Assembly (NCBI GenBank): GCA_025656675.1
Contig: JAHXHN010000008.1
Span: forward strand, 62,001 to 126,000
Length of the DNA: 64,000 bases
Source of the DNA: Candidatus Thiodiazotropha sp. (ex Codakia rugifera)
Lineage (GTDB): Bacteria > Pseudomonadota > Gammaproteobacteria > Chromatiales > Chromatiaceae
Reading direction: 5' to 3'
Position numbers and translations under genes: made by a program. The first letter of the stretch is position 1. Each line of letters opens with the position of its first letter. Positions 1 to 64,000 of the stretch are shown piece by piece. The notes beneath the pieces were generated by a model. That model saw only the letters and a program-made list of their open reading frames with translations. It was not told the DNA's origin and did no database searches.

Positions 1-1
1 C

Positions 2-1792
2 AGGTCTGTGCGGGGTGACCCCATACGTCTTCGCCAGGTCCTGACCAATCTTGTCAGTAATGCTGTCAAATTCACTGAGCATGGTGAGGTCTCTGTTGAG
101 GTCTCTACCCGTCAATCGACACGTACCGAGGTTGAACTCTTGTTTGCTGTCAGAGACAGCGGTTTAGGCATGACAGAAGAGCAGGTACAGCGTCTGTTCG
201 AACCCTTCTCTCAAGCCGATGCCTCTACTACCCGAAAACATGGTGGGACAGGTTTGGGACTGGTTATCTGTAAGCGCCTGACCGAGTTGATGGGAGGTAA
301 GATCGGTGTGAAGTCTCATGTGGGACAGGGCTCCTATTTCTGGTTCATCCTGCCAATGCGGAAGTCGCTACATGAGATCCCCTCCAGCAGACGAAATCTT
401 CATGATATCCGTACCTTGCTACTGGCTGCGAAAAACGATCCGGAAAGTATGATGCTGGCTAGTACGCTTAAAGAGCTGGGGATGTTGCTGGAGCATACGG
501 ATGACCAGTATGACGCGCTTTCGAAACTTAAAACCTCGGCTAATCTCGGCGCAAGCTGGCGCTATGAATTGATCGTGATTGATGCTGGTCTGTCGAGTGT
601 CAATCTTCTCCAAACCATCAACTCGGCACGCGAGATTGCACATATGCGTGATGTCCAGGTACTGGCGATCAATCTAGAGGAGGAGAATATCCCCACACTT
701 CAAGGTCTGGGTATCGAGTGTCTTGGTATCGGTGCCAAGAGCAAAGAGGTTAAGCAACGCCTGTACCGGATTTTTGATGTGGAGCAGATTTCCGGTGTGT
801 CAACCACTCCTGAAGAGGTACCCATTCCGCGTCTACCTGACGATCATTTGAACTGGCACGACAAAAACAACGAGATCGAGCCTGTACCGGGCGGTGATAG
901 AGAAGATGATGAGAAGATCCAGAGCCTGCATACCAAACTGGCTGGTCGGGTCCTTGTCGTCGAGGATAACCCAGTCAATCAGGCCGTTGTAAAGAAAATG
1001 CTGGAAAAGGCCGGTTTATCGCCCATTACCGCCAATGATGGTGTGGAAGCGATGGACGCTTTGCATGAAGAACAGTTTGATGTGGTGTTGATGGATTGTC
1101 AGATGCCACGAATGGATGGCTACGAGGCTACCGAAGCGATAAGAGAGAGGGAGACCAATCAGGGGTTGATGCACACCCCGGTGATTGCCATGACAGCCAA
1201 TGCCATGCTGGGCGACCGTGAGCGTTGTCTGGCGGTAGGGATGGACGATTACCTCTCCAAGCCAGTAAAACCGGCACAATTGGAGAACATGCTGCGTCAA
1301 TGGCTGCCAATGGAGGAGTTGATTACTCATGATGAGGATGAAAGTCTAGGAAGCGAAATCGGTACTGCTCATATAATAGAGGCTACTATTGATGAAACAA
1401 GTGAGGCTTTGGATAGTATAGGAGACACAAGCATGTCTGCAGGTGGCATGATTGACCGTAGTATTCTGGAAGAGTTGTTCGAAATAATGGAGGATGAGTT
1501 TGTCTCTGTACTTGAAAGCTATCTGAGCAGTGCCCCTGGCCTCATGCATGCTATACGTGATGCGGTGAAGGCTGGGGACATGGACGCATTGGTGAAGTCA
1601 GCGCATCCGCTAAAATCAAGTAGTGCCAATGTTGGAGCCATGGAGTTATCCATTCTGGCAAGAGAGTTGGAGTTTAAAGGGCGCCAAAGTGATGCCAGTG
1701 GGTTGGTGAACAGCTATAACCAGACTGCGGATGTCTACCGACGAACGATTTCAGAACTCAAGACAATTGTGGATAAGGGCAGTATTCACTGA
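2..1792 (+). CDS. Hybrid sensor histidine kinase, BarA-like, 5' truncated by window edge
   Basis: Reading is open from the first base, so the sensor and dimerisation parts lie outside the window. Counting from the GTG at 8, the visible part has the kinase N box (about residues 4-22), the G1/F/G2 boxes of a HATPase domain (50-95), a receiver-like stretch without a clear acidic pocket (135-260), a full receiver domain (314-434; phospho-acceptor D363 in an [11 protein letters not shown] motif, K418) and a C-terminal Hpt domain with H533. This HATPase-REC-REC-Hpt order is that of BarA/ArcB-type phosphorelay kinases, which pass phosphate to a separate response regulator. No cognate regulator is adjacent. 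The stimulus cannot be inferred without the N-terminus. Confidence 0.9.
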
Positions 1793-1852
1793 GCGATCAT
1801 ATTTATTGACCCACCCCTGACAAACTGACGGGTTGACAGGTAATTCGACAGA

Positions 1853-3262
1853 TCAGAGGTTGACAGAGGCATAGTCTGCGAGACGAGAACGCTCACCCCT
1901 CTGTAGGGTGATATGCCCGCTGTGCGGCCAGTTTTTAAACCGGTCGACAGCATAAGTCAGTCCCGATGTGGTTTCTGTCAGGTAAGGGGTGTCGATCTGC
2001 GCCACATTGCCGAGGCAGACAATCTTGGTACCAGGCCCGGCACGTGTAACCAGTGTTTTCATCTGTTTAGGCGTTAGATTCTGTGCTTCGTCCAGGATGA
2101 TGTACTTATTGAGAAATGTCCGGCCACGCATGAAATTGAGTGAATGGATACGGATTCTGCTGCGCAGCAGGTCTTCAGTGGCTGCCCGACCCCACTCGCC
2201 ACCTTCGGTCTGGGTCAGCACCTCCAGATTATCCATCAGCGCCCCCATCCAAGGGGTCATTTTCTCCTCTTCGGTGCCGGGCAGAAAGCCGATATCCTCA
2301 CCCACGGGTACAGTAACCCGGGTCATGATGATTTCGCGATAGAGATTGAGATCCAGTGTCTGAACCAGGCCTGCGGCAAGTGTCAGAAGGGTTTTCCCGG
2401 TTCCGGCGGTACCCAGCAATGAGACAAAATCAAGGTTTGGGTCGAGGAGCAGATTGAGAGCAAAGTTCTGCTCCTGATTGCGGGCAGTGATTCCCCATAC
2501 CGCATGTTTGCTGTTGCTGTAATCCTCCACCAGCTCGATGGTGGCATTGTTTTCCTGTTTTTCCCGGACGATGGCCTGAAAACCCTCTTCACCCGGTAGA
2601 TGGAGACACTGACTGGGGTACCAGGTCTGGGTGTCCGGACCGGTAACACGATAGAAGGTCCGGCCCTCCTCCTGCCAGGATTCTAGCGCTTTGGTGTGTT
2701 GTTCCCAGAAATCCTCCGATAGGCTGTCTCTGCCACTGTAGAGCAGGTTGACATCCTCCAGCACCTGGTCATTGGAGTAGTCCTCAGCATGTATACCCAC
2801 CACGGCTGCCTTGATGCGGAGATTGATATCCTTTGAGACGAGGATGATCCGTTTCTCAGGGTTCTCTGACTGCAGGCTGAGTGCCGTTGCCAGGATCGTG
2901 TTATCGGGCGTGTTGCCGGGCAATGGGGAGGGTAGATCCCCAGAGAGCGGCTTGGTTTGAAAAAACAGGTGGCCAGTGAGCGCTTCGGCGCCACCGTTGA
3001 GTTGTAATGTATTGAGAGGGATCCCCTGGCTGATGTCATGTTGCGGTACATTACCCATCAGTTCATCGAGAAAACGGCTGGTCTGGCGTACATTTCTCGC
3101 CACTTCGGACATGCCTTTTTTACCCTTGTCCAGCTCTTCCAGTACCACCATTGGCAGGAAGATATCATGCTCTTTGAAACGGAAAAGTGCCGATGGGTCA
3201 TGCATCAGCACATTTGTATCGAGGACAAAAAGACGGGGTCTCTGTTGTTCTGTTTCTGACAT
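1853..3262 (-). CDS. PIN-PhoH family ATPase (PhoH2/YlaK-like)
   Basis: This 469-residue protein joins an N-terminal PIN nuclease-like domain (about 10-150; acidic D15 in LDTNVLM and E42/E43) to a C-terminal PhoH helicase-like ATPase (Walker A GTAGTGKT at 284-291, Walker B around YIILDEAQ near 390). Members of this family are RNA helicase/ribonucleases related to the VapC toxin plus PhoH combination. The length fits the family. It ends 60 bases from the convergent kinase gene and is probably a single-gene transcript. The substrate in this organism is unknown. Confidence 0.93.
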   Translation of the reverse strand: MSETEQQRPRLFVLDTNVLMHDPSALFRFKEHDIFLPMVVLEELDKGKKGMSEVARNVRQTSRFLDELMGNVPQHDISQGIPLNTLQLNGGAEALTGHLFFQTKPLSGDLPSPLPGNTPDNTILATALSLQSENPEKRIILVSKDINLRIKAAVVGIHAEDYSNDQVLEDVNLLYSGRDSLSEDFWEQHTKALESWQEEGRTFYRVTGPDTQTWYPSQCLHLPGEEGFQAIVREKQENNATIELVEDYSNSKHAVWGITARNQEQNFALNLLLDPNLDFVSLLGTAGTGKTLLTLAAGLVQTLDLNLYREIIMTRVTVPVGEDIGFLPGTEEEKMTPWMGALMDNLEVLTQTEGGEWGRAATEDLLRSRIRIHSLNFMRGRTFLNKYIILDEAQNLTPKQMKTLVTRAGPGTKIVCLGNVAQIDTPYLTETTSGLTYAVDRFKNWPHSGHITLQRGERSRLADYASVNL

Positions 3263-3372
3263 ACGTCGTCTCAGCTAATGGTTTGGGAATTCAAGAGCAT
3301 CAAGCATAGCAATCCCCACAAGGCATATTGCTGGTGATTGACGATGATAGGGGTAAGTTAGTGCGCAATGTG

Positions 3373-3858
3373 TCAGGGAAGTTTGCCGGCACGCATCGCT
3401 TTAAGCGTGTTCAGCACCTCTTCGGCATGACCTTTGACTTTGACCTTTCGCCATTCATACCGCAAGAGGCCCGTTTCGTCGATGAGAAAAGTACTGCGCT
3501 CAATACCGCGAACTTGTTTCCCATACATCGATTTCATCTTGATGACATCAAAGGCCTGACACAAAATCTCTTCTTTATCGGATATTAGATCGAAGGGAAA
3601 GCCTTGTTTTTGTTTGAAGTTTTCCTGAGCCTTGAGGCTATCCCTGGAAGCACCCAGGATGATTGTGGATTGGCGTCTGAATTTTGCTATCGCTGCGCTG
3701 AAATCAAGCCCTTCTTGGGTGCAACCCGGTGTACTTGCCTTGGGGTAGAAGTAGAGCACAATCGGTTTACCGTGAAAATCGGCTAGTTTTATGTTCTTGT
3801 CACCGGTGGCCGCTAGCTCAATATCGGGTACAGGTTGACCGATGGCGATTGCACTCAT
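3373..3858 (-). CDS. bcp: Peroxiredoxin of the BCP/PrxQ family
   Basis: This 161-residue cytoplasmic thioredoxin-fold peroxidase reduces H2O2 and organic peroxides with thioredoxin-type donors. The peroxidatic Cys is C46 in the motif STPGCTQEG. In E. coli BCP the resolving Cys lies five residues later; here that position is L51. A further Cys lies near residue 101 in EEILCQAF. The enzyme is therefore a 1-Cys or atypical variant. Its start is 17 bases downstream of the gcvR stop on the same strand, so the two are likely co-transcribed, as gcvR-bcp are in E. coli. Confidence 0.93.
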   Translation of the reverse strand: MSAIAIGQPVPDIELAATGDKNIKLADFHGKPIVLYFYPKASTPGCTQEGLDFSAAIAKFRRQSTIILGASRDSLKAQENFKQKQGFPFDLISDKEEILCQAFDVIKMKSMYGKQVRGIERSTFLIDETGLLRYEWRKVKVKGHAEEVLNTLKAMRAGKLP

Positions 3859-3875
3859 GGTTCGCTAACTCCTCC

Positions 3876-4415
3876 TTAGCCTTTAATCGGTTCAATGACG
3901 GCGTCTAGATTCAGCGCATCACAATAATCCATGAACTCTTCCCGCAGTACGGCAATATGAATTTCCGAGGGTATGCCGACGCTCAGATGGACAGAAAACA
4001 TGGGTGTACCGGTATGTGCAGCGGAGTAGTTGGCTGTCACCATGTCTTCGATATTGATGTTGCGCTCGGAGAAGAATTCCGCCAGTTGATTGACAATCCC
4101 TGGATGGTCCATTGATACCACTTCGACCATATAGGGCAAAAGATTGCTTGAGCGGGCACGTCCTTCTGTACGTTTACAGATGATCGTGAGCCCAAGGTCG
4201 TTCTGTAGATCGGGAACGGCGGATTCCAGTTTGGCCAGTGTATTCCAGGGACCTTCGATCAGCAGCAGGATGGCGAACTCCCCCCCTAAAACAGTCATTC
4301 TGCTGTCAGTAATATTACAACCCTCGTCAAGTATTTTCTTGGACAAGGCTTTAACGATCCCGGGTTGGTCTTTTCCGAGAGCTGAGATGACCAGATAGTT
4401 CTTCGGCGTGGACAT
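3876..4415 (-). CDS. gcvR: GcvR-like ACT-domain regulator of the glycine cleavage system
   Basis: The protein has two ACT domains in tandem (about residues 5-80 and 95-170), each with the conserved D-x-P-G-I-V turn (GKDQPGIV and SMDHPGIV). GcvR binds glycine and controls GcvA, the activator of gcvTHP. Reading is open to 4532, but the extra 39 residues have no family counterpart. The ATG at 4415 gives 179 residues, close to E. coli GcvR (190), so it is preferred. The gene lies directly upstream of bcp and diverges from dapA, which matches the E. coli neighbourhood. No gcv genes are in the window. Confidence 0.87.
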   Translation of the reverse strand: MSTPKNYLVISALGKDQPGIVKALSKKILDEGCNITDSRMTVLGGEFAILLLIEGPWNTLAKLESAVPDLQNDLGLTIICKRTEGRARSSNLLPYMVEVVSMDHPGIVNQLAEFFSERNINIEDMVTANYSAAHTGTPMFSVHLSVGIPSEIHIAVLREEFMDYCDALNLDAVIEPIKG

Positions 4416-4619
4416 AGAAATGCTTATGGTCGAGTGATTGGACAGGGTTCTGTAGAGTGTATCATCTGTGATCCGTATCGAGTACTCCATCAATATTGTC
4501 TTGAGGGTGTACTCACGATTTTTTCCAATCATACTATGACTGTTTTTTTGTGCTACTTGTCATCATCACAATCCACAGGATACCATTGTCGATTGAGTCA
4601 TTAATTGGGGTGTGAGGCG

Positions 4620-5495
4620 ATGTTTCACGGCAGTATGGTAGCAATGATCACTCCCATGGAGGAGGATGGCAGTCTGGATGATGCCGCTTTGCGCGAGCTA
4701 GTGGAGTTTCATATCCAGCAGGGCAGCGATGCAATCGTGGCAGTTGGCACGACCGGTGAGTCTGCCACTCTGGATGAAGAGGAACACTGTGATGTCATTC
4801 GTCGGGTTGTCGATTATGTCGATGGACGAGTGCCTGTCATTGCCGGTACCGGCGCAAATTCGACGCGTGAGGCGATCAGTCTCACAAGGTGTGCCCAGAC
4901 TGCAAGGGCGGATGCCTGTTTGCTTGTGACCCCCTATTACAACAAACCGACTCAAGACGGGCTCTATTTACATTTCAAGGCGGTTGCGGAGGCAGTGGAT
5001 ATTCCGCAGATCCTCTACAATGTGCCGGGACGTACCGCATGTGACATGCTGCCTGAGACGATTGCCCGATTGGCGATGATTCCCAATATCATTGGTGTAA
5101 AAGAGGCGACGGGTGATCTTTCGCGTCTGCACAAACTTCGCGAGCTGTGTGATCCAGCCTTCGCGTTGTACAGTGGTGATGACGCCACCGGCTGTGAATT
5201 CCTGCTAAAAGGTGGGCATGGCGTCATCTCTGTGACAGCGAATGCCGCTCCTCGCTTGATGCACGAAATGTCAGTGGCAGCGCTGGCAGGCAATGACGAA
5301 GAGGCGATGGCGATCGATGGTAAACTAGCCGGTCTGCATAGTGCGCTTTTTGTGGAATCGAATCCAATACCTGTAAAATGGGCAATGATGAAACTGGGGT
5401 TGGCAAATCAAGGGATTAGATTACCGCTTACCTGGTTGAGTCCATCGGCCGAGAGTGAAGTGCTGGATGCCATGCGACAGGCTGATATTCTGTGA
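4620..5495 (+). CDS. dapA: 4-hydroxy-tetrahydrodipicolinate synthase
   Basis: DapA condenses pyruvate with aspartate semialdehyde in the lysine/diaminopimelate pathway. The TIM-barrel sequence carries the GTTGES pyruvate-binding loop, Tyr133 (LYNVPGR) and the Schiff-base Lys161 (GVKEATG), numbered as in E. coli DapA when the ATG at 4620 is used. That start gives 291 residues against 292 in E. coli and has a GAGG-like site just upstream; the TTG at 4605 is a less likely start. Directly followed by bamC, as in enterobacteria. Confidence 0.97.
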
Positions 5496-5643
5496 AAAAT
5501 CCTGGATGGGCTTGTTTGGTCATGTGTTTGGTCTCCCTAAGGCATCCTTGTGACACCTCGAATGGGTAGTGATTCAATACCAAACTTACTTCCGAGTTCT
5601 GCTGTCATAGGCAACACACAATAATCTGACTGAATTCTTAGAC

Positions 5644-6789
5644 ATGCAATCAACCCCAGTTCTCTTGCTTATAATCCTTCTTCCTATCCTGCTGATCGGT
5701 TGTAGCTCCAGTGGCGGCTACTTTTCCGATTCTGAACGTGAATACCGTGCGCAGGGGGAGAGTGTCGATGATCTTGAAATTCCGCCAGATCTGACCAATG
5801 CATCGATCCGGGACGCCATGGCAGTTCCTGGTGCTGGAAGTGCATCCTATGAGGAGTATGCCAATCAGAAAGAGAAGGGGAGTAATTCAACAAGTATTGC
5901 TGCCGGTGAGGTTTTACCGGAATTCGATAATATTCGGGTTGAGCGAAACGGGGATCAGCGTTGGTTGGTCATTCAGGCCCAACCGCAGGCCGTTTGGCCG
6001 AAAGTAGTTGAGTTTTGGCGAAAGAACGGCCTGTTGCTGGTGGAACAGGATCCGGCCATTGGGGTGATGAAAACCGACTGGCTGGAGAGCCGTGCAGATA
6101 TCAAGCAAGGTGTGATTACAGAGTTTTTTCGCAAGACACTAGGCAGTATCTACTCCTCCGCTACCCGAGATCAGTTTCGGATTCGACTGGAAAAAGGTCT
6201 TCAGCCTGGCACAACTGAATTGTATCTGACTCATCGGGGTATGGAAGAGAAGCTGAAAGAGGATGTCAGTGGCAATGCTGATACAACTTATTGGACTCCT
6301 CGTCCGAATGACCCCGGTATTGAGGCTGCCATGTTACGCACGCTAATGGTCTATTTGGGGGTTGCTAGCGAACAGGCAAAAGAGTCGATTGCGCAGGCGG
6401 ATGACAGGGTTCAGCACTCCAATCTGGTCAAAACTGCAGATCGATCCGAGTTATGGATTAATGAAGGCTTTGCCCGTGCCTGGCGATTGACAGGCGTGGC
6501 GCTGGATCGGGTGGGTTTCGCTGTCGAAGACCGGGATCGCTCCTCGGGTCTCTATTTTGTCCGCTATAGCGAGTTGTCTGGTAAAAGTAAGGAAGAGAAG
6601 GGTTTTTTCTCTAAACTCGCCTTTTGGCGGGATGACGAAGAGCGTATCGACACCGAAACGCAATACCAAGTTAAATTGACCGAGCTCGATGAGGGAACCC
6701 GGGTGGTTATCCGTGATCAGGATGGGGGGGAGGCCGATTCTAAAGCAGCCGGCCGCATATTAACCCTGATTCACGAGCAAATTCGCTGA
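5644..6789 (+). CDS. bamC: Outer membrane assembly factor BamC (NlpB), lipoprotein
   Basis: 381 residues with a lipoprotein signal peptide ending in the lipobox LIGC (lipidated Cys20). The rest matches the BamC layout of an unstructured N-terminal stretch (EIPPDLT motif near 46) followed by two helix-grip domains. BamC is an accessory lipoprotein of the BAM complex that inserts beta-barrel proteins into the outer membrane. It is somewhat longer than E. coli BamC (344). The dapA-bamC order is conserved in gammaproteobacteria. The next gene starts four bases after its stop. Confidence 0.9.
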   Translation: MQSTPVLLLIILLPILLIGCSSSGGYFSDSEREYRAQGESVDDLEIPPDLTNASIRDAMAVPGAGSASYEEYANQKEKGSNSTSIAAGEVLPEFDNIRVERNGDQRWLVIQAQPQAVWPKVVEFWRKNGLLLVEQDPAIGVMKTDWLESRADIKQGVITEFFRKTLGSIYSSATRDQFRIRLEKGLQPGTTELYLTHRGMEEKLKEDVSGNADTTYWTPRPNDPGIEAAMLRTLMVYLGVASEQAKESIAQADDRVQHSNLVKTADRSELWINEGFARAWRLTGVALDRVGFAVEDRDRSSGLYFVRYSELSGKSKEEKGFFSKLAFWRDDEERIDTETQYQVKLTELDEGTRVVIRDQDGGEADSKAAGRILTLIHEQIR

Positions 6790-6792
6790 GCA

Positions 6793-7566
6793 GTGCCATT
6801 CAGGTTCGCCTTGCTTGGGAGCGGTAGTCGGGGAAACTCTCTTCTGATTGAGACCGCTACAGTCAGAGTGTTGGTCGATTGTGGATTTTCTGCACGAGAG
6901 GTCGAACATCGTCTCACAGGGTTGGGAGTGGATCCCGACTCCCTGACAGGCATACTCGTTACCCATGAGCATAGCGATCATGTCCAGGGCATAGGGGCAA
7001 TGGCGAGGCGTTATGGGTTACCCGTATGGATGACACCAGGCACTTTTCAGGGAGCCAACTATGGCAAGCTGCCGACCCTGCATCAGATAGATTGCCATGC
7101 CGGATGGTGGTCGATCGGTGATCTGGCGGTAGCGCCCTATCCGGTGCCTCACGATTCAAGAGAACCCTGTCAGTTTATATTTCGTGTCGGTCACCAAACC
7201 CTGGGGTTGCTCACGGATACAGGTTACATAACGCCACATATCGTTGGCATACTTCAAGCGTGCGACAGCCTGATACTTGAGTTCAATCATGACCCTCAAA
7301 TGCTGGCAAAAGGGCCTTATCCACCCAGTCTTCAAGCCAGAGTAGGTGGTACACATGGCCACTTGAATAATCATCAGGCGGTGGAATTGTTAAAACGATT
7401 ACAAACTTCCCGTCTGGAATATTTAGTGGCTTCGCATTTAAGCGAAAAGAATAATTCACCTACCCTTGTGACAGACATCATTGCGCAACGCATACCCGCA
7501 CTGATTGATCGGTTTTCGATTGCAGATCAGCATTGCGCTTCAAACTGGTATCAGTTGGAGGGGTAA
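6793..7566 (+). CDS. MBL-fold metallo-hydrolase (YycJ/WalJ-like)
   Basis: 257 residues starting at a GTG four bases after the bamC stop, hence translationally linked. It has the metallo-beta-lactamase motif HxHxDH (H58, H60, D62, H63), a further metal ligand near SHLSEKN, and the N-terminal GSGSRGNS typical of the YycJ/WalJ and PhnP-like branch. Members are thought to be nucleases or phosphodiesterases; the substrate here is unknown. It is cytoplasmic, with no signal peptide. It ends just before a strong terminator and so closes the dapA-bamC transcript. Confidence 0.85.
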   Translation: MPFRFALLGSGSRGNSLLIETATVRVLVDCGFSAREVEHRLTGLGVDPDSLTGILVTHEHSDHVQGIGAMARRYGLPVWMTPGTFQGANYGKLPTLHQIDCHAGWWSIGDLAVAPYPVPHDSREPCQFIFRVGHQTLGLLTDTGYITPHIVGILQACDSLILEFNHDPQMLAKGPYPPSLQARVGGTHGHLNNHQAVELLKRLQTSRLEYLVASHLSEKNNSPTLVTDIIAQRIPALIDRFSIADQHCASNWYQLEG

Positions 7567-7579
7567 AAGGACATTTTTG

Positions 7580-7610
7580 GCCAGGCTGTATCAACAGCAC
7601 TGGCTTTTTT
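7580..7610 (+). terminator. Rho-independent terminator after dapA-bamC-MBL
   Basis: GCCAGGCTG (7580-7588) pairs with CAGC-A-CTGGC (7595-7604), with one bulged A and a six-base loop, followed by six T (7605-7610). Confidence 0.8.
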
Positions 7611-7823
7611 GTTTCCTGCTATATAACCTCGGCGATTCACAATTTGTACCCATGATTAATTTTGGATAATCGGCATATTAGTGCATTGCATATTACTTAA
7701 ATAATTTTATTATTCAGTGAGTTGGGTATACACTTACGCAGCTTTTTACATCCGCGGTATTGCTACCTCTCCTGGCTAGACCGCAACCCTATAATTATTT
7801 GGAGAGGATGGAGGTCTTTATAA

Positions 7824-9092
<1,269 letters not shown>

Positions 9093-9109
9093 ATCAGAAG
9101 CTGCCAACG

Positions 9110-9140
9110 AAAAAAGCCCGGCCATGGCCGGGCTTTTTTT
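9110..9140. terminator. Perfect bidirectional terminator between sqr and the orphan Ser-rich gene
   Basis: A fully symmetric hairpin: AGCCCGGCC (9115-9123) pairs with GGCCGGGCT around the ATG-containing centre, flanked by A-run on one side and T-run on the other, so it serves both convergent genes. Confidence 0.9.
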
Positions 9141-9178
9141 GTACCAGCTATAAACCGGTTTGTATCATTATTTTTACA

Positions 9179-10483
9179 TCACGCCGGATCGACCGCTTTA
9201 TCACTCTCCGCAACCGGACAACAGCGATACTCTTGAGATTTGTCCAGTAAATCGATCTGTTTTTTCAGTAGTTCATTCTGCAGGCGTTTGTGCTCCAGTT
9301 CGATTTTAATTCGTTCCTCCAGGGCAGGTTCACAGGTCTGGCAATCATCAAGACATCCTTTTACCACGACTCCGGGGGTAGGTAGGCTGGTGCGGAATTC
9401 AAACTCCATTTCAGCTCGGATCTGTTTGCTGGCATTACCATTTGCATCGACGATGCCATTTTTTTGCAGATCGCTCTGTACTGCTGTCAGGGCTTTGGCG
9501 CTGATCTCCTGGTTGACAGGTTCCTGATTGGTATTTATCGCATTCAATGAGGAGACATTGAAACGTCGGAAGCTACCTAGTTGGGGTGTCTGTAGTTCCG
9601 TTGTACGGTAGGCCGCCTGCAGTTCAGGCAATTTGCTGGAGTTGGCCAATACGCCGGCGGGAATAGCGGTCAGTTGTTGATCTCTTGATATAGGGCGATT
9701 GACAACCGCGCTATCCCCAACAGGGTCAATGACTCGAGTACGTATAGCCTGAATAGTGAGTTTAACCGTCTGAACCTTATTCACCTGATAAAACATATAG
9801 CTTACAGCCCGGCATTGATTGGGATTGGAAAACAGCCGACTGCTACTCTCCAGGTGGCTTTCACTTTCTCCTTCAACATGTTGGCGGGTGGATACTTCGC
9901 CAATAGAGACTGAACTCGATTCGCGGGTCATCTGTACCGAACGGTTATGCGATGATTCGGCATGTACATTGAGTTCGCGCAGGAATGAGCGGGTCGATTG
10001 CGCATTATATTGCCCCGATACACTGACCGATGGGCCACTGAAAACGCTTTCGATAATGCCACTGGTGCTGGCAGAGCTGGAGGATGATCCTGAAGTGCTT
10101 GATGAAGAACTGCTTTGATCCGTAGATTCCAGGTCCGACATGAAGCGGTCCACTGAATCCATATAAAACTGCTCTTCAGCTATGCGTTCATGGCGATAAG
10201 AGAGTTGGGTTTCGCTGTCGAAAGTGAATCGGGAGCGTCGGTCAAGACTGAATAGACGTACTTTTTCACCGGGTAGGAGTGTCGTGCTATAGACCAGGTT
10301 GCCGAGTTCCATGGGGCCAGTACAGCGTTCCAAGCGAATGTGCAGGGCGACCTCTACGGGTAGTCGGTGATTACGGTTATTATCGCTGACTGTGGCTATG
10401 TGGGTGAGACGATAGACAAAATCCAGGTAATCACACTTCTTTCCATCGGGTAGTTCGGGACAGCATTTCATTGAATTCTCCAT
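9179..10483 (-). CDS. Uncharacterised Ser-rich, Cys-containing protein
   Basis: 434 residues; the ATG at 10483 has a good AAGGAG site seven bases away. I do not recognise the family. The N-terminal part has Cys7/Cys8/Cys17 and a conserved-looking LPGEKVRLFSLDRRSRF stretch (about 69-86). It is followed by a low-complexity Ser/Thr/Gly tract (about 123-150), a central mostly polar region, a Cys cluster CLDDCQTC (about 373-380), a charged helical segment and a C-terminal CC pair. There is no signal peptide and no membrane helix, so it is probably cytoplasmic or released without a Sec signal. It is monocistronic and ends at the shared terminator with sqr. Confidence 0.7.
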   Translation of the reverse strand: MENSMKCCPELPDGKKCDYLDFVYRLTHIATVSDNNRNHRLPVEVALHIRLERCTGPMELGNLVYSTTLLPGEKVRLFSLDRRSRFTFDSETQLSYRHERIAEEQFYMDSVDRFMSDLESTDQSSSSSSTSGSSSSSASTSGIIESVFSGPSVSVSGQYNAQSTRSFLRELNVHAESSHNRSVQMTRESSSVSIGEVSTRQHVEGESESHLESSSRLFSNPNQCRAVSYMFYQVNKVQTVKLTIQAIRTRVIDPVGDSAVVNRPISRDQQLTAIPAGVLANSSKLPELQAAYRTTELQTPQLGSFRRFNVSSLNAINTNQEPVNQEISAKALTAVQSDLQKNGIVDANGNASKQIRAEMEFEFRTSLPTPGVVVKGCLDDCQTCEPALEERIKIELEHKRLQNELLKKQIDLLDKSQEYRCCPVAESDKAVDPA

Positions 10484-10784
10484 GTCACTTCTCCTTTGTG
10501 GTTCCGAATGGTCAAACTATGTGATGAGGTGTTGTCAATCAGTGAAACAATTGACTGAATAGATGTGGAGAATTCACCTTGTATGCAGTTTTTTCTCTGC
10601 TAGTGCCGATGGGACTGTCAGAAATGAAAAATATTTTGTGATGACTAAACCATAGCCACAGGTTTATTGATCATTTCTGACCCATTGCCCAGGAGAGTGA
10701 ACCTGATTCACTGAATAAGGTAATCAGCCCCAAGCACTTTTGGTATCCTTCCACCTAAGTGGTCGAATCGAGGCAATTAGAATA
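10484..10784. other. Non-coding spacer between orphan gene and ispG with nested inverted repeats
   Basis: No ORF is supported. The stretch holds an 11-bp inverted repeat GTCAGAAATGA (10617-10627) / TCATTTCTGAC (10671-10681). Inside it is a second inverted repeat, TAAACC (10646-10651) / GGTTTA (10661-10666). Confidence 0.6.
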
Positions 10785-11993
10785 GTGGCAATCAATAGAC
10801 ACAATACATGTGGTGTTTTGGTTAACGGCATACAGATTGGGGGAGGGGCTCCTGTGGTCGTGCAGTCCATGACCAATACGGATACTGCCGATGTGGTTTC
10901 GACCAGCGAGCAGATTGTCGCACTGGCTGGAGCAGGATCGGAGCTGGTCCGCATCACAGTCAATAATGAGGCGGCTGCCAGAGCGGTACCATTGATCCGC
11001 GACCGTCTGGAGCAGCTGGGGTTGAATGTGCCGTTAATCGGTGATTTCCATTTCAATGGCCATCGTCTGTTAAGTGATTTTCCAGACTGTGCAGAGGCAT
11101 TGGCCAAGTATCGTATCAATCCAGGCAATGTCGGGAGTGGAGAAAAGCGCGATAGTCAGTTTGCAAGTATGATTGAAATAGCCTGCCGTCGTGAAAAGCC
11201 AGTTAGGATTGGCGTCAATTGGGGCAGTCTGGACAAGGGACTGGTCGCCCGGCTGATGGATGAAAATGCCCGTTCCTCCTCTCCCCTGGATTCAGACCAG
11301 ATGATCCGGGAGGTGATGGTGGTCTCAGCCCTGGAGAGTGCGCAACGTGCCGTGGAAGTGGGTCTCCCTGCTGATCGAATCGTACTCTCATGCAAAATGA
11401 GTGGTGTCCAGGAATTGATTAGCGTCTACAGGGAGTTGGCAAAAAGGTGTGACTATGCACTCCATTTAGGTCTTACTGAGGCGGGGATGGGATCCAAAGG
11501 CATTGTTGCTTCAAGCGCTGCGCTTGCGGTACTGCTGCAAGAGGGTATTGGCGATACGATACGTATCTCGTTAACACCTGAACCTGGCGGGTCCAGATCC
11601 CAAGAGGTGATTGTGGCCCAGGAACTCCTGCAGTCGATGGGTATTCGTGCCTTCACGCCAATGGTTGTAGCCTGTCCCGGGTGTGGACGAACCACCAGCA
11701 CCTACTTCCAACAACTGGCTAAAGATGTACAGAATCATCTACGTAGTATGATGCCCGAGTGGCAAAAAGATCATCCAGGGGTTGAGTCCATGTCAGTCGC
11801 TGTGATGGGGTGCGTCGTCAATGGACCAGGGGAGAGTAAACAGGCAAATATCGGTATCAGCCTGCCGGGAACAGGCGAATCCCCATCGGCCCCGATCTAT
11901 GTGGACGGAGAGAAGACAGTTACCCTAAAAGGTGATGATATCGCACAGCAATTCATAGCACTGGTGGATAGTTATGTGCGAGAAAACTATTGA
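10785..11993 (+). CDS. ispG: 4-hydroxy-3-methylbut-2-enyl diphosphate synthase (IspG/GcpE)
   Basis: IspG is a [4Fe-4S] enzyme of the MEP isoprenoid pathway that converts MEcPP to HMBPP. Diagnostic motifs are VQSMTNT near the N-terminus, the cluster Cys pair in ACPGCGRTT and the third Cys in [10 protein letters not shown]. Reading is open upstream to a TTG at 10740. The GTG at 10785 has GAGG 11 bases upstream and matches E. coli IspG in N-terminal length, so it is preferred; the longer form would be 417 residues. The gene stands alone here, not in the yfgA-ispG-hisS cluster of enterobacteria. Confidence 0.92.
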
Positions 11994-12061
11994 TGATGAT
12001 TTTGCTAAGATCCAGGCACATGGTATAGGATCGAGAACAAACTATAAGTCAGGAGGAGACA

Positions 12062-12553
12062 ATGAAGCGATTAATGATAACCACAGCCTTGGTATTTGGC
12101 TTTTCGATGGGTGCGATAGCTGAAGAAGCTGCACCCACGGTCTCACTTAAACGCCTTTCGTTGGAGTCGGCCAATCAGATCGCCTTGGGTGCTATTGAAG
12201 CCTGCCGTAAAAAAGGGATACAAATCGGCGTCACCGTGGTGGATCGGGACGGCACTGTACAAGCGGTAATGCGGGATACCATCGCGGCTCAAATCACCAT
12301 ACCCATCAGTCGGATGAAGGCCTTTACTGCCGCCAATTTCAATGCAGCAACATCAGCTTTGAAAGATCGCGCTGATTCTCCAATCGGGCGTATTGATGGA
12401 TTGGTGATGTCTGCTGGTGGTCTGCCTGTTCAGGCGGGCGGTCAACTACTGGGTGGTGTGGGCGTTAGCGGAGCGCCGTCAGGCGAAACTGATGAGGCAT
12501 GTGCTCAGGCCGGCGTCGATAAGATAATCGATGATCTGGAAATGGAGATGTAG
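12062..12553 (+). CDS. Exported GlcG/HbpS-family protein
   Basis: 163 residues with a Sec signal peptide (cleavage likely after AIAEE-region, residue about 20) and a GlcG/HbpS fold. The recognisable parts are ANQIALGAIEACRKKG, VTVVDRDG and the glycine-rich end GLPVQAGGQLLGGVGVSG. Members bind heme or act as redox or degradation accessory proteins; the function here is not known. A strong GGAGGAG site precedes the ATG. It lies 68 bases after ispG on the same strand and could be read from the same transcript. Confidence 0.82.
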   Translation: MKRLMITTALVFGFSMGAIAEEAAPTVSLKRLSLESANQIALGAIEACRKKGIQIGVTVVDRDGTVQAVMRDTIAAQITIPISRMKAFTAANFNAATSALKDRADSPIGRIDGLVMSAGGLPVQAGGQLLGGVGVSGAPSGETDEACAQAGVDKIIDDLEMEM

Positions 12554-12652
12554 ACAGGTACCCATCCGCTGAACACGACTCAGGGGGCCACCTGCCGCTG
12601 ATCCTAAGATGACTGCCAGCGGCTTGCAGCCCAGTCAGCATGGTAACAGGCT

Positions 12653-13039
12653 CTAGTTGAACTCGTGCAAGTGTACAACAGGCTTATTGGGTGAGTGTGA
12701 ATGGCTATGTTCTTCAGCCGCAGCCAGTGGTCTGCCGGCATAGACAGCCTCTGCTGCCTTATAAGGATTGGTCTCACCGGTTACCACGACATTGACAGCC
12801 TGTTGGGTCATGCGATTGATAAACCCCTGACCGGCACCTGCCGTGATGAGTACGTCTACGGAAAACAGCGGGTGTTGTACCCCCCTGAATTCATGCATGG
12901 ACATCTCTTTCGGGAGATCCCATCGATCAGTCTCAATGACCTTGCCTGTGTTGTCCTGTTGTAATATCAGGAAACGTCGGCACTTACCCGCATGGGGTGT
13001 AATGGTCCGGAAGTTTTGACTGGTGACGGCAATTTTCAT
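12653..13039 (-). CDS. NifX/NifB-type dinitrogenase cofactor-binding-domain protein
   Basis: 128 residues of the NifX/NafY-like domain family (MKIAVTSQNFRTITPHAG start; LITAGAGQGFINRM; NVVVTGETNPYKAAEAV). Family members bind iron-molybdenum cofactor precursors or unknown Fe-S clusters. The C-terminal end is histidine rich (HSHSHS, HLHEF), suggesting metal binding. No nif genes are in the window, so a non-nitrogenase role is likely. The start codon overlaps the stop of the upstream gene in an ATGA junction, so translation of the two is coupled. Confidence 0.82.
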   Translation of the reverse strand: MKIAVTSQNFRTITPHAGKCRRFLILQQDNTGKVIETDRWDLPKEMSMHEFRGVQHPLFSVDVLITAGAGQGFINRMTQQAVNVVVTGETNPYKAAEAVYAGRPLAAAEEHSHSHSPNKPVVHLHEFN

Positions 13040-13491
13040 GGTTTTGGCAGTGAATACGCTGGCTGTGGTGTGCCTTTGACAGGCTGATTGGCAGGCAAGC
13101 TATCCTGCAGCAAGGATCTTGACCACTGCTCCATCAGTGCATTCGCTACAGGCATTGGAGCCTCGACAAACGAGAGGGTGATCAAACTGTCTGATTGGCA
13201 GATACCGATTGAACGAGGTCTCGTCGCCAACTGCTCAGGGTCTTGCAGGGTAAAGCCAAAGCAAAACACAATGTTGTAAGCCGCTACTATTTCATCTGCA
13301 ATCTTACCTTCCGGCAATTCACAAGTGTGTTTCATATGATTGAATGTGGCGATATATTTAGCTGCTTTATGTGTCTGAACCTGCTCCTCAATAAATGCAA
13401 CAATCTCTTCGATTGTGTTGAATCTGCATTCTGAAATGTCCATTTCGATGCTGAACACCGGAAGCTCAATTTCCCTGACAACCTGTTTCAA
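13036..13491 (-). CDS. Conserved hypothetical protein coupled to NifX-like gene
   Basis: 151 residues, TTG start with GGAG seven bases upstream. I cannot name the family with certainty. The sequence is soluble and mixed alpha/beta with three Cys (in SECRF, HTCEL and IGICQS) and a Pro-rich C-terminus. Its overlap with the NifX-like gene argues for a partner function, perhaps in metal or redox homeostasis, but this is only context. The Crp/Fnr regulator lies 90 bases upstream on the same strand. Confidence 0.65.
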   Translation of the reverse strand: MKQVVREIELPVFSIEMDISECRFNTIEEIVAFIEEQVQTHKAAKYIATFNHMKHTCELPEGKIADEIVAAYNIVFCFGFTLQDPEQLATRPRSIGICQSDSLITLSFVEAPMPVANALMEQWSRSLLQDSLPANQPVKGTPQPAYSLPKP

Positions 13492-13581
13492 GATGCTTCT
13501 CCAGAAACCATTGGTATGGTGATGAATTTACAATCCAGAGAGCAGGTTATGCCTGAGCTATTTTTCAGGCATTGAAAATGG

Positions 13582-14289
13582 TCAATCTTCAGCGATTCTT
13601 TGAAGGTTGGGTATATCCAACAGAAATTGATTGGGTGTGGTTTCAACCAGAAGGCTCTGTCGTTTGAACTCGGCAATGGTCCGGCTTGCGGTCTCGGTGG
13701 TGATACCCAGCATCGCACCCATATCTTCCCTGGCAAACAGGCTGCACTGACTCTCTTGGGTATCCTTTACAAGACGCAGTAACAGGCGAGCGACGCGCTG
13801 TTTGGCGGAACCGGTTGATAGCTCGGTAAGCCAGGCATCCGCCTCATTCAATGCACGTTGCCATCGGTTGAGAAGTTCACGATGGAGGGCGGGGTTTTCC
13901 CTGCTTAGATTTTCCACCACACGAACAGGCAATGCGCATACCTCGGTCTCTTGCAAGACAACGGCATCATGCTGATAGGTTTCGCCTAAGATCGACTCTA
14001 GTCCGGTAATATCGGTGGAACGAATCAAACGTACAATACGCTGACTGCCATCTGGTAGGTATTGAACCAGCTTGAGGATACCTGAACGCACTGTGTACAT
14101 GCGTTCACCCTTATCACCGGTATGGTACAACGTTGACCCTACGGGAAGTGTGTATTGATCGATCGGATCATGTAACTGCTCAAAGACTTCATCCTTGAGT
14201 TTGGCAAACAGGACCGACTCCCGCAAAGAGCACTTCAAACAATCTGCCACTCCATCCCTGGCATCCTTGAAGGAAACATTCTTAACCAT
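13582..14289 (-). CDS. Crp/Fnr-family transcription regulator
   Basis: 235 residues: an N-terminal cyclic-nucleotide-binding-like beta-roll (about 25-145) and a C-terminal winged helix-turn-helix (about 165-215; recognition helix near TTETASRTIAEFK). An N-terminal CLKC pair (C17, C20) resembles the start of the FNR cluster motif. The full four-Cys pattern is not evident, so an oxygen-labile [4Fe-4S] cluster is not established. It probably controls the two downstream minus-strand genes or is autoregulated. Divergent from the response regulator gene. Confidence 0.85.
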   Translation of the reverse strand: MVKNVSFKDARDGVADCLKCSLRESVLFAKLKDEVFEQLHDPIDQYTLPVGSTLYHTGDKGERMYTVRSGILKLVQYLPDGSQRIVRLIRSTDITGLESILGETYQHDAVVLQETEVCALPVRVVENLSRENPALHRELLNRWQRALNEADAWLTELSTGSAKQRVARLLLRLVKDTQESQCSLFAREDMGAMLGITTETASRTIAEFKRQSLLVETTPNQFLLDIPNLQRIAED

Positions 14290-14685
14290 CGCTGTCTACT
14301 GCCCAAATTGATAGAGGTATCATTATCCACATGCCGAATTACAATGCACTGTAGTCAACAATACCAGATCGAGAAAAGAGTGGTAGACTATTTTTTAAGA
14401 CGTCTGTTGTAAATTACTCAGGATCAGCGGAGTTTGTAAATCTGAATCCATGGATTCATGGTTGTATATTGTGCAAGTCATTGATTCCTGGAAGGTTCAA
14501 AGCATGCCCGCTTAACTGTTGGGTGAGTCAATGATTTATTGATTTCGTTGGATAACACGCGACATCTTATGCGCTGTGTTCGTTCTGAATCCACGGATTG
14601 AGGGACAAAAGAAAGATCCCTGTTTTTTTAAGCCTTTGAAGGAAAAAGAAATGCGTTTTGAGTGGGCTGCACAAGGAGGAGCTGT
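14290..14685. other. Divergent regulatory spacer with two related palindromes
   Basis: 396 bases without a supported gene, between two divergent regulator genes. It contains the perfect 16-bp palindrome TGAATCCATGGATTCA (14443-14458) and a near copy TGAATCCACGGATTGA (14586-14601), candidates for operator sites. Confidence 0.55.
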
Positions 14686-15678
14686 ATGGTAACCGATCCG
14701 GAAAAGACTGCAGAGCAACATATACTGGTTGTTGATGATCAACCGGCAAACCTGACCAGTCTTGAGCAGATATTACGTTTTAACTATCAGGTGACACTGG
14801 CTGCGAATGGTCAGGCCTGTCTCGAGCAGGTAAAGCGTGATCCCCCCGACTTGATCCTGTTGGATGTGGATATGCCGCTGATGGATGGTCTGACTGTCTG
14901 TAGAATGATCAAGGCTGATCCTGCGACGTCCATGATCCCGGTGATTTTTGTATCGGCGCTTTCACGACTCAGCGAACGTCTTGCTGGCTACCAAGCTGGT
15001 GCGGATGACTATGTTTCAAAGCCCTATGATGTTGATGAGTTGCTGGTAAAGATCCGTATTGCCCTTAATAATCGCCATGATCTTGAGATCGCCAGAGAGC
15101 AATCCAGTCTGGTTCAGGAAGAGATGGAAGACTCCCTGGAGGCTTGTACGGAACTGAGTGTACTGGTTCGGTTTATTGACGATAGCCTAGACTGTGACGA
15201 TGTCCGAACACTCGGAGAGCGGATGCTGGCTATCTTTGAGCGATTCGGGCTGCGTGTGATCGTGAGGATGATTGCCAGTGGCCACTACTTTTCCCACGCG
15301 GGCGAGGTGGGGGTCTTGGATCGTGAGATGATGGAGAATATGTACGAAAAGGGTCGGATTATCGACTTTGGTCATCGTACACTGATTAATGCAGAATCGA
15401 TTTCTGTATTGATACGCAATATGCCAGTCCATCATACGAGTCGTTATAAACGTTGGCGAGAGAACCTCAACTTACTGGTAGAGGTTGTGAATAGCCGAAT
15501 CTACAATGTGCAACGACAGAATAATAAACAGAAAGAGCGCGAGCGCTTGCAACCCTTGATCAATGGTATTCACCAGTTGATCGAAAAGTTGCAGCACGCT
15601 GATAATGCGCTAAATAGAGACCAGGCATCCCAAGACTTGAATCGCTTGTTTATGGCATGGGAGTCGCAACAGCTATAA
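14686..15678 (+). CDS. Response regulator with uncharacterised C-terminal output region
   Basis: 330 residues from the ATG at 14686, which has an AAGGAGGAG site six bases upstream; an in-frame start at 14662 lacks one. The receiver domain (about 11-130) has the acidic pair D17/D18, phospho-acceptor D60 (LLDVDMP) and Lys in SKPYDVDE. Next comes a helical linker (about 135-165) and a region of about 120 residues that could be a degenerate GAF-like sensor (LGERMLAIFERFGLRV). It ends in a long charged coiled-coil segment. No DNA-binding, GGDEF, EAL or HD motif is present. It may act by protein binding. Confidence 0.85.
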   Translation: MVTDPEKTAEQHILVVDDQPANLTSLEQILRFNYQVTLAANGQACLEQVKRDPPDLILLDVDMPLMDGLTVCRMIKADPATSMIPVIFVSALSRLSERLAGYQAGADDYVSKPYDVDELLVKIRIALNNRHDLEIAREQSSLVQEEMEDSLEACTELSVLVRFIDDSLDCDDVRTLGERMLAIFERFGLRVIVRMIASGHYFSHAGEVGVLDREMMENMYEKGRIIDFGHRTLINAESISVLIRNMPVHHTSRYKRWRENLNLLVEVVNSRIYNVQRQNNKQKERERLQPLINGIHQLIEKLQHADNALNRDQASQDLNRLFMAWESQQL

Positions 15679-15757
15679 ACCTAGATTCCGCACTTGACCG
15701 CTAATATCTGACGTAAGGTAATGATACGCCAAATGAAATGGTGCATTTTTCTCGCAC

Positions 15758-15785
15758 TCATTGGGTGAGTGTTAACAGGCCCTAG
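15758..15785. repeat. Solo copy of the MITE terminal repeat
   Basis: The stretch ending GTGTTAACAGGCCCTAG matches the right end of the element at 19981-20245 at 24 of 26 positions, with no partner end nearby. It lies between two convergent genes. Probably a remnant of an older insertion. Confidence 0.55.
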
Positions 15786-15816
15786 GATGATCCTGATCTC
15801 TATCCTTGAGTAGGCG

Positions 15817-17166
15817 TTAACCTACTTTTGGTAAGTGGGCCAACGATTCCTGGATGGCTTCATCCGGGTATTCGAAGTCCTCCAGCTCTCCTTTGAAATA
15901 ACGATCATAGGAGCTCATATCGAAATGACCATGGCCCGACAGGTTGAAGAGTAGGGTCTTAGGTTCACCTGTCTCCACACAACGCTTCGCTTCTCGAATG
16001 GTCGCAGCCACCGCATGGCAGGATTCCGGTGCGGGGATGATGCCTTGGGTTTTCGCGAAGAGCTCGCCGGCTTGGAAGGTTTCCATCTGGGGTATTGCAA
16101 CGGCGCTCAACAGACCCTCGTCGTATAATTGACTGACAAGTGCGGAATCACCATGATAGCGCAACCCACCGGCATGGATACCCGGTGGCATGAAATCATG
16201 ACCAAGTGTGTACATCTTCGTGAGTGGTGTCAGTCCCTCGGTATCCCCATAATCGTAGGCGTATATACCTTTTGTCAGCGTTGGGCAGGAGGTGGGTTCT
16301 ACAGCTACCAGGTCGATCTTCTTACCGGCTGCCTTGTCGGCAAAAAACGGAAATGCGATCCCCCCGAAATTTGATCCACCACCGCAGGGGGCGAAGATTA
16401 TGTCAGGATAGTCCCCAACCAGTTCAAGCTGTTTTTTCGCTTCCTCACCAATGATGGTCTGATGTAACAGGACATGGTTAAGCACTGAACCCAATGCGTA
16501 ATTGGTATCGGCCCGTCCCGCTGCTTCTTCTACTGCCTCGGAGATGGCGATACCGAGCGAACCGGGTGAATCGGGGTGCTTTTCAAGGATATGCCGACCG
16601 GATTGGGTCATTTCAGTGGGACTTGCGAATACCTCAGCGCCCCAGGTCTGCATCATGGAGCGACGATAGGGCTTCTGATCGTAGCTGACCTTGACCATAT
16701 AGACACGAACCTCCATACCGAACATTTGCCCGGCCAGGGCCAGCGAGCAGCCCCACTGTCCCGCCCCTGTCTCGGTAGCCAGTCGCATAATCCCCTGCTG
16801 CTTGTTGTAGTAGGCTTGGGCTACGGCTGTATTGGGTTTGTGTGATCCAGCAGGACTGACAGCCTCATTTTTAAAGTAGATCTTGGCAGGTGTTTTTAGC
16901 GCTTTTTCCAGACGATCGGCCCGGTAGAGGGGGGAAGGTCGCCACAATCGCAGTACTTCCCGTACTTCGTCAGGTATGGCTATCCACCGCTCAGCACTGA
17001 CCTCTTGTTCGATAATGGCATCGGGGAAGATGGCAGTAAGCGCATCGGGGCTGATAGGGGATCCATCGGGGGCGAGGATCGGTGCCGGTGGGTTTGGCAT
17101 GTCCGCCACGATGTTATACCAATGGGTTGGCATCTCTGCTTCTTTCAGCAGAATCTTTGTCTTCAT
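15817..17166 (-). CDS. trpB2: TrpB-like PLP enzyme (TrpB2 type tryptophan synthase beta)
   Basis: 449 residues, longer than canonical TrpB (about 400) and with the TrpB2 hallmarks. The PLP lysine is K110 in GSHKPNTA, the glycine-rich phosphate loop is CGGGSNFGG, and there is an N-terminal extension (RPSPLYRADRLEKAL). TrpB2 makes tryptophan from indole and serine or salvages indole, often without TrpA. No trpA or other trp gene adjoins it, which fits a stand-alone enzyme. Transcribed away from uup. Confidence 0.9.
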   Translation of the reverse strand: MKTKILLKEAEMPTHWYNIVADMPNPPAPILAPDGSPISPDALTAIFPDAIIEQEVSAERWIAIPDEVREVLRLWRPSPLYRADRLEKALKTPAKIYFKNEAVSPAGSHKPNTAVAQAYYNKQQGIMRLATETGAGQWGCSLALAGQMFGMEVRVYMVKVSYDQKPYRRSMMQTWGAEVFASPTEMTQSGRHILEKHPDSPGSLGIAISEAVEEAAGRADTNYALGSVLNHVLLHQTIIGEEAKKQLELVGDYPDIIFAPCGGGSNFGGIAFPFFADKAAGKKIDLVAVEPTSCPTLTKGIYAYDYGDTEGLTPLTKMYTLGHDFMPPGIHAGGLRYHGDSALVSQLYDEGLLSAVAIPQMETFQAGELFAKTQGIIPAPESCHAVAATIREAKRCVETGEPKTLLFNLSGHGHFDMSSYDRYFKGELEDFEYPDEAIQESLAHLPKVG

Positions 17167-17382
17167 GCTTTCTCTTCTCCTGATACTTGGCCCGAGTCTG
17201 GAATAGTGATTTGATAGCCCATCCGTGATGCACCCGTTTATTGGTTCGAATTGGTCATTTTCTGCACAGTAGTCAAATCAAAAGTGAGAAAAAGAAAAAA
17301 CCAATTAAAAACGTTGAGATAATCACACAACAGACCGATTTTTGCCACGTATGACAGCGCTTTTTTTACGCCAGGAGACCCA

Positions 17383-19272
17383 ATGCCGCTGATAACCCTG
17401 CGCAACCTCCATCTCAGCTATGGTGATGCACCCCTGCTGGATAAAATTGACCTCACTATAGAGAAAGGTGAGCGCATCTCCCTACTCGGGCGCAATGGAG
17501 CAGGGAAAACAACCCTGATGAAGGTGATCCTCGGCACACTTCAACCGGACGATGGCGAACGAGTGGTCAGTAATGGGGTGCGAATTGCGCATTTGATTCA
17601 GGAAGTGCCTGGTGAGATTGGCGGTAGTGTCTTCGAGGTGGTAGCGGACGGTATCGGTCATCTCGCCGATAAGCTGAAGGCCTACCATCAGATCAGCCAC
17701 AAACTGGCTGAGACAGGTGATGAACATCTTCTAGAGCCGCTATCAAAGGCACAACATGCGCTCGAAGCGGATGATGGATGGCAGTTGGAACAGCGGGTAG
17801 AAACGGTTATCTCACGGATTGGGCTTGATGCAGATGCTGAGTTCAGTGAACTCTCCGGTGGGCTGAAACGGCGGGTTTTGCTGGCCCAGGCACTGGTGAC
17901 CGAACCTGAACTGCTGCTGCTTGATGAGCCGACTAACCATCTCGATATCGAAGCGATAGACTGGATGGAGGAGTTTCTACTCAACTATCCCGGTGCCATC
18001 CTCTTTGTGACTCATGACCGGACTTTCCTGAAACGACTGGCCACCCGTATCCTGGAGTTGGATCGAGGCAGTCTGTCTGACTGGCCGGGTGACTATCATA
18101 ACTTCCTGCGTCGTAAACAGGAGATGCTTAATGCTGAAGCTCAGGCCAATCAACGCTTTGATAAACAACTGGCACAAGAGGAGATATGGATTCGCCAGGG
18201 TATCAAGGCGCGTCGCACACGTAACGAAGGTCGTGTCAGGGCGTTGGAAGCGATGCGTAATGAGCGTGACAAACGCCGATCTCAAGTAGGTAAAGTGCAA
18301 ATGCGACTCCAGACGGCTGATAGATCTGGAAAACTGGTGGTTGAGGTTGAAGGCATCGGTTACAGCTGGCAGGAAGCACCTATTATCAAGGATCTCTCCA
18401 CTACCATTCTACGTGGTGACCGGGTCGGTATCATTGGTCCCAATGGCTCTGGAAAAACCACCTTGTTGAATCTGTTGTTGGGGCGTCTGCAACCCGATGA
18501 GGGCGTGGTTAAATTAGGTACTAATCTGCAGGTTGCCTATTTTGATCAATTGCGCAGCCAGCTCAACGAGGAACTCTCCGTCCAAGACAATGTGGGCGGT
18601 GGTAGCGACAAGGTGGAAATTGCCGGTAAATCCAAGCACATCATCTCCTATCTGCAAGATTTTCTTTTTACGCCTGAGCGCTCGCGAACCCCTGTCAAAG
18701 CCCTTTCAGGCGGTGAGCGAAATCGACTGCTGTTGGCCAAACTATTCACCAAACCGGCCAATGTGTTGGTGCTTGATGAGCCAACCAACGACCTTGATGT
18801 AGAGACCCTGGAGTTATTGGAAGAGCTACTGATGGGTTATCAGGGAACGCTGTTGTTGGTCAGCCACGACCGTGAATTTCTAGACCACTCAGTCACCAGT
18901 TGCCTGATATTTGAAGGTGATGGTCGTGTGATTGAAAGCGTCGGTGGCTATAGTGATTGGCAAGCGAAACGTAAAACCCTGCAGCAACCCGTAGAAAACA
19001 AGGTCAAGTCTCAGCAAGAGAAGCCGAAAAAGAAGATAGGGAAGTTGAGTTACAAGGATCAACGAGAACTCGATCATCTGCCACAACAGATTGAGGAACT
19101 GGAACAACGCCTGGTTGAACTACAGGAACAGTTAAGCGATCCAGCCCTCTATCAGTCGACCGCCAGCGAAGATGTGAGCCGGTTACAGCAGCAGATGAAC
19201 GAGGTTCAACAGCATTTGGATCAGGCCTATGAACGTTGGGAAAACCTTGAAGTCCTCCAGGCGGGGACATAA
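17383..19272 (+). CDS. uup: ABC-F ATPase Uup
   Basis: 629 residues with two ABC domains in one chain. The first has Walker A GRNGAGKTT (about 36-44) and signature LSGGLKRR. The second has Walker A GPNGSGKTT (about 352-360) and signature LSGGERNR. Between them is the charged ABC-F linker, and at the end a coiled coil (about 545-625) typical of Uup. There are no membrane segments. ABC-F proteins act on ribosomes; Uup has also been linked to DNA structure and transposon excision. Preceded by 216 non-coding bases. Confidence 0.94.
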   Translation: MPLITLRNLHLSYGDAPLLDKIDLTIEKGERISLLGRNGAGKTTLMKVILGTLQPDDGERVVSNGVRIAHLIQEVPGEIGGSVFEVVADGIGHLADKLKAYHQISHKLAETGDEHLLEPLSKAQHALEADDGWQLEQRVETVISRIGLDADAEFSELSGGLKRRVLLAQALVTEPELLLLDEPTNHLDIEAIDWMEEFLLNYPGAILFVTHDRTFLKRLATRILELDRGSLSDWPGDYHNFLRRKQEMLNAEAQANQRFDKQLAQEEIWIRQGIKARRTRNEGRVRALEAMRNERDKRRSQVGKVQMRLQTADRSGKLVVEVEGIGYSWQEAPIIKDLSTTILRGDRVGIIGPNGSGKTTLLNLLLGRLQPDEGVVKLGTNLQVAYFDQLRSQLNEELSVQDNVGGGSDKVEIAGKSKHIISYLQDFLFTPERSRTPVKALSGGERNRLLLAKLFTKPANVLVLDEPTNDLDVETLELLEELLMGYQGTLLLVSHDREFLDHSVTSCLIFEGDGRVIESVGGYSDWQAKRKTLQQPVENKVKSQQEKPKKKIGKLSYKDQRELDHLPQQIEELEQRLVELQEQLSDPALYQSTASEDVSRLQQQMNEVQQHLDQAYERWENLEVLQAGT

Positions 19273-19708
19273 AAAAGCCTATTTACTGCCTGCATTAACC
19301 GTTTTACTTTGTTCTTTGCCAATGACGGAGAGGGTGATGGCAGGCGGCAGCTGTGTGATAGCCAAACGTCAGGGTGACTCATTGGCCATTGAATGGGTTG
19401 CGACATCTCAGGATAGTGCAGCGACAGCCATTCATAAGGCCGAGCAGAAGTTACTTGAACAAGGCTATAGAAAGCGAGGGCAGGATGTCCACGCCCAGGC
19501 TAACAGTGATCTGCCCCATGCCCATGTGGCGATCATCAAAACCGAGTACATCACAGCCAGGGGTAAAAACCGCACCAGCTATGGTTGTGGTTTCAGTGCC
19601 CGCTCTGCCGGGGAGGCGGAACAGGCTGCGTTGTATGATCTGCGCAATTATTCGTGGGGATGGAAGCAGGAGTATGGGTATAAGGTGGTGGAAGCGTTTC
19701 GATATTAG
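19229..19708 (+). CDS. Small exported protein of unknown function
   Basis: 159 residues with an N-terminal signal peptide (RRGHKKAYLLPALTVLLCSL, probable cleavage after VMAG). The mature part has Cys residues (GSCV, YGCGF) and looks like repeated short beta/alpha units rich in Ala; no family is recognised. The ATG at 19229 overlaps the last 44 bases of uup in another frame, so it is likely translated from the uup transcript. A TTG at 19247 is an alternative start. Confidence 0.65.
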   Translation: MNVGKTLKSSRRGHKKAYLLPALTVLLCSLPMTERVMAGGSCVIAKRQGDSLAIEWVATSQDSAATAIHKAEQKLLEQGYRKRGQDVHAQANSDLPHAHVAIIKTEYITARGKNRTSYGCGFSARSAGEAEQAALYDLRNYSWGWKQEYGYKVVEAFRY

Positions 19709-19980
19709 TGATGAATTGAGCTGTTCAATATGCCCACAATCATTTAATTTGATTCATCATACCAAGTTGCGATCACTCCTCCGTCATTTCGGTTATGCCA
19801 GGTTCCAGGCACTCCATTTATGAAGATTCAGTACCTGGGTAGGTTATTTCCAGAGCCTACTTGATCACCTGATGGAAAAAGCAGAAACAACCCAACCGTC
19901 ACAGTGACCAGAAATTAGAGCGTACCGGTTGGTAAGCCAGGGGGTGTTATTTTGTGCCTATATTCAGTGCATATGATTTA
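19709..19980. other. Non-coding spacer upstream of MITE
   Basis: I see no gene, terminator or repeat that I can support in this stretch. It separates the uup operon from the mobile-type element. Confidence 0.4.
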
Positions 19981-20245
19981 GGGCCTGTTAACACTAATCC
20001 AATACGCCCTGCTGAGGCTGTTTTTGTGCCCAGCAAGGCAGAATGAGCGTGGTGTAGCCCGGCTACATAAGCGAATGATAACGCCATTGGGCGCAAAAAC
20101 AGCCTCAGCCCTAAGGGTTGCGCCTGAAAAAGCGCCACTCGGCGTTGCTCATCGCTTATTTGGAACAACCAAACCATGCTCCTCGCGCCTTGATTGGCGC
20201 TTTTCCAGGCACAACAGGGCATATTGGATTAGTGTTAACAGGCCC
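19981..20245. mobile_element. 265-bp MITE-like element with 31-bp terminal inverted repeats and TA flanks
   Basis: The ends (GGGCCTGTTAACACTAATCC... and its complement at 20215-20245) match over about 31 bases with one mismatch and are bordered by TA on both sides, as expected from IS630/Tc1-type target duplication. Inside are two more arm pairs: 20011-20032 with 20088-20109 (22 bp, one mismatch) and about 20121-20138 with 20195-20215. The transcript would fold into several stem-loops. No transposase ORF is present, so it would need a transposase in trans. Confidence 0.8.
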
Positions 20246-20344
20246 TAGTGTACAAAGCCCGGTATCAATCCGACAATCCGCTGACATTCGTTTATGATTG
20301 AGCCTGTCTGAAACCAACGGGCCTCGTGCCATCGACCCTGAGCA

Positions 20345-22150
20345 ATGACTGTACCGCAGATCGAGATTTTGATAGTGCTGGTGGCAACCGTCGCCCTGTT
20401 TCTGTGGGGACGCTGGCGTCACGACCTGGTTGCCCTGGCCGCACTGATGGCCTGTGTTCTCTTGGGTCTTATCTCTGCGGATCAGGCATTCCTGGGTTTC
20501 GGTCATCCTGCGGTCATTACCGTGGCCTGCGTACTGATCTTGAGTCGGGGCCTGCAGGATACCGGTGCGGTCGATCGTCTGACCCGCTGGCTTTTACCGC
20601 GTGGCGTGGGCCTGATCAGCGGTATTGCAGCACTTGCCGGGCTCGGCGCGGCGCTTTCTGCGTTTATGAACAACGTGGGTGCGATGGCGTTGTTGCTGCC
20701 GGTAGCGCTGCAGCTCTCCAAACGATTTGATATGGCACCAAGCCGTATCCTCATGCCCCTGGCATTTGGCACTATTCTCGGGGGAATGAGTACCTTGATC
20801 GGCACGCCGCCCAACCTGATCGTATCCGGCTTTCGTGAAGGCGCTGGCAGCGGTAGTTTTGGCATGTTCGATTTCCTGCCGGTTGGTGGCACCGTTGCAC
20901 TGATCGGCCTCACGTTCCTGGTACTTGTCGGTTGGCGTTTAGTGCCAGCGCGAGAGAAAGGCAGCGTCGGTGATTTTGATACCGGTAAGTATCTTGCCGA
21001 GGCACGCGTTCGGGAAGGCAGCAGTTCCATCGGCAAGACACTGAACCAGGCAGATGCTACGCTTGATCAGGACGGTGCACAGATCGTTGGATTGATACGC
21101 GATGATATCCGGCTATACGCGCCCAATCCCCGACGTCGGATACACTTAGGTGACATCCTGGTCATAGAGGCCGAACCCGATGACCTGAGCAAGGTCATCT
21201 CTGATCTCGAGCTGTCCTTGGGTGAACGCGAGAAACCGGTGGAACAGGACAGTACAGAAAGCCAGGACGAAGACACCGCTGAAACGGCGAGTGGCCCTAT
21301 TGTCTTGCAGGAGCTCGCAGTATTACCGGACTCCGGGTTGATTGGCCGGTCGGCTGGTGGGATCAAGCTTAACGAACGCTACGCCATAAGCGTGCTGGCA
21401 GTATCGCGCCAGGGAAGGCGTACAGTTCGCCGGGTCAAGACAATGCGTTTCAAGGCCGGGGATCTTTTACTGATGCAGGGTCCGCCAGAGGCGCTGGCAA
21501 AATTTAGCAATGAGTATCGCCTGGTGCCCTTGGCAGATCGGGACATTCGTCTACCAAAGCCGCGCAAGGCAATTATCGCGACTGCGATCATGGTGCTTTC
21601 GATCGGGAGCACCGCGTTAGGTGTACTGCCAGCATCGGCCTCGTTCGCACTCGGCGTATTGCTGATGGGTGTATCGGGGATCATTCCGCCGCGCGATCTC
21701 TATAAAGCGGTGGATTGGCCCGTGATTGTATTGCTCGCCTCCCTGATACCAGTGGCAGGCGCGATGGCCAGTACCGGCACCGCCGACTTGCTGGCCAATG
21801 CGTTGTTGAATGAGCTGGCCCAGGGGACTCCTGTACTTGCCATGGTGCTGCTGCTGGTGGTTACTATGACCCTGTCTGATTTCATGAACAATGCAGCAAC
21901 CGCCGCTGTCATGTGCCCTATTGCCCTCAGTGGTGCGCAGCAGCTCGGCGTCAGTGCCGACCCCCTCCTGATGGCCGTTGCGATCGGCGCCTCTTGTGCA
22001 TTCCTGACACCTATCGGTCATCAGAACAACACTTTGATTCTCGGTCCGGGGGGGCTGAAGTTTGGTGACTATTGGCGTTTGGGCTTGCCGATGGAGATAT
22101 TGGTGGTCGTCGTGAGCATTCCGATGCTGCTGTTGATTTGGCCGCTGTGA
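20345..22150 (+). CDS. SLC13-family permease with two RCK_C (TrkA-C) domains
   Basis: 601 residues: hydrophobic helices at about 7-200, a cytoplasmic insert of about 190 residues with two RCK_C-type domains (about 215-285 and 320-395), then a second hydrophobic half (about 400-600). Motifs FMNNVGAM and GTPPNLIV in the first half and FMNNAATA in the second are the paired substrate/Na+ signatures of the DASS/ArsB superfamily. It likely moves an anion such as a dicarboxylate or sulfate, with the RCK_C domains as regulators. It starts 100 bases after the MITE, which may influence its expression. Confidence 0.9.
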   Translation: MTVPQIEILIVLVATVALFLWGRWRHDLVALAALMACVLLGLISADQAFLGFGHPAVITVACVLILSRGLQDTGAVDRLTRWLLPRGVGLISGIAALAGLGAALSAFMNNVGAMALLLPVALQLSKRFDMAPSRILMPLAFGTILGGMSTLIGTPPNLIVSGFREGAGSGSFGMFDFLPVGGTVALIGLTFLVLVGWRLVPAREKGSVGDFDTGKYLAEARVREGSSSIGKTLNQADATLDQDGAQIVGLIRDDIRLYAPNPRRRIHLGDILVIEAEPDDLSKVISDLELSLGEREKPVEQDSTESQDEDTAETASGPIVLQELAVLPDSGLIGRSAGGIKLNERYAISVLAVSRQGRRTVRRVKTMRFKAGDLLLMQGPPEALAKFSNEYRLVPLADRDIRLPKPRKAIIATAIMVLSIGSTALGVLPASASFALGVLLMGVSGIIPPRDLYKAVDWPVIVLLASLIPVAGAMASTGTADLLANALLNELAQGTPVLAMVLLLVVTMTLSDFMNNAATAAVMCPIALSGAQQLGVSADPLLMAVAIGASCAFLTPIGHQNNTLILGPGGLKFGDYWRLGLPMEILVVVVSIPMLLLIWPL

Positions 22151-22524
22151 GGCATTTGCTGATCTTCGGGAGGATTCGGCAAGGTTGACCGTGTCACAAT
22201 CTTGGGATCTGTTCAATGTATGTCGGGGACTTAGATCATCACAAGTCTGTAACTGCAGGAAATGGTGCCACTGAAATAGAAAGACGGTAGGTCCCTGTGA
22301 GTCGTCGGCACATGCTGAACCTGATGCGATGTCGAAAGGTAGTGAAACTTCAGCTCACGAGAAACCTGCCGTTAGATACTCCTATGAACAGTCAATTTTG
22401 GCCCTTTTCAGGAAACCACTCGTTTTCTCGAAAATACACCAGGAAGACCTAAAAAAGACCAGATATTTTCAGGAATAATTTCTTAGTCGTAGGTTTCAAA
22501 TCACATCAAGGAGCAAAGAGAAGC
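22151..22524. other. Non-coding spacer, nothing recognised
   Basis: No supported gene, repeat or terminator. It ends with an AAGGAG site at 22508-22513 serving the GTG of the next gene. Confidence 0.4.
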
Positions 22525-24162
22525 GTGGAAAAGTCAGCACTATACTGGCCACCAAGATCACTGCAGAACCTTGCCATTTGTATGACGTTGGTTCTGTTAC
22601 TGCTCCCATTGACTGCCCAATCCGCAGGTAAGATACCTGCCAGCATAGCGAAGACCCTACGTACCCATAACATCCCTGTCGCCGATGTCAGCCTTTATGT
22701 GAGCCGGGTGTCTGAAACCTCGCCAAGTCTGGCGCTGAACGAAACGGTTTCTCGTAACCCGGCATCGGTGATGAAACTGCTGACCAGTCTGCTGGCATTG
22801 GATACCCTGGGACCGGACTACCAGTGGCGGACCGAAGCCTACATCCAAGGAACCCTGGAGCAAGGAGTACTTACCGGTGATCTGATTCTGAAAGGATACG
22901 GTGATCCGTACCTGACTCCTGAACGATTCTGGCAGCTCTTGCACGGTCTGCGCGAGCGCGGAATACGAATGATTCAGGGTGATTTGATCTTAGACAGCAG
23001 TTATTTTGTCGCTACGAAAGAACAACGGGGTGACTTTGATGGCAAACCCTGGCGAGCCTACAACGCACTGCCTTACCCCCTCAGCCTGAATTTCCAGGCC
23101 ACAAAGTTGCACTTGCTGCCAGACCGGACTGAGGGCGTGATCCATGCCTTTACCTATCCGCCCCTCGCCAACCTGAAGATACGCAACCATACAAAACTGG
23201 TATCGGGTCCCTGCCAAAAGCCGCATCTCCGCCCGGTGGTCCACCTGTCCGAGCACAAAAATGGGGCAACCGTGAATATCCGGGGCAGCTATTCGACAAA
23301 ATGTTCCGAGTGGAGCAATACTTACCTGGTCATGGATCCGGCCGAGCATCTTGGCGGTGCCTTCAGCCTGCTCTGGAAAGAGATGGGTGGGCAGTTCAAT
23401 GGCATTGTTAAACAGGGTATTGTACCGCGCGGGGCCGAGCCCTTTCACAGCATCGAATCACGCCCGCTGGCTGAAGTGATCCGTGGCATGAACAAGTTCA
23501 GCAACAACCTCATGAGCCGTATGCTGTTGCTCACAGTAAGTGCAGAAACCCAGGGTGCGCCTGCAACGATCACACAGAGCCAAGACCTTATCGCAAACTG
23601 GCTAGCCAGCTGGAGGCTATCTTCAGAAAGGGTCCGGGTCAGTAACGGAGCAGGACTTGCTCGCGATGCACAGATATCGGCAGAGCTCATTGGGCAGCTG
23701 CTTCAGACTGCTTTTCAAAGCCCAATAATGCCTGAATTCATGGCCTCACTTCCAATTGTTGGAATCGATGGAACCATGCGTAAACGATTGCACAAGACTG
23801 CCCTTGCCGGCCGGGCGCACATCAAAACCGGATCACTCAACGACGTCAGCTCAATGGCCGGCTACATCCAGGACCGTCACGACCAGCGCTGGGTGGTAAC
23901 ACTCATCATCAATCACCCGGGGCTAATGGCTTGGCAGGGCAAACAGGTTCAGGATGCGGTACTGCGCTGGGTCTATAAGGGTGTGGAGCGAAATCTGGAC
24001 GGAACAGGACTCATCACCCAGGCATCCGCGTTAGAATGCAAAGAGCAGTTGCAAGCACCGGCATATTATGAACATGCGATGCATAAATCCCTATCTGACA
24101 AGACAGAGAAGCAACTAATACGGACTGCTGCAATTGAGCAAGATCAGCCTCTGGATGAATAG
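22525..24162 (+). CDS. dacB: D-alanyl-D-alanine carboxypeptidase/endopeptidase (PBP4, DacB type)
   Basis: 545 residues, GTG start with AAGGAG 11 bases upstream, and an N-terminal signal peptide (about 1-35). The class C penicillin-binding motifs are SxxK at S81-K84 (SVMK), SxN in KFSNNLM and KTG in HIKTGSLND. PBP4 trims or cleaves peptidoglycan cross-links in the periplasm. It has an extra C-terminal stretch of about 50 polar residues after the KTG domain, longer than E. coli DacB (477). Confidence 0.92.
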   Translation: MEKSALYWPPRSLQNLAICMTLVLLLLPLTAQSAGKIPASIAKTLRTHNIPVADVSLYVSRVSETSPSLALNETVSRNPASVMKLLTSLLALDTLGPDYQWRTEAYIQGTLEQGVLTGDLILKGYGDPYLTPERFWQLLHGLRERGIRMIQGDLILDSSYFVATKEQRGDFDGKPWRAYNALPYPLSLNFQATKLHLLPDRTEGVIHAFTYPPLANLKIRNHTKLVSGPCQKPHLRPVVHLSEHKNGATVNIRGSYSTKCSEWSNTYLVMDPAEHLGGAFSLLWKEMGGQFNGIVKQGIVPRGAEPFHSIESRPLAEVIRGMNKFSNNLMSRMLLLTVSAETQGAPATITQSQDLIANWLASWRLSSERVRVSNGAGLARDAQISAELIGQLLQTAFQSPIMPEFMASLPIVGIDGTMRKRLHKTALAGRAHIKTGSLNDVSSMAGYIQDRHDQRWVVTLIINHPGLMAWQGKQVQDAVLRWVYKGVERNLDGTGLITQASALECKEQLQAPAYYEHAMHKSLSDKTEKQLIRTAAIEQDQPLDE

Positions 24163-24551
24163 AGTTATCGATAGTCCCAAAAGCCTTGTTTCATGACTGC
24201 GTGGTCATATGCAACCGGTTTCCGGTATGAGGGGAATTGGTAAGGATGGAACGCGTGTGCCTTAAAAATATCTGCCATTGTTCTGTTGGAGTTTGAAGGT
24301 CTGATTGGACTGCCATTCAAACTCGCCTGAGTGAGACCCGATGAATATTTCAACAGATCCTCCAGCGCAGGATATTTAACCAACATATGGGGCAGACCAT
24401 GCATGTCCTATATGTTGTACAATTGAGTTGACGTCAAAAAAAATCATTCATCTTTTCAGATACCCGGAGTCATCTAAAGAGCACAACGGATGCAGCACAT
24501 GGCTTAGTCATCACTACTCCGTAAATACCGAGCGTTAACAGGCCCCAGATC
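24163..24551. other. Non-coding spacer, with a short MITE-end match
   Basis: An antisense ORF of 79 codons (24165-24404) is not convincing. Just before the phzF start, GTTAACAGGCCCC (24534-24546) matches the MITE end over about 12 bases, too short to call a remnant with confidence. Confidence 0.35.
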
Positions 24552-25436
24552 ATGACACATCCCATCTATATGGTTGATGTTTTCGCAGAGCGATCCTACT
24601 CAGGTAACCAACTGGCAGTCATTGTTGGTGCAGATACCCTGTCTGACGAAACGATGCAACAGATTGCCGCGGAAATGAATTTCTCGGAAACAACCTTTGT
24701 GACGTCCATTCCCGAAGAGGATGGTGGATACCGTGTGAGGATATTCACTCCGGCACGGGAGATCGCTTTTACCGGGCACCCAATACTTGGGACAGCTTGG
24801 GTCATTCGTCATCATGTTGCATCTGAATTTTCTAATGAGATACAGCTCAACCTGATCGTGGGTCAGGTCCCGGTCTCATTTGAGACATCTGCTGATGGAC
24901 AAGAGGTTGCCTGGTTTATCGCACCCCCCATGTCGCTTGAGGCGACAACGCCTCACGAACCGGTTGCGGTGGCACTCGGCTTATCGCCGGAGGAGATCGA
25001 CACGAAAACGCCGATCCAGGTGATTTCCGCTGGTACAGCGGCAATGATTGTCCCGCTTTGCAGTCTTGATGCACTGCGACGGAGTCAGCTTGATCTTGAG
25101 CTGTTTGCCCCCTTGGCAACGCAAGGTTTTCCACCCCTTGTCTACCTATTCTGTCAACAGACTCATAACCCCCGGAATGACCTGTCTGCAAGGTTCTTTT
25201 TTGAGGCACACGGTGTGCGTGAGGACCCGGCAACAGGTAATGGTGCTGCCTTTCTTGGGGCCTACCTGTTGGAGCATCAACACCTATTCGAGCCGGATCT
25301 ATCCCTACGGATCGAGCAGGGTTATGCGCTGCGTAGACCCGCTTTGATCATGTTGCGTGCAAGTATGCGTGACGGGACTCGAGATGTACGTGTGGGCGGT
25401 TATGTCATTCCAACGCTACAGGGAACGTTGGTTTGA
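24552..25436 (+). CDS. PhzF-family isomerase-like protein
   Basis: 294 residues with the two-fold PhzF/diaminopimelate-epimerase-like fold. The catalytic-type Glu is E46 (NFSETTFV), and the conserved FTPAREIAFTGHPILGTAW and DPATGNGAAFLGAYL motifs are present. No phenazine genes are near, so the substrate is unknown; many PhzF homologues are general isomerases. Cytoplasmic, single gene. Confidence 0.9.
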   Translation: MTHPIYMVDVFAERSYSGNQLAVIVGADTLSDETMQQIAAEMNFSETTFVTSIPEEDGGYRVRIFTPAREIAFTGHPILGTAWVIRHHVASEFSNEIQLNLIVGQVPVSFETSADGQEVAWFIAPPMSLEATTPHEPVAVALGLSPEEIDTKTPIQVISAGTAAMIVPLCSLDALRRSQLDLELFAPLATQGFPPLVYLFCQQTHNPRNDLSARFFFEAHGVREDPATGNGAAFLGAYLLEHQHLFEPDLSLRIEQGYALRRPALIMLRASMRDGTRDVRVGGYVIPTLQGTLV

Positions 25437-25517
25437 GCCTGGTAATAATGAAGTCCATTCACTGCAGTCGTCACTGGGTAACCCGGGGTTTGCATCGGCT
25501 GATTTTCAGGTAGGGCC

Positions 25518-26078
25518 TTATCGACTTTTACCTGTGAGTCGCTTAAGCGCCAGTTCAGCCAGCCCCCGTGCCTCCTCCAGGGTGTTAGCGCGTATATCGA
25601 GCACGAAATCACCCTTGACCAGGACATTGATCTTTTTGAAGCTACCGATACTCTCCTTCTCCAGATAGGCCTCGTCACCCAGACCCTCAATCATCTCAAT
25701 TTCGCCAGCCATGGTGGGAGCCCACATTTCAGGCGAATAGATAAAAATTATGGCATAGTTTTTCATACCATCACCAAGCTCGATGGTGTATGTGCAGTCG
25801 GAGGCGTAGGACAACATTGTTGCTTTCGCTAAGGTTTGGTCGGGCGTCGAACCTAATATTCCTGCCACATCGGTGGCCGGTAGGCGTACACAAACATCGA
25901 AGGATGACAAGTCACGCTTGGCCACAGTCTGGGTTTGAGCCCGGTATTTCTCTTCAGTCTGATCCTCAGTGCTGGCTGTGTTGTTTGATTGCTGACTGCA
26001 GCCGTTGAGTCCCGCAGTGAGTAGTGCGACTACAAGACAGATGGCAGGATGGTGCAGTTTACGAATGGATCGATACAT
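25518..26078 (-). CDS. Predicted lipoprotein of unknown function
   Basis: 186 residues with a lipoprotein signal peptide and lipobox GLNGC (lipidated Cys at about 27), a polar Gln/Ser/Thr/Glu linker, and a globular part of about 130 residues with two Cys (FDVCVRL, ASDCTYT) that could form a disulfide. I do not recognise the family. Convergent with phzF. Confidence 0.72.
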   Translation of the reverse strand: MYRSIRKLHHPAICLVVALLTAGLNGCSQQSNNTASTEDQTEEKYRAQTQTVAKRDLSSFDVCVRLPATDVAGILGSTPDQTLAKATMLSYASDCTYTIELGDGMKNYAIIFIYSPEMWAPTMAGEIEMIEGLGDEAYLEKESIGSFKKINVLVKGDFVLDIRANTLEEARGLAELALKRLTGKSR

Positions 26079-26227
26079 GGGAATTACCCTCCATGGAGGC
26101 TTTTATCAAGAATAAGAGTCCTATACCCTAAAGTCCATGTGAAATTGAATGACCAGAAGTTAATGATGTGCTTTAAGCTGATGTCATTAGGCTGTCAGAT
26201 TCAGCGATCAGCGCACAGAGGCGAATC

Positions 26228-26830
26228 ATGTCTGCATTGAAGCTATACGACTACCCCCGCTCAGGTAACTGTTACAAGGTGAGATTATTGCTCTCCATGC
26301 TGGGTCTCGACTATGAACGGGTCGATACGGATGTACTGAAGGGCGAGACGTTGACGCCGCTGTTCAAACAAATCAACCCTCGTGGTCAAGTTCCCGTATT
26401 GGTCGATGGTGAAGAGACCATTTGGGACTCAATGGCGATACTGGTCTATTTAGCTCGACGTTATGGCGATTCAAGCTGGTTGCCAGAGGATGTCATGGGC
26501 GAGGTCCGGGTTACACAGTGGTTGGCTGTCTCAGAAAATGAACTGCTTTATGGTTTGGCCAGAGCACGGGCTACGCTTGTGCTTGGCCGACCCTATGACC
26601 TGGCGTTATGCCAACAGGATGGCCAGGCTGGGCTGGCAGTGATGGACACCCGGCTATCCGTTGCCGACTGGCTGGTTGGTGGGAGCGTTACCATAGCCGA
26701 TATTGCCTGTTACCCTTACGTTTCCCTGGCCCCAGAGGGCGACGTATCGTTACAGCCCTATCCCGGGGTGCGAAGTTGGCTGGAACGATTGGAGGCCTTG
26801 CCGGGTTGGGAAGCCCTACTATCTGAATAA
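26228..26830 (+). CDS. Glutathione S-transferase family protein
   Basis: 200 residues with the thioredoxin-like N-terminal domain (LYDYPRSGNCYKVRLLL; cis-Pro region GQVPVL; WDSMAIL glutathione contact) and an all-helical C-terminal domain (SVADWLVGGSVTIADIACYP). Ser8-Asn-Cys region resembles the zeta/beta type active site. Cytoplasmic; the substrate is unknown. It lies 134 bases before soeA on the same strand. Confidence 0.9.
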   Translation: MSALKLYDYPRSGNCYKVRLLLSMLGLDYERVDTDVLKGETLTPLFKQINPRGQVPVLVDGEETIWDSMAILVYLARRYGDSSWLPEDVMGEVRVTQWLAVSENELLYGLARARATLVLGRPYDLALCQQDGQAGLAVMDTRLSVADWLVGGSVTIADIACYPYVSLAPEGDVSLQPYPGVRSWLERLEALPGWEALLSE

Positions 26831-26963
26831 GGTCCTTAGTATCGAATTGTGCGGCATTGCGATCATCGTGACAGGCATTGTCTGGCATGCTATTTCATAA
26901 AATGCTAATATTAATACTTTAGTACATATCTTATTGTAAAGTGGCATTTCAGGGTTTTTCACC

Positions 26964-29873
26964 ATGCAGGATCCCACGAAACACACTGACAGCGAGACCG
27001 GTCGTGTCGAGATTAAAGAGACGACCTGTTACATGTGCGCCTGTCGTTGCGGTATTCGCGTCACCCTAAGGGATGGTGAAGTACGGCATATTGAGGGCAA
27101 TCCCAACCACCCTTTGAATAAAGGGGTTATATGCGCCAAAGGTTCCTCCGGGATCATGAAGCAGTATTCACCGGCACGATTAGCACGTCCACTGCTGCGT
27201 AAATCAGGGGCAGAGCGGGGTAGCTCTGAATTCGAAGAGATCTCCTGGGAAAAGGCATTTGGGCTTGTTGAAGAACGCTTAAACAAGATACGCGCTGAAG
27301 ATCCTAAAAAGTTCGCATTGTTTACCGGTCGAGATCAAATGCAGGCGTTGACCGGTCTGTTCGCCAAGCAGTTCGGTACGCCGAACTACGCTGCTCATGG
27401 TGGTTTATGCTCTGTCAATATGGCAGCCGGTCTGATCTATACCATCGGAGGCTCTTTCTGGGAGTTTGGCGGGCCCGATCTGGAGCGTTCCAAACTCTTT
27501 GTCATGATCGGTACCGTGGAGGATCACCACTCCAATCCAATGAAGATTGCGCTGGCAGACTTCAAGCGACGGGGCGGGCGATTTATATCCATCAACCCGA
27601 TTCGTACCGGTTATTCCGCCATTGCTGATGAATGGGTACCGATTAAACCCGGCACTGACGGGGCCATGTTGCTGGCAATCATTCGTGAGCTGATTCATCA
27701 GGGGCTCTATGACCGTGATTTTCTGATCAAATACACCAATTCTGCAGAACTGGTGGTGGATGATCCTAAGCGCGATGATCATGGCCTGTTCCGCCGCTTC
27801 GAAATGCATATCGAAGCGGGTTGCTTCGATCCTGAAAATAAGCTCTGGTGGGATCGTGAGCTGGACCGTGAGATCTCCACCCATACACCAGGTACCGATC
27901 CACGTCTGTTGGGGAGTTTTGAATTGGAAGATGGAACCCCGGTGAAACCGGCCTTCCAGTTACTGAAAGAGCGAGTGGAGGAATATACCCCGGAGTGGGC
28001 AGAAGATATCACCGGTATACCGGCTGATACTATTCGCCGTCTATCCTACGAAATGGGCGTGGTGGCTCGTGATCAGAAAATCGAGTTACCAATCCAATGG
28101 ACCGACAGCTGGGGTAACGATCACGAAAGCGTCACTGGCAACCCGGTCTCTTTTCATGCCATGCGTGGTTTGGCGGCACACTCCAATGGTTTTCAGACGA
28201 TCCGGGCGCTGGGTATCCTGATGACCATTCTTGGTACAATCGATCGCCCTGGGGGCTTCCGCCACAAGGCACCTTTTCCGCGGCCGATCCCGCCCTGCCC
28301 AAAACCGCCGAAGGGCCCTGAGGGGGTGCAACCCAATACCCCCCTGGATGGAATGCCACTGGGATGGCCCTCCAAACCGGATGACCTGTTCGTGGATGAG
28401 GCGGGTGAGGCGGTACGTCTCGATAAGGCCTTCTCATGGGAATATCCACTCTCAGTACATGGCCTGATGCACAATGCGATTACCAATGCATGGCGTGGTG
28501 ATCCCTATAAGATCGACACCTTGTTGCTGTTCATGGCGAATATGGCCTGGAACTCATCAATGAACACCGAAAATGTTCGTAATATGCTCAAGGACAAGGA
28601 TGAAAATGGTGAGTACAAAATCCCTTTTGTCATCGTCGCCGATGCATTCCAGTCGGAGACCATTGCCTTCGCCGATCTGGTGTTGCCGGATACCACCTAC
28701 CTGGAACGGCACGATGCCATGTCGATGCTGGATCGGCCGATTTCAGAATTCGATGGTCCGGTTGATTCGGTCCGAATACCAGTGCTGCCCCCCCGTGGTG
28801 AGTGCAAGCCTTTTCAGGAGGTATTGATAGAGTTGGGCAGTCGTCTTGGATTGCCAGCCTTCGTTAAGGAAGACGGCAGTCGGAAATTTCGCGACTATCC
28901 CGATTTTGTTACTAACTACCAGACTTCACCTGGTTCGGGAATCGGATTTCTTGCAGGTTGGCGAGGCAAGGGCGGTGAGAAGTTTCTAAAAGGCGAACCC
29001 AATCCTCGTCAGTGGGAGATGTACCAAAAAAACGGTTGTTTCTATCACTACAAGTTACCCAAGTCCTACCAGTATATGCGTAATTGGAATCAGGGCTATC
29101 TGGAGTGGGCCAGGGCCCATAGCATGACCCGTTATGTGGAGCCGATTACCCTGCATCTTTATTCTGAAGTGCTACAGCGTTTTCGTCTGGCTGCTCAAGG
29201 TAAGCTACCAGGAAAACAACCACCACAAAGATTGCGTAAACGTGTTATTGATAATTTTGATCCGCTACCTTTCTATACTGCGCCACTGGAGCACAAATTA
29301 ATCGATTCACAGAAATACCAGATCAGTGCACTGACTCAACGTCCGATGGCGATGTATCACTCCTGGGATTCTCAGAATGCCTGGTTGCGACAGATCCATA
29401 CCCACAACTACCTGTTTGTTAATCCTAAGCTGGGCGAGGCCAATGGTTTTGGTGACGGAGATTGGATCTGGGTGGAATCACCCACCAATAAAGTCCGTTG
29501 TATGGCGCGTTTTTCCGAAGCGGTGGAACCAGGCACTGTCTGGACCTGGAATGCGATTGGCAAAGCTGCTGGCGCTTGGGGTTTGTCTTCCAAAGCAAAC
29601 GAGTCACAAAAAGGATTTCTGCTTAACCATTTGATCGCCGAAGAACTACCTCCCTGTGAAGCTGGTGAGCATATATCGAACTCGGATCCGGTAACAGGAC
29701 AGGCAGCCTGGTTTGATGTACGGGTCAGAGTCTATCCCGCAGGGCCCCAGGAGCCGCAAGTCACTTCACCTCAATTCAAACCACAGAAATCTGTGCCTGG
29801 TCAGGATGTGAAGCGAGGAAAGTGGCAGGCTTTTTTTGCCGGAAAGTTTAGACGTAAGAGCGGCATTCGATAA
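26964..29873 (+). CDS. soeA: Sulfite dehydrogenase (quinone), molybdopterin subunit SoeA
   Basis: 969 residues of the DMSO-reductase family. The N-terminal [4Fe-4S] motif is C22-xx-C25-xxx-C29 with C57 (ICAKG). No twin-arginine signal is present, so the enzyme faces the cytoplasm, as SoeABC of Allochromatium does and unlike exported DMSO or polysulfide reductases. The length and the following iron-sulfur and NrfD/DmsC-like genes fit soeABC. It would oxidise sulfite to sulfate and give electrons to the quinone pool. A tetrathionate- or polysulfide-type oxidoreductase is the alternative. Confidence 0.88.
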   Translation: MQDPTKHTDSETGRVEIKETTCYMCACRCGIRVTLRDGEVRHIEGNPNHPLNKGVICAKGSSGIMKQYSPARLARPLLRKSGAERGSSEFEEISWEKAFGLVEERLNKIRAEDPKKFALFTGRDQMQALTGLFAKQFGTPNYAAHGGLCSVNMAAGLIYTIGGSFWEFGGPDLERSKLFVMIGTVEDHHSNPMKIALADFKRRGGRFISINPIRTGYSAIADEWVPIKPGTDGAMLLAIIRELIHQGLYDRDFLIKYTNSAELVVDDPKRDDHGLFRRFEMHIEAGCFDPENKLWWDRELDREISTHTPGTDPRLLGSFELEDGTPVKPAFQLLKERVEEYTPEWAEDITGIPADTIRRLSYEMGVVARDQKIELPIQWTDSWGNDHESVTGNPVSFHAMRGLAAHSNGFQTIRALGILMTILGTIDRPGGFRHKAPFPRPIPPCPKPPKGPEGVQPNTPLDGMPLGWPSKPDDLFVDEAGEAVRLDKAFSWEYPLSVHGLMHNAITNAWRGDPYKIDTLLLFMANMAWNSSMNTENVRNMLKDKDENGEYKIPFVIVADAFQSETIAFADLVLPDTTYLERHDAMSMLDRPISEFDGPVDSVRIPVLPPRGECKPFQEVLIELGSRLGLPAFVKEDGSRKFRDYPDFVTNYQTSPGSGIGFLAGWRGKGGEKFLKGEPNPRQWEMYQKNGCFYHYKLPKSYQYMRNWNQGYLEWARAHSMTRYVEPITLHLYSEVLQRFRLAAQGKLPGKQPPQRLRKRVIDNFDPLPFYTAPLEHKLIDSQKYQISALTQRPMAMYHSWDSQNAWLRQIHTHNYLFVNPKLGEANGFGDGDWIWVESPTNKVRCMARFSEAVEPGTVWTWNAIGKAAGAWGLSSKANESQKGFLLNHLIAEELPPCEAGEHISNSDPVTGQAAWFDVRVRVYPAGPQEPQVTSPQFKPQKSVPGQDVKRGKWQAFFAGKFRRKSGIR

Positions 29874-29949
29874 TTTTGAATTGACGAGAGCGCTTTGCGC
29901 ACGTTTATTGGGATGTATTGAAAATGATATTTAGAACTTCATATCAAGC

Positions 29950-30004
29950 GGTGAGCGAAGCGAATACCACAATTCAAAATTCATCATTCAAAATTCATAA
30001 TTGA
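29950..30004. repeat. Repeated spacer motif, soeA-soeB junction copy
   Basis: GGTGAGCGAAGCGAATACC followed by an AATTCAAAATTCAT-rich tract. It is closely related to the copy at 30832-30887 in the next gene junction. The hairpin arms are imperfect here. Confidence 0.6.
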
Positions 30005-30012
30005 TTTATAAA

Positions 30013-30738
30013 ATGACTCAACTGGCATTAGTAATTGATCTCAACGTTTGCGTCGGCTGCCATGCCTGCGTGACCAGTTGTAAAGAGTGGAATACTTCAG
30101 GATGGGCAGGGCCGATGACGGACCAGCGACCTTATGATGAAGACCCGACCGGAACTTTCTTTAATCGGGTGCAGACCTATGAGGCAGGTGTGTTCCCCAA
30201 TACTGAGACCTACCATTTTCCCAAGTCATGTCTGCATTGTGAGGATCCTCCCTGTGTGCCGGTTTGTCCGACAGGAGCCTCTTACAAGCGTGTGGATAAT
30301 GGTGTAGTACTTGTTGACTATGACAAGTGTATAGGTTGCAAGTACTGTTCCTGGGCTTGCCCCTACGGTGCCCGTGAAATCGATGAGAAATCACGGGTAA
30401 TGAAGAAATGTACACTGTGTGTCGATCGTATTACCGATACAAGTCTGCCGGAATCAGAGCGTAAACCGGCCTGTGTTTTGGCTTGTCCGACCAGTGCACG
30501 ATTGTTTGGAGATATTCACGATCCAAATTCCAATGTTTCTGTGGCGATTCGTGAAGAGGGCGGTTATCCGTTACAGCCGGAATGGGGTACGAAACCTGCC
30601 AATCACTATCTGCCTCGGCGAAAAACCCGTATCCAGATTCACGAAGATGAACTGGTGCGTGCTGATAATCCGCTGAAGAAGGAGGAGTTGCCTTCACTGC
30701 CGGATGGTGGGGAGACCCTGGATGATGTGGCGTGGTAG
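30013..30738 (+). CDS. soeB: Sulfite dehydrogenase iron-sulfur subunit SoeB
   Basis: 241 residues from the ATG at 30013 (reading is open to a TTG at 30001). Four ferredoxin-type Cys clusters are visible: CVGCHACVTSC, CLHCEDPPCVPVC, CIGCKYCSWAC, and CTLC with CVLAC. This is the DmsB/NrfC pattern of four [4Fe-4S] clusters that carry electrons from SoeA to the membrane subunit. There is no signal peptide, in line with a cytoplasmic location. It is separated from soeA by 139 bases that hold a repeated spacer motif. Confidence 0.9.
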   Translation: MTQLALVIDLNVCVGCHACVTSCKEWNTSGWAGPMTDQRPYDEDPTGTFFNRVQTYEAGVFPNTETYHFPKSCLHCEDPPCVPVCPTGASYKRVDNGVVLVDYDKCIGCKYCSWACPYGAREIDEKSRVMKKCTLCVDRITDTSLPESERKPACVLACPTSARLFGDIHDPNSNVSVAIREEGGYPLQPEWGTKPANHYLPRRKTRIQIHEDELVRADNPLKKEELPSLPDGGETLDDVAW

Positions 30739-30831
30739 ATGGAATTAATAATTGTGAATGTTGAACTAAACAAGTGCATTTTGTGGGCATTTGATATTGG
30801 AAAAAGTGGATATGAACTACCTGAGACTACT

Positions 30832-30887
30832 GGTGTTCGAAGCGAACACCGACATTCAGAATTCAAAATTCAAAAATCAAAATTATA
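30832..30887. repeat. Repeated spacer motif, soeB-soeC junction copy, with hairpin
   Basis: GGTGTTCG-aag-CGAACACC (30832-30850) is a perfect 8-bp hairpin, followed by the AATTCAAAATTC-type tract shared with 29950-30004. Confidence 0.65.
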
Positions 30888-30905
30888 TGTATTCGGAGTA
30901 CTAAA

Positions 30906-31883
30906 TTGCATCCCGCATTCTCGGTGATATTTTTAACAACTTTATTAGGCGCAGGACAGGGCCTTTTTCTCGCACTCTATACAGGCCAACTCTATGCTTT
31001 GGCCAACCTGTTGCCTGACCAGAGTAATGATTTCTATATCATGGGCAGTTTTCTCTCTATGGTGCTGTTGATCGCAGGTTTGATTGCCTCTGTATTTCAC
31101 TTGGGACGACCTGAGCGGGCATGGCGTGCTGCAACCCAATGGCGTACATCCTGGCTTTCACGAGAAGTTGTTGTCCTGCCTGTGGCTATGGCTTTAACCT
31201 TTGTTTATGGATTATTTCACTACCTGGGTTGGACTCAGGCACTATTCACTATCTCAGACACATTACCAGTGGATGCGACCTTGGTCACAGGTGCTTTGGG
31301 TACATTGGCAAGCTTCCTGTTGTTTCTTTGTACAGCAATGATCTATGCAAGTCTGCGATTCATAAAAGCCTGGCATACACCACTTACCGTAGCCAATTTC
31401 CTGTTCCTTGGCATGGCATCGGGGTTTATGCTTGCTGCTGCACTATCCGCTTATATGGGGACTAATCTGGTTGCCTTTTATGGAACCTGGGCTGTTGTAG
31501 CAACAACCTTGGGGGCGATCAGTAGGGGGTCTTCTCTCTATAGGAATAGCAAGTTTCGTTGTAAAGTGGATATGCAGTCAGCGATTGGTGTCCACCATTC
31601 ACAGCTTCACCAGAAGGCACAGGGATTCATGGGAGGATCTTTTAATACCCGTGAATTTTTTCACGGAAAATCAGACGGTTTTCTACTCATGGTTCGCTAC
31701 ATTTTTTTACTGATGGTGTTTGTTTTGCCCGTGCTATTGATCCTGTTTGCCTACCTGTCGGAATCAGTTCGCTTACCTATTGCCGCATTCGCAATTCAGT
31801 ACATTGGTCTGGTTTTAGAACGTTATTATTTCTTTACCGAGGCCAAACATCCACAGAATCTCTATTACCAAAGCATGGCTTGA
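30906..31883 (+). CDS. soeC: Sulfite dehydrogenase membrane subunit SoeC (DmsC/NrfD type)
   Basis: 325 residues starting with TTG at 30906; a GGAG site seven bases upstream supports this start. About eight hydrophobic helices are visible, with the DmsC-like FHLGRPERAWRA loop near 65-75. It anchors the SoeAB dimer and passes electrons to quinone. The TTG start and the spacer before it may keep its level below that of SoeA and SoeB. Confidence 0.87.
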   Translation: MHPAFSVIFLTTLLGAGQGLFLALYTGQLYALANLLPDQSNDFYIMGSFLSMVLLIAGLIASVFHLGRPERAWRAATQWRTSWLSREVVVLPVAMALTFVYGLFHYLGWTQALFTISDTLPVDATLVTGALGTLASFLLFLCTAMIYASLRFIKAWHTPLTVANFLFLGMASGFMLAAALSAYMGTNLVAFYGTWAVVATTLGAISRGSSLYRNSKFRCKVDMQSAIGVHHSQLHQKAQGFMGGSFNTREFFHGKSDGFLLMVRYIFLLMVFVLPVLLILFAYLSESVRLPIAAFAIQYIGLVLERYYFFTEAKHPQNLYYQSMA

Positions 31884-31911
31884 TAGAATATCCAATCCGG
31901 AGGAACTCGTT

Positions 31912-32709
31912 ATGAAACAATTTGTGCTGACACTATTAATGGGTTTGTCGAGTCTGACTGTCCATGCAGATGTAGCCGTGCTTGTGCATGGTTATCTTGG
32001 CAGTGCCGCTTCCTGGGAACAGAGTGGTGTGAATAGCGCTTTGGTTCAGCATGGCTGGCAGCGGGCTGGTGTACTGACATCAAGAGGATTATTGGCTATC
32101 CCGGGTGATACGGCTGCGAATAAATTCTATTCCGTCGATTTGCCTTCGATGGGACCGGTTGCGATGCAAGCCGATGTTCTGAAGGGTATGTTGAATGCGG
32201 TGGAACACCGTCATCCGAATGAATCGATCATATTGATTGGTCACTCTGCAGGTGGGGTTGTGGCTAGAATGGTTTTGGTGCAAGGAGGCGTGAAGCAACC
32301 GAAGGCCTTGATAACCATTGCATCGCCACATCTCGGTACACTGCGTGCAGTAGAGGCATTGGATGAGACGGACGATCCTTTTCCCATCAGTGTGGTGAAA
32401 GAGTTCTTTGCCGGCGATCTGTATGGCGTGGTACGCGACTCCTGGGCAGTACTGCTCGATCTGGTACCTGAACAGCCGGGGAATCTCCTGTTCTGGCTTA
32501 ACCGACAGCCTCATCCCGACATAAAATATGTCTCTATTGTGCGTCCGGGGCCAATCGGTATGGGGGATGAACTGGTTCCAGCTTTTAGTCAGGATATGAA
32601 CAATATTCAAACACTGAAAGGTCAGGCCGAGATCCGACTACTGCCTACAAACCACGCCCTGCAGCCAATGGATGGCAGGGTATTGGTGGAGTTGTTGGCG
32701 CAACTGTGA
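31912..32709 (+). CDS. Exported alpha/beta hydrolase (lipase/esterase-like)
   Basis: 265 residues with an N-terminal signal peptide (cleavage about residue 19, VHA-D), the oxyanion HG motif VHGYLG, nucleophile S112 in GHSAGG, and a late His (PTNHALQ) that could complete the triad. It resembles PGAP1/lipase-class hydrolases acting in the periplasm or outside. It starts 28 bases after soeC with a GGAGG site, so it may be read through from the soe operon. The substrate is unknown. Confidence 0.83.
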   Translation: MKQFVLTLLMGLSSLTVHADVAVLVHGYLGSAASWEQSGVNSALVQHGWQRAGVLTSRGLLAIPGDTAANKFYSVDLPSMGPVAMQADVLKGMLNAVEHRHPNESIILIGHSAGGVVARMVLVQGGVKQPKALITIASPHLGTLRAVEALDETDDPFPISVVKEFFAGDLYGVVRDSWAVLLDLVPEQPGNLLFWLNRQPHPDIKYVSIVRPGPIGMGDELVPAFSQDMNNIQTLKGQAEIRLLPTNHALQPMDGRVLVELLAQL

Positions 32710-32789
32710 GTGTATCCGAGCCAAGGTCATGGGACACACCGAATGAGGAGCAATGGTGAACAGTGATTACTGTCTGCATCCATCTCCTG

Positions 32790-33188
32790 TCAAGAGATTT
32801 CCAACACTCTTGTGATCAGGTTATTTCTGCGTCGATCTTCCGTGCGGCGCTCATCTGAACCATTCGGGGATTCTTGACTAATGCGTCTGTCACGGTTTGG
32901 AAATCTGCGGTAATAACGGTGTGGTTTTAGGAACAGCCCATTGACTGTCTTACCATTTAGATTCTCAATAATGGTATCTGCAATCATTGGTGAATCTACC
33001 TGGACAATGGCATGATACTCGACCATATCGGTATCCAGATCTTTAATCCGGACAATTTTCGAGCGTTTGATTGCCGCCTTTTTAGTTAATGGCAATAACG
33101 CCCAGCCTGGTCTTGAGCCCTTTGCTGTGACCTTCTGGATTTCTTTTGTGGATACCCCTCTGGGTAGGTGTCTATAAAAGATCCACAT
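32790..33188 (-). CDS. RRM-like RNA-binding protein with Arg-rich tail
   Basis: Using the ATG at 33188, which has a perfect GGAGGAG five bases upstream, the protein has 132 residues; an open frame runs upstream to 33320 without such a site. The sequence follows the RRM pattern: a beta1 strand MWIFYRHLP, helix STKEIQKV, beta3-like YHAIVQVDS, helix SPMIADTIIENLNG, and beta4 LFLKPHRY. It ends in a charged tail with RRTEDRRR. This suggests single-stranded RNA binding, but aromatic RNP1 residues are partly replaced. No partner gene is obvious. Confidence 0.72.
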   Translation of the reverse strand: MWIFYRHLPRGVSTKEIQKVTAKGSRPGWALLPLTKKAAIKRSKIVRIKDLDTDMVEYHAIVQVDSPMIADTIIENLNGKTVNGLFLKPHRYYRRFPNRDRRISQESPNGSDERRTEDRRRNNLITRVLEIS

Positions 33189-33926
33189 GCGCTCTCCTCC
33201 GCGTATCATGATGATCTTCGCCATGACTTGAGAAGGATCTGTGGCATCATCCATTGAAATGGGGCCTCCAAACTCCTTGGAGATGGTCGATCGTGTCTTC
33301 TCTTTTCCGCAGTAACCCATTGGTCATTACCACGGTGAAAGTCGAGATCACCTGTGATTATTATTGTCTCAAATGTTACAGGAGTATAGTCATATGCGGG
33401 TAATGATGTGTGAACTTTATGATCATTGACTGGGTTGTAATTTAGTTTGTGATACAAAATAATTTCTTAACTATTTGTATTTAAAGTAAATAGCATTGTT
33501 GTATTTGTTTGTGACAGGTTCGGTATGGCGCCTGAGCTTTTGTGATTTTCGGGACTATTGAGGAACTATTATCCTAAGGATGAGTAACACGAGTTGGGTA
33601 AAATTGATGAGTCACAGCGGGTGTCTGGTTGTGATTTATCATGAAACTTGTCTATCAGGTGGCAACCTGCCGACCTGCATTTCTGTATCAGGGTTGGCAA
33701 CGAGGGATGTGGCTGCCAACCAGATTGTTGTCTGCAGATTTCAGGAATCAATCGAAAAAGGTATTGTCTTGCAGGTTCTATCCATTGCAGTAGCTGCTTT
33801 ATCGATTCCTGATACTGTTCTGCCAATTGTTAGAGCGCTACAGTACTTTGAATAGTGCCAATAAGTAATTTTTTACTCTGTCAGCAGGTTTTTTTCAGAT
33901 TTGGATTTAAGGAAGCCATAAAAAAA
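33189..33926. other. Long AT-rich intergenic region upstream of RND operon
   Basis: About 740 bases. Two short antisense-overlapping ORFs (33580-33855 plus strand, 33569-33826 minus strand) are both weak. I see no clear terminator or repeat. The 3' part probably carries the promoter of the RND genes. Confidence 0.4.
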
Positions 33927-34922
33927 ATGAGATTCTGTTTTCTATCATTTGTGCTTGTGGGTTCACTCTTACTGCCTGTTGCACATGCAGCAGATGCTTT
34001 GGCGACTGCCAGGCCCGCACTACAGCGGGAAGTCCTGTCAGGTTTTACCCGTGCCCATACACGTGTTGTGCTCTCAGCCGAGACGGCAGGACGTATACGA
34101 TCTGTCAATGGCGATGTAGGCGATAAGATTGAAGAGGGTGTGCCATTTGCCTGTCAGGACGCAACATTCATTGATATGGAGCTACGTTCCAACCGTGCTG
34201 AGCGAGAAGCGTTGGAAGTGGATAAGGCCTATTATCGAAAGGAGGTTGCGCGTTACCGCCAATTGCTGAAACAGAACAGTTCATCCGAGAGTCAACTCGA
34301 CTCAGCGCAACGGAATCTGGATAAAATCAGAACCCAGCTCGATGCTTTGTCGATCGCTGCAGAGACCTTGATGGAACGCAAACAGCGGCTCTGTATTTTT
34401 GCACCTAAAGGCTGGCGGGTGGTGACGCGATTTATCGATCCGGGTGAGTGGGTAAATGTTGGTGAACCGGCAGTCGAGGTGGGGGATTATAATCGTCTGG
34501 TTGTGCCCTTCGCACTCACTATCGCTGAATATCAGGCATTGATCGCACAGCAAGAGGAGCTCACAGTCCGGTTACCTGAGTTGCAGGTTGATGTAACTGC
34601 TTCAGTTCTACGTATATCTCCGGCATTCGATGAGATTTCCCGCAAGATCCACCTGGAGTTGGAGATCAGTGACGGTGTGTTATTTCCAAGAGGTGGTTTG
34701 CGGGTTGAATTGGGATTGGATATCCCCGTACGGACCGGAGCCGTTCTCATCCCGGAACGTTCGCTGCAGCAACGTTATGAACAATATTGGCTGAAACGTC
34801 CTGATGGCAAAGAGATCCGGGTGGTCTATCTCGGTCATTCCAATGGTGTTGATGCGGATTGGGTTCGCGTTACTTCGCCGGATGTGAAGCCGGGCGATCA
34901 GTTCCTGATAACCGACGAGTAA
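33927..34922 (+). CDS. RND efflux periplasmic adaptor (membrane fusion protein)
   Basis: About 331 residues from the ATG at 33927, chosen because a signal peptide follows at once (MRFCFLSFVLVGSLLLP...AHA); a GTG at 33855 would add 24 residues with no role. A lipoyl-like half motif (SAETAGRIRSVNGDVGDKIEEG), a coiled-coil hairpin (about 80-135) and beta-barrel follow, as in AcrA/MdtA-type adaptors. It links the inner-membrane pump to an outer-membrane channel. It is followed six bases later by the pump gene. No outer-membrane channel gene is nearby. Confidence 0.87.
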   Translation: MRFCFLSFVLVGSLLLPVAHAADALATARPALQREVLSGFTRAHTRVVLSAETAGRIRSVNGDVGDKIEEGVPFACQDATFIDMELRSNRAEREALEVDKAYYRKEVARYRQLLKQNSSSESQLDSAQRNLDKIRTQLDALSIAAETLMERKQRLCIFAPKGWRVVTRFIDPGEWVNVGEPAVEVGDYNRLVVPFALTIAEYQALIAQQEELTVRLPELQVDVTASVLRISPAFDEISRKIHLELEISDGVLFPRGGLRVELGLDIPVRTGAVLIPERSLQQRYEQYWLKRPDGKEIRVVYLGHSNGVDADWVRVTSPDVKPGDQFLITDE

Positions 34923-34928
34923 TAATTC

Positions 34929-37900
34929 ATGCGTGAGATCGTCGCTTTTTCTCTTAAGCAACGGGTCTTCTACAACCTGATGTTCGTGGTATTGATCGTA
35001 GTGGGATTCATCTCTCTCTTTGCGCTACCGGCTGAACGTTATCCCAACTTTGGTTTTGGTGAAGTGATTATCTCCACCGTCTATCCTGGTGCCTCACCGG
35101 TGGAAGTGGAGAGTCTGGTCACACGAAAAATCGAAGAGGCGCTGGAAAAGGTGGATGACGTGGAGTGGATTAATTCCACATCCTTCAGTGGTCGATCGAA
35201 TGTTCGTCTCAAGTTTGTGGATGATTCTGACTATGATGCCCTCTTCAACGAAGTCAGGTTCGAGGTGCTGAATGTTATCAGTGAATTACCTCAGGGAGTT
35301 GATCCACCGCAGTTATTGAATGCCAAGGTACAGGATTGGCTTCCGGTTATTTCAATCAACTTATTGGGAGACCACAGTAATCGAACACTGGCTTTGATGG
35401 GGGAGGAGATCAAGACCCGTCTTCTGAAGATTCCAGAAATCCAGCAGGTCGATTTCTCGGGAAAGCAGACTCAAGAGTTCCACATCTATCTCGACCCACA
35501 GAAACTGCGGGAGTTTGGGGTTGGGTTTGATCAGGTGTCGCAAGCGCTCACTGGTGCCAATCTCTCCATACCAGCCGGTAAATACACCAATCAGAGTGGT
35601 GAGTACCTGATTAAGCTTGATGAACGATTCCATTCTTTGGAACAGGTGCAGTCAAGTGTAGTGCGTAGGGATGCGGATGGCAGTCTTGTGCGTGTTAAGG
35701 ATCTGACCACACGTATGGGAATGGGCTACCGTGATCCCATTGTGATCGCTTCTGTTAACGGCAAACCCTCATTGGGGCTGAAAGTCATCAAGTCCGATCA
35801 GGGTAATGCCATGCGGATCCGTGACCAGGTGGTGGCGGTGATTGAGGCATTTCGTCCATCCCTGCAGGCACAGGGCGTAGAGGTGGTTTTAACCCAGGAT
35901 TCCACAGTCTATATCAAGGACGGGTTGACGACTTTGGGCATGAATATGTTGGTCGGTATTTTCCTGGTATCACTGATCATCTGGTATTTCATGGGCATAC
36001 GGAATGCGGGTTTGGTGACGATTGGAATCCCTTTTTCCTTCATGATCACCATGCTGATTATGTACCTGACGGGTAACAGCTTGAACGAGATCACACTGTT
36101 CTCCTTCGTGTTGGTAACCGGTATCGTGGTGGATGATGCCATTGTGGTGACAGAAAACATCTACCGCCATGTACAGGAAGGAGAGTCCCTGCGTGAGGCG
36201 ATCATCAATGGTACTGCTGAAGTTGCGATGCCGGTGATCTCTGCAACAATGACCACTGTAGCTGCATTTTTACCGATGTTGATCATGAGCGGTTCGACCG
36301 GGCAGTTTTTCGCTTTGGTACCGAAAGCGGTGACCTTTGCGATTGCCGCTTCGCTGGTGGAGTGCCTGCTTATCCTGCCAATCCACTATTTAGATTTCGG
36401 TCCACGCCAACAGACAGCTGTTGATCTGCTGGAACGGGATAATGCAATGATGCGTGTGACGCGGCGGTTTACTGACTGGTTATTGTCCTGGACATTGCGA
36501 TTTCGTCTCATGTCTGTGCTGGCGGTCACCCTGCTGTTTGTCATCTCGATAATGATCCTTGGACTCTCAGCGAGTGGAAAGATCTCGCTGATCCGAATTC
36601 AGTTTTTTCCCGATGACTACAAACTCTATTACGTCGATGTTGTGGGTCCAAGCAATATTGCAATTGAAGAGGTGAATGAGCGGGTTAAACGTATTGCAGA
36701 AACGGTTATGGAGGATGGCCAAGGTATGGCCAGTGCGGCTGCAGGTTTATCGGGCATGTATTTCAATGAGGACTACGAACCTGTCTATGGTAACAACCAT
36801 GGATCGGTGATGGTAACCATGCCAGCAGCAGCTGATCAAACCTTTGATGATCCCCTTGCACACCTGGACCGTATGCGAGCGAAGCTGAAGCCACTCTATG
36901 AAACAGATGGCTACAGTCTGCAAATCCATCCGCAAAATGATGGACCTCCCAGCGGTAAAGATATCAATGTGCGGGTTGTTGGTGCCAATGTGGATGCGGT
37001 CTCGGGATTGGCTAGAGATCTATTGGCCTTTATGCGTCAATCACCGGATATCGGGCCTAATCTGATCGACTTGAATGACGACCGGGGACTTCCCAAGCGT
37101 GTGTTTCGGATGGAGGTCGAGCAGAGTCGGGTCGCAGAATATGGACTGGAGAACAGTCAGGTGGCCAGTCTTGCTGCGAGTGTGCTGGATGGGCGATATC
37201 TCGGCAAGTATCGACATATTGACGAAGAAGTGGATCTGAAGCTACGCATTGATCCGCACGCTCTGATTGATCCGGAGAATGCACTCTATATCCCTGTGGT
37301 CGAAGATGCGGGACGTCCAGTCTACCTGGCAGACCTGGTGAGTGTGCGGGCCTACAATGAGGCGGGTGAAATCAAACGATACCAGGGGCAACGGGCGATT
37401 AGCCTCAAGGCTGATATCCGAAAAGGTGCCCCTACTTCAACCCCTGCAGTGGTCAATGCAGTTGGGCGCTACTACGAGACGATACGTGACAGATATCCAG
37501 GGGCGACGGTTACTTTTGGTGGGGAACATGAAGATACTCAGCGCTCCTTCGAGTCGCTGGCATATGCCTTCATTATTGCTGTGTTGGTGATGTATGTGAT
37601 TCTGGCAACCCAGTTTCAGTCATATCTGCAACCACTGATTATCCTCTCTGCCGTCGTATTCGCTCTGATTGGGGTTGTGTTCGGCAAATTGGTTACACAA
37701 TCCCTATTCACGGTTAACAGTTTTATTGCAGTGATTGGTGTAGCAGGTGTGGTGGTCAATGATGCCCTGGTATTGATCGATTTCATCAATAAGCGTTATC
37801 GCAGTGGAATGTCACGACGGGAAGCCATCATTGCAGGTGTGCATATCCGGCTACGTCCAATTTTGCTGACGACACTGACGACCACATTGGGATTGTTGCC

Positions 37901-38084
37901 TATGGCGATTGGTTTCCCTAGCTATTCTTTGATCTGGGGAACCATGGCTTCGACATTCGTGACTGGCCTGGCAACTGCCACCGCACTGACCCTTTTTATC
38001 ATCCCTGTCCTATGGGATCTATTGCAGGGCATGCAGGAGCGTTTGGATAAGCGCAGGAGCCGAAAAATGACCCCGGTGCAATAA
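34929..38084 (+). CDS. RND-family efflux permease (AcrB/MdtB-like)
   Basis: 1051 residues, the usual size. It has 12 predicted transmembrane helices with two large periplasmic loops after helices 1 and 7. The acidic pair in helix 4 (GIVVDDAIVVTENI) is that of proton-driven HAE-type pumps, and helix 10-11 carries the GVVVNDALVLIDF repeat. It uses proton flux to expel a hydrophobic or amphiphilic compound; the substrate cannot be read from sequence. Same operon as the adaptor. Confidence 0.93.
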   Translation: MREIVAFSLKQRVFYNLMFVVLIVVGFISLFALPAERYPNFGFGEVIISTVYPGASPVEVESLVTRKIEEALEKVDDVEWINSTSFSGRSNVRLKFVDDSDYDALFNEVRFEVLNVISELPQGVDPPQLLNAKVQDWLPVISINLLGDHSNRTLALMGEEIKTRLLKIPEIQQVDFSGKQTQEFHIYLDPQKLREFGVGFDQVSQALTGANLSIPAGKYTNQSGEYLIKLDERFHSLEQVQSSVVRRDADGSLVRVKDLTTRMGMGYRDPIVIASVNGKPSLGLKVIKSDQGNAMRIRDQVVAVIEAFRPSLQAQGVEVVLTQDSTVYIKDGLTTLGMNMLVGIFLVSLIIWYFMGIRNAGLVTIGIPFSFMITMLIMYLTGNSLNEITLFSFVLVTGIVVDDAIVVTENIYRHVQEGESLREAIINGTAEVAMPVISATMTTVAAFLPMLIMSGSTGQFFALVPKAVTFAIAASLVECLLILPIHYLDFGPRQQTAVDLLERDNAMMRVTRRFTDWLLSWTLRFRLMSVLAVTLLFVISIMILGLSASGKISLIRIQFFPDDYKLYYVDVVGPSNIAIEEVNERVKRIAETVMEDGQGMASAAAGLSGMYFNEDYEPVYGNNHGSVMVTMPAAADQTFDDPLAHLDRMRAKLKPLYETDGYSLQIHPQNDGPPSGKDINVRVVGANVDAVSGLARDLLAFMRQSPDIGPNLIDLNDDRGLPKRVFRMEVEQSRVAEYGLENSQVASLAASVLDGRYLGKYRHIDEEVDLKLRIDPHALIDPENALYIPVVEDAGRPVYLADLVSVRAYNEAGEIKRYQGQRAISLKADIRKGAPTSTPAVVNAVGRYYETIRDRYPGATVTFGGEHEDTQRSFESLAYAFIIAVLVMYVILATQFQSYLQPLIILSAVVFALIGVVFGKLVTQSLFTVNSFIAVIGVAGVVVNDALVLIDFINKRYRSGMSRREAIIAGVHIRLRPILLTTLTTTLGLLPMAIGFPSYSLIWGTMASTFVTGLATATALTLFIIPVLWDLLQGMQERLDKRRSRKMTPVQ

Positions 38085-38109
38085 AAAAAACGCCCGCACT
38101 AGGCGGGCG
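38083..38109 (-). terminator. Terminator of the PEP-CTERM gene (minus strand)
   Basis: CGCCCGC (38091-38097) pairs with GCGGGCG (38103-38109); on the minus strand it is followed by eight T (38083-38090). It also sits at the end of the convergent RND gene. Confidence 0.8.
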
Positions 38110-38135
38110 TAACTAAATAGAGAAGAGCGAAGGAA

Positions 38136-38891
38136 TCAGCTTTTTTTCTGCCGTAAACGAATTGCACCAAATCCAAGTAGACCAAGTCCTAGCAGTGCAA
38201 GAGATGATGGCTCAGGTACGCTGTGCTCTACTGGCGCATCATCGTACGTATAGCTTACATAGAGATCACCACCCCATGCATTGTATTTATTTCTTTGGTA
38301 GCAATTGTCAAATCTGCCACACCGAGTCAGGTCAGCTATCAGGGTGCGCACAACTCTAAAATCCAAATCATCAATACCGATGAAATCACTTAATGCAAAT
38401 CCATCTAGCTCGAATATACCATCGAAGGAACCGTTATCAGTATTTCTGTCTGTGCAGCTTTCTAGATCTCTACAGTCCGATCTTACTACTTCGTGGTTTC
38501 TCTCAACCTCTCTGTTGGGATCTATCAGACGTATTGCCTGATTACTGATGGACCTACCTGCACCTGAAGCTGTCGCTGTCCGATATCTGTAGTCATGCGA
38601 ATGCACTATTGAACCGAGGGACCATTCGGTCTCAAACCAAATATCGACATCAATTAGACTACCCAGAGATGCATCGAAGCGGTCAAGAGATACGGTTTGC
38701 ACATCTCTTACAACAGCTTGATAGTTATTTCCGGCACTGTCAGTACCCGCGTTTCGGTCGTATATGTAATTGTTTTCTTCAAAATTGAAAGAAACCATGT
38801 CGCCAATACTCATGACAGTAGCATTGACTGTTGCACTGGCGGTGCAAAGCGCCAGGAATGCGGCTGTCATTGCTGTATTCTTGATCTTCAT
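38136..38891 (-). CDS. PEP-CTERM sorting-domain exported protein
   Basis: 251 residues with an N-terminal signal peptide (MKIKNTAMTAAFLALCTASATVNA) and a C-terminal PEP-CTERM tail: VPEPSSLALLGLGLLGF, then an RLRQKKS basic end. Such proteins are processed by an exosortase and sent to the cell surface or polysaccharide matrix. The body is Asp/Asn/Arg rich with two Cys pairs (SDCRDLESC, RCGRFDNC). No exosortase or EPS gene is in the window. Function unknown. Confidence 0.85.
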   Translation of the reverse strand: MKIKNTAMTAAFLALCTASATVNATVMSIGDMVSFNFEENNYIYDRNAGTDSAGNNYQAVVRDVQTVSLDRFDASLGSLIDVDIWFETEWSLGSIVHSHDYRYRTATASGAGRSISNQAIRLIDPNREVERNHEVVRSDCRDLESCTDRNTDNGSFDGIFELDGFALSDFIGIDDLDFRVVRTLIADLTRCGRFDNCYQRNKYNAWGGDLYVSYTYDDAPVEHSVPEPSSLALLGLGLLGFGAIRLRQKKS

Positions 38892-39161
38892 CGTATCTGT
38901 ACCTCTTAAACTCTCTATTCACTACTGTTGGTATTAATGCAGCAGAATCCGTGCCAATCATATTAATTGCTATAAATAACAGATAGATAAGAGATAAAGT
39001 GTGTTTGCAAATAATCTTGTGTAAACTAAATCGACACCTACAAGTTGCGACGTTATTTTTAATAAAAACAAGATGATAAAATGTTTTTTCCTATGTGCCG
39101 GGAATTAAATTCTAATTTTAGGCTTAGTATCAACAGGATAGTGTAAGATTATTCAGAAATT

Positions 39162-39851
39162 ATGAAGTTACTTGCAATCGAAACTGCAACCGAAGGCTGT
39201 TCTGCAGCCTTGTTTTCGGACGGGGAAATCAGTCTTCGTTATAGGCTCAAGCCACGCGGTCACAGTGAGTTGATACTCGATATGATGGAGCAGCTTTTGG
39301 CGGAGGGCGGACTGAAAGCAGCCAACCTGGATGCCCTTGCATTTGGACGAGGGCCCGGTTCATTTACCGGTGTACGTATTGCCACTGGTGTGATACAAGG
39401 CGTTGCTTTTGCTGCAGATCTTCCAGTCGTGCGGGTTTCTACCCTTGCAGCGCTGGCTCAACGAGCCTATCGGGAGAAGGGGGAGTGTAATTTGCTGCCA
39501 GCCTATGATGCCAGGATGGGGGAACTGTATTGGGCTGGCTACAGGATTGGTGAAAATGAGTTGGTAATGCCCGTCATTGCCGAACAGGTGGCATCTGCCG
39601 AACAGGTAGAGATCCCGTCAGATCATGGTTGGTACGGCATTGGTTCCGGTTGGGGGGTGTACGGTGGGCAACTGGGCAAGCGGATGAAAGGTTCATTGTT
39701 GGGCTATAAAGCTGATATGTACTGCAGTGCCCGTGAAATTGCACAACTTGCTGCTGAAGATTATCTTGCCGGGTTAGCTGTGGCGCCGGAACAGGCACTG
39801 CCTGTATATCTTCGTAACAATGTGGCTAAGAAGATGAAAACTCAGATGTAA
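39162..39851 (+). CDS. tsaB: tRNA threonylcarbamoyladenosine synthesis protein TsaB
   Basis: 229 residues, start MKLLAIETATEGCSAAL, the usual TsaB/YeaZ ASKHA-fold beginning, and the GRGPGSFTGVRI motif. TsaB dimerises with TsaD and helps form t6A37 on ANN-decoding tRNAs. The length matches E. coli TsaB (231). The gene is isolated here, divergent from the PEP-CTERM gene across 270 AT-rich bases. Confidence 0.95.
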   Translation: MKLLAIETATEGCSAALFSDGEISLRYRLKPRGHSELILDMMEQLLAEGGLKAANLDALAFGRGPGSFTGVRIATGVIQGVAFAADLPVVRVSTLAALAQRAYREKGECNLLPAYDARMGELYWAGYRIGENELVMPVIAEQVASAEQVEIPSDHGWYGIGSGWGVYGGQLGKRMKGSLLGYKADMYCSAREIAQLAAEDYLAGLAVAPEQALPVYLRNNVAKKMKTQM

Positions 39852-39968
39852 GGATGCTATCGCTCAATTACAACAAAACAGATTTTTTAGCGTATCTGAA
39901 TCTTTGTGCTAATTCGGATTAAGTGTTGTTCGGCAAAGGCCACTCAAAATCAATGGCCCCGTCTATTT

Positions 39969-40502
39969 CTATAAACCAATCCCAATTCCGACGCTGCCAT
40001 ACCCCCGTCCTCCCGAGCTCGCACCAAAACCAAAATGGATGCGTGGTCGTATCTTGCGTTCACTGACTTCCGGCCAGAGTGAGATTTCATCGCTAATCAA
40101 TACGGGGAAATGATAACTGGCTTTTGCCACTTCTCCTTGACGGATTTCAGAAAACGTTCCGGTTACAGTCACCAGACGACCTGCAGCGTAGTCTTTTGTC
40201 TCGAGATAACCCGTTTGTTTGGCAATAAAACGTCCAACAGAGGTTGTACCTGTGTCAGGGCGACCATCCGTATCGAGTGGGTAGGCAAGAATCTCAACCT
40301 CTGTTGATTCGTTAAAGTTCTGAGCTTCAATAATGATCCCACCCCATTGCAGAGGTTTTGATCCAGGATCGGGTGGGGTGGCGGTAGCCTGTTGCGGGGT
40401 GAGACTCCGGTCGGCATTGTTGTCTATGACAGGCTGACTGCTGCAGGCCTGCAGGGTAAACAGGATGAAAGTATAGTGTATCCAGCGTTTCAATCGGATC
40501 AC
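39969..40502 (-). CDS. Slp-family outer membrane lipoprotein, copy 2
   Basis: 177 residues from the GTG at 40502, which forms a GTGA overlap with the stop of the upstream Slp gene, implying translational coupling; a TTG at 40529 is open but lacks support. It has a lipobox TLQAC and an Slp-type domain (WGGIIIEAQN...EVEILAYPL...GRFIAKQTGYLE). The C-terminus is Gly rich. It is a diverged tandem duplicate of the gene upstream. Slp proteins are starvation- or acid-induced outer membrane lipoproteins of unclear function. Confidence 0.82.
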   Translation of the reverse strand: MIRLKRWIHYTFILFTLQACSSQPVIDNNADRSLTPQQATATPPDPGSKPLQWGGIIIEAQNFNESTEVEILAYPLDTDGRPDTGTTSVGRFIAKQTGYLETKDYAAGRLVTVTGTFSEIRQGEVAKASYHFPVLISDEISLWPEVSERKIRPRIHFGFGASSGGRGYGSVGIGIGL

Positions 40503-41035
40503 CAGTAGTAGTAAGGGTATCTTCGCCAATAGGGGTAATAGAACGGATCGTAAAAAGGATCATAATAGTAGGGCCGAGGATAGTGTTTCTGCTTTGGCCA
40601 GAGGTAGTAGGCTTCAACATCAACCACGGGGTAGGGATAGGGGTAATCGCCTACCGGCTTTTTAATCACTTCAATGACCGTTCCCGTAACGGTCATTGCT
40701 TGATCCTTTGGGTACTCCTCGGGTTCTAAATAGCCCTCGATTCGGGCTATGAAGCGACCGCTACTCCGGCTCTCGTCTTTGGGCTTGCCGTTCTCACTCA
40801 GTTGTCGGGCGAGGATTTCGATATGGGTCTCGTCCGCTAGATTTTCTACAGCGATAATATCACCGCCCCAACGTACCTTGGCGTCGATGAAACTGTTCTG
40901 TTTCTGCTGCACCTCATCCACTCTGATATCGCCACCAGGTGGGGTGCCAATGATGACGGGAACTTTTGAAGCACAAGCGCTGAGCAGCATTGCGCTGATG
41001 ATCCCAAGAAGTGTGAGTCTGTTGCGTCTGTTCAT
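40499..41035 (-). CDS. Slp-family outer membrane lipoprotein, copy 1
   Basis: 178 residues with signal peptide and lipobox LLSAC, then the Slp domain (VRWGGDIIAVENL, ETHIEILARQL, SSGRFIARIEGYLEPEEY, MTVTGTVIEV). The C-terminal 30 residues are very rich in Tyr and Pro, with repeated YY and PY pairs, which is unusual and may be a surface-exposed or aromatic-interaction tail. First gene of the tandem pair. It follows the coiled-coil TolR/MotB-like gene by 72 bases. Confidence 0.87.
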   Translation of the reverse strand: MNRRNRLTLLGIISAMLLSACASKVPVIIGTPPGGDIRVDEVQQKQNSFIDAKVRWGGDIIAVENLADETHIEILARQLSENGKPKDESRSSGRFIARIEGYLEPEEYPKDQAMTVTGTVIEVIKKPVGDYPYPYPVVDVEAYYLWPKQKHYPRPYYYDPFYDPFYYPYWRRYPYYYW

Positions 41036-41107
41036 AGCCTGAATTTGCCTATCCGAGGCTGGTACAGCCCCTACGTTTTTATGACTGTAGGGTTAGGATT
41101 TAATTCC

Positions 41108-42109
41108 TTATTCAACAATGCGTTCTTTTTTAGCCTCCTCTTGGTAATAGTAGTCATATTTCCGATGCATATGGTTGGTAAATGACCAGGCTTCGTTGTA
41201 GGAGAGGCCGCTGTTCTTGGGAATGATGACCTTGATATAGAGATTATTATCTCTGTCTTTAAGGCGGGTAAGGTTCTGCTCCAGCTTGTTGCGTGATATT
41301 GATTTAAATCTACTATCCCCAGGACCTTTATACTCAATACGGTAGTTTTTGCCTGATTTCGTGTAACGCACCTCTGCCAGCGTCTTGCCTTTCGCGGTAC
41401 GAGCCGGTCGTAACAACTTGTTATACTGGATTTTCAGGGTTGAAAAATCCTGTTTCAGGTCATCAAGCTGCTCATCGGTCTCTTGATTGCGTGCCAGGGC
41501 GGCCAGGAGTTCCTGGTCCTTGGTGCGTAGAGTGAGTCTTAGCTGTTCAAGATCCTGTTGCGTGGTCACCTGACGGGCATTGGCCTGTTCCAGATCGACA
41601 GTGAGCGTCTCAATATCGCGATTGGCCTCGCTAATCTGGCTCTGAAGACGGGTAGTCTCCTGGCTCAACCGGGTCATCTGGGTGGTGAGTAGATTCCGCT
41701 CCTGACTGAGCAGGTTGGCTTTACTATCGAGTTCATCCCGTTCACGACTGAGATTGGCAATCTGAAAGCGTTGACTGGAAATAGCCGCTTCCTGCTCCTC
41801 AGACTGTTCGCGCAGCTGCATTAAATCCATACGTAACATGGTTATTTCGTGCTCACGGGCAATGAGTCGCTCTTCAAGCGTTTCATTCTCTTCACCCGTG
41901 GTGCGCGCCAGTTCCATGGCCTGTTGCTCCGCTTCCATGGTTGTCCTCAACTGGCTAAGCAACTCCATATTGCGTATCAGCAGGATCACCATTGCAAGGA
42001 GGAAAATCATCACGATGACGGTCATGATGTCGGTGAAGGATGGCCAGAAGCTGTCATCCCCCTGACTGCCCTGTGCGTTCAGACGAAGGTCGATGAAGCT
42101 ATCGTCCAT
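41108..42109 (-). CDS. TolR/MotB-like protein with long coiled coil and ExbD-like end
   Basis: About 333 residues from the ATG at 42109 (a TTG at 42118 is also open and would overlap the upstream stop). A short cytoplasmic N-terminus is followed by one transmembrane helix that begins FTDIMTVIVMIFLLAMV; the Asp at about residue 27 is where MotB, ExbD and TolR carry their proton-binding Asp. Next is a coiled coil of some 170 residues. The last 80 residues (GKTLAEVRYTKSG...LYIKVIIPKNSGLSY) resemble the ExbD/TolR periplasmic fold rather than OmpA. I infer a stator-like partner of the upstream MotA-like protein. Confidence 0.78.
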   Translation of the reverse strand: MDDSFIDLRLNAQGSQGDDSFWPSFTDIMTVIVMIFLLAMVILLIRNMELLSQLRTTMEAEQQAMELARTTGEENETLEERLIAREHEITMLRMDLMQLREQSEEQEAAISSQRFQIANLSRERDELDSKANLLSQERNLLTTQMTRLSQETTRLQSQISEANRDIETLTVDLEQANARQVTTQQDLEQLRLTLRTKDQELLAALARNQETDEQLDDLKQDFSTLKIQYNKLLRPARTAKGKTLAEVRYTKSGKNYRIEYKGPGDSRFKSISRNKLEQNLTRLKDRDNNLYIKVIIPKNSGLSYNEAWSFTNHMHRKYDYYYQEEAKKERIVE

Positions 42110-42114
42110 GTGGA

Positions 42115-43044
42115 TCAATCATCCTCATGCAGGCGGAAGCCACGCTTTAGAATATGCTTGATTTCAGCCATATCAGCATGCATGGCTTCGCTCTTCTGCT
42201 CATAACCCTGAAGTGTTTCCAGAATTCGCTGTTCAACGGTCTCGAATGTCTGCTGTGACAGGTCCATCTGGTTGACCAGTTCCTGCAGAGAGCGTACCAG
42301 ACCGGTAAATTCATAGAGTGCGCTGTCCGTTTGTACTTGGAATCGTGGAATCAGCTCATTGACGGTCACCTGCTCGACTGCACTGATCAGGTTGGTCTGC
42401 ACATCACCCAATTTGAGATGGAAATAACCAAAAAAGATAAAACAGAGAATAGCGGTGATGGTGGTGGAAAGGGCAGTGGACATACCGTGAACCACCATAC
42501 CCATGCCACCTACATTGATCGAAGAGGCAAGCAGATCCGAAGCACCAATCAGGGCGATGGACAGGGAGACGATGGTACCGAACACACCGGTCAGGATCAG
42601 GATATTATTGATGAATTTGGGCAGGCTGTTGCGGGTGCTCTCATTGGCTACCAGGGTAGAGGCCAGTGAACCATGATTTATGGGGCAGTTCGCCTTATGC
42701 AGCCCCTGCATGGTGCGGTAGCGGTTGGCGATAATGGCTTTTTTATGGATTCTTGTTAATGGATCCTGCTCACCCTCACGCAGATTGCGTAAAAAGCGGA
42801 TGAGCGCATTCTCTTCCGTAGCGTAGTGTAGGAAGATGGTGATCATGCGTAAAATGCCGACAGCGAACAGTCCGACGATGGTGCCGTTGATGATCAGTCC
42901 CGTACTGGTGAGCTGGTCACGGAAGTAGACTTGATTGATGAATTCAAACTTCCATACCATCAGTGCTGCAATCACCGCAGACAGGAGTATCATCCTAATC
43001 AGGATGTTGCGGCTGAAGTTTCGACGTAGCTGTATGCTTCCCAA
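42115..43044 (-). CDS. MotA/TolQ/ExbB-type proton channel subunit
   Basis: 309 residues, TTG start with GGGAG seven bases upstream. Four hydrophobic helices (about 15-32, 48-72, 147-170, 181-211) and the channel motif LTGVFGTIVSLSIALIG with a following Thr/Ser-rich helix identify the MotA/TolQ/ExbB family. A cytoplasmic loop of about 75 residues lies between helices 2 and 3, and about 100 residues follow helix 4. With the next gene it should form an energised inner-membrane complex. The operon also includes two Slp lipoproteins, which could be outer-membrane partners; this is an inference. Confidence 0.8.
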   Translation of the reverse strand: MGSIQLRRNFSRNILIRMILLSAVIAALMVWKFEFINQVYFRDQLTSTGLIINGTIVGLFAVGILRMITIFLHYATEENALIRFLRNLREGEQDPLTRIHKKAIIANRYRTMQGLHKANCPINHGSLASTLVANESTRNSLPKFINNILILTGVFGTIVSLSIALIGASDLLASSINVGGMGMVVHGMSTALSTTITAILCFIFFGYFHLKLGDVQTNLISAVEQVTVNELIPRFQVQTDSALYEFTGLVRSLQELVNQMDLSQQTFETVEQRILETLQGYEQKSEAMHADMAEIKHILKRGFRLHEDD

Positions 43045-43314
43045 CGCTCTGCTCCCAGCGAGATAGTAATATCAGTTGCCTACTTCGGTGAGGTCATAGC
43101 GGTAGATTGCACAGTTTTATGGTCAGTCGGCGATAACATGGTGGACTGCAATAGCATCAGCTATTCCCCCATCATTCTGATTACGCTATCCGAATCAGGT
43201 ACTTGCAAACCATAGCCATTGTGAGCTCACGGATTCAGGTGCAACAGTGTAACTCAGCCAAGTGCACCTCGCCATAAATCCTGTCATATTCCGTGAGTCA
43301 GGAAGGAGTTGAAA

Positions 43315-44559
43315 ATGCATCAACAGAGCTTGAATGCACACTATCGTAAGCTGCTGATAGAGATTTATCAGGCTGCTTTGATCAGGGTGGAAGGACGGTC
43401 TGCAGTTTCGAACTGGTTGAAGCAGAATGCACTCCCCGATTCAGTGCGACTGATCGCAATTGGCAAAGCCGCTCAATCTATGGCCCGTGGGGCCAGTGAC
43501 TATTTAGGGGATCGTATCAACCAGGCATTGATCATCTCCAAATCGGGGCATATCGATCACCTGTTTTGTCGACAGCACGGCTGGGTAGCTCATGAGGCGG
43601 CTCATCCTGTCCCTGATGAATCATCGCTTCATGCCGGTCAAAAGGTACTCGATTTTTTAGCGGACGGTAGTGACTTACCGCTGCTCTTTCTGATATCAGG
43701 AGGAGCATCGAGTCTGGTGGAAGTGCCGATTGAAGGGGTGGATATCGCTTTCCTGGCTCGCACAAACAATTGGTTGTTGGGTAGTGGTTTCGATATTTCA
43801 CAGATGAACTGGATTCGGAAGGGGCTCTCACGGATAAAGGGTGGTGGATTGATTCGTTACCTGGGGGAACGCGAGGTTGTTGGATTGGCCATTTCAGATG
43901 TCCCGGAGGATGATCCGGCGGTGATCGGTTCCGGATTGTTAGTGCCTGATCTTGAATTACCGGAGCGTTTGGCACTCATGTCACTGCCGTCATGGTTGGG
44001 CGACAGGCTCTTAACCGGTGTGAAAGCATGGCCCCGGATACCCTGCCGGTCTCCCAGAATGGAGATCGTTGCTAATCTGCAAAGTGCCAGAGAGGCGGCC
44101 GCTGAGCGGGCCGAGACATTAGGGTTTCCAGTTTCACTGCACCATGAATTGCTTCAGGGTGATGCGGTAGCGACCGGTCAGCGGCTGGCACGAGAATTGT
44201 TGAATGGTCCTTCTGGTGTTTTCATCTGGGGTGGGGAGACTGCAGTGACCTTGCCTCCCAACCCGGGTCAGGGTGGCCGAAACCAACATCTTGCTGTCGC
44301 AGCGGCAAGAGAGTTGGCCGGTAGCTTTGACTGTTATCTTCTGGCAGCAGGCACTGACGGCACGGATGGTCCGACTGAGGATGCCGGCGCCCTGGTGGAT
44401 GGGGGGACGGTAATTCGTGCCGCACAGAACGGTGTCGATGTGGATCGATGTTTGGCTGAAGCCGACTCGGGCCATCTGCTTGAGGTCAGCGGAGATCTCA
44501 TAACAACGGGTCCGACAGGCACTAATGTAATGGATCTGGTCATAGGGTTAAGGGGTTGA
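43315..44559 (+). CDS. Glycerate kinase (MOFRL/GckA type)
   Basis: 415 residues from the ATG at 43315 with GGAAGGAG six bases upstream; a TTG at 43309 is less likely. The family is the DUF4147/MOFRL glycerate-2-kinase with motifs LISGGASSLVE, KGGGLIRYLG, NPGQGGRNQHLA and DGTDGPTEDAGA. It phosphorylates D-glycerate to 2-phosphoglycerate. The gene is followed two bases later by the DUF455 gene. No glycolate or serine-cycle genes adjoin. Confidence 0.9.
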   Translation: MHQQSLNAHYRKLLIEIYQAALIRVEGRSAVSNWLKQNALPDSVRLIAIGKAAQSMARGASDYLGDRINQALIISKSGHIDHLFCRQHGWVAHEAAHPVPDESSLHAGQKVLDFLADGSDLPLLFLISGGASSLVEVPIEGVDIAFLARTNNWLLGSGFDISQMNWIRKGLSRIKGGGLIRYLGEREVVGLAISDVPEDDPAVIGSGLLVPDLELPERLALMSLPSWLGDRLLTGVKAWPRIPCRSPRMEIVANLQSAREAAAERAETLGFPVSLHHELLQGDAVATGQRLARELLNGPSGVFIWGGETAVTLPPNPGQGGRNQHLAVAAARELAGSFDCYLLAAGTDGTDGPTEDAGALVDGGTVIRAAQNGVDVDRCLAEADSGHLLEVSGDLITTGPTGTNVMDLVIGLRG

Positions 44560-44560
44560 A

Positions 44561-45376
44561 ATGAACTTAAAACCTAGCCTATACCTTGCAGCTAGATCAT
44601 GTCTGCAATGTGATGCTGTGGATGAAAAGCTGCAACTCACAGATCGAACTGCAACAGCCTGGGCATGCGGAGAGCTCACTCTTTGTGACTGGACGTCAAG
44701 TGATTCAATTATTCATGCGGGCCATCCGCAGCATCCGGCACTAGTTCATCCAAGCCAATTACCACGACGTGGTTTAGGTAGTGAAACTGGCCGGTTGGCG
44801 CTGATCCATGCTATCGCTCATATTGAATTCAACGCCATCAATCTGGCATGGGATGCCGTGCAGCGGTTCCCTGATCTGCCGGAAGAATACTATAGCGACT
44901 GGATTCAGGTGGCCAGGGAAGAGGTCCATCATTTTCGTTTACTGCGGGAACGGTTACGTGATGGTGGCGTCGATTACGGGGACTTTCCGGGTCATAACGG
45001 TTTGTGGGAAATGGCTGTTCGTACAGCCCATGATCCACTCATCAGAATGGCGCTGGTACCACGCATGTTGGAGGCGCGGGGATTGGATGTGACACCGGGT
45101 ATTATGCGTCGTTTCGAGGCGATAGGTGATAGGGAAACTGTAAAGGTTCTGCAGGTTATCCTGGCCGAAGAGGTGGGACATGTGCAGTTTGGCAGCAAGT
45201 GGTACAGCTATCTTTGCCAACAACGGGGATTGGAACCGGAAGAGACCTATTTCGATTTGCTCGAAAATTTTTTAAATGGGGAGATACGTTGTCCCCTACA
45301 CCATCAAGCCAGGCGAGAAGCGGGCTTCAGCAAACAGGAACTGCAGCGTCTGGAGGCTTTATGCGCAGGGCATTGA
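44561..45376 (+). CDS. DUF455 ferritin-like protein
   Basis: 271 residues, mostly helical, with diiron-type ExxH segments: EFNAINLAWDAV, REEVHHFRLL and LAEEVGHVQFG. This is the DUF455/MiaE-like ferritin fold. It probably holds a di-metal centre, but the reaction is unknown. It begins two bases after glycerate kinase. The last codons overlap the next gene start (45361), so the three genes form one translational unit. Confidence 0.83.
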   Translation: MNLKPSLYLAARSCLQCDAVDEKLQLTDRTATAWACGELTLCDWTSSDSIIHAGHPQHPALVHPSQLPRRGLGSETGRLALIHAIAHIEFNAINLAWDAVQRFPDLPEEYYSDWIQVAREEVHHFRLLRERLRDGGVDYGDFPGHNGLWEMAVRTAHDPLIRMALVPRMLEARGLDVTPGIMRRFEAIGDRETVKVLQVILAEEVGHVQFGSKWYSYLCQQRGLEPEETYFDLLENFLNGEIRCPLHHQARREAGFSKQELQRLEALCAGH

Positions 45377-46074
45377 TGAAACTTGTTTTATCCATTTTGA
45401 GATTATCGATTCTCCTGCTGGCAAGCCTCCCGGTTATGGCGAGTGATCAATTGGCTGATGTGCTGGTCTACAGTGTTCATGAGGCTGGCGGTGAAGCAGT
45501 TGTCAGTCGGCTGTTGATTACACCCACAATGTTGCGTATCGATCAGGGTAAACAGGATGATGACTATATCCTCTATGACAAACGGGCGGAAACCATCTAC
45601 AGCGTAACGCCTGATGAGCAATCCATTCTCGTTATCCACCCTGACCGTGCAAAACGTCAGATCCCTGGGGATATGAAGTTGTCGATTGAGCAGCTGAGTG
45701 ATGTCAATGCACCCAATGTAGGGGGCAGTAAACCGGAACACTGGCGCATGACTGTGAATGGAGAAATCTGCCAAGAGGCCATATTGGCGCCAGGCCTGAT
45801 GTCGCGCAGTCTGGTACTCTATGGCGACTATTTGACCCTTCTGGCAAACCAGCATTTTGTGAGCCTGGATGCCATCCCTGTTGAATACCGTGCCCCCTGT
45901 GAAGATGCAGTTCATGTCTTTGTACCGACGGTATTCTTGGATAAGGGATTACCGATACGAAAATGGGATAAAGGAGGGAATCAAGAGAGGCTGGTTGAGT
46001 TTTCCAGCAACCAGAGCGTATCGGCTGATTATTTTGTACTACCGGCAGATTACCAGCAGGTACCTAGTCGATAG
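45361..46074 (+). CDS. Exported protein of unknown function
   Basis: 237 residues from the ATG at 45361, which has a GGAGG site four bases upstream inside the DUF455 gene; the later ATG at 45376 lies too far from it. A signal peptide (residues 6-30, ending VMA-SDQ) is followed by a beta-rich domain with repeated short strands (LLITPTMLRIDQGKQ, AETIYSVTPDEQS) and two Cys. It resembles periplasmic DUF4412-like proteins only loosely; no function is claimed. Confidence 0.72.
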   Translation: MRRALMKLVLSILRLSILLLASLPVMASDQLADVLVYSVHEAGGEAVVSRLLITPTMLRIDQGKQDDDYILYDKRAETIYSVTPDEQSILVIHPDRAKRQIPGDMKLSIEQLSDVNAPNVGGSKPEHWRMTVNGEICQEAILAPGLMSRSLVLYGDYLTLLANQHFVSLDAIPVEYRAPCEDAVHVFVPTVFLDKGLPIRKWDKGGNQERLVEFSSNQSVSADYFVLPADYQQVPSR

Positions 46075-46135
46075 GTGACTGAATGGTTGATCCCTCTTTG
46101 TATTCTCTGAGTGAAGCTGAATAGGAATGTGCTGC

Positions 46136-46186
46136 AAAAAAAGCTGCCAACCATGCAGGGTGTGGCGGGTTGCATCCTACCGGCAG
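46136..46186 (-). terminator. Terminator of the ppiB-lpxH transcript
   Basis: On the minus strand CTGCC (46186-46182) and an inner ATGCA/TGCAT pair form a long stem with GGCAG (46148-46144), then seven T at 46142-46136. Confidence 0.6.
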
Positions 46187-46195
46187 TCACTTACA

Positions 46196-46924
46196 TCAAT
46201 AGCAGACCGGTTCCCTTGAGAAACCGTCAGGCGTGACACAAATGAGTTCAGCATGATGCCGATGCCACTCTGACAATACATGACGACAGAGGGTTTTGTC
46301 GGCTATGCGAAAAGTGTGGTCTGCAGGTCGATGGGTATGGCCATGGATTAAATGCTCGGCACCGTGCTCGAGAAGGTATGCCTCAACCGCTTGCTGGTTT
46401 ACATCCATGATTGAATCAGGCTTGAGCGACTTGGCTTCGCCGCTCTTGGCCCGATACGCCATCGCCAATGCAATCCGTTGTTTTATCGGTTGGGAGAGAA
46501 ACTGATCAACATGATCGGGATGACGTATTTCACTGCGAAAATTCAAGTATGCCTGATCATCCGTGCATAGTAGGTCACCATGCATCAGTAATGTTGGCAT
46601 GCCATAGAGGTCTATTCGCGTTGGGTCTTTCAGTAACTCGGCCCCAGTTTCCTCGCAGAAGGAGGTACCAATAAGAAAATCCCGATTACCGTGCATCAGC
46701 CACAATCCGGTTCCGGATTGGCTGAGTTGGACCATTGCCCGCTTTATTTCGGGAATGGGGGACGCAAGGAAGTCATCGCCGACCCAGGCATCGAACAGAT
46801 CACCCAGGATGTAGAGATGATCGGCCTGGGTAGCACGTTCATTGAGGAATTGGATAAACAGCTGCACCGTATCCACCCGGTCGGCAGACAGGTGCAGATC
46901 TGAAATAAACAGCTGTTCCGTCAC
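46196..46924 (-). CDS. lpxH: UDP-2,3-diacylglucosamine diphosphatase
   Basis: 242 residues starting with GTG in a GTGA overlap with the ppiB stop. The calcineurin-type metal motifs are present in order: SDLHLS, GDLFDAWVGDD, GNRDF, and HGHTHRP. LpxH removes UMP in lipid A synthesis on the inner membrane. The ppiB-lpxH pairing is conserved in gammaproteobacteria. Size matches E. coli LpxH (240). Confidence 0.95.
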   Translation of the reverse strand: MTEQLFISDLHLSADRVDTVQLFIQFLNERATQADHLYILGDLFDAWVGDDFLASPIPEIKRAMVQLSQSGTGLWLMHGNRDFLIGTSFCEETGAELLKDPTRIDLYGMPTLLMHGDLLCTDDQAYLNFRSEIRHPDHVDQFLSQPIKQRIALAMAYRAKSGEAKSLKPDSIMDVNQQAVEAYLLEHGAEHLIHGHTHRPADHTFRIADKTLCRHVLSEWHRHHAELICVTPDGFSREPVCY

Positions 46925-47409
46925 TCAGTGATTTCAGCCTTCTCGATAATGATATCCTCTACCGGAACATCCTGGTGGCCAGCCTGGGTGGTGGTATCCA
47001 TTCCCTTCATCTGATTGACCAGATCCATGCCGCTGGTGACCTTGCCGAACACGCAATATCCCCATCCATCCTGACCGGGATGGTCAAGGAATTTATTATT
47101 CGCTACATTGATGAAGAATTGTGCGGTGGCTGAGTGAGGCTCCATAGTACGTGCCATTGCGATGGTGCCGATCTCGTTGGAGATTCCATTCTTGGCCTCG
47201 TTTTCAATCGGTTCTCCGGTCTGTTTCTGGATCATACCCGGCATGAAGCCACCGCCCTGAATCATGAAATTATCAATGATGCGATGGAAGATGGTGCCAT
47301 CGAAAAAACCGTCCTTTACATACTGTTTAAAATTCTCACAGGTTTTGGGTGCGTTGGCCTCATCCAGCTCAATAACAATGGGGCCTAGATTAGTGGTCAA
47401 TGTGATCAT
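46921..47409 (-). CDS. ppiB: Cytoplasmic peptidyl-prolyl cis-trans isomerase B
   Basis: 162 residues of the cyclophilin fold (FHRIIDNFMIQGGG, AQFFINVANN, WGYCVFGKV) with no signal peptide, equal in length to E. coli PpiB. It catalyses proline isomerisation during folding. Its stop overlaps the lpxH start. 38 bases separate it from ppiA upstream, so the two cyclophilins arose by duplication or were brought together. Confidence 0.95.
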   Translation of the reverse strand: MITLTTNLGPIVIELDEANAPKTCENFKQYVKDGFFDGTIFHRIIDNFMIQGGGFMPGMIQKQTGEPIENEAKNGISNEIGTIAMARTMEPHSATAQFFINVANNKFLDHPGQDGWGYCVFGKVTSGMDLVNQMKGMDTTTQAGHQDVPVEDIIIEKAEITE

Positions 47410-47447
47410 GGGTTTTCCTGTTTTTTCTGGAATCTGAGTGAGTTTTT

Positions 47448-48017
47448 TTACTCGATTATGCTAACCGTTTCGATGACGATGGGTTTGTTGGGCACATCAC
47501 GCATTTTGTTGCTGACCCCGGTTGGTTGAGAGGCAATGCTATCCACAACCTCCATACCCTGGGTGACCTCACCAAAGACCGCATATCCCCAGCCATCTCT
47601 GCTTGGGTAGTCGAGAAAATCGTTAGCTTTATGGTTGATAAAGAACTGAGCCGTGGCAGAGTGGGGGGCGGATGTGCGCGCCATGGCAATAGAACCACGT
47701 TTATTTTTGAGGCCATTTTTAGCTTCATTCTGGATTGGATCACGGGTCTCTTTTTTCGTCATTTCAGATGTGAAACCTCCACCCTGAATCATGAAGCCTT
47801 TAATGACCCTGTGGAAAATAGTGCCGTTATAGAACCCATCCTGAACATATTGCATGAAGTTCTCCACTGACTTCGGCGCCTTCTCCTTGTCGAGGGAGAG
47901 GGTGATGTCGCCCATCGAAGTCTTTACCAGGACCTGCACTTTTTCCGCCCAGGCATTCGTGCACAGTAGCGGTAAGAGTAGGAGGGATAACAGCAGGGTA
48001 TGTATCGATTTTTTCAT
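47448..48017 (-). CDS. ppiA: Periplasmic peptidyl-prolyl cis-trans isomerase A
   Basis: 189 residues with a Sec signal peptide (residues 1-24, ending NAWA-EK) and a cyclophilin domain ([33 protein letters not shown]). It folds exported proteins in the periplasm. It leads the ppiA-ppiB-lpxH operon. In many relatives cysS is the next gene; here 10 kb of redox genes separate them. Confidence 0.93.
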
Positions 48018-48141
48018 AGAATCCTCATGGTTGTCGGCTTATTCCCGAGATGGAGCATCATAACGGTTCGATGGAGGCATAAAAAGGGGTAGGTTGATGA
48101 GGGTGGTACCGACAGGGGGTAGTGTGGCCAACAGGCCAAAT

Positions 48142-48168
48142 GAAAAAGCCATGCCGTTCGGCATGGCT
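48142..48168 (-). terminator. Terminator of the frameshifted cytochrome gene
   Basis: AGCCATGCCG (48147-48156) pairs with CGGCATGGCT (48159-48168) across a TT loop; on the minus strand five T follow (48146-48142). Confidence 0.8.
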
Positions 48169-48199
48169 TAATTATCAGAATAACAGTGCGTTACATTGG

Positions 48200-48581
48200 T
48201 TAGTTGTTCTCTGCACCTTGAGCAATCCAGTTTTCGATCATGGAAATTTCAATCGCCGATAGTGCCTCTTTACCATGTGGCATGCGAATTGACGGGGCAA
48301 CTTTTCCAGCCACCAAGCGATAAAATGAGCTGGAGAGTGGATCACCTGCCACCACAACAGAACCCAATCTTGTCCCTTTCATGAGGTTATGGTAGTTGTC
48401 TGTCAGGAACCCACTGGCTTCAGTGCCGGCACCGCCTTGTACATGGCACTCAGTACAATATTTATCGACCAATGGTTTTATCTCTGACTTAAAAACTGAC
48501 CGGTGCCGGAGCGGCACTACAACCCGCCAATAGGATGGCAGAGAGTGTTACAGATATTGATAGAGTGGTGCATCTGGACAT
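48200..48581 (-). pseudogene. c-type cytochrome lipoprotein, frameshifted in a homopolymer run
   Basis: The minus strand from an ATG at 48581 encodes a lipoprotein signal peptide with lipobox LLAGC, continuing to APAPVSF and then a stop. The frame +1 immediately beyond continues with a cytochrome domain holding heme motif CTECH and a late SIRMPHG Met region. The break is at five T (48495-48491, minus strand). One T fewer joins both parts into a complete protein of about 126 residues. It is a pseudogene, a sequencing error or a slippage site. If intact, it would be an outer-membrane or periplasmic monoheme protein. Confidence 0.75.
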
Positions 48582-48767
48582 CTAACAGCGCCGTAATATA
48601 TCCAGTTCTAGGATCAATAGTTCAGCCGTGAATTGGGTGATCCGTTTCGTATACCCAACCAAAATAATTAGGCTGTTTTCTCCTTTTTTGACATAAAGAC
48701 AAATGAATCAGCGAAATGCCATATCCTCTCTTGGGTGAAGTAGGGTATTAAGCTACTGCTTACCCGT

Positions 48768-49085
48768 TTATTTAAGTGTCATAACCCAGTTAATCACACC
48801 TTTTATATCATCCAGTTTTGCCTGGCTGGGTGGCATCGCTACATTACCCCAGACCAGCGGTTCCCCTGGTGTACTGCCTGCTTTGACTTTATCGGCAAGC
48901 TGGTCTACTGAACCTGCATCACCCGCATATTTTGCAGCAACTTCCTGGAAGGCGGGGCCAACCAGTTTTGCGTCTGTTTTGTGGCACCCCAGGCATCCGG
49001 ATCGCATGGCCAGCATCTGATCAGCTATCGCTGTATGCGTGAAAAGGGTCGCTGCTATCAGTGAAACAATGGCAATTTTGTGCAT
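48768..49085 (-). CDS. Small periplasmic cytochrome c (class I)
   Basis: 105 residues with a Sec signal peptide (1-21, ending AIA-DQ), one CLGCH heme site (about residues 31-35) and a distal Met in VAMPPSQ. Length and layout match cytochrome c551/c5-type electron carriers. It could serve SQR, a terminal oxidase or the hydrogenase branch. The gene is monocistronic. Confidence 0.9.
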   Translation of the reverse strand: MHKIAIVSLIAATLFTHTAIADQMLAMRSGCLGCHKTDAKLVGPAFQEVAAKYAGDAGSVDQLADKVKAGSTPGEPLVWGNVAMPPSQAKLDDIKGVINWVMTLK

Positions 49086-49418
49086 TAAAGAACTCCAAGG
49101 TTAATTTCAATCAGGTTTGGTCGGAGGTTCTAACGGCCATGAGGAAAACCTGATTTAAAAATCTATATACACTGTGTCGGGAGTGGGGGCAGATTCTTTA
49201 ACATCTCTGTGGTTGAGTGTTCTCCGGTTCACTGCATAGTGAAGTTTGCCATCGCGCATGCAGGAGTCACTATTGATTCAAGCTTGATAAGTGCCATGGA
49301 GTTTTTGTCTCCAGCATAAAAATTAATCTGAAAAACCGGATTATCTCAAGAGTTTCTACGGATGGCCGAAAGAGTAGGTATGTCGGCAATCTAGAGCAAT
49401 TGATGTGTAGGCTTACCC
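49086..49418. other. Divergent non-coding spacer
   Basis: 333 bases between the cytochrome c gene and the chemoreceptor. I see no supported gene or repeat. Promoters of both genes should lie here. Confidence 0.4.
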
Positions 49419-51026
49419 ATGAATAAGTACATATCCGTCCAATGGAAAATTCTCACTCCTATGGCACTGATCTTTATATTGATCATGGCGGTAGTGACTG
49501 TCTATTCGGCTCAACAGCAAAAGGATCGGCTTTTAAGACTGACTGAAAATCAGATTTTCGATGTATTGAATGGTTATCTCGATAGCATGAATGCGATGAT
49601 GTTTACCGGCACCATGAGCAATCGTGAAATGCTACGGGAGAAGATTCAAAAGCGTGATGGTGTGCTTGAAGTGCGGATGTTACGCGCTGAGTCTATTAAT
49701 AAGACGTTTGGCACCGGGTTCGATCATGAGAAGCCACTGGATGAGATGGATAGACGTGCCTTGAATGGGGAGCAGGTTATCAAGGTGGATGAAGTCGAGG
49801 GTCAACGGATTGTTACTGTTATTGAGCCCTTCGCTGCTGTTTCGGACCGGAATGGTACCAACTGTCTTACCTGTCATGCATTGCCGGAAGGGACCATTCT
49901 CGGTGCAGGAAGATTGACCTTCTCTCTGGCTGAGCGGGATAAAGCGATCGACAATGAACTGCTAGTCAGCGCCGCAATTAATTTTCTGGTGCTGATTATT
50001 GGTCTGTTCATCATTAACATGATCATGCGTAAGGTTGTGATCAAGCCGCTCAAAGGACTCAAAAGTACCGTGGAAACAATTGGGTCTCAGTCCGATTTAC
50101 GACCCAGAGTGGTACTTGGTGTCAATGATGAATTTCGCCAGGTTGGAGAAGCCGTCAACAAGATGCTCGATAAATTTCAGCCGACAATCAGTGATCTGGC
50201 CACGACTATGGATGGATTGGCCCACTCTGCAGATCAGTTAGCCCATGTAACCAAGAAGACGCGGGATGGGGTCGATGAGCAGGAGAAAGAGACCAGTCAG
50301 TTGAGCGTGGCTATTGGTGAACTGACGGTTGCAGCTGAGGAGGTGGCCAGGAATGCTGCAGGTGCCGAACAGGCAGCGGTAGAAGCTAGATCCAATGCGG
50401 ATGCGGGAAGTGATGTGGTGGCTCAGGTCTCCAACTCGATTACCAGATTGGCCAGTCGGGTGGATGATGCGGCAGTTGTTGTAAAACAGCTGGCTGAGGG
50501 AACCCAGAGTATCGGGCAGGTTTCAGAATCGATCACTTCCATTGCCGAACAGACCAACCTGCTGGCGCTCAATGCAGCTATCGAAGCAGCAAGAGCCGGA
50601 GAGCAGGGGCGCGGGTTTGCCGTCGTTGCCGATGAGGTCCGTAATCTTGCCCAACGCACCCAGGAAGCAACGCATGAGATTCAGGAGATCATCGAACAGT
50701 TGGTGACTGCATCGAGCCAGGCGGTCCAAGTCATGGATAGCAGCAAGAAGGAAGCCGATCAAAGTGTCACAGACTCGAGTCGTGCCGGCGATGCCTTGGC
50801 TCAGATCTCAAGCGCAGTAGAGTCGATTAGCGAGATGAACTCGGTGATTGCCACGGCGGCCTCGGAGCAGACTTCAGTAGCCAGTGAAATCAACAAGAAT
50901 ATTATTGCCATCAGTGAAGTTTCACACCAGACGGCTGAGGGAACCTGTCGTACCCTTAAAGAGAGCCAAGAGGTTGCTCAGATTTCCGCCCAGCTGGATG
51001 GCATGGTGAATCAATTTAAGGTATAA
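49419..51026 (+). CDS. Methyl-accepting chemotaxis protein with heme c sensor motif
   Basis: 535 residues. Transmembrane helix 1 (about 10-30) and helix 2 (about 182-202) bound a periplasmic domain of 150 residues. That domain carries C149-L-T-C152-H153 in [13 protein letters not shown], the covalent heme c motif, as in the heme-containing periplasmic sensors of Geobacter chemoreceptors. Downstream are HAMP (about 205-255) and the signalling hairpin ([20 protein letters not shown], about 390-410). It probably senses redox state or oxygen/NO and drives CheA. Neighbours are cytochrome c and hydrogenase genes. No CheR-docking pentapeptide is visible. Confidence 0.9.
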
Positions 51027-51133
51027 GTCTTGATGCTGACATGTATCCCGGCATCCTCAGTTGTGCATCGTTAAGGATGATCAACTGAAGAATTAAAGTT
51101 TTTCACTGAGAACTGCCTGCTAAGATCTACGGA

Positions 51134-51742
51134 CTAAGTTTCCCGTTTATAGGCACCTCGCAACAGGTCTCGACGGGAAATCGATCGTTCTGTTGAAGGG
51201 GTTAGGCTGGCATCACTTAGTCTTTGGGCATCGGGTTGTTCCACCGTCAGGGCAAAACCATCGACGGCCACATCGCTTTCCTCTTCTCCACGCAATATAC
51301 GTCCCAGCAACTCTTCATCATAGGGATCTTCATCCGGATGCTCGACTTCGACCATCAATGTCTGCATGAAACTCTTTGCGGCCGCCACAGCGTGGTCCTG
51401 ATTGACGAATTCATGCATCGGTGAGTGGAGCGAATAGGTCTGACACCTACCGATCCCCTCAACCTCATTGACCATGAATTTAAACTGATTGGCAGGGAAT
51501 CGGTGGGGCTGTTTATGGCCCAGTTCCAGCTCACTCCAATCTTCGCTCTCAGCAGGAAACATGATCAGATTCATCATCCAGGGTGTGATAACGACACCGA
51601 CACAACGTCCTTGGTAGTGCTGAAAGCCAATTGTTTCAACCGCCAGCAAGGGATTGAGCAGAGGGATACCCTGCATCTGCTGATCATGAATACGGGTGAA
51701 ACTCGCTTCAATCTGACGGGTCAGTTGTTCCAGATCTTGCAT
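51134..51742 (-). CDS. hybE: [NiFe]-hydrogenase assembly chaperone HybE/HupJ family
   Basis: 202 residues. The core (about 1-150) matches HybE/HupJ: PLLNPLLAVETIGF, CVGVVITPWMMNLIMFP, and a Cys in GRCQTYSLHSPMHEF. These chaperones hold the small subunit or its Tat signal until the enzyme is complete. The tail of about 50 residues is variable and ends with SISRRDLLRGAYKRE, which contains an SRRDLLRG sequence like a twin-arginine motif. Last gene of the hydrogenase operon. 41 bases separate it from the hypC-like gene. Confidence 0.9.
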   Translation of the reverse strand: MQDLEQLTRQIEASFTRIHDQQMQGIPLLNPLLAVETIGFQHYQGRCVGVVITPWMMNLIMFPAESEDWSELELGHKQPHRFPANQFKFMVNEVEGIGRCQTYSLHSPMHEFVNQDHAVAAAKSFMQTLMVEVEHPDEDPYDEELLGRILRGEEESDVAVDGFALTVEQPDAQRLSDASLTPSTERSISRRDLLRGAYKRET

Positions 51743-51783
51743 TGCATTTGCTCCTTGAAAAGAGCGTTAGTGATTGTTGAATA

Positions 51784-52056
51784 TCAGGTATCGGCCAGAC
51801 CGGGAAAATAGTCTGCGACTGTGAAATCCTCATCCTGGCTCATGATGGCGCTCAGGCCATCCAGGGCCTTATCGATGTTGCGTGCATCCTCTTCACTGAT
51901 AACCTCCCGGGCAGAACCAAGAAAGGCCAATAACCAGGTCCCCTCCGGTTGCGCGCCCGTGAGCATCATATTGATCTGCTCTTCACCATTGCGGCTGCGG
52001 CATAGTGAAACGAATTCGCCGGATTGTATGACCTGAACCGGTATCCCTATACACAT
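51784..52056 (-). CDS. hypC: HypC/HybG/HupF-type hydrogenase chaperone
   Basis: 90 residues starting with MCIGIPVQVIQ, the invariant N-terminal Met-Cys needed to bind the large subunit and Fe(CN)2CO precursor. It overlaps the protease gene by 10 bases. Being inside the structural operon suggests that it is the enzyme-specific HybG or HupF relative. The general HypABDEF genes are not in the window and must lie elsewhere. Confidence 0.9.
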   Translation of the reverse strand: MCIGIPVQVIQSGEFVSLCRSRNGEEQINMMLTGAQPEGTWLLAFLGSAREVISEEDARNIDKALDGLSAIMSQDEDFTVADYFPGLADT

Positions 52057-52601
52057 ACCGAGGTGGCTTCCCTTTCAGCTTCTCTTTTCCAGTGACCGAT
52101 ATGTGATTGAGTACGCTGCCGCAAAGAGATCCCGAGTGTTGCCAGTTCTTGTACCAGCATCTCAACCATCCGTTCCAATCCCTGTTCGGCTTCCGCAGTC
52201 AGTCCCAGTCTGTTCTCCAGGGAGTGTGGCACCATACCGATAATGGTGACCTGATCCGGTATCTCTCCCTTCAGCGTTAGCAAGGCAAGCAGATCTGAGA
52301 CGCCGAGTTGGTGATTGGAGAGTTTGGTCTGGAAAAAGGCGGGTATTTCATCATGGGTAATACGTACCAGGGTACCGTAAGGGGCACCGGTATTGACTGC
52401 ATCGGCGATAATCAGGGTATCTGCCTGACGCATGGGTTCAAACAGCTCCATGCCGGTCGTGCCACCATCGACGACCTCGACACCGAAGGGGATATGGTAA
52501 CGGTTTACCAGTTCCTCCACAGCACGTACACCCACACCCTCATCCTGCATCAGTACATTGCCCATGCCGATGATCAGGGTCTTTTTCGCTCTGTTTTCCA
52601 T
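52047..52601 (-). CDS. hybD: Hydrogenase maturation protease HybD/HyaD
   Basis: 184 residues from the ATG at 52601, with GGAGGT nine bases upstream; an open frame upstream to 52649 would overlap the large subunit and is not favoured. HybD motifs are present: IIGMGNVLMQDEGVGVRAVEEL with the Ni-binding Glu/Asp, DGGTTGMEL, and IIADAVNTG. It removes the C-terminal peptide of HybC after Ni insertion. It is followed by, and overlaps, the hypC gene. Confidence 0.92.
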   Translation of the reverse strand: MENRAKKTLIIGMGNVLMQDEGVGVRAVEELVNRYHIPFGVEVVDGGTTGMELFEPMRQADTLIIADAVNTGAPYGTLVRITHDEIPAFFQTKLSNHQLGVSDLLALLTLKGEIPDQVTIIGMVPHSLENRLGLTAEAEQGLERMVEMLVQELATLGISLRQRTQSHIGHWKREAEREATSVCV

Positions 52602-52626
52602 GTATGGATGACCTCCGGTCATTCGC

Positions 52627-54330
52627 TTATAGTGCCTTGACTCTGACAATCTCTTGCTGCTCGGTGTCTACCATATGGATAGCGCAAGCGATGCAGGGAT
52701 CAAATGAGTGAACAGTACGCAGAACTTCCAGCGGTTTTTCCGGATCGGCAACCGGATTGTCAAGCAGGGAGGATTCATAGGGACCGATCTCTCCGTTGGT
52801 ATCACGTGGTCCCGCATTCCAGGTGCTGGGCACCACCGCCTGATAGTTTTTGATCTTACCGTCTTCGATGACCACCCAGTGAGAGAGCGTTCCCCGGGGG
52901 GCCTGATGGAAGCCGACGCCCTTTATCTCGCCCTTCGGAAAGACCGGTGCATTGAAGGTGTCGGTATCGCCGGTACCAATGTTATCGACCAGTCTCTGCC
53001 ATTGATCTTTCAGGGTGTCCATCATCACAGCACAGCGAACCGCGCGGGCGGCATGACGGCCGATCGTGGAGTGAATGGCTGACAGCGGAATATCGGGATT
53101 TTGTGATACGGCCTTGAGAGTACCCATTGCCTGATCGAGATATTTTTTGTAGCGGTCATTGCCGCTGGCCACACCAACCAGGACATCGGCCAGTGGCCCG
53201 ACCTCGGCACGTTTATTGTAGAAGGTCGGTGCCTTGACCCAGGAGTATTGCCCCTCATCCTGGAAGTCGGTGTATTGAGGTTCAGTCTCACCCACCCATG
53301 GATGCAGTGCCTTATCGCCTTCATACCAGGCGTGTTTGGAGCTTTCCGCCACCCCATCACGAAAATAGGCGTCGTCAAAGGTCGTGATCGGTTTCAATGA
53401 GGCCAAATCTCCGTTCTCAATAAAACCACCGGGCAGGTCAAACACGGTGCCCTTGGTGTCCTGGGGGAAATCCGGTACGGTCAGGTAGTTCATGACACCA
53501 CCGCCGATCCCGGCCCAGTCGAGATAAAATGCACCGATTGCCGGTACGTCTGTCAGATAGGTTGATTTAACGAAGGGTTCCAGCTTGTCGATAAAACCCT
53601 TGATCAGCATCAGGCGTTCGATATTGAGCACCGATGGGGCGCTGTGACTGATTGAGTTGCTCACACCACCCACGGCCACATTCTGGATGTGCGGGGTCTT
53701 GCCACCGAGGATAGCAACAATCTTGTTGGCATAGTTCTGTACATCGAGGGCCTGTAAATAGTGAGCGACCGCCAGCAGGTTGACCTCCGGTGGCAGTTTC
53801 ATCGCCGGGTGTCCCCAGTAGCCGCTGGCAAAAGGGCCGAGCTGGCCACTGCCGACGAAGGTTTTAAGTCGCTCCTGAACCGCCTTCATCTCATGGGGTC
53901 CGTTCAATGGCCAGTCAGAGAGGCTCTCCGCCAACTTGGCGGTGGCAACCGGATCAGCCTTCAATGCTGAAACCACATCGACCCAGTCGACAGCGGAGAG
54001 GTGGTAGAAATGGACAATATGGTCCTGGATGGCATGCGCGGTCTGGATGATGTTGCGAATCAACTGAGCATTGACGGGAACCTCCAGGTCCAAAGCATTC
54101 TCCACCGCCCTGACAGAAGTGATGGCGTGTACCGTGGTACAGACACCGCAAAAGCGTTGTGTGTAGGTCCAGGCCTCACGGGGATCCCTTCCGATCAGGA
54201 TTTTTTCGATACCCCGCCACATCTGGCCGGAAGACCAGGCCTTGCTCACCTTGCCATCATCCACCTCAACATCGATTCGAAGGTGGCCTTCGATGCGGGT
54301 AATCGGATCAACAGTAATTCGTGTCGTCAC
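52627..54330 (-). CDS. hybC: [NiFe] hydrogenase large subunit
   Basis: 567 residues. Ni-Fe ligands: C61 and C64 in RFCGVCTTVH, C546 and C549 in DPCIACAIH. Maturation would cut after His552 and remove 15 residues (MVDTEQQEIVRVKAL). The whole sequence fits the membrane-linked group 1 uptake hydrogenases of Hyb type. Gene order O-A-B-C is that of E. coli hydrogenase 2. Functions in the periplasm with HybO; the pair is exported as a folded complex by Tat. Confidence 0.97.
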   Translation of the reverse strand: MTTRITVDPITRIEGHLRIDVEVDDGKVSKAWSSGQMWRGIEKILIGRDPREAWTYTQRFCGVCTTVHAITSVRAVENALDLEVPVNAQLIRNIIQTAHAIQDHIVHFYHLSAVDWVDVVSALKADPVATAKLAESLSDWPLNGPHEMKAVQERLKTFVGSGQLGPFASGYWGHPAMKLPPEVNLLAVAHYLQALDVQNYANKIVAILGGKTPHIQNVAVGGVSNSISHSAPSVLNIERLMLIKGFIDKLEPFVKSTYLTDVPAIGAFYLDWAGIGGGVMNYLTVPDFPQDTKGTVFDLPGGFIENGDLASLKPITTFDDAYFRDGVAESSKHAWYEGDKALHPWVGETEPQYTDFQDEGQYSWVKAPTFYNKRAEVGPLADVLVGVASGNDRYKKYLDQAMGTLKAVSQNPDIPLSAIHSTIGRHAARAVRCAVMMDTLKDQWQRLVDNIGTGDTDTFNAPVFPKGEIKGVGFHQAPRGTLSHWVVIEDGKIKNYQAVVPSTWNAGPRDTNGEIGPYESSLLDNPVADPEKPLEVLRTVHSFDPCIACAIHMVDTEQQEIVRVKAL

Positions 54331-54355
54331 AACAGAATCTCCTCAAATGTATTGC

Positions 54356-55495
54356 TCACGCAGGGTCTGCGTTGTGGAGCACGGGGAATTTTTTTACCAG
54401 GAAGAGGTAGGCCATGATCTCAATGGCTACAACGCCTGCGGTTACCATGATTTCCGAAACGGATGGAAAGTAGCTGTAGCCGGGACCCGGGTCATAGGTA
54501 ATCAGAAACGCATTAAAGCGATATAGTGAACCGGCAAAGAGCATGGATACGGCAGCATAAAGCAGATAGTGACCGCGTTGTCGTAAGCTGGGTGACAGCA
54601 GCACAAACAGGGGGAAGACAAACAGGATGGTTTCCAGCAGAAACATCCAGCTGCCGAGATCCCCGGCAAAGATCAGCCCTAGCTTGCCTCGTAGGATAAT
54701 TTCAACGAAGCGGATAATCAGATAGAGCCCCATTAGCCAGATAATACCTTTGCTTAATCGGGTCAGTAGTGGGGTCTCAGAGGGGCGTCGAAATCCGACA
54801 GCAGTGAACGAGGCCTCAAACACCACCACAGCAAATCCCATAATCAGGGCCGTCAATACTGCCAGTAGTGGTTGGATATGCAGCGATTGCCACAGAGGGT
54901 GCACTTTATGACCCATGGCAATCAACATCGATCCCAGTGAGGATTGATGCATGGTGGGTAGCAGAACACCCAGAGCGATGAAGAAAAAAAGCACCTTGTT
55001 GAGTGTTTTCAGCAGGCCTTTTGCACCGGTCTTTTCCAGTAGGGTGGGTGAGAACTCAATGAACAGCACCAGGATATAGGTAGCAACACAGAGACCCACC
55101 TCGAGCATCACCGAATTGAAGTTCATGTGCCAGGGCAGGAATATATTGTAGAACTGCCACCAACGGCCCATGTCGATGAATGCACCGAGACCGCCCAGGG
55201 CATATCCAAGCAGACTGGCAAGCAGAGCCGGGCGGATCAGCGGGTGGTATTCTCCTTTGTTCAACACATAGACAGTAATCGCCAGTGCATAACCGCCGCA
55301 GGCCAGGGCTGTACCGACTATCACGTCATACACAACCCAAATTCCCCAGGCATAACCGCTGTTGAGGTTGGTCACAAACCCCATCCCACTGGTGAAACGT
55401 ATGGCAAGAAAATAGAGGCCGACCAACGCCACCGCTGCGAGCAGTATAAAAGGCAGGGTGATGATCGGGCGTTTCAGGGCTTGGTGTTCGCTCAT
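54356..55495 (-). CDS. hybB: Hyb hydrogenase integral membrane subunit (NrfD-type)
   Basis: 379 residues with about ten hydrophobic helices. It carries the NrfD/HybB signatures ITLPFILLAAVALVGLYF and GLGAFIDMGRWWQFYNI. It transfers electrons from the HybA protein to quinone. Its start overlaps the hybA stop by four bases, so translation is coupled. It precedes hybC. Confidence 0.92.
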   Translation of the reverse strand: MSEHQALKRPIITLPFILLAAVALVGLYFLAIRFTSGMGFVTNLNSGYAWGIWVVYDVIVGTALACGGYALAITVYVLNKGEYHPLIRPALLASLLGYALGGLGAFIDMGRWWQFYNIFLPWHMNFNSVMLEVGLCVATYILVLFIEFSPTLLEKTGAKGLLKTLNKVLFFFIALGVLLPTMHQSSLGSMLIAMGHKVHPLWQSLHIQPLLAVLTALIMGFAVVVFEASFTAVGFRRPSETPLLTRLSKGIIWLMGLYLIIRFVEIILRGKLGLIFAGDLGSWMFLLETILFVFPLFVLLSPSLRQRGHYLLYAAVSMLFAGSLYRFNAFLITYDPGPGYSYFPSVSEIMVTAGVVAIEIMAYLFLVKKFPVLHNADPA

Positions 55496-56463
55496 GAGTC
55501 ACCTCCTTCATCGTCACTTGTATTACGCCTCACCACGAAGGTGAGTCCGGCGAGAGCAACTGCTGGGAGTGCCAGGTATTTATAGAGGGTGTGTTGTACC
55601 GTCTCAGAGATAGAGGCGTAAGAGCGTTCGCCCAGTGGCGGCATACCCAGTTTGTCGAAGGCGATGGCTGAAATATGCATGACATTGGTACCTCCCGCCT
55701 CCTTTTCACCCCAGATATGTTTCTGATAGGCAGGGACCTGCTTTTCATGGTGACTTTCGGGCTTGCGTATATCGCCACGCGGGTAGTTGTAGATCTCACC
55801 TGCACTAAGGGTCATGCGCCGTTGGGCCTCCTCCAGGAGAGCCTTGCGTGATCCGAACAGGGTTGCGCCGGTCGGGCAGACCTCGGCACAACCGGTCATC
55901 ATCCCTTTGTCGACACGCTCCACACCGGCCTGATTACACATCTGGCATTTATGGATCTGTCCGAATGGGTTGTCATAATCAAATTGCGGCACGTTGTAGG
56001 GACAGCCGACCATACAGGTTCGACAGCCAATACAGGCATCGGCATGGTAGGTGACAATGCCGGTTTTGGGGTGGCGCCGCAGAGCAGTGACTGGACAAAC
56101 CGAAACACATCCCGGATCGACACAATGCATACAACTGCGTTTTTCAAAAGCGAATCCATCGATGGCTTGGTCTTTGTGCGTTCCCACACCCTCCATATAG
56201 GCCTTGATCACATTCAAGGTTTGGGGCGAGAGATCTCGTGCCGCGTCGTATTGGGTCTCATCCTCCATCGCCACCGGCGGCATACCATTGACCTCTTTGC
56301 ACTTACTGACACAGGCCTTACAACCGATACAGAGGGTTGAATCGAAGAGCATGCCGATGGCATCTTCAGCGGGTTCCAGATTCCCCCTCGCATCAGCTGC
56401 ACCACTGCTGAGCAAGGCCGCTGTGCCGCCAAGAGATGCCTTGAGAAAGTCTCTGCGTTTCAT
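55492..56463 (-). CDS. hybA: Hyb hydrogenase iron-sulfur subunit (HybA-like)
   Basis: 323 residues. The N-terminus has a Tat signal (MKRRDFLKASLGG) and the C-terminus a single hydrophobic anchor (about 285-310). Ferredoxin-type clusters are CIGCKACVSKC, CMHCVDPGCVSVC, CIGCRTCMVGC and the CQMC/CAEVC pair, so four [4Fe-4S] sites. It links HybO to HybB at the periplasmic face. Overlaps the hybO stop by four bases. Confidence 0.93.
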   Translation of the reverse strand: MKRRDFLKASLGGTAALLSSGAADARGNLEPAEDAIGMLFDSTLCIGCKACVSKCKEVNGMPPVAMEDETQYDAARDLSPQTLNVIKAYMEGVGTHKDQAIDGFAFEKRSCMHCVDPGCVSVCPVTALRRHPKTGIVTYHADACIGCRTCMVGCPYNVPQFDYDNPFGQIHKCQMCNQAGVERVDKGMMTGCAEVCPTGATLFGSRKALLEEAQRRMTLSAGEIYNYPRGDIRKPESHHEKQVPAYQKHIWGEKEAGGTNVMHISAIAFDKLGMPPLGERSYASISETVQHTLYKYLALPAVALAGLTFVVRRNTSDDEGGDS

Positions 56464-57593
56464 GACTCCCCCTGGTTCTCGTCGTGCTCTTTTTTATCGA
56501 GTTTTTTTGCGGCCATCGCGGTGGCCCCGACAGCCAGTCCGACAGCAGCCCCGGTGATGGCGGCAGCCCCGGTCGATATGCCGGAGCCACCCTCTCGATC
56601 ATCGATTGAAGGGAACATGTTTGGTGGGGTATGGGTTTTGACATCGGCCAGGCTGAATAATGGTTTGTTGAAACCCACACCACCTTCCGAGCAGCCAAAG
56701 CAGGGATGTCCGATACCGATGGGCCAGACACCACCGCCGATATTGTTGAACTCCAGGCTTGGACAGTTGTTGTAGGTTTCAGGGCCTTTGCAACCCAACT
56801 TGTAGAGGCAGTAGCCTTTTTGATGGCCCTCGTCGCCGAACTCCAATGCAAACCGTCCGGCATCGAAGTGGGGGCGGCGATAGCAGTTTTCATGAATCAG
56901 GCGGCCATAAGCCCATTTCGGGCGTCCCTTCTCGTCTATCGGGGGTAGTTTCCCATACGTCACGAAGTAGAGAACGGTACCGATAAAATTTGCCGGGTTG
57001 GGTGGGCAGCCAGGAATGGTGACAACCGTTTTCCCAGACAGCAGTTGCGGGGCACCGACCGCACCGGTCGGGTTGGGATCAGCTGACTGAACGCCTCCCC
57101 AGCTGGCACATGATCCAAATGCGACAATAGCGGCCGCATGCTCTGCCGCTTCGTTGGTGATATCGACCATGGTCTCACCACCGATTTTGCAAAAGATGCC
57201 ATCACTGGCGAGGGGTATGGCACCCTCGACAACCAGCAGATATTTGCCCTTGTTTTCCAACATCGCCTTTTTCTTGATCTCTTCTACCTGGTGGCCGGCA
57301 CCGGCATCAAGGGTCTGGTGGTAATCAAGCGAGATCAGATCGAGAATCAGGTGTTCAAGAGAGGGCTGTTCAGACCGAAGCAGAGATTCACTGGGGCCCG
57401 TACACTCCTGGCCATGTAACCAGATCACCGGTGGGCGTTTTTGCGGATCAGCGACTGCCTTTGCCATCGCCATCGCTGCGTTGGATGATAAACCGAGAGA
57501 GGCTGCAACGCCGGTACAGAACTTGAGGAAGGTCCGGCGAGAGACGCCAAGGCGTTTCTCCACTGCTGTAAAATCAAATTCATTCACTGCCAT
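56460..57593 (-). CDS. hybO: [NiFe] hydrogenase small subunit
   Basis: 377 residues with a Tat signal (SRRTFLKF, twin Arg at 19-20). Cluster Cys are seen in GQECTGPSES (C64), GSCASWGG, GCPPNP, HENCYRRPHF, GCKGPETYNNC and HPCFGCSEGG, consistent with proximal, medial and distal Fe-S clusters. A Gly/Ala-rich hydrophobic stretch near residues 340-365 is the membrane anchor, then a charged tail. The first gene of the operon; a sigma-54 type promoter lies about 70 bases upstream. Confidence 0.96.
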   Translation of the reverse strand: MAVNEFDFTAVEKRLGVSRRTFLKFCTGVAASLGLSSNAAMAMAKAVADPQKRPPVIWLHGQECTGPSESLLRSEQPSLEHLILDLISLDYHQTLDAGAGHQVEEIKKKAMLENKGKYLLVVEGAIPLASDGIFCKIGGETMVDITNEAAEHAAAIVAFGSCASWGGVQSADPNPTGAVGAPQLLSGKTVVTIPGCPPNPANFIGTVLYFVTYGKLPPIDEKGRPKWAYGRLIHENCYRRPHFDAGRFALEFGDEGHQKGYCLYKLGCKGPETYNNCPSLEFNNIGGGVWPIGIGHPCFGCSEGGVGFNKPLFSLADVKTHTPPNMFPSIDDREGGSGISTGAAAITGAAVGLAVGATAMAAKKLDKKEHDENQGES

Positions 57594-57950
57594 CAGTCAT
57601 TCTCCGGTTATCAAGTGAGGCGATGTGGGTCCAGCTTGTGTGAGAGAAAATTTTTGCTATTTCCGCAATTTCTGTGCCGAAATATTTTATGTAGTTAATT
57701 CAACAGGATATATCTTAAAGAGGGTTTAGATGAACTGGAAATGTGACAAGGTTCATTGCACTCTTATTTCCTTATTGGAAGGAAGGTTTTCACTTTGCCG
57801 GAAGATCAATCTGGAGGATTCGGCTTGTTGCTGAGGGCCAATTTTTCACCGATACGGGGGGCTTGGTACAACCAGGATGATCTTTGTGGTGGCAGCCTGT
57901 TTTAGTTAAGATGCCCGGCATTTATCTCAGCGCAGATGTGGCCTAACGAC
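57594..57950. other. Divergent spacer between hydrogenase operon and cysS
   Basis: 357 bases without a supported gene. It holds the sigma-54 promoter for the minus strand; the cysS promoter is not evident by eye. Confidence 0.5.
57664..57679 (-). promoter_or_regulatory. Sigma-54 (RpoN) promoter of the hyb operon
   Basis: Reading the minus strand, CGGCAC-AGAAA-TTGC has the invariant GG and GC dinucleotides 10 bases apart as required at -24/-12. The expected start site is about 60 bases before the hybO start. Many proteobacterial uptake hydrogenase operons are RpoN-dependent with HupR/HoxA-type activators; none is coded in the window. Confidence 0.7.
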
Positions 57951-59339
57951 ATGCTCAAGCTCTATAACGATCTCACAAACCGGAAGGAGACCTTTCAACC
58001 CCTGGAGGCAGGCAAGGTTCGTATGTATGTCTGTGGTATGACTGTCTACGATCTCTGTCACCTGGGGCATGCACGGGTGATGGTGGTGTTCGATGTGGCC
58101 TATCGTTATCTGCAGGCGAGCGGATACGATGTCACCTATATCCGCAATATCACAGACATTGATGACAAGATCATCAATCGGGCTAATGAGAAGGGTGTGC
58201 CATTCACCGAGCTCACCGATGAGTTTATCCAGGCAATGCATGTTGATGCCGATGCACTCGGTGTGTTGAGACCCACGGATGAACCAAAAGCAACCCAGCA
58301 TATGGATGAGATTCTGGAGATGATCTCCCGACTCATCGAGAAGGGCCATGCCTACGTTGCTGAGAATGGGGATGTCTATTACAACGTCCGCAGTTTTAGC
58401 GACTATGGCAAGCTCTCAGGTAAATCGATTGAAGACCTAAGGGCCGGTGCCCGGGTTGAATTAGGGGACGCTAAGCGAGATCCCCTGGATTTTGCCCTGT
58501 GGAAAGCCACAAAACCGGAAGAGCCGGCCTGGGACTCTCCCTGGGGTCGAGGACGTCCCGGTTGGCATATTGAGTGTTCTGCCATGTCCACCAAGGCGTT
58601 GGGAGATACATTCGATATCCATGGCGGTGGAGCGGATCTGACCTTTCCTCACCACGAAAATGAGATTGCACAATCAGAGGGTGCAACCGGCCACCCTTTC
58701 GTCAAGTACTGGATGCACAACGGCTTTGTACGCATCAACGACGAGAAGATGTCAAAATCCCTGGGAAATTTCTTTACGGTGAGAGAGATTCTCGAGCACT
58801 ATCGGGCGGAGGAAGTACGCTATTTTATTCTTACCAGTCAATATCGGTCACCACTCAACTATGATACCGAGCACCTGGATAATGCACGCGCCGCACTGAC
58901 TCGAATCTACACGGCCCTACGCGGACTCCCAGTGGCAAAAGCTGCAGGTGGAGAGCAGTTTGTCAGCCGTTTTCGTGATGCCATGGATGACGATTTCAAT
59001 ACCCCCGAAGCACTTGCTGTGCTGTTTGATCTGGTTCGGGAGATTAATCGGGTCAAAGAGGTCGATGCCGAAAATGCGGCGGCACTGGGTGGCGTGTTGA
59101 GAGAACTTGGTGCTGTATTGGGGATCTTGCAAACAGATGCTGAGACCTACCTGCGTGGTAGCAGTCAAGCTGGACAAGACGGTCTGTCTGATGAGGAGAT
59201 CGATACGATGATCCAGGCCAGAATAGATGCCAGATCAGGTAAGCAGTGGACAGAGGCTGACCGCATAAGAGATGAGCTTCAAGCGGCAGGTATTATCCTT
59301 GAAGATGGTGCGAAGGGCACCACATGGCGTAGGGGATAG
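57951..59339 (+). CDS. cysS: Cysteinyl-tRNA synthetase
   Basis: 463 residues using the ATG at 57951 ([13 protein letters not shown]), which matches the E. coli start; the upstream 57936 start adds five residues with no family support. The HIGH-type motif is HLGHARVM, the KMSKS loop is KMSKSLGNF, and Zn ligands are in [10 protein letters not shown] and WHIECSAM with HHENE. It charges tRNA-Cys. Convergent with folD. Confidence 0.97.
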
Positions 59340-59390
59340 ACGAGGTGCCGTAGCTCCAATCCACCCAGGTCACTGAGTCAATGAGAGACT

Positions 59391-60251
59391 CTATTTGCTG
59401 GTGCTATGCAATTCTGCCGCCTGCAGGGTGTTCTCCAGCAGCGTGGCGATCGTCATAGGACCGACACCGCCTGGTACGGGTGTGATCCAACTGGCCCGTT
59501 GACAGGCTGCTGCAAAATCCACATCCCCCACCAGCTTGCCATGCTCGTTTCGGTTCATCCCGACATCGATCACGATGGCACCCTCCTTGATCCATTCACC
59601 GGGTACGAACTCCCCGCGGCCAATGGCGACCACCAGGATATCGGCATTGCGTGCCTTCTCCGCCAGATCCTTGGTGCGGCTGTGGCAGACGGTGATGGTG
59701 CAGCGGGCCGCCAGCAGTTCCAGCGCCATCGGGCGACCAACGATATTGGACTGGCCGATGACGACCGCATCCAGGCCCTCCAGCTTCTGACCGGTGCGCT
59801 CCAGCAGGGTCATCACCCCTTTTGGTGTACAGGGACGCAACACCGGCATGCGCAGGGCCAGGCGGCCCACATTGTAGGGGTGAAATCCATCTACGTCCTT
59901 GGTCGGCAGGATGCGTTCAATGACGGCCTCTTCATCAATCTGGTCAGGTAGCGGGAGCTGGACCAGTATGCCATCTATGGCATCGTCACTATTCAACCGA
60001 TCGATCAGCGCAAGCAACTCATCCTGGGTAGTGGATACCGGCAGATCATAGGATTCAGAGAGGAACCCCACCTCCTCGCAAGACCTTCTTTTATTGCGTA
60101 CATAGACCTGGGAGGCAGGATTCTCACCCACCAGAACAACGGCCAAACCGGGTCGACGCTGTCCAGCATCGACTCGGCTGTCAACAGCTGCCTTGATCTG
60201 TCCTCTGATATCTGCCGCTATGGCCTTACCGTCTAGAATTTGTGCGCTCAT
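59391..60251 (-). CDS. folD: Methylenetetrahydrofolate dehydrogenase/cyclohydrolase
   Basis: 286 residues with the catalytic Lys in [12 protein letters not shown], the [12 protein letters not shown] motif, the GQSNIVGRP dinucleotide-binding site and the [12 protein letters not shown] end, all characteristic of FolD. It makes 10-formyl-THF for purine and fMet synthesis. Close to the tRNA cluster, with its start 168 bases before the first tRNA. Confidence 0.97.
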
Positions 60252-60418
60252 CTGGGTTCCAGGGGGGCTGTGAATAATTTAGGGGACCGAATGATACCTA
60301 AACCTGACCAAACTGTCAGTGAGTGGGTCCTGTTGCCATTGACCTCGGCAGGTATCGACAGTATTATTCCCTCCCTTCGCGTAACCAGGGTGTAGAGATG
60401 CACTTTTGGCGTGATTTT

Positions 60419-60495
60419 CGGGGTATAGCGCAGTCTGGTAGCGCGCCTGCTTTGGGAGCAGGATGTCGGGAGTTCGAATCTCTCTACCCCGACCA
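60419..60495 (+). tRNA. tRNA-Pro (anticodon TGG)
   Basis: 77 nt. Acceptor CGGGGTA pairs with TACCCCG, anticodon stem CCTGC/GCAGG with loop TTTGGGA, T arm GGGAG-TTCGAAT-CTCTC, CCA encoded. Confidence 0.95.
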
Positions 60496-60505
60496 ATTTT
60501 TTACT

Positions 60506-60878
60506 GCGCCCGTAGCTCATTTGGATAGAGCATCGGCCTTTAGGCGCACATTGAGATGTATGTGCAACCAGGAGCCTTTATGAGGAATACAACTCATAAA
60601 GTGGATCGCACTGTATCGGGGAAACCTTAACAGGTCATGCTGATGGCAATCCCGAGGAAACCTTTGGTTGATCCATCCAGCGGTGAACGGATAGCATGCT
60701 TTGCATCAGTTACAGCAAGCGGTGATCTGATTTCCGAGGGGATCCGTAGAGACTATACGTGCGACACCTGAGATGGTGAAGAGATAGTCCAGACCACAAA
60801 CCCCTGATGGGGGCGTCGAAAGGCGTAGTTGGTAAGCTAAGCCGAGGGTAGCAGGTTCGAGTCCTGCCGGGCGTGCCA
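60506..60878 (+). tRNA. tRNA-Arg (anticodon TCT), split by a group I intron
   Basis: 5' exon 60506-60540 ends ...TCGGC-CTT. 3' exon 60837-60878 begins CTAA-GCCGA and ends with encoded CCA. Joined, they give a 77-nt tRNA whose 7-base anticodon loop reads CTTCTAA (anticodon TCT). Acceptor GCGCCCG pairs with CGGGCGT (one G-T), T arm GCAGG/CCTGC. The exons resemble E. coli tRNA-Arg(UCU). The break lies between anticodon bases 34 and 35. Confidence 0.88.
60541..60836 (+). ncRNA. Group I self-splicing intron inside tRNA-Arg
   Basis: 296 nt with conserved core parts. P7 forms GACTA (60751-60755) with TAGTC (60785-60789) in the classic GAGATAGTCC element. P8 is CACC/GGTG (60765-60768 with 60775-60778), and a P9-like CCCC/GGGG hairpin begins at 60801. 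The preceding exon ends in U and the intron ends in G, as group I introns require. No homing endonuclease ORF is inside. The P1 helix is not settled by eye. Confidence 0.8.
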
Positions 60879-60925
60879 AGTCTGCAGGAGTGGTTGTAGA
60901 ATGCAACCCAGTTGAAACGGTTAAT

Positions 60926-61002
60926 GGTGGACGTAGCTCAGTTGGTAGAGCTCCGGATTGTGATTCCGGTGGTCGTGGGTTCGAGACCCATCGTCCACCC
61001 CA
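60926..61002 (+). tRNA. tRNA-His (anticodon GTG)
   Basis: Mature body 60927-61002 plus the G-1 base encoded at 60926. Acceptor GTGGACG/CGTCCAC, anticodon stem CCGGA/TCCGG with loop TTGTGAT, T arm TGGG-TTCGAGA-CCCA, CCA encoded. Confidence 0.94.
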
Positions 61003-61041
61003 TTTTTCCGATATTGATCATACAAAGTCGATACAGCTTTC

Positions 61042-61117
61042 GGGCCATTAGCTCAGCTGGTAGAGCAGTGGACTCTTAATCCATTGGTCGAAGGTTCGAA
61101 TCCTTCATGGCCCACCA
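61042..61117 (+). tRNA. tRNA-Lys (anticodon CTT)
   Basis: 76 nt. Acceptor GGGCCAT/ATGGCCC, anticodon stem GTGGA/TCCAT with loop CTCTTAA, T arm GAAGG-TTCGAAT-CCTTC, CCA encoded. It is the last tRNA before the accessory region and a candidate integration site. Confidence 0.94.
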
Positions 61118-61488
61118 ATATTTTGAAGATCTTAAGACGTAGTAGTTACTAACTCGCTGCTGTTTATTTGCACGTGGGTAACTCCAGGGTAACTAATTAC
61201 AATCAAAACCCTAATCGATTTCATAATGTGAGGGACTGCAATGTGGAGTCCTCTATACTCCTATTGCATACCAAATCTACACTCATGGAACCTAGTTATG
61301 AAATAACTGGCGTAATCACGTCCCTCTTTAATTATCAAACTCACTACACGAATAGCCCGCCTTCCAGTCGTCTAAGTAATTAAACCAATTCAGGTTGAAT
61401 TGTATTTCATTTTATGCAACAATCTTTTTGCATTCTGGGTAGAATGCATAAGGTGATTTTTTAATCAGCTCAAGTAAAGGAGACACCT
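61118..61488. other. AT-rich spacer between tRNA-Lys and the XRE gene
   Basis: 371 bases. No integrase gene or direct repeat of the tRNA 3' end is seen in the window. The stretch near 61380-61488 is the promoter/operator region of the XRE gene. Confidence 0.4.
61429..61448. promoter_or_regulatory. Palindromic operator of the XRE regulator
   Basis: TGCATTCT-GGGT-AGAATGCA is a perfect inverted repeat with 8-bp arms, 40 bases before the XRE start, positioned for autoregulation. Confidence 0.65.
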
Positions 61489-61860
61489 ATGAAATTACTA
61501 ACCCCCTTCGGCAAAGCGATGCGGAAGTATCGCGTCGACCTAGGGGAGACCCAGATGGAGGTTGCGCGGGCAATAAGTGTATCTGTTGCTTTTTTGTCTG
61601 CTATTGAAACGGGGAAGAAAAATGTACCAGATAAAGTCTTCTCTAGAATTGTCACCCATTTTGGGTTATCGACAGCAGAGATAGATTCAATGAAACACCT
61701 TGCATGGATTTCACAGAAAGAAGTGAAAATCAACATGCAGAAACTAGATAACAGAGGACGTGAACTGGTTGCTGGCTTCGCTAGAAGGTTTGAAGAACAA
61801 CAAATTGATGAAGAACAGTTACGCAGATTAAGAGAAATTTTTGAAATGGAGGGAAAATAA
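61489..61860 (+). CDS. XRE-family HTH regulator
   Basis: 123 residues. The helix-turn-helix spans about 8-65 (RKYRVDLGETQMEVARAISVSVAFLSAIE, with a variant second helix). A charged helical tail (about 90-123) may hold the partner peptidase. The ATG at 61489 follows AAGGAG. It starts three bases before the next gene and is preceded by a perfect palindrome at 61429-61448, so autoregulation is likely. XRE-ImmA pairs control phage or ICE functions or form toxin-antitoxin-like modules. Confidence 0.87.
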   Translation: MKLLTPFGKAMRKYRVDLGETQMEVARAISVSVAFLSAIETGKKNVPDKVFSRIVTHFGLSTAEIDSMKHLAWISQKEVKINMQKLDNRGRELVAGFARRFEEQQIDEEQLRRLREIFEMEGK

Positions 61861-61862
61861 TC

Positions 61863-62411
61863 GTGTCAGGTCAGAGCTTCGAAGTTCCACCACTTTCACG
61901 TGTGCAAATACGGAAAATGGCCAGGAAAATTCGAGCGCTTTCAAATGAATTACTTGGTAGTCAATGTGTGTGTTTTGATGTTGTTAAGTTTCTGGATGTT
62001 GGGTTAGTGAGGGTTATTCCCGAATTTAAGCTGGAAATTCTTACGACAGCTGAATTAGGAAGAGCACATGGAATGACTTATCCTGATCATCATACGATTC
62101 AGGTCAGGGAAGATGTCTATGAAGCAGCATACAATGGGCAAGGCAGGGATCGCCTTACTCTTGCCCATGAGCTGGGTCATTACGTGCTGCATGCAGGTAT
62201 TGGATTGGCAAGAACTCCAGCTGATGAAAATGTAAAACCATATCGGCAAAGCGAATGGCAAGCGAATGCTTTTGGGGGCGAATTACTTGTCTCGGCTGAC
62301 TATGTTGGTCAGTGTGCATCACTATTTGAAGTAGCCTCACGTTTTGGAGTAACAAATGACGCTGCCAAGGTTCAGTGGAATGTGTTTAAAAAAGAAGGAA
62401 TCGTGAAATGA
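61863..62411 (+). CDS. ImmA/IrrE-family metallopeptidase
   Basis: 182 residues, GTG start two bases after the XRE stop. The zinc-peptidase motif HELGH (LTLAHELGHYVLHAG, about 97-111) with a third ligand Glu in EWQANAFGGELL is intact. ImmA enzymes cleave their cognate XRE repressor. The gene ends at the first base of a strong terminator. Codon usage looks less GC-rich than in housekeeping genes here, consistent with mobile origin. Confidence 0.9.
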   Translation: MSGQSFEVPPLSRVQIRKMARKIRALSNELLGSQCVCFDVVKFLDVGLVRVIPEFKLEILTTAELGRAHGMTYPDHHTIQVREDVYEAAYNGQGRDRLTLAHELGHYVLHAGIGLARTPADENVKPYRQSEWQANAFGGELLVSADYVGQCASLFEVASRFGVTNDAAKVQWNVFKKEGIVK

Positions 62412-62450
62412 AAAAGACGACTTTGATCTGCAAATCAGAGTCGTCTTTTT
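62411..62450 (+). terminator. Terminator after XRE-ImmA
   Basis: AAAAAGACGACT (62411-62422) pairs perfectly with AGTCGTCTTTTT (62439-62450) around a 16-base loop, ending in a T-run. It overlaps the ImmA stop by one base. Confidence 0.85.
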
Positions 62451-62585
62451 GCTGTGGGGGATCCTGGGAGGGCCCCGCACTTGGAATGCCTATGAGGCGC
62501 TGTTGCAATATATGCAAACTAATTGTAGCCCGCCAAGCAGGATTTTCCAAGCTAAAAGTCTCCTCCTGGGAAGGAGGTGATTTAT

Positions 62586-62723
62586 GTGCGTAACAACGTA
62601 AAGAAAGCTCCGAAGGGGTTTCGTTGGGTATTTCCCCGCTATCGCAGGGTCCGTGGTACCAACCGGTATCTAGACGCTCGTAATTATGGGTATAAATGCT
62701 GGGCGTTTCTCGTAAGGGCGTAA
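62586..62723 (+). CDS. Small basic aromatic protein (45 residues)
   Basis: GTG start with AAGGAGG eight bases upstream, stop TAA at 62721. The product is strongly basic and Tyr/Arg/Trp rich, e.g. APKGFRWVFPRYRRVRG and NYGYKCWAFLVRA, with one Cys. I do not know a family. The good ribosome site, the base composition and the following GC-rich hairpin support it as a real small gene. It lies between the XRE-ImmA terminator and the GIY-YIG-like gene. A nucleic-acid-binding role is only a guess. Confidence 0.55.
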   Translation: MRNNVKKAPKGFRWVFPRYRRVRGTNRYLDARNYGYKCWAFLVRA

Positions 62724-62730
62724 CCTGAAT

Positions 62731-62752
62731 GGGTGGGGCACAGGCCCCACCC
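62731..62752 (+). terminator. GC-rich hairpin, possible terminator
   Basis: GGGTGGGGC (62731-62739) pairs with GCCCCACCC (62744-62752) over a four-base loop; no clear T-run follows, so the terminator call is weak. Confidence 0.45.
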
Positions 62753-62783
62753 CCTCTCATATTTTGACTTGTTGGAGAAAATC

Positions 62784-63077
62784 ATGGCAGGTAAAAAAAG
62801 TGGTGGTTTTAATGAAAAGGGTATTGAGGGTTTAGCGAAAGATAAACCAATTGTGTACGATATTGAGGATAGAAATGGAAAAACGCTTTATACAGGCGTA
62901 GCAAAAAAGGGAAGAGTTGAAGCTAGGCTAAAGGAACATTTACAAGGTGGGCCGGATCCTGTACGTGGAGGATCAAAGGTTCGTATACAGCAGAAAACAA
63001 GCATTGCCGATGCTGAAAAGGCTGAAGCAAGGAGAATAAAGAAGCTGCAACCACCTCAAAATAAAAGAGGGAAGTAG
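62784..63077 (+). CDS. Short GIY-YIG-like protein
   Basis: 97 residues from the ATG at 62784, with GGAG seven bases upstream (open frame reaches 62733). The middle part VYDIEDRNGKTLYTGVAKKGRVEARLKEHL has the YDI...YTG spacing and the Arg of a GIY-YIG nuclease-like core; the last part is Lys/Arg rich (KKLQPPQNKRGK). It is too short for UvrC or a homing nuclease. It may be a small nuclease or a DNA-binding remnant. Part of the tRNA-adjacent accessory block. Confidence 0.65.
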   Translation: MAGKKSGGFNEKGIEGLAKDKPIVYDIEDRNGKTLYTGVAKKGRVEARLKEHLQGGPDPVRGGSKVRIQQKTSIADAEKAEARRIKKLQPPQNKRGK

Positions 63078-63211
63078 CCTCTTAGCGTACTACTAAAGTG
63101 GGGTAAACAATTAGGATGTAGAATTTTGATTGTTTGCCCGACTTGTAATCAAGGATTATGAGAATTTAGGTAAATATTTGAGTTGGTATTGTGATAGAGA
63201 ATATACCATTC

Positions 63212-63688
63212 TTATCCTTGTGTTGGACTGTTATTTTTATAAATATGATTGATAGCTAATGAGCACCAATCCTCAAGCTGTCTATAGATCATCTCATAGC
63301 GTTTTTTCCAATATCCGCTAAATAATGAAGCGCTCATTCCCAAAAATTCATACTTCGGCTTGTCCTTGCGATATTTATTCGGTTTCGACATCTCAAGAAG
63401 CGCTAACATTACCAACTTATCCAGATAATCCCGACCTTTCTGTATCCTCCAGTTTTCCCTCTGCTTCACTCCTTCAGCGAATTTCAGCAACTCATCATGC
63501 AGTAATGTAATGCCATAAGTATCATCAGCCCACTTGAGACGTGCAGCTGACCACCACAGGGGTGGCATACCTGAACACATCGCAGCCGCAATGGAAGGAT
63601 TAACATTCGCGCCAGACGTGGATTTCCCGACACTTCGAAGATTCACCCCATTGGGGGCACTCATGGCAATGATTCGAACAGGATTCAT
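63212..63688 (-). CDS. Hypothetical protein, phage-like
   Basis: 158 residues. The N-terminal 50 residues contain GKSTSGANVNPS and a Trp pair (PPLWW). The C-terminal 100 residues are helical and basic, with RENWRIQKGRDYLDKLVMLALLEM and RYEMIYRQLEDWC. The second part resembles phage antitermination or DNA-binding proteins in shape only; I cannot assign a family. It is oriented against the XRE block and follows a minus-strand terminator at about 63730. Confidence 0.5.
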   Translation of the reverse strand: MNPVRIIAMSAPNGVNLRSVGKSTSGANVNPSIAAAMCSGMPPLWWSAARLKWADDTYGITLLHDELLKFAEGVKQRENWRIQKGRDYLDKLVMLALLEMSKPNKYRKDKPKYEFLGMSASLFSGYWKKRYEMIYRQLEDWCSLAINHIYKNNSPTQG

Positions 63689-63726
63689 AGCTTCAACATA
63701 ACCGATAAATTATAAATCTATCAAGT

Positions 63727-63766
63727 AAAAAATGCCCGCCACGCCAGTAGGAGCTTAGCTGCGGGC
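63727..63766 (-). terminator. Terminator of the gene entering from the right
   Basis: GCCCGC (63734-63739) pairs with GCGGGC (63761-63766); on the minus strand six T follow (63732-63727). Confidence 0.6.
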
Positions 63767-63874
63767 TGTCGGGGTTTTTCGACTCAGGCACTCACCGACT
63801 AATCCTGGTCCACACGCAGAGAGTGGAACCTAAAGAAATAGGTAGTTTATAGAGCCATACCCAGGGCTGTTTTC

Positions 63875-64000
63875 TTAAGCAGGAACGATGCCGGATAGTT
63901 CGGCAAAACTCTCCCTGTGTGCAAGTGCTATATCTGCTCTTAGGTGGGCCAGGAAGGCATATTGTAGATGATCTGCATATGCCTCTTTGAGCACCTCAAT
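63875..64000 (-). CDS. C-terminal end of an unknown gene (partial, right edge)
   Basis: Reading minus strand from 64000, 41 codons and a TAA at 63877-63875 are open: the product ends ...REsFAELSGIVPA. It reads as a helical, Ala/Leu-rich protein tail (EAYADHLQYAFLAHLR). The rest lies outside the window; a terminator-like hairpin follows at about 63730. Identity unknown. Confidence 0.5.
   Translation of the reverse strand: MEVLKEAYADHLQYAFLAHLRADIALAHRESFAELSGIVPA

Follow-up and report, generated by a model that had tools for sequence, protein, structure and literature searches.

A split tRNA-Arg(UCU) gene in a tRNA cluster

The window, the whole 64,000-nucleotide stretch analyzed here, contains a tRNA cluster in the order Pro(UGG), Arg(UCU), His(GUG), Lys(CUU), in which the arginine gene (60506-60878, forward strand) is split between anticodon positions 34 and 35 (Table 1). 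ARAGORN in default mode calls the Pro, His, and Lys tRNAs only, leaving the split Arg gene uncalled, and finds no tRNA when given the unspliced gene. When introns are allowed, it reports tRNA-Arg(tct) interrupted at gene position 36 by an intron of 296 nt. A preliminary description of this DNA had proposed scoring the joined exons as a tRNA, and these do form a 77-nt cloverleaf that ARAGORN types as tRNA-Arg(tct), with anticodon TCT. The borders of the intron are fixed by natural empty sites, in which the exons lie side by side (L029, L030, and L031); both exons of the uninterrupted L030 gene, including the 35-nt 5′ exon, are identical to those of the window. ARAGORN and the empty sites together uphold the earlier assignment of the host as tRNA-Arg(UCU) interrupted between bases 34 and 35. 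The same description had reported two tRNA halves around a 296-nt insert with the P7 element GAGATAGTCC, a U before the 5′ splice site, a final G, and a joined anticodon loop CTTCTAA, all of which are located where it had placed them. In one Thiodiazotropha genome, the Rfam RtT RNA model matches a stretch downstream of the cluster (positions 2097-2240 of locus L017) with 48.7 bits against a cut-off of 45.

Table 1. Window positions of the split tRNA-Arg(UCU) gene, its neighbors, and the modeled intron elements; cells paired and two-sided changes are counted over 39 aligned introns.
Feature	Position	Strand	Remarks
tRNA-Pro(UGG)	60419-60495	+	Intact neighbor, cluster member; ARAGORN
5′ exon, tRNA-Arg(UCU)	60506-60540	+	35 nt, CTT end; last T is U34, the first anticodon base
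Group I intron	60541-60836	+	296 nt, from TAGG start to GGTAAG end; empty sites L029-L031
Guide GGAGCC	60571-60576	+	GAG pairs with exon CUU (P1, U.G at splice site); AG before GAG can pair 3′ exon CU (P10)
P2 hairpin	60576-60601 (60576-60584 with 60593-60601)	+	Two-sided changes at 8/9 pairs; 92.3% of cells paired
P3 5′ strand	60606-60611 (partner 60759-60764)	+	Two-sided changes at 5/6 pairs; 100% of cells paired
P4 and P5	60616-60655 (P4 60616-60620 with 60651-60655; P5 between 60625 and 60646)	+	99.0-100% of cells paired (P4 99.5%)
P6	60656-60745 (60656-60664 with 60737-60745)	+	92.3% of cells paired; two-sided changes at 3/7 pairs
L6 region	60663-60741	+	79 nt; likely endonuclease scar, z up to 8.4 over shuffles
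P7	60751-60789 (60751-60756 with 60784-60789)	+	98.7% of cells paired
P8 hairpin	60765-60778	+	100% of cells paired; two-sided changes at 3/4 pairs
P9 and P9b (GAAA loop)	60802-60825 (P9 60802-60804 with 60809-60811; P9b 60814-60817 with 60822-60825)	+	Two-sided changes at 7/7 pairs
3′ exon, tRNA-Arg(UCU)	60837-60878	+	42 nt, CTAA start; C is C35
tRNA-His(GUG)	60927-61002	+	Intact neighbor; ARAGORN
tRNA-Lys(CUU)	61042-61117	+	Intact neighbor; ARAGORN

Model scores and covariation of the intron

The generic Rfam model Intron_gpI, which the preliminary description had suggested as a check, matches positions 60548-60811 with a score of 25.0 bits (E 2e-4 when 401 bases are searched). This match is weakly positive, and in a genome-wide search the window intron is the sole match in the genome (E 5.5e-4); the score nevertheless lies below the RF00028 gathering cut-off of 50, which is a detection threshold rather than a biological definition. 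When 20 loci totaling 59 kb were searched with the same model, the window copy fell short of E 0.01. Split tRNA-Arg(UCU) genes are present in 18 of these loci, none of which reaches the gathering cut-off, and among the 18 an E of 0.01 is reached by L010, L205, and L027 alone (36.7, 35.9, and 29.7 bits). By comparison, an intron in another host tRNA, the tRNA-Leu(UAA) of a different Thiodiazotropha genome (L246), scores 72.3 bits against 25 for the window intron. The generic model is weak on the tRNA-Arg(UCU) intron lineage, and the structure was therefore written by hand and counted on 39 introns.

These introns derive from 97 typed genes, 66 of which have introns no longer than 335 nt; 42 of the 66 are non-redundant, and the alignment leaves out L033 and L037, which carry large insertions, and L087, which has a diverged core. 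Standard pairs occupy 96.5% of 2047 cells (39 introns, 53 pairs), a percentage favored by the structure having been drawn on one of the 39 sequences, as against 36.0-42.0% when partners are slid by one to three columns. Two-sided changes occur at 31 of the 53 pairs. The covariation value of 0.451 compares with 0.160 in shuffled alignments and is matched by none of 500 shuffles, a comparison in which related sequences can also beat shuffles through kinship.

The core helices P3 to P8 that mark a group I intron, including the P3/P7 pseudoknot, are present across the 39 introns, and P7 is the guanosine-binding helix of such introns. A P1 U.G pair occurs in all 39 rows and lies at the splice site itself in the 34 rows with the intron at 34/35, and a final G ends each of the 110 distinct introns as parsed. 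The P8 and P9-like hairpins of the earlier account are both recovered by covariation (Table 1), and its central claim of a group I intron gains strong comparative evidence from the 39-intron alignment and from presence throughout the genus. Hallmarks of subgroup IC3, the bacterial tRNA introns, are a host tRNA interrupted in the anticodon loop, small size, and a GAAA-capped P9 element. The window intron has all three features and by resemblance belongs to this subgroup.

The short P7 motif GAAGAGATAGTCC was rejected as evidence on its own, its two window matches (at most two mismatches) being at chance level against 1.25 expected. A minimum-energy fold of the whole gene (z -2.2), made with a tool that does not model pseudoknots, did not recover the group I fold. 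In two loci from uncultured Ectothiorhodospiraceae (L059 from 2426 and L065 from 3052), the normal 3′ splice junction is missing after P9b, through either a deletion or an assembly fault.

Guide sequence and insertion site

The 97 typed genes, some of which are the same gene twice, comprise 92 with the intron at site 34/35 and five with the intron at 36/37, two bases further downstream than in the window. The guide reads GGAGCC in 92/92 introns at 34/35 and TTGGACCC in 5/5 at 36/37. GAG pairs with exon CUU in the first type and GGA with exon UCU in the second, each with a U.G pair at the splice site, and the two preceding guide bases are complementary to 3′-exon bases (AG to CU at 34/35, UU to AA at 36/37). 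Of the 92 introns at 34/35, 82 have this preceding AG. The five introns at 36/37 (L028, L042, L097, L121, and L137) form one starred branch of a shallow tree; L028 comes from genome G147 and the other four from Thiotrichales or Thiotrichaceae records. In these genes, guide and insertion site change together.

Distribution in the genus, the class, and beyond

We searched 22 Candidatus Thiodiazotropha genomes with a covariance model built on the intron's 3′ half, and the insertion, which the preliminary description had proposed seeking in relatives, is present in 20 of them. In the other two (G008 and G012, with 530 and 290 contigs), no tRNA-Arg(UCU) gene was found, whether split or intact, so the intron occurs in 20/20 genomes of the genus in which the gene is seen. 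In a class-wide search of 369 genomes, the 3′-half model finds matches at E 0.001 in 52, and stricter filters there lose weak matches. Scores above 100 bits occur in 19 genomes, 18 of which carry a split tRNA-Arg(UCU) (G472 was left untyped), and two of these 18 belong to Thiodiazotropha. The weaker matches are mostly labeled tRNA-Leu(UAA), many of them as tRNA-Leu(taa) interrupted at ARAGORN position 36, along with some tRNA-Arg(CCU) and others, all labels being as given by the program. The suggestion that an intron at this site is unusual does not hold, given its frequency in the genus, the 18 of 369 sampled class genomes with split tRNA-Arg(UCU), and an earlier record in PMC4853749.

A motif scan of named genomes returned at least 117 stretches, with 70 typed directly as Arg(TCT) among the 117 listed; because the scan was seeded with a motif of the same family and many records are metagenome bins, these counts are not a measure of prevalence. 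Where ARAGORN labeled a split gene Ser(gct), its exons CTT and CTAA were used to retype it as Arg(UCU); split genes labeled SeC, Pro, or similar were kept out of the counts, even if they had a CTAA 3′ exon. The tRNA-Arg(UCU) introns listed in the tree come from Pseudomonadota, Bacillota, Bacteroidota, and Chloroflexota.

The same motif appears in several other settings. In L131, it lies possibly within a split tRNA-Asp(GUC), with 3′ exon CACG, and in L047, L100, and L112 (Chloroflexi, Acidobacteria, and another record), it precedes CATAA 3′ exons, perhaps of initiator or other CAU tRNAs. In L035, from a Lachnospiraceae genome, and in the viral contigs L315 and L335, it is followed by an apparent protein-coding exon. 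Carriage of the tRNA cluster on plasmids was considered and rejected, since at most 19% of the query was covered and the matches resemble other tRNA genes. Searches with the intron alone gave partial matches to Bradyrhizobium and Tritonibacter plasmids (21% of the intron) and to phage records (at most 42% of the intron).

An endonuclease gene in related introns and its probable loss

Some relatives carry longer introns, of 621-663 nt in L022-L024 (658 in L022 and 663 in L023) and 386 nt in L025. Loop L6 of both L022 and L023 encodes a 136-amino-acid protein matching the Pfam family PF11645 PDDEXK_5 (E 2e-38 and 3.7e-39), and the stop codon of each gene lies inside the conserved core CCGTAG. 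The family assignment rests on Pfam because a phmmer search against solved structures was not significant (E 0.12 to 2ost, the structure of I-Ssp6803I). With NCBIfam, the sole match was a weak one to HNH (E 0.064 and 0.013). Among 107 distinct tRNA-Arg(UCU) introns, the endonuclease match is unbroken over 115 amino acids or more in 19, partial or broken in 18, and absent from 70; three of the 110 (L068, L087, and L210) were dropped from the tree with their core pattern unmatched.

An endonuclease gene inside the intron, the mark of a mobile intron, is found in L022, L023, and others and is lacking in the window copy. The longest stop-free stretch in the three forward frames of the window intron is 46 codons, in agreement with the earlier statement that it has no endonuclease gene, and tblastn with the endonuclease finds no match in this intron or in any copy from the genus. 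The window L6 nevertheless resembles the joined ends of gene-bearing loops. Compared with both L6 ends, it gives z 8.3 for L022 and 6.9 for L023 over single-base shuffles. Against all 27 long L6 loops (at least 150 nt, one of them, L081, without an endonuclease match), z ranges from 8.4 to -0.4, with the best ten at 5.0-8.4 and 14 of the 27 under 3.2. On these 79 nt and single-base shuffles, the window L6 is likely the scar of a lost PD-(D/E)XK homing-endonuclease gene, and the absence of the endonuclease looks derived.

The alternative that survives best is that the window intron never had an endonuclease and that the gene entered other branches later. This reading, which we consider improbable, would fit the 70 of 107 scored introns without a detectable endonuclease, and it draws on the shallowness of the tree, where 47 of 102 inner branches are drawn open for low support. 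It sits poorly with the likeness of the window L6 to both ends of the gene-bearing L6 in near relatives and with proteins matched at one end only (L025, L075, and L122). Intact, remnant, and empty forms are moreover interleaved on the tree, requiring 26 changes. Loss of the endonuclease is the preferred reading.

Decoding of AGA codons

A tRNA survey of the source genome gave 47 matches, with 150 of 194 candidates scored, and 46 loci were typed with ARAGORN. The intact tRNA-Arg types among these 46 loci are ACG, CCG, and CCT. An intact tRNA-Arg(UCU) elsewhere, which the preliminary description had listed among the points to check, was not found among them, and a search of the genome with the natural uninterrupted gene returned the split copy and relatives at 75-81%. 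By standard decoding, the CCU tRNA reads AGG. The split copy is the sole TCT gene found, and so, from the survey and standard decoding, AGA decoding probably depends on splicing. The genome is in 19 contigs, and the Ile-GAU and Ala-UGC tRNAs, which are often rRNA-linked, were not seen in the survey, indicating that the assembly is imperfect. With the 44 candidates beyond the 150 scored also in mind, a further tRNA-Arg(UCU) may lie in an assembly gap.

The intron could instead be degenerate, leaving a dying tRNA pseudogene with AGA read by other means. The Rfam score under the gathering cut-off might be taken this way, and the abnormal 3′ junctions of L059 and L065 indicate that breakage may occur in the intron family. 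We judge this very unlikely, however, because the window exons match the uninterrupted L030 gene exactly, helices P3, P4, P5, P7, and P8 keep 98.7-100% of modeled cells paired across the 39 introns including that of the window, the intron is kept in nearly all genomes of the genus (20/22), and the genome searches yielded no intact TCT gene that could substitute.

Copies on viral contigs

The motif also occurs in 54 stretches from IMG/VR, the viral label being that of IMG/VR. Ten with a CTAA 3′ exon were picked by reading and examined, and nine of them have a matching 5′ exon ending in CTT, with introns of 229-726 nt; in L324, a 5′ exon was looked for and not found. The guide begins GGAG in all nine, continuing as GGAGCC in four, GGAGCT in four, and GGAGCA in L329. 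Named carriers are L292, L295, L297, L308, L310/L336, L318, L329, and L334. L310, on the same contig as L336, encodes a PD-(D/E)XK relative with 55% identity. L314, which has an encoded CCA end, may represent the host flank of a prophage. Phage genes lend modest support to the viral origin of these contigs: 6 of 10 proteins from L318, L334, and L336 match PHROGs, including a RusA-like resolvase, a DNA methyltransferase, and an exonuclease, and for L336 the match is to an unknown family only. Other viral contigs hold introns of the same type, apparently in tRNA-Leu and other tRNAs.

Relation to known introns

Group I introns in tRNA-Leu(UAA) occur in cyanobacteria, plastids, and Proteobacteria, at site 34/35. 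They share this site with the window intron and differ from it in host tRNA. Among the closest precedents is the interrupted tRNA-Arg-TCT, with a putative group I intron, of Ca. Maribeggiatoa (BOGUAY) and Ca. Thiomargarita nelsonii (MacGregor 2013a, as cited in PMC4853749), where the host tRNA and the class, Gammaproteobacteria, are those of the window intron. The citing paper relates that tRNA-Arg-TCT seemed absent from two genomes owing to its interruption. The Thiomargarita, Thioploca, and Parabeggiatoa copies analyzed here (L137, L121, and L042) are inserted at 36/37, unlike the window intron. Group I introns are also described from the tRNA-Arg(CCU) of Agrobacterium and Bartonella bacilliformis (PMC7717549); the host is again an arginine tRNA, but the isoacceptor is CCU and the bacteria are Alphaproteobacteria. 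The tRNA-fMet intron of Synechocystis PCC 6803 is 655 nt long and carries I-Ssp6803I, a PD-(D/E)XK endonuclease of 150 amino acids (PMC1995217). It resembles the introns of L022 and L023 in size and endonuclease type. It differs in tRNA and phylum and in having an endonuclease, which is absent from the window copy, and the match of the L022/L023 type to 2ost is weak (E 0.12).

A review states that the phage introns known by 2014 were all in protein-coding genes (PMC3984707). A 2025 intron database started from Rfam matches and took boundaries from GenBank annotations (PMC11835236), so unannotated, weak-scoring introns would tend to be absent from it. Searches of the open-licence literature found no report of a tRNA-Arg(UCU)-intron endonuclease, a site shift, or phage copies. 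The kind of intron and its host tRNA are thus already on record, and what is added here is the genus-wide presence, the likely loss of the endonuclease, the site shift, and the viral copies.

Proposed origin and significance

We hold with high confidence that the insert is a group I intron in the apparently sole tRNA-Arg(UCU) gene of this genome, that decoding would depend on its splicing, and that it was probably once mobile and has lost its endonuclease. The borders, the host tRNA, the covarying helices, the presence across the genus, the endonuclease of relatives, and the scar-like L6 can be read directly in the sequences; from them we infer splicing, the reliance of AGA decoding on it, past homing, and the time at which the endonuclease was lost. 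Another kind of insertion, removed for instance by proteins or at the DNA level, would find its only encouragement in the weak generic Rfam score and is exceedingly improbable in view of the covarying group I helices with their P3/P7 pseudoknot, the guide pairing that tracks the insertion site, the final G of 110/110 distinct introns, and the homing endonuclease in L6 of relatives.

Following group I biology, the guide GAG of the precursor would pair with exon CUU, and a guanosine bound in P7 would attack after U34. The freed 5′ exon would then attack at the junction following the intron's final G, and the exons so joined would present the anticodon UCU, which would read AGA. The ancestral intron would have been mobile, its loop L6 carrying the gene for a PD-(D/E)XK homing endonuclease. 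This gene was probably lost before the sampled Thiodiazotropha species diverged, and the intron would now be inherited together with its host tRNA gene.

A wider reading, on which our confidence is evenly divided, is that the anticodon arm of tRNA-Arg(UCU) has long served as a homing site for one PD-(D/E)XK intron lineage in Gammaproteobacteria, Bacillota, Bacteroidota, and Chloroflexota, present also in phage-borne genes that could move it from host to host. The endonuclease would have been lost repeatedly and the intron then fixed, as in Thiodiazotropha, and in one branch changes to both guide halves would have displaced the target by two bases.

Since default ARAGORN misses the split gene and Rfam scores it below the cut-off, genomes can seem to lack a tRNA that reads AGA. 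The unbroken, decaying, and lost endonuclease genes at one site make the cycle of gain, decay, and loss of homing genes countable, and the shifted 36/37 site offers a natural test of target change by a ribozyme. The phage-borne copies, if confirmed, would provide a vehicle for tRNA introns.
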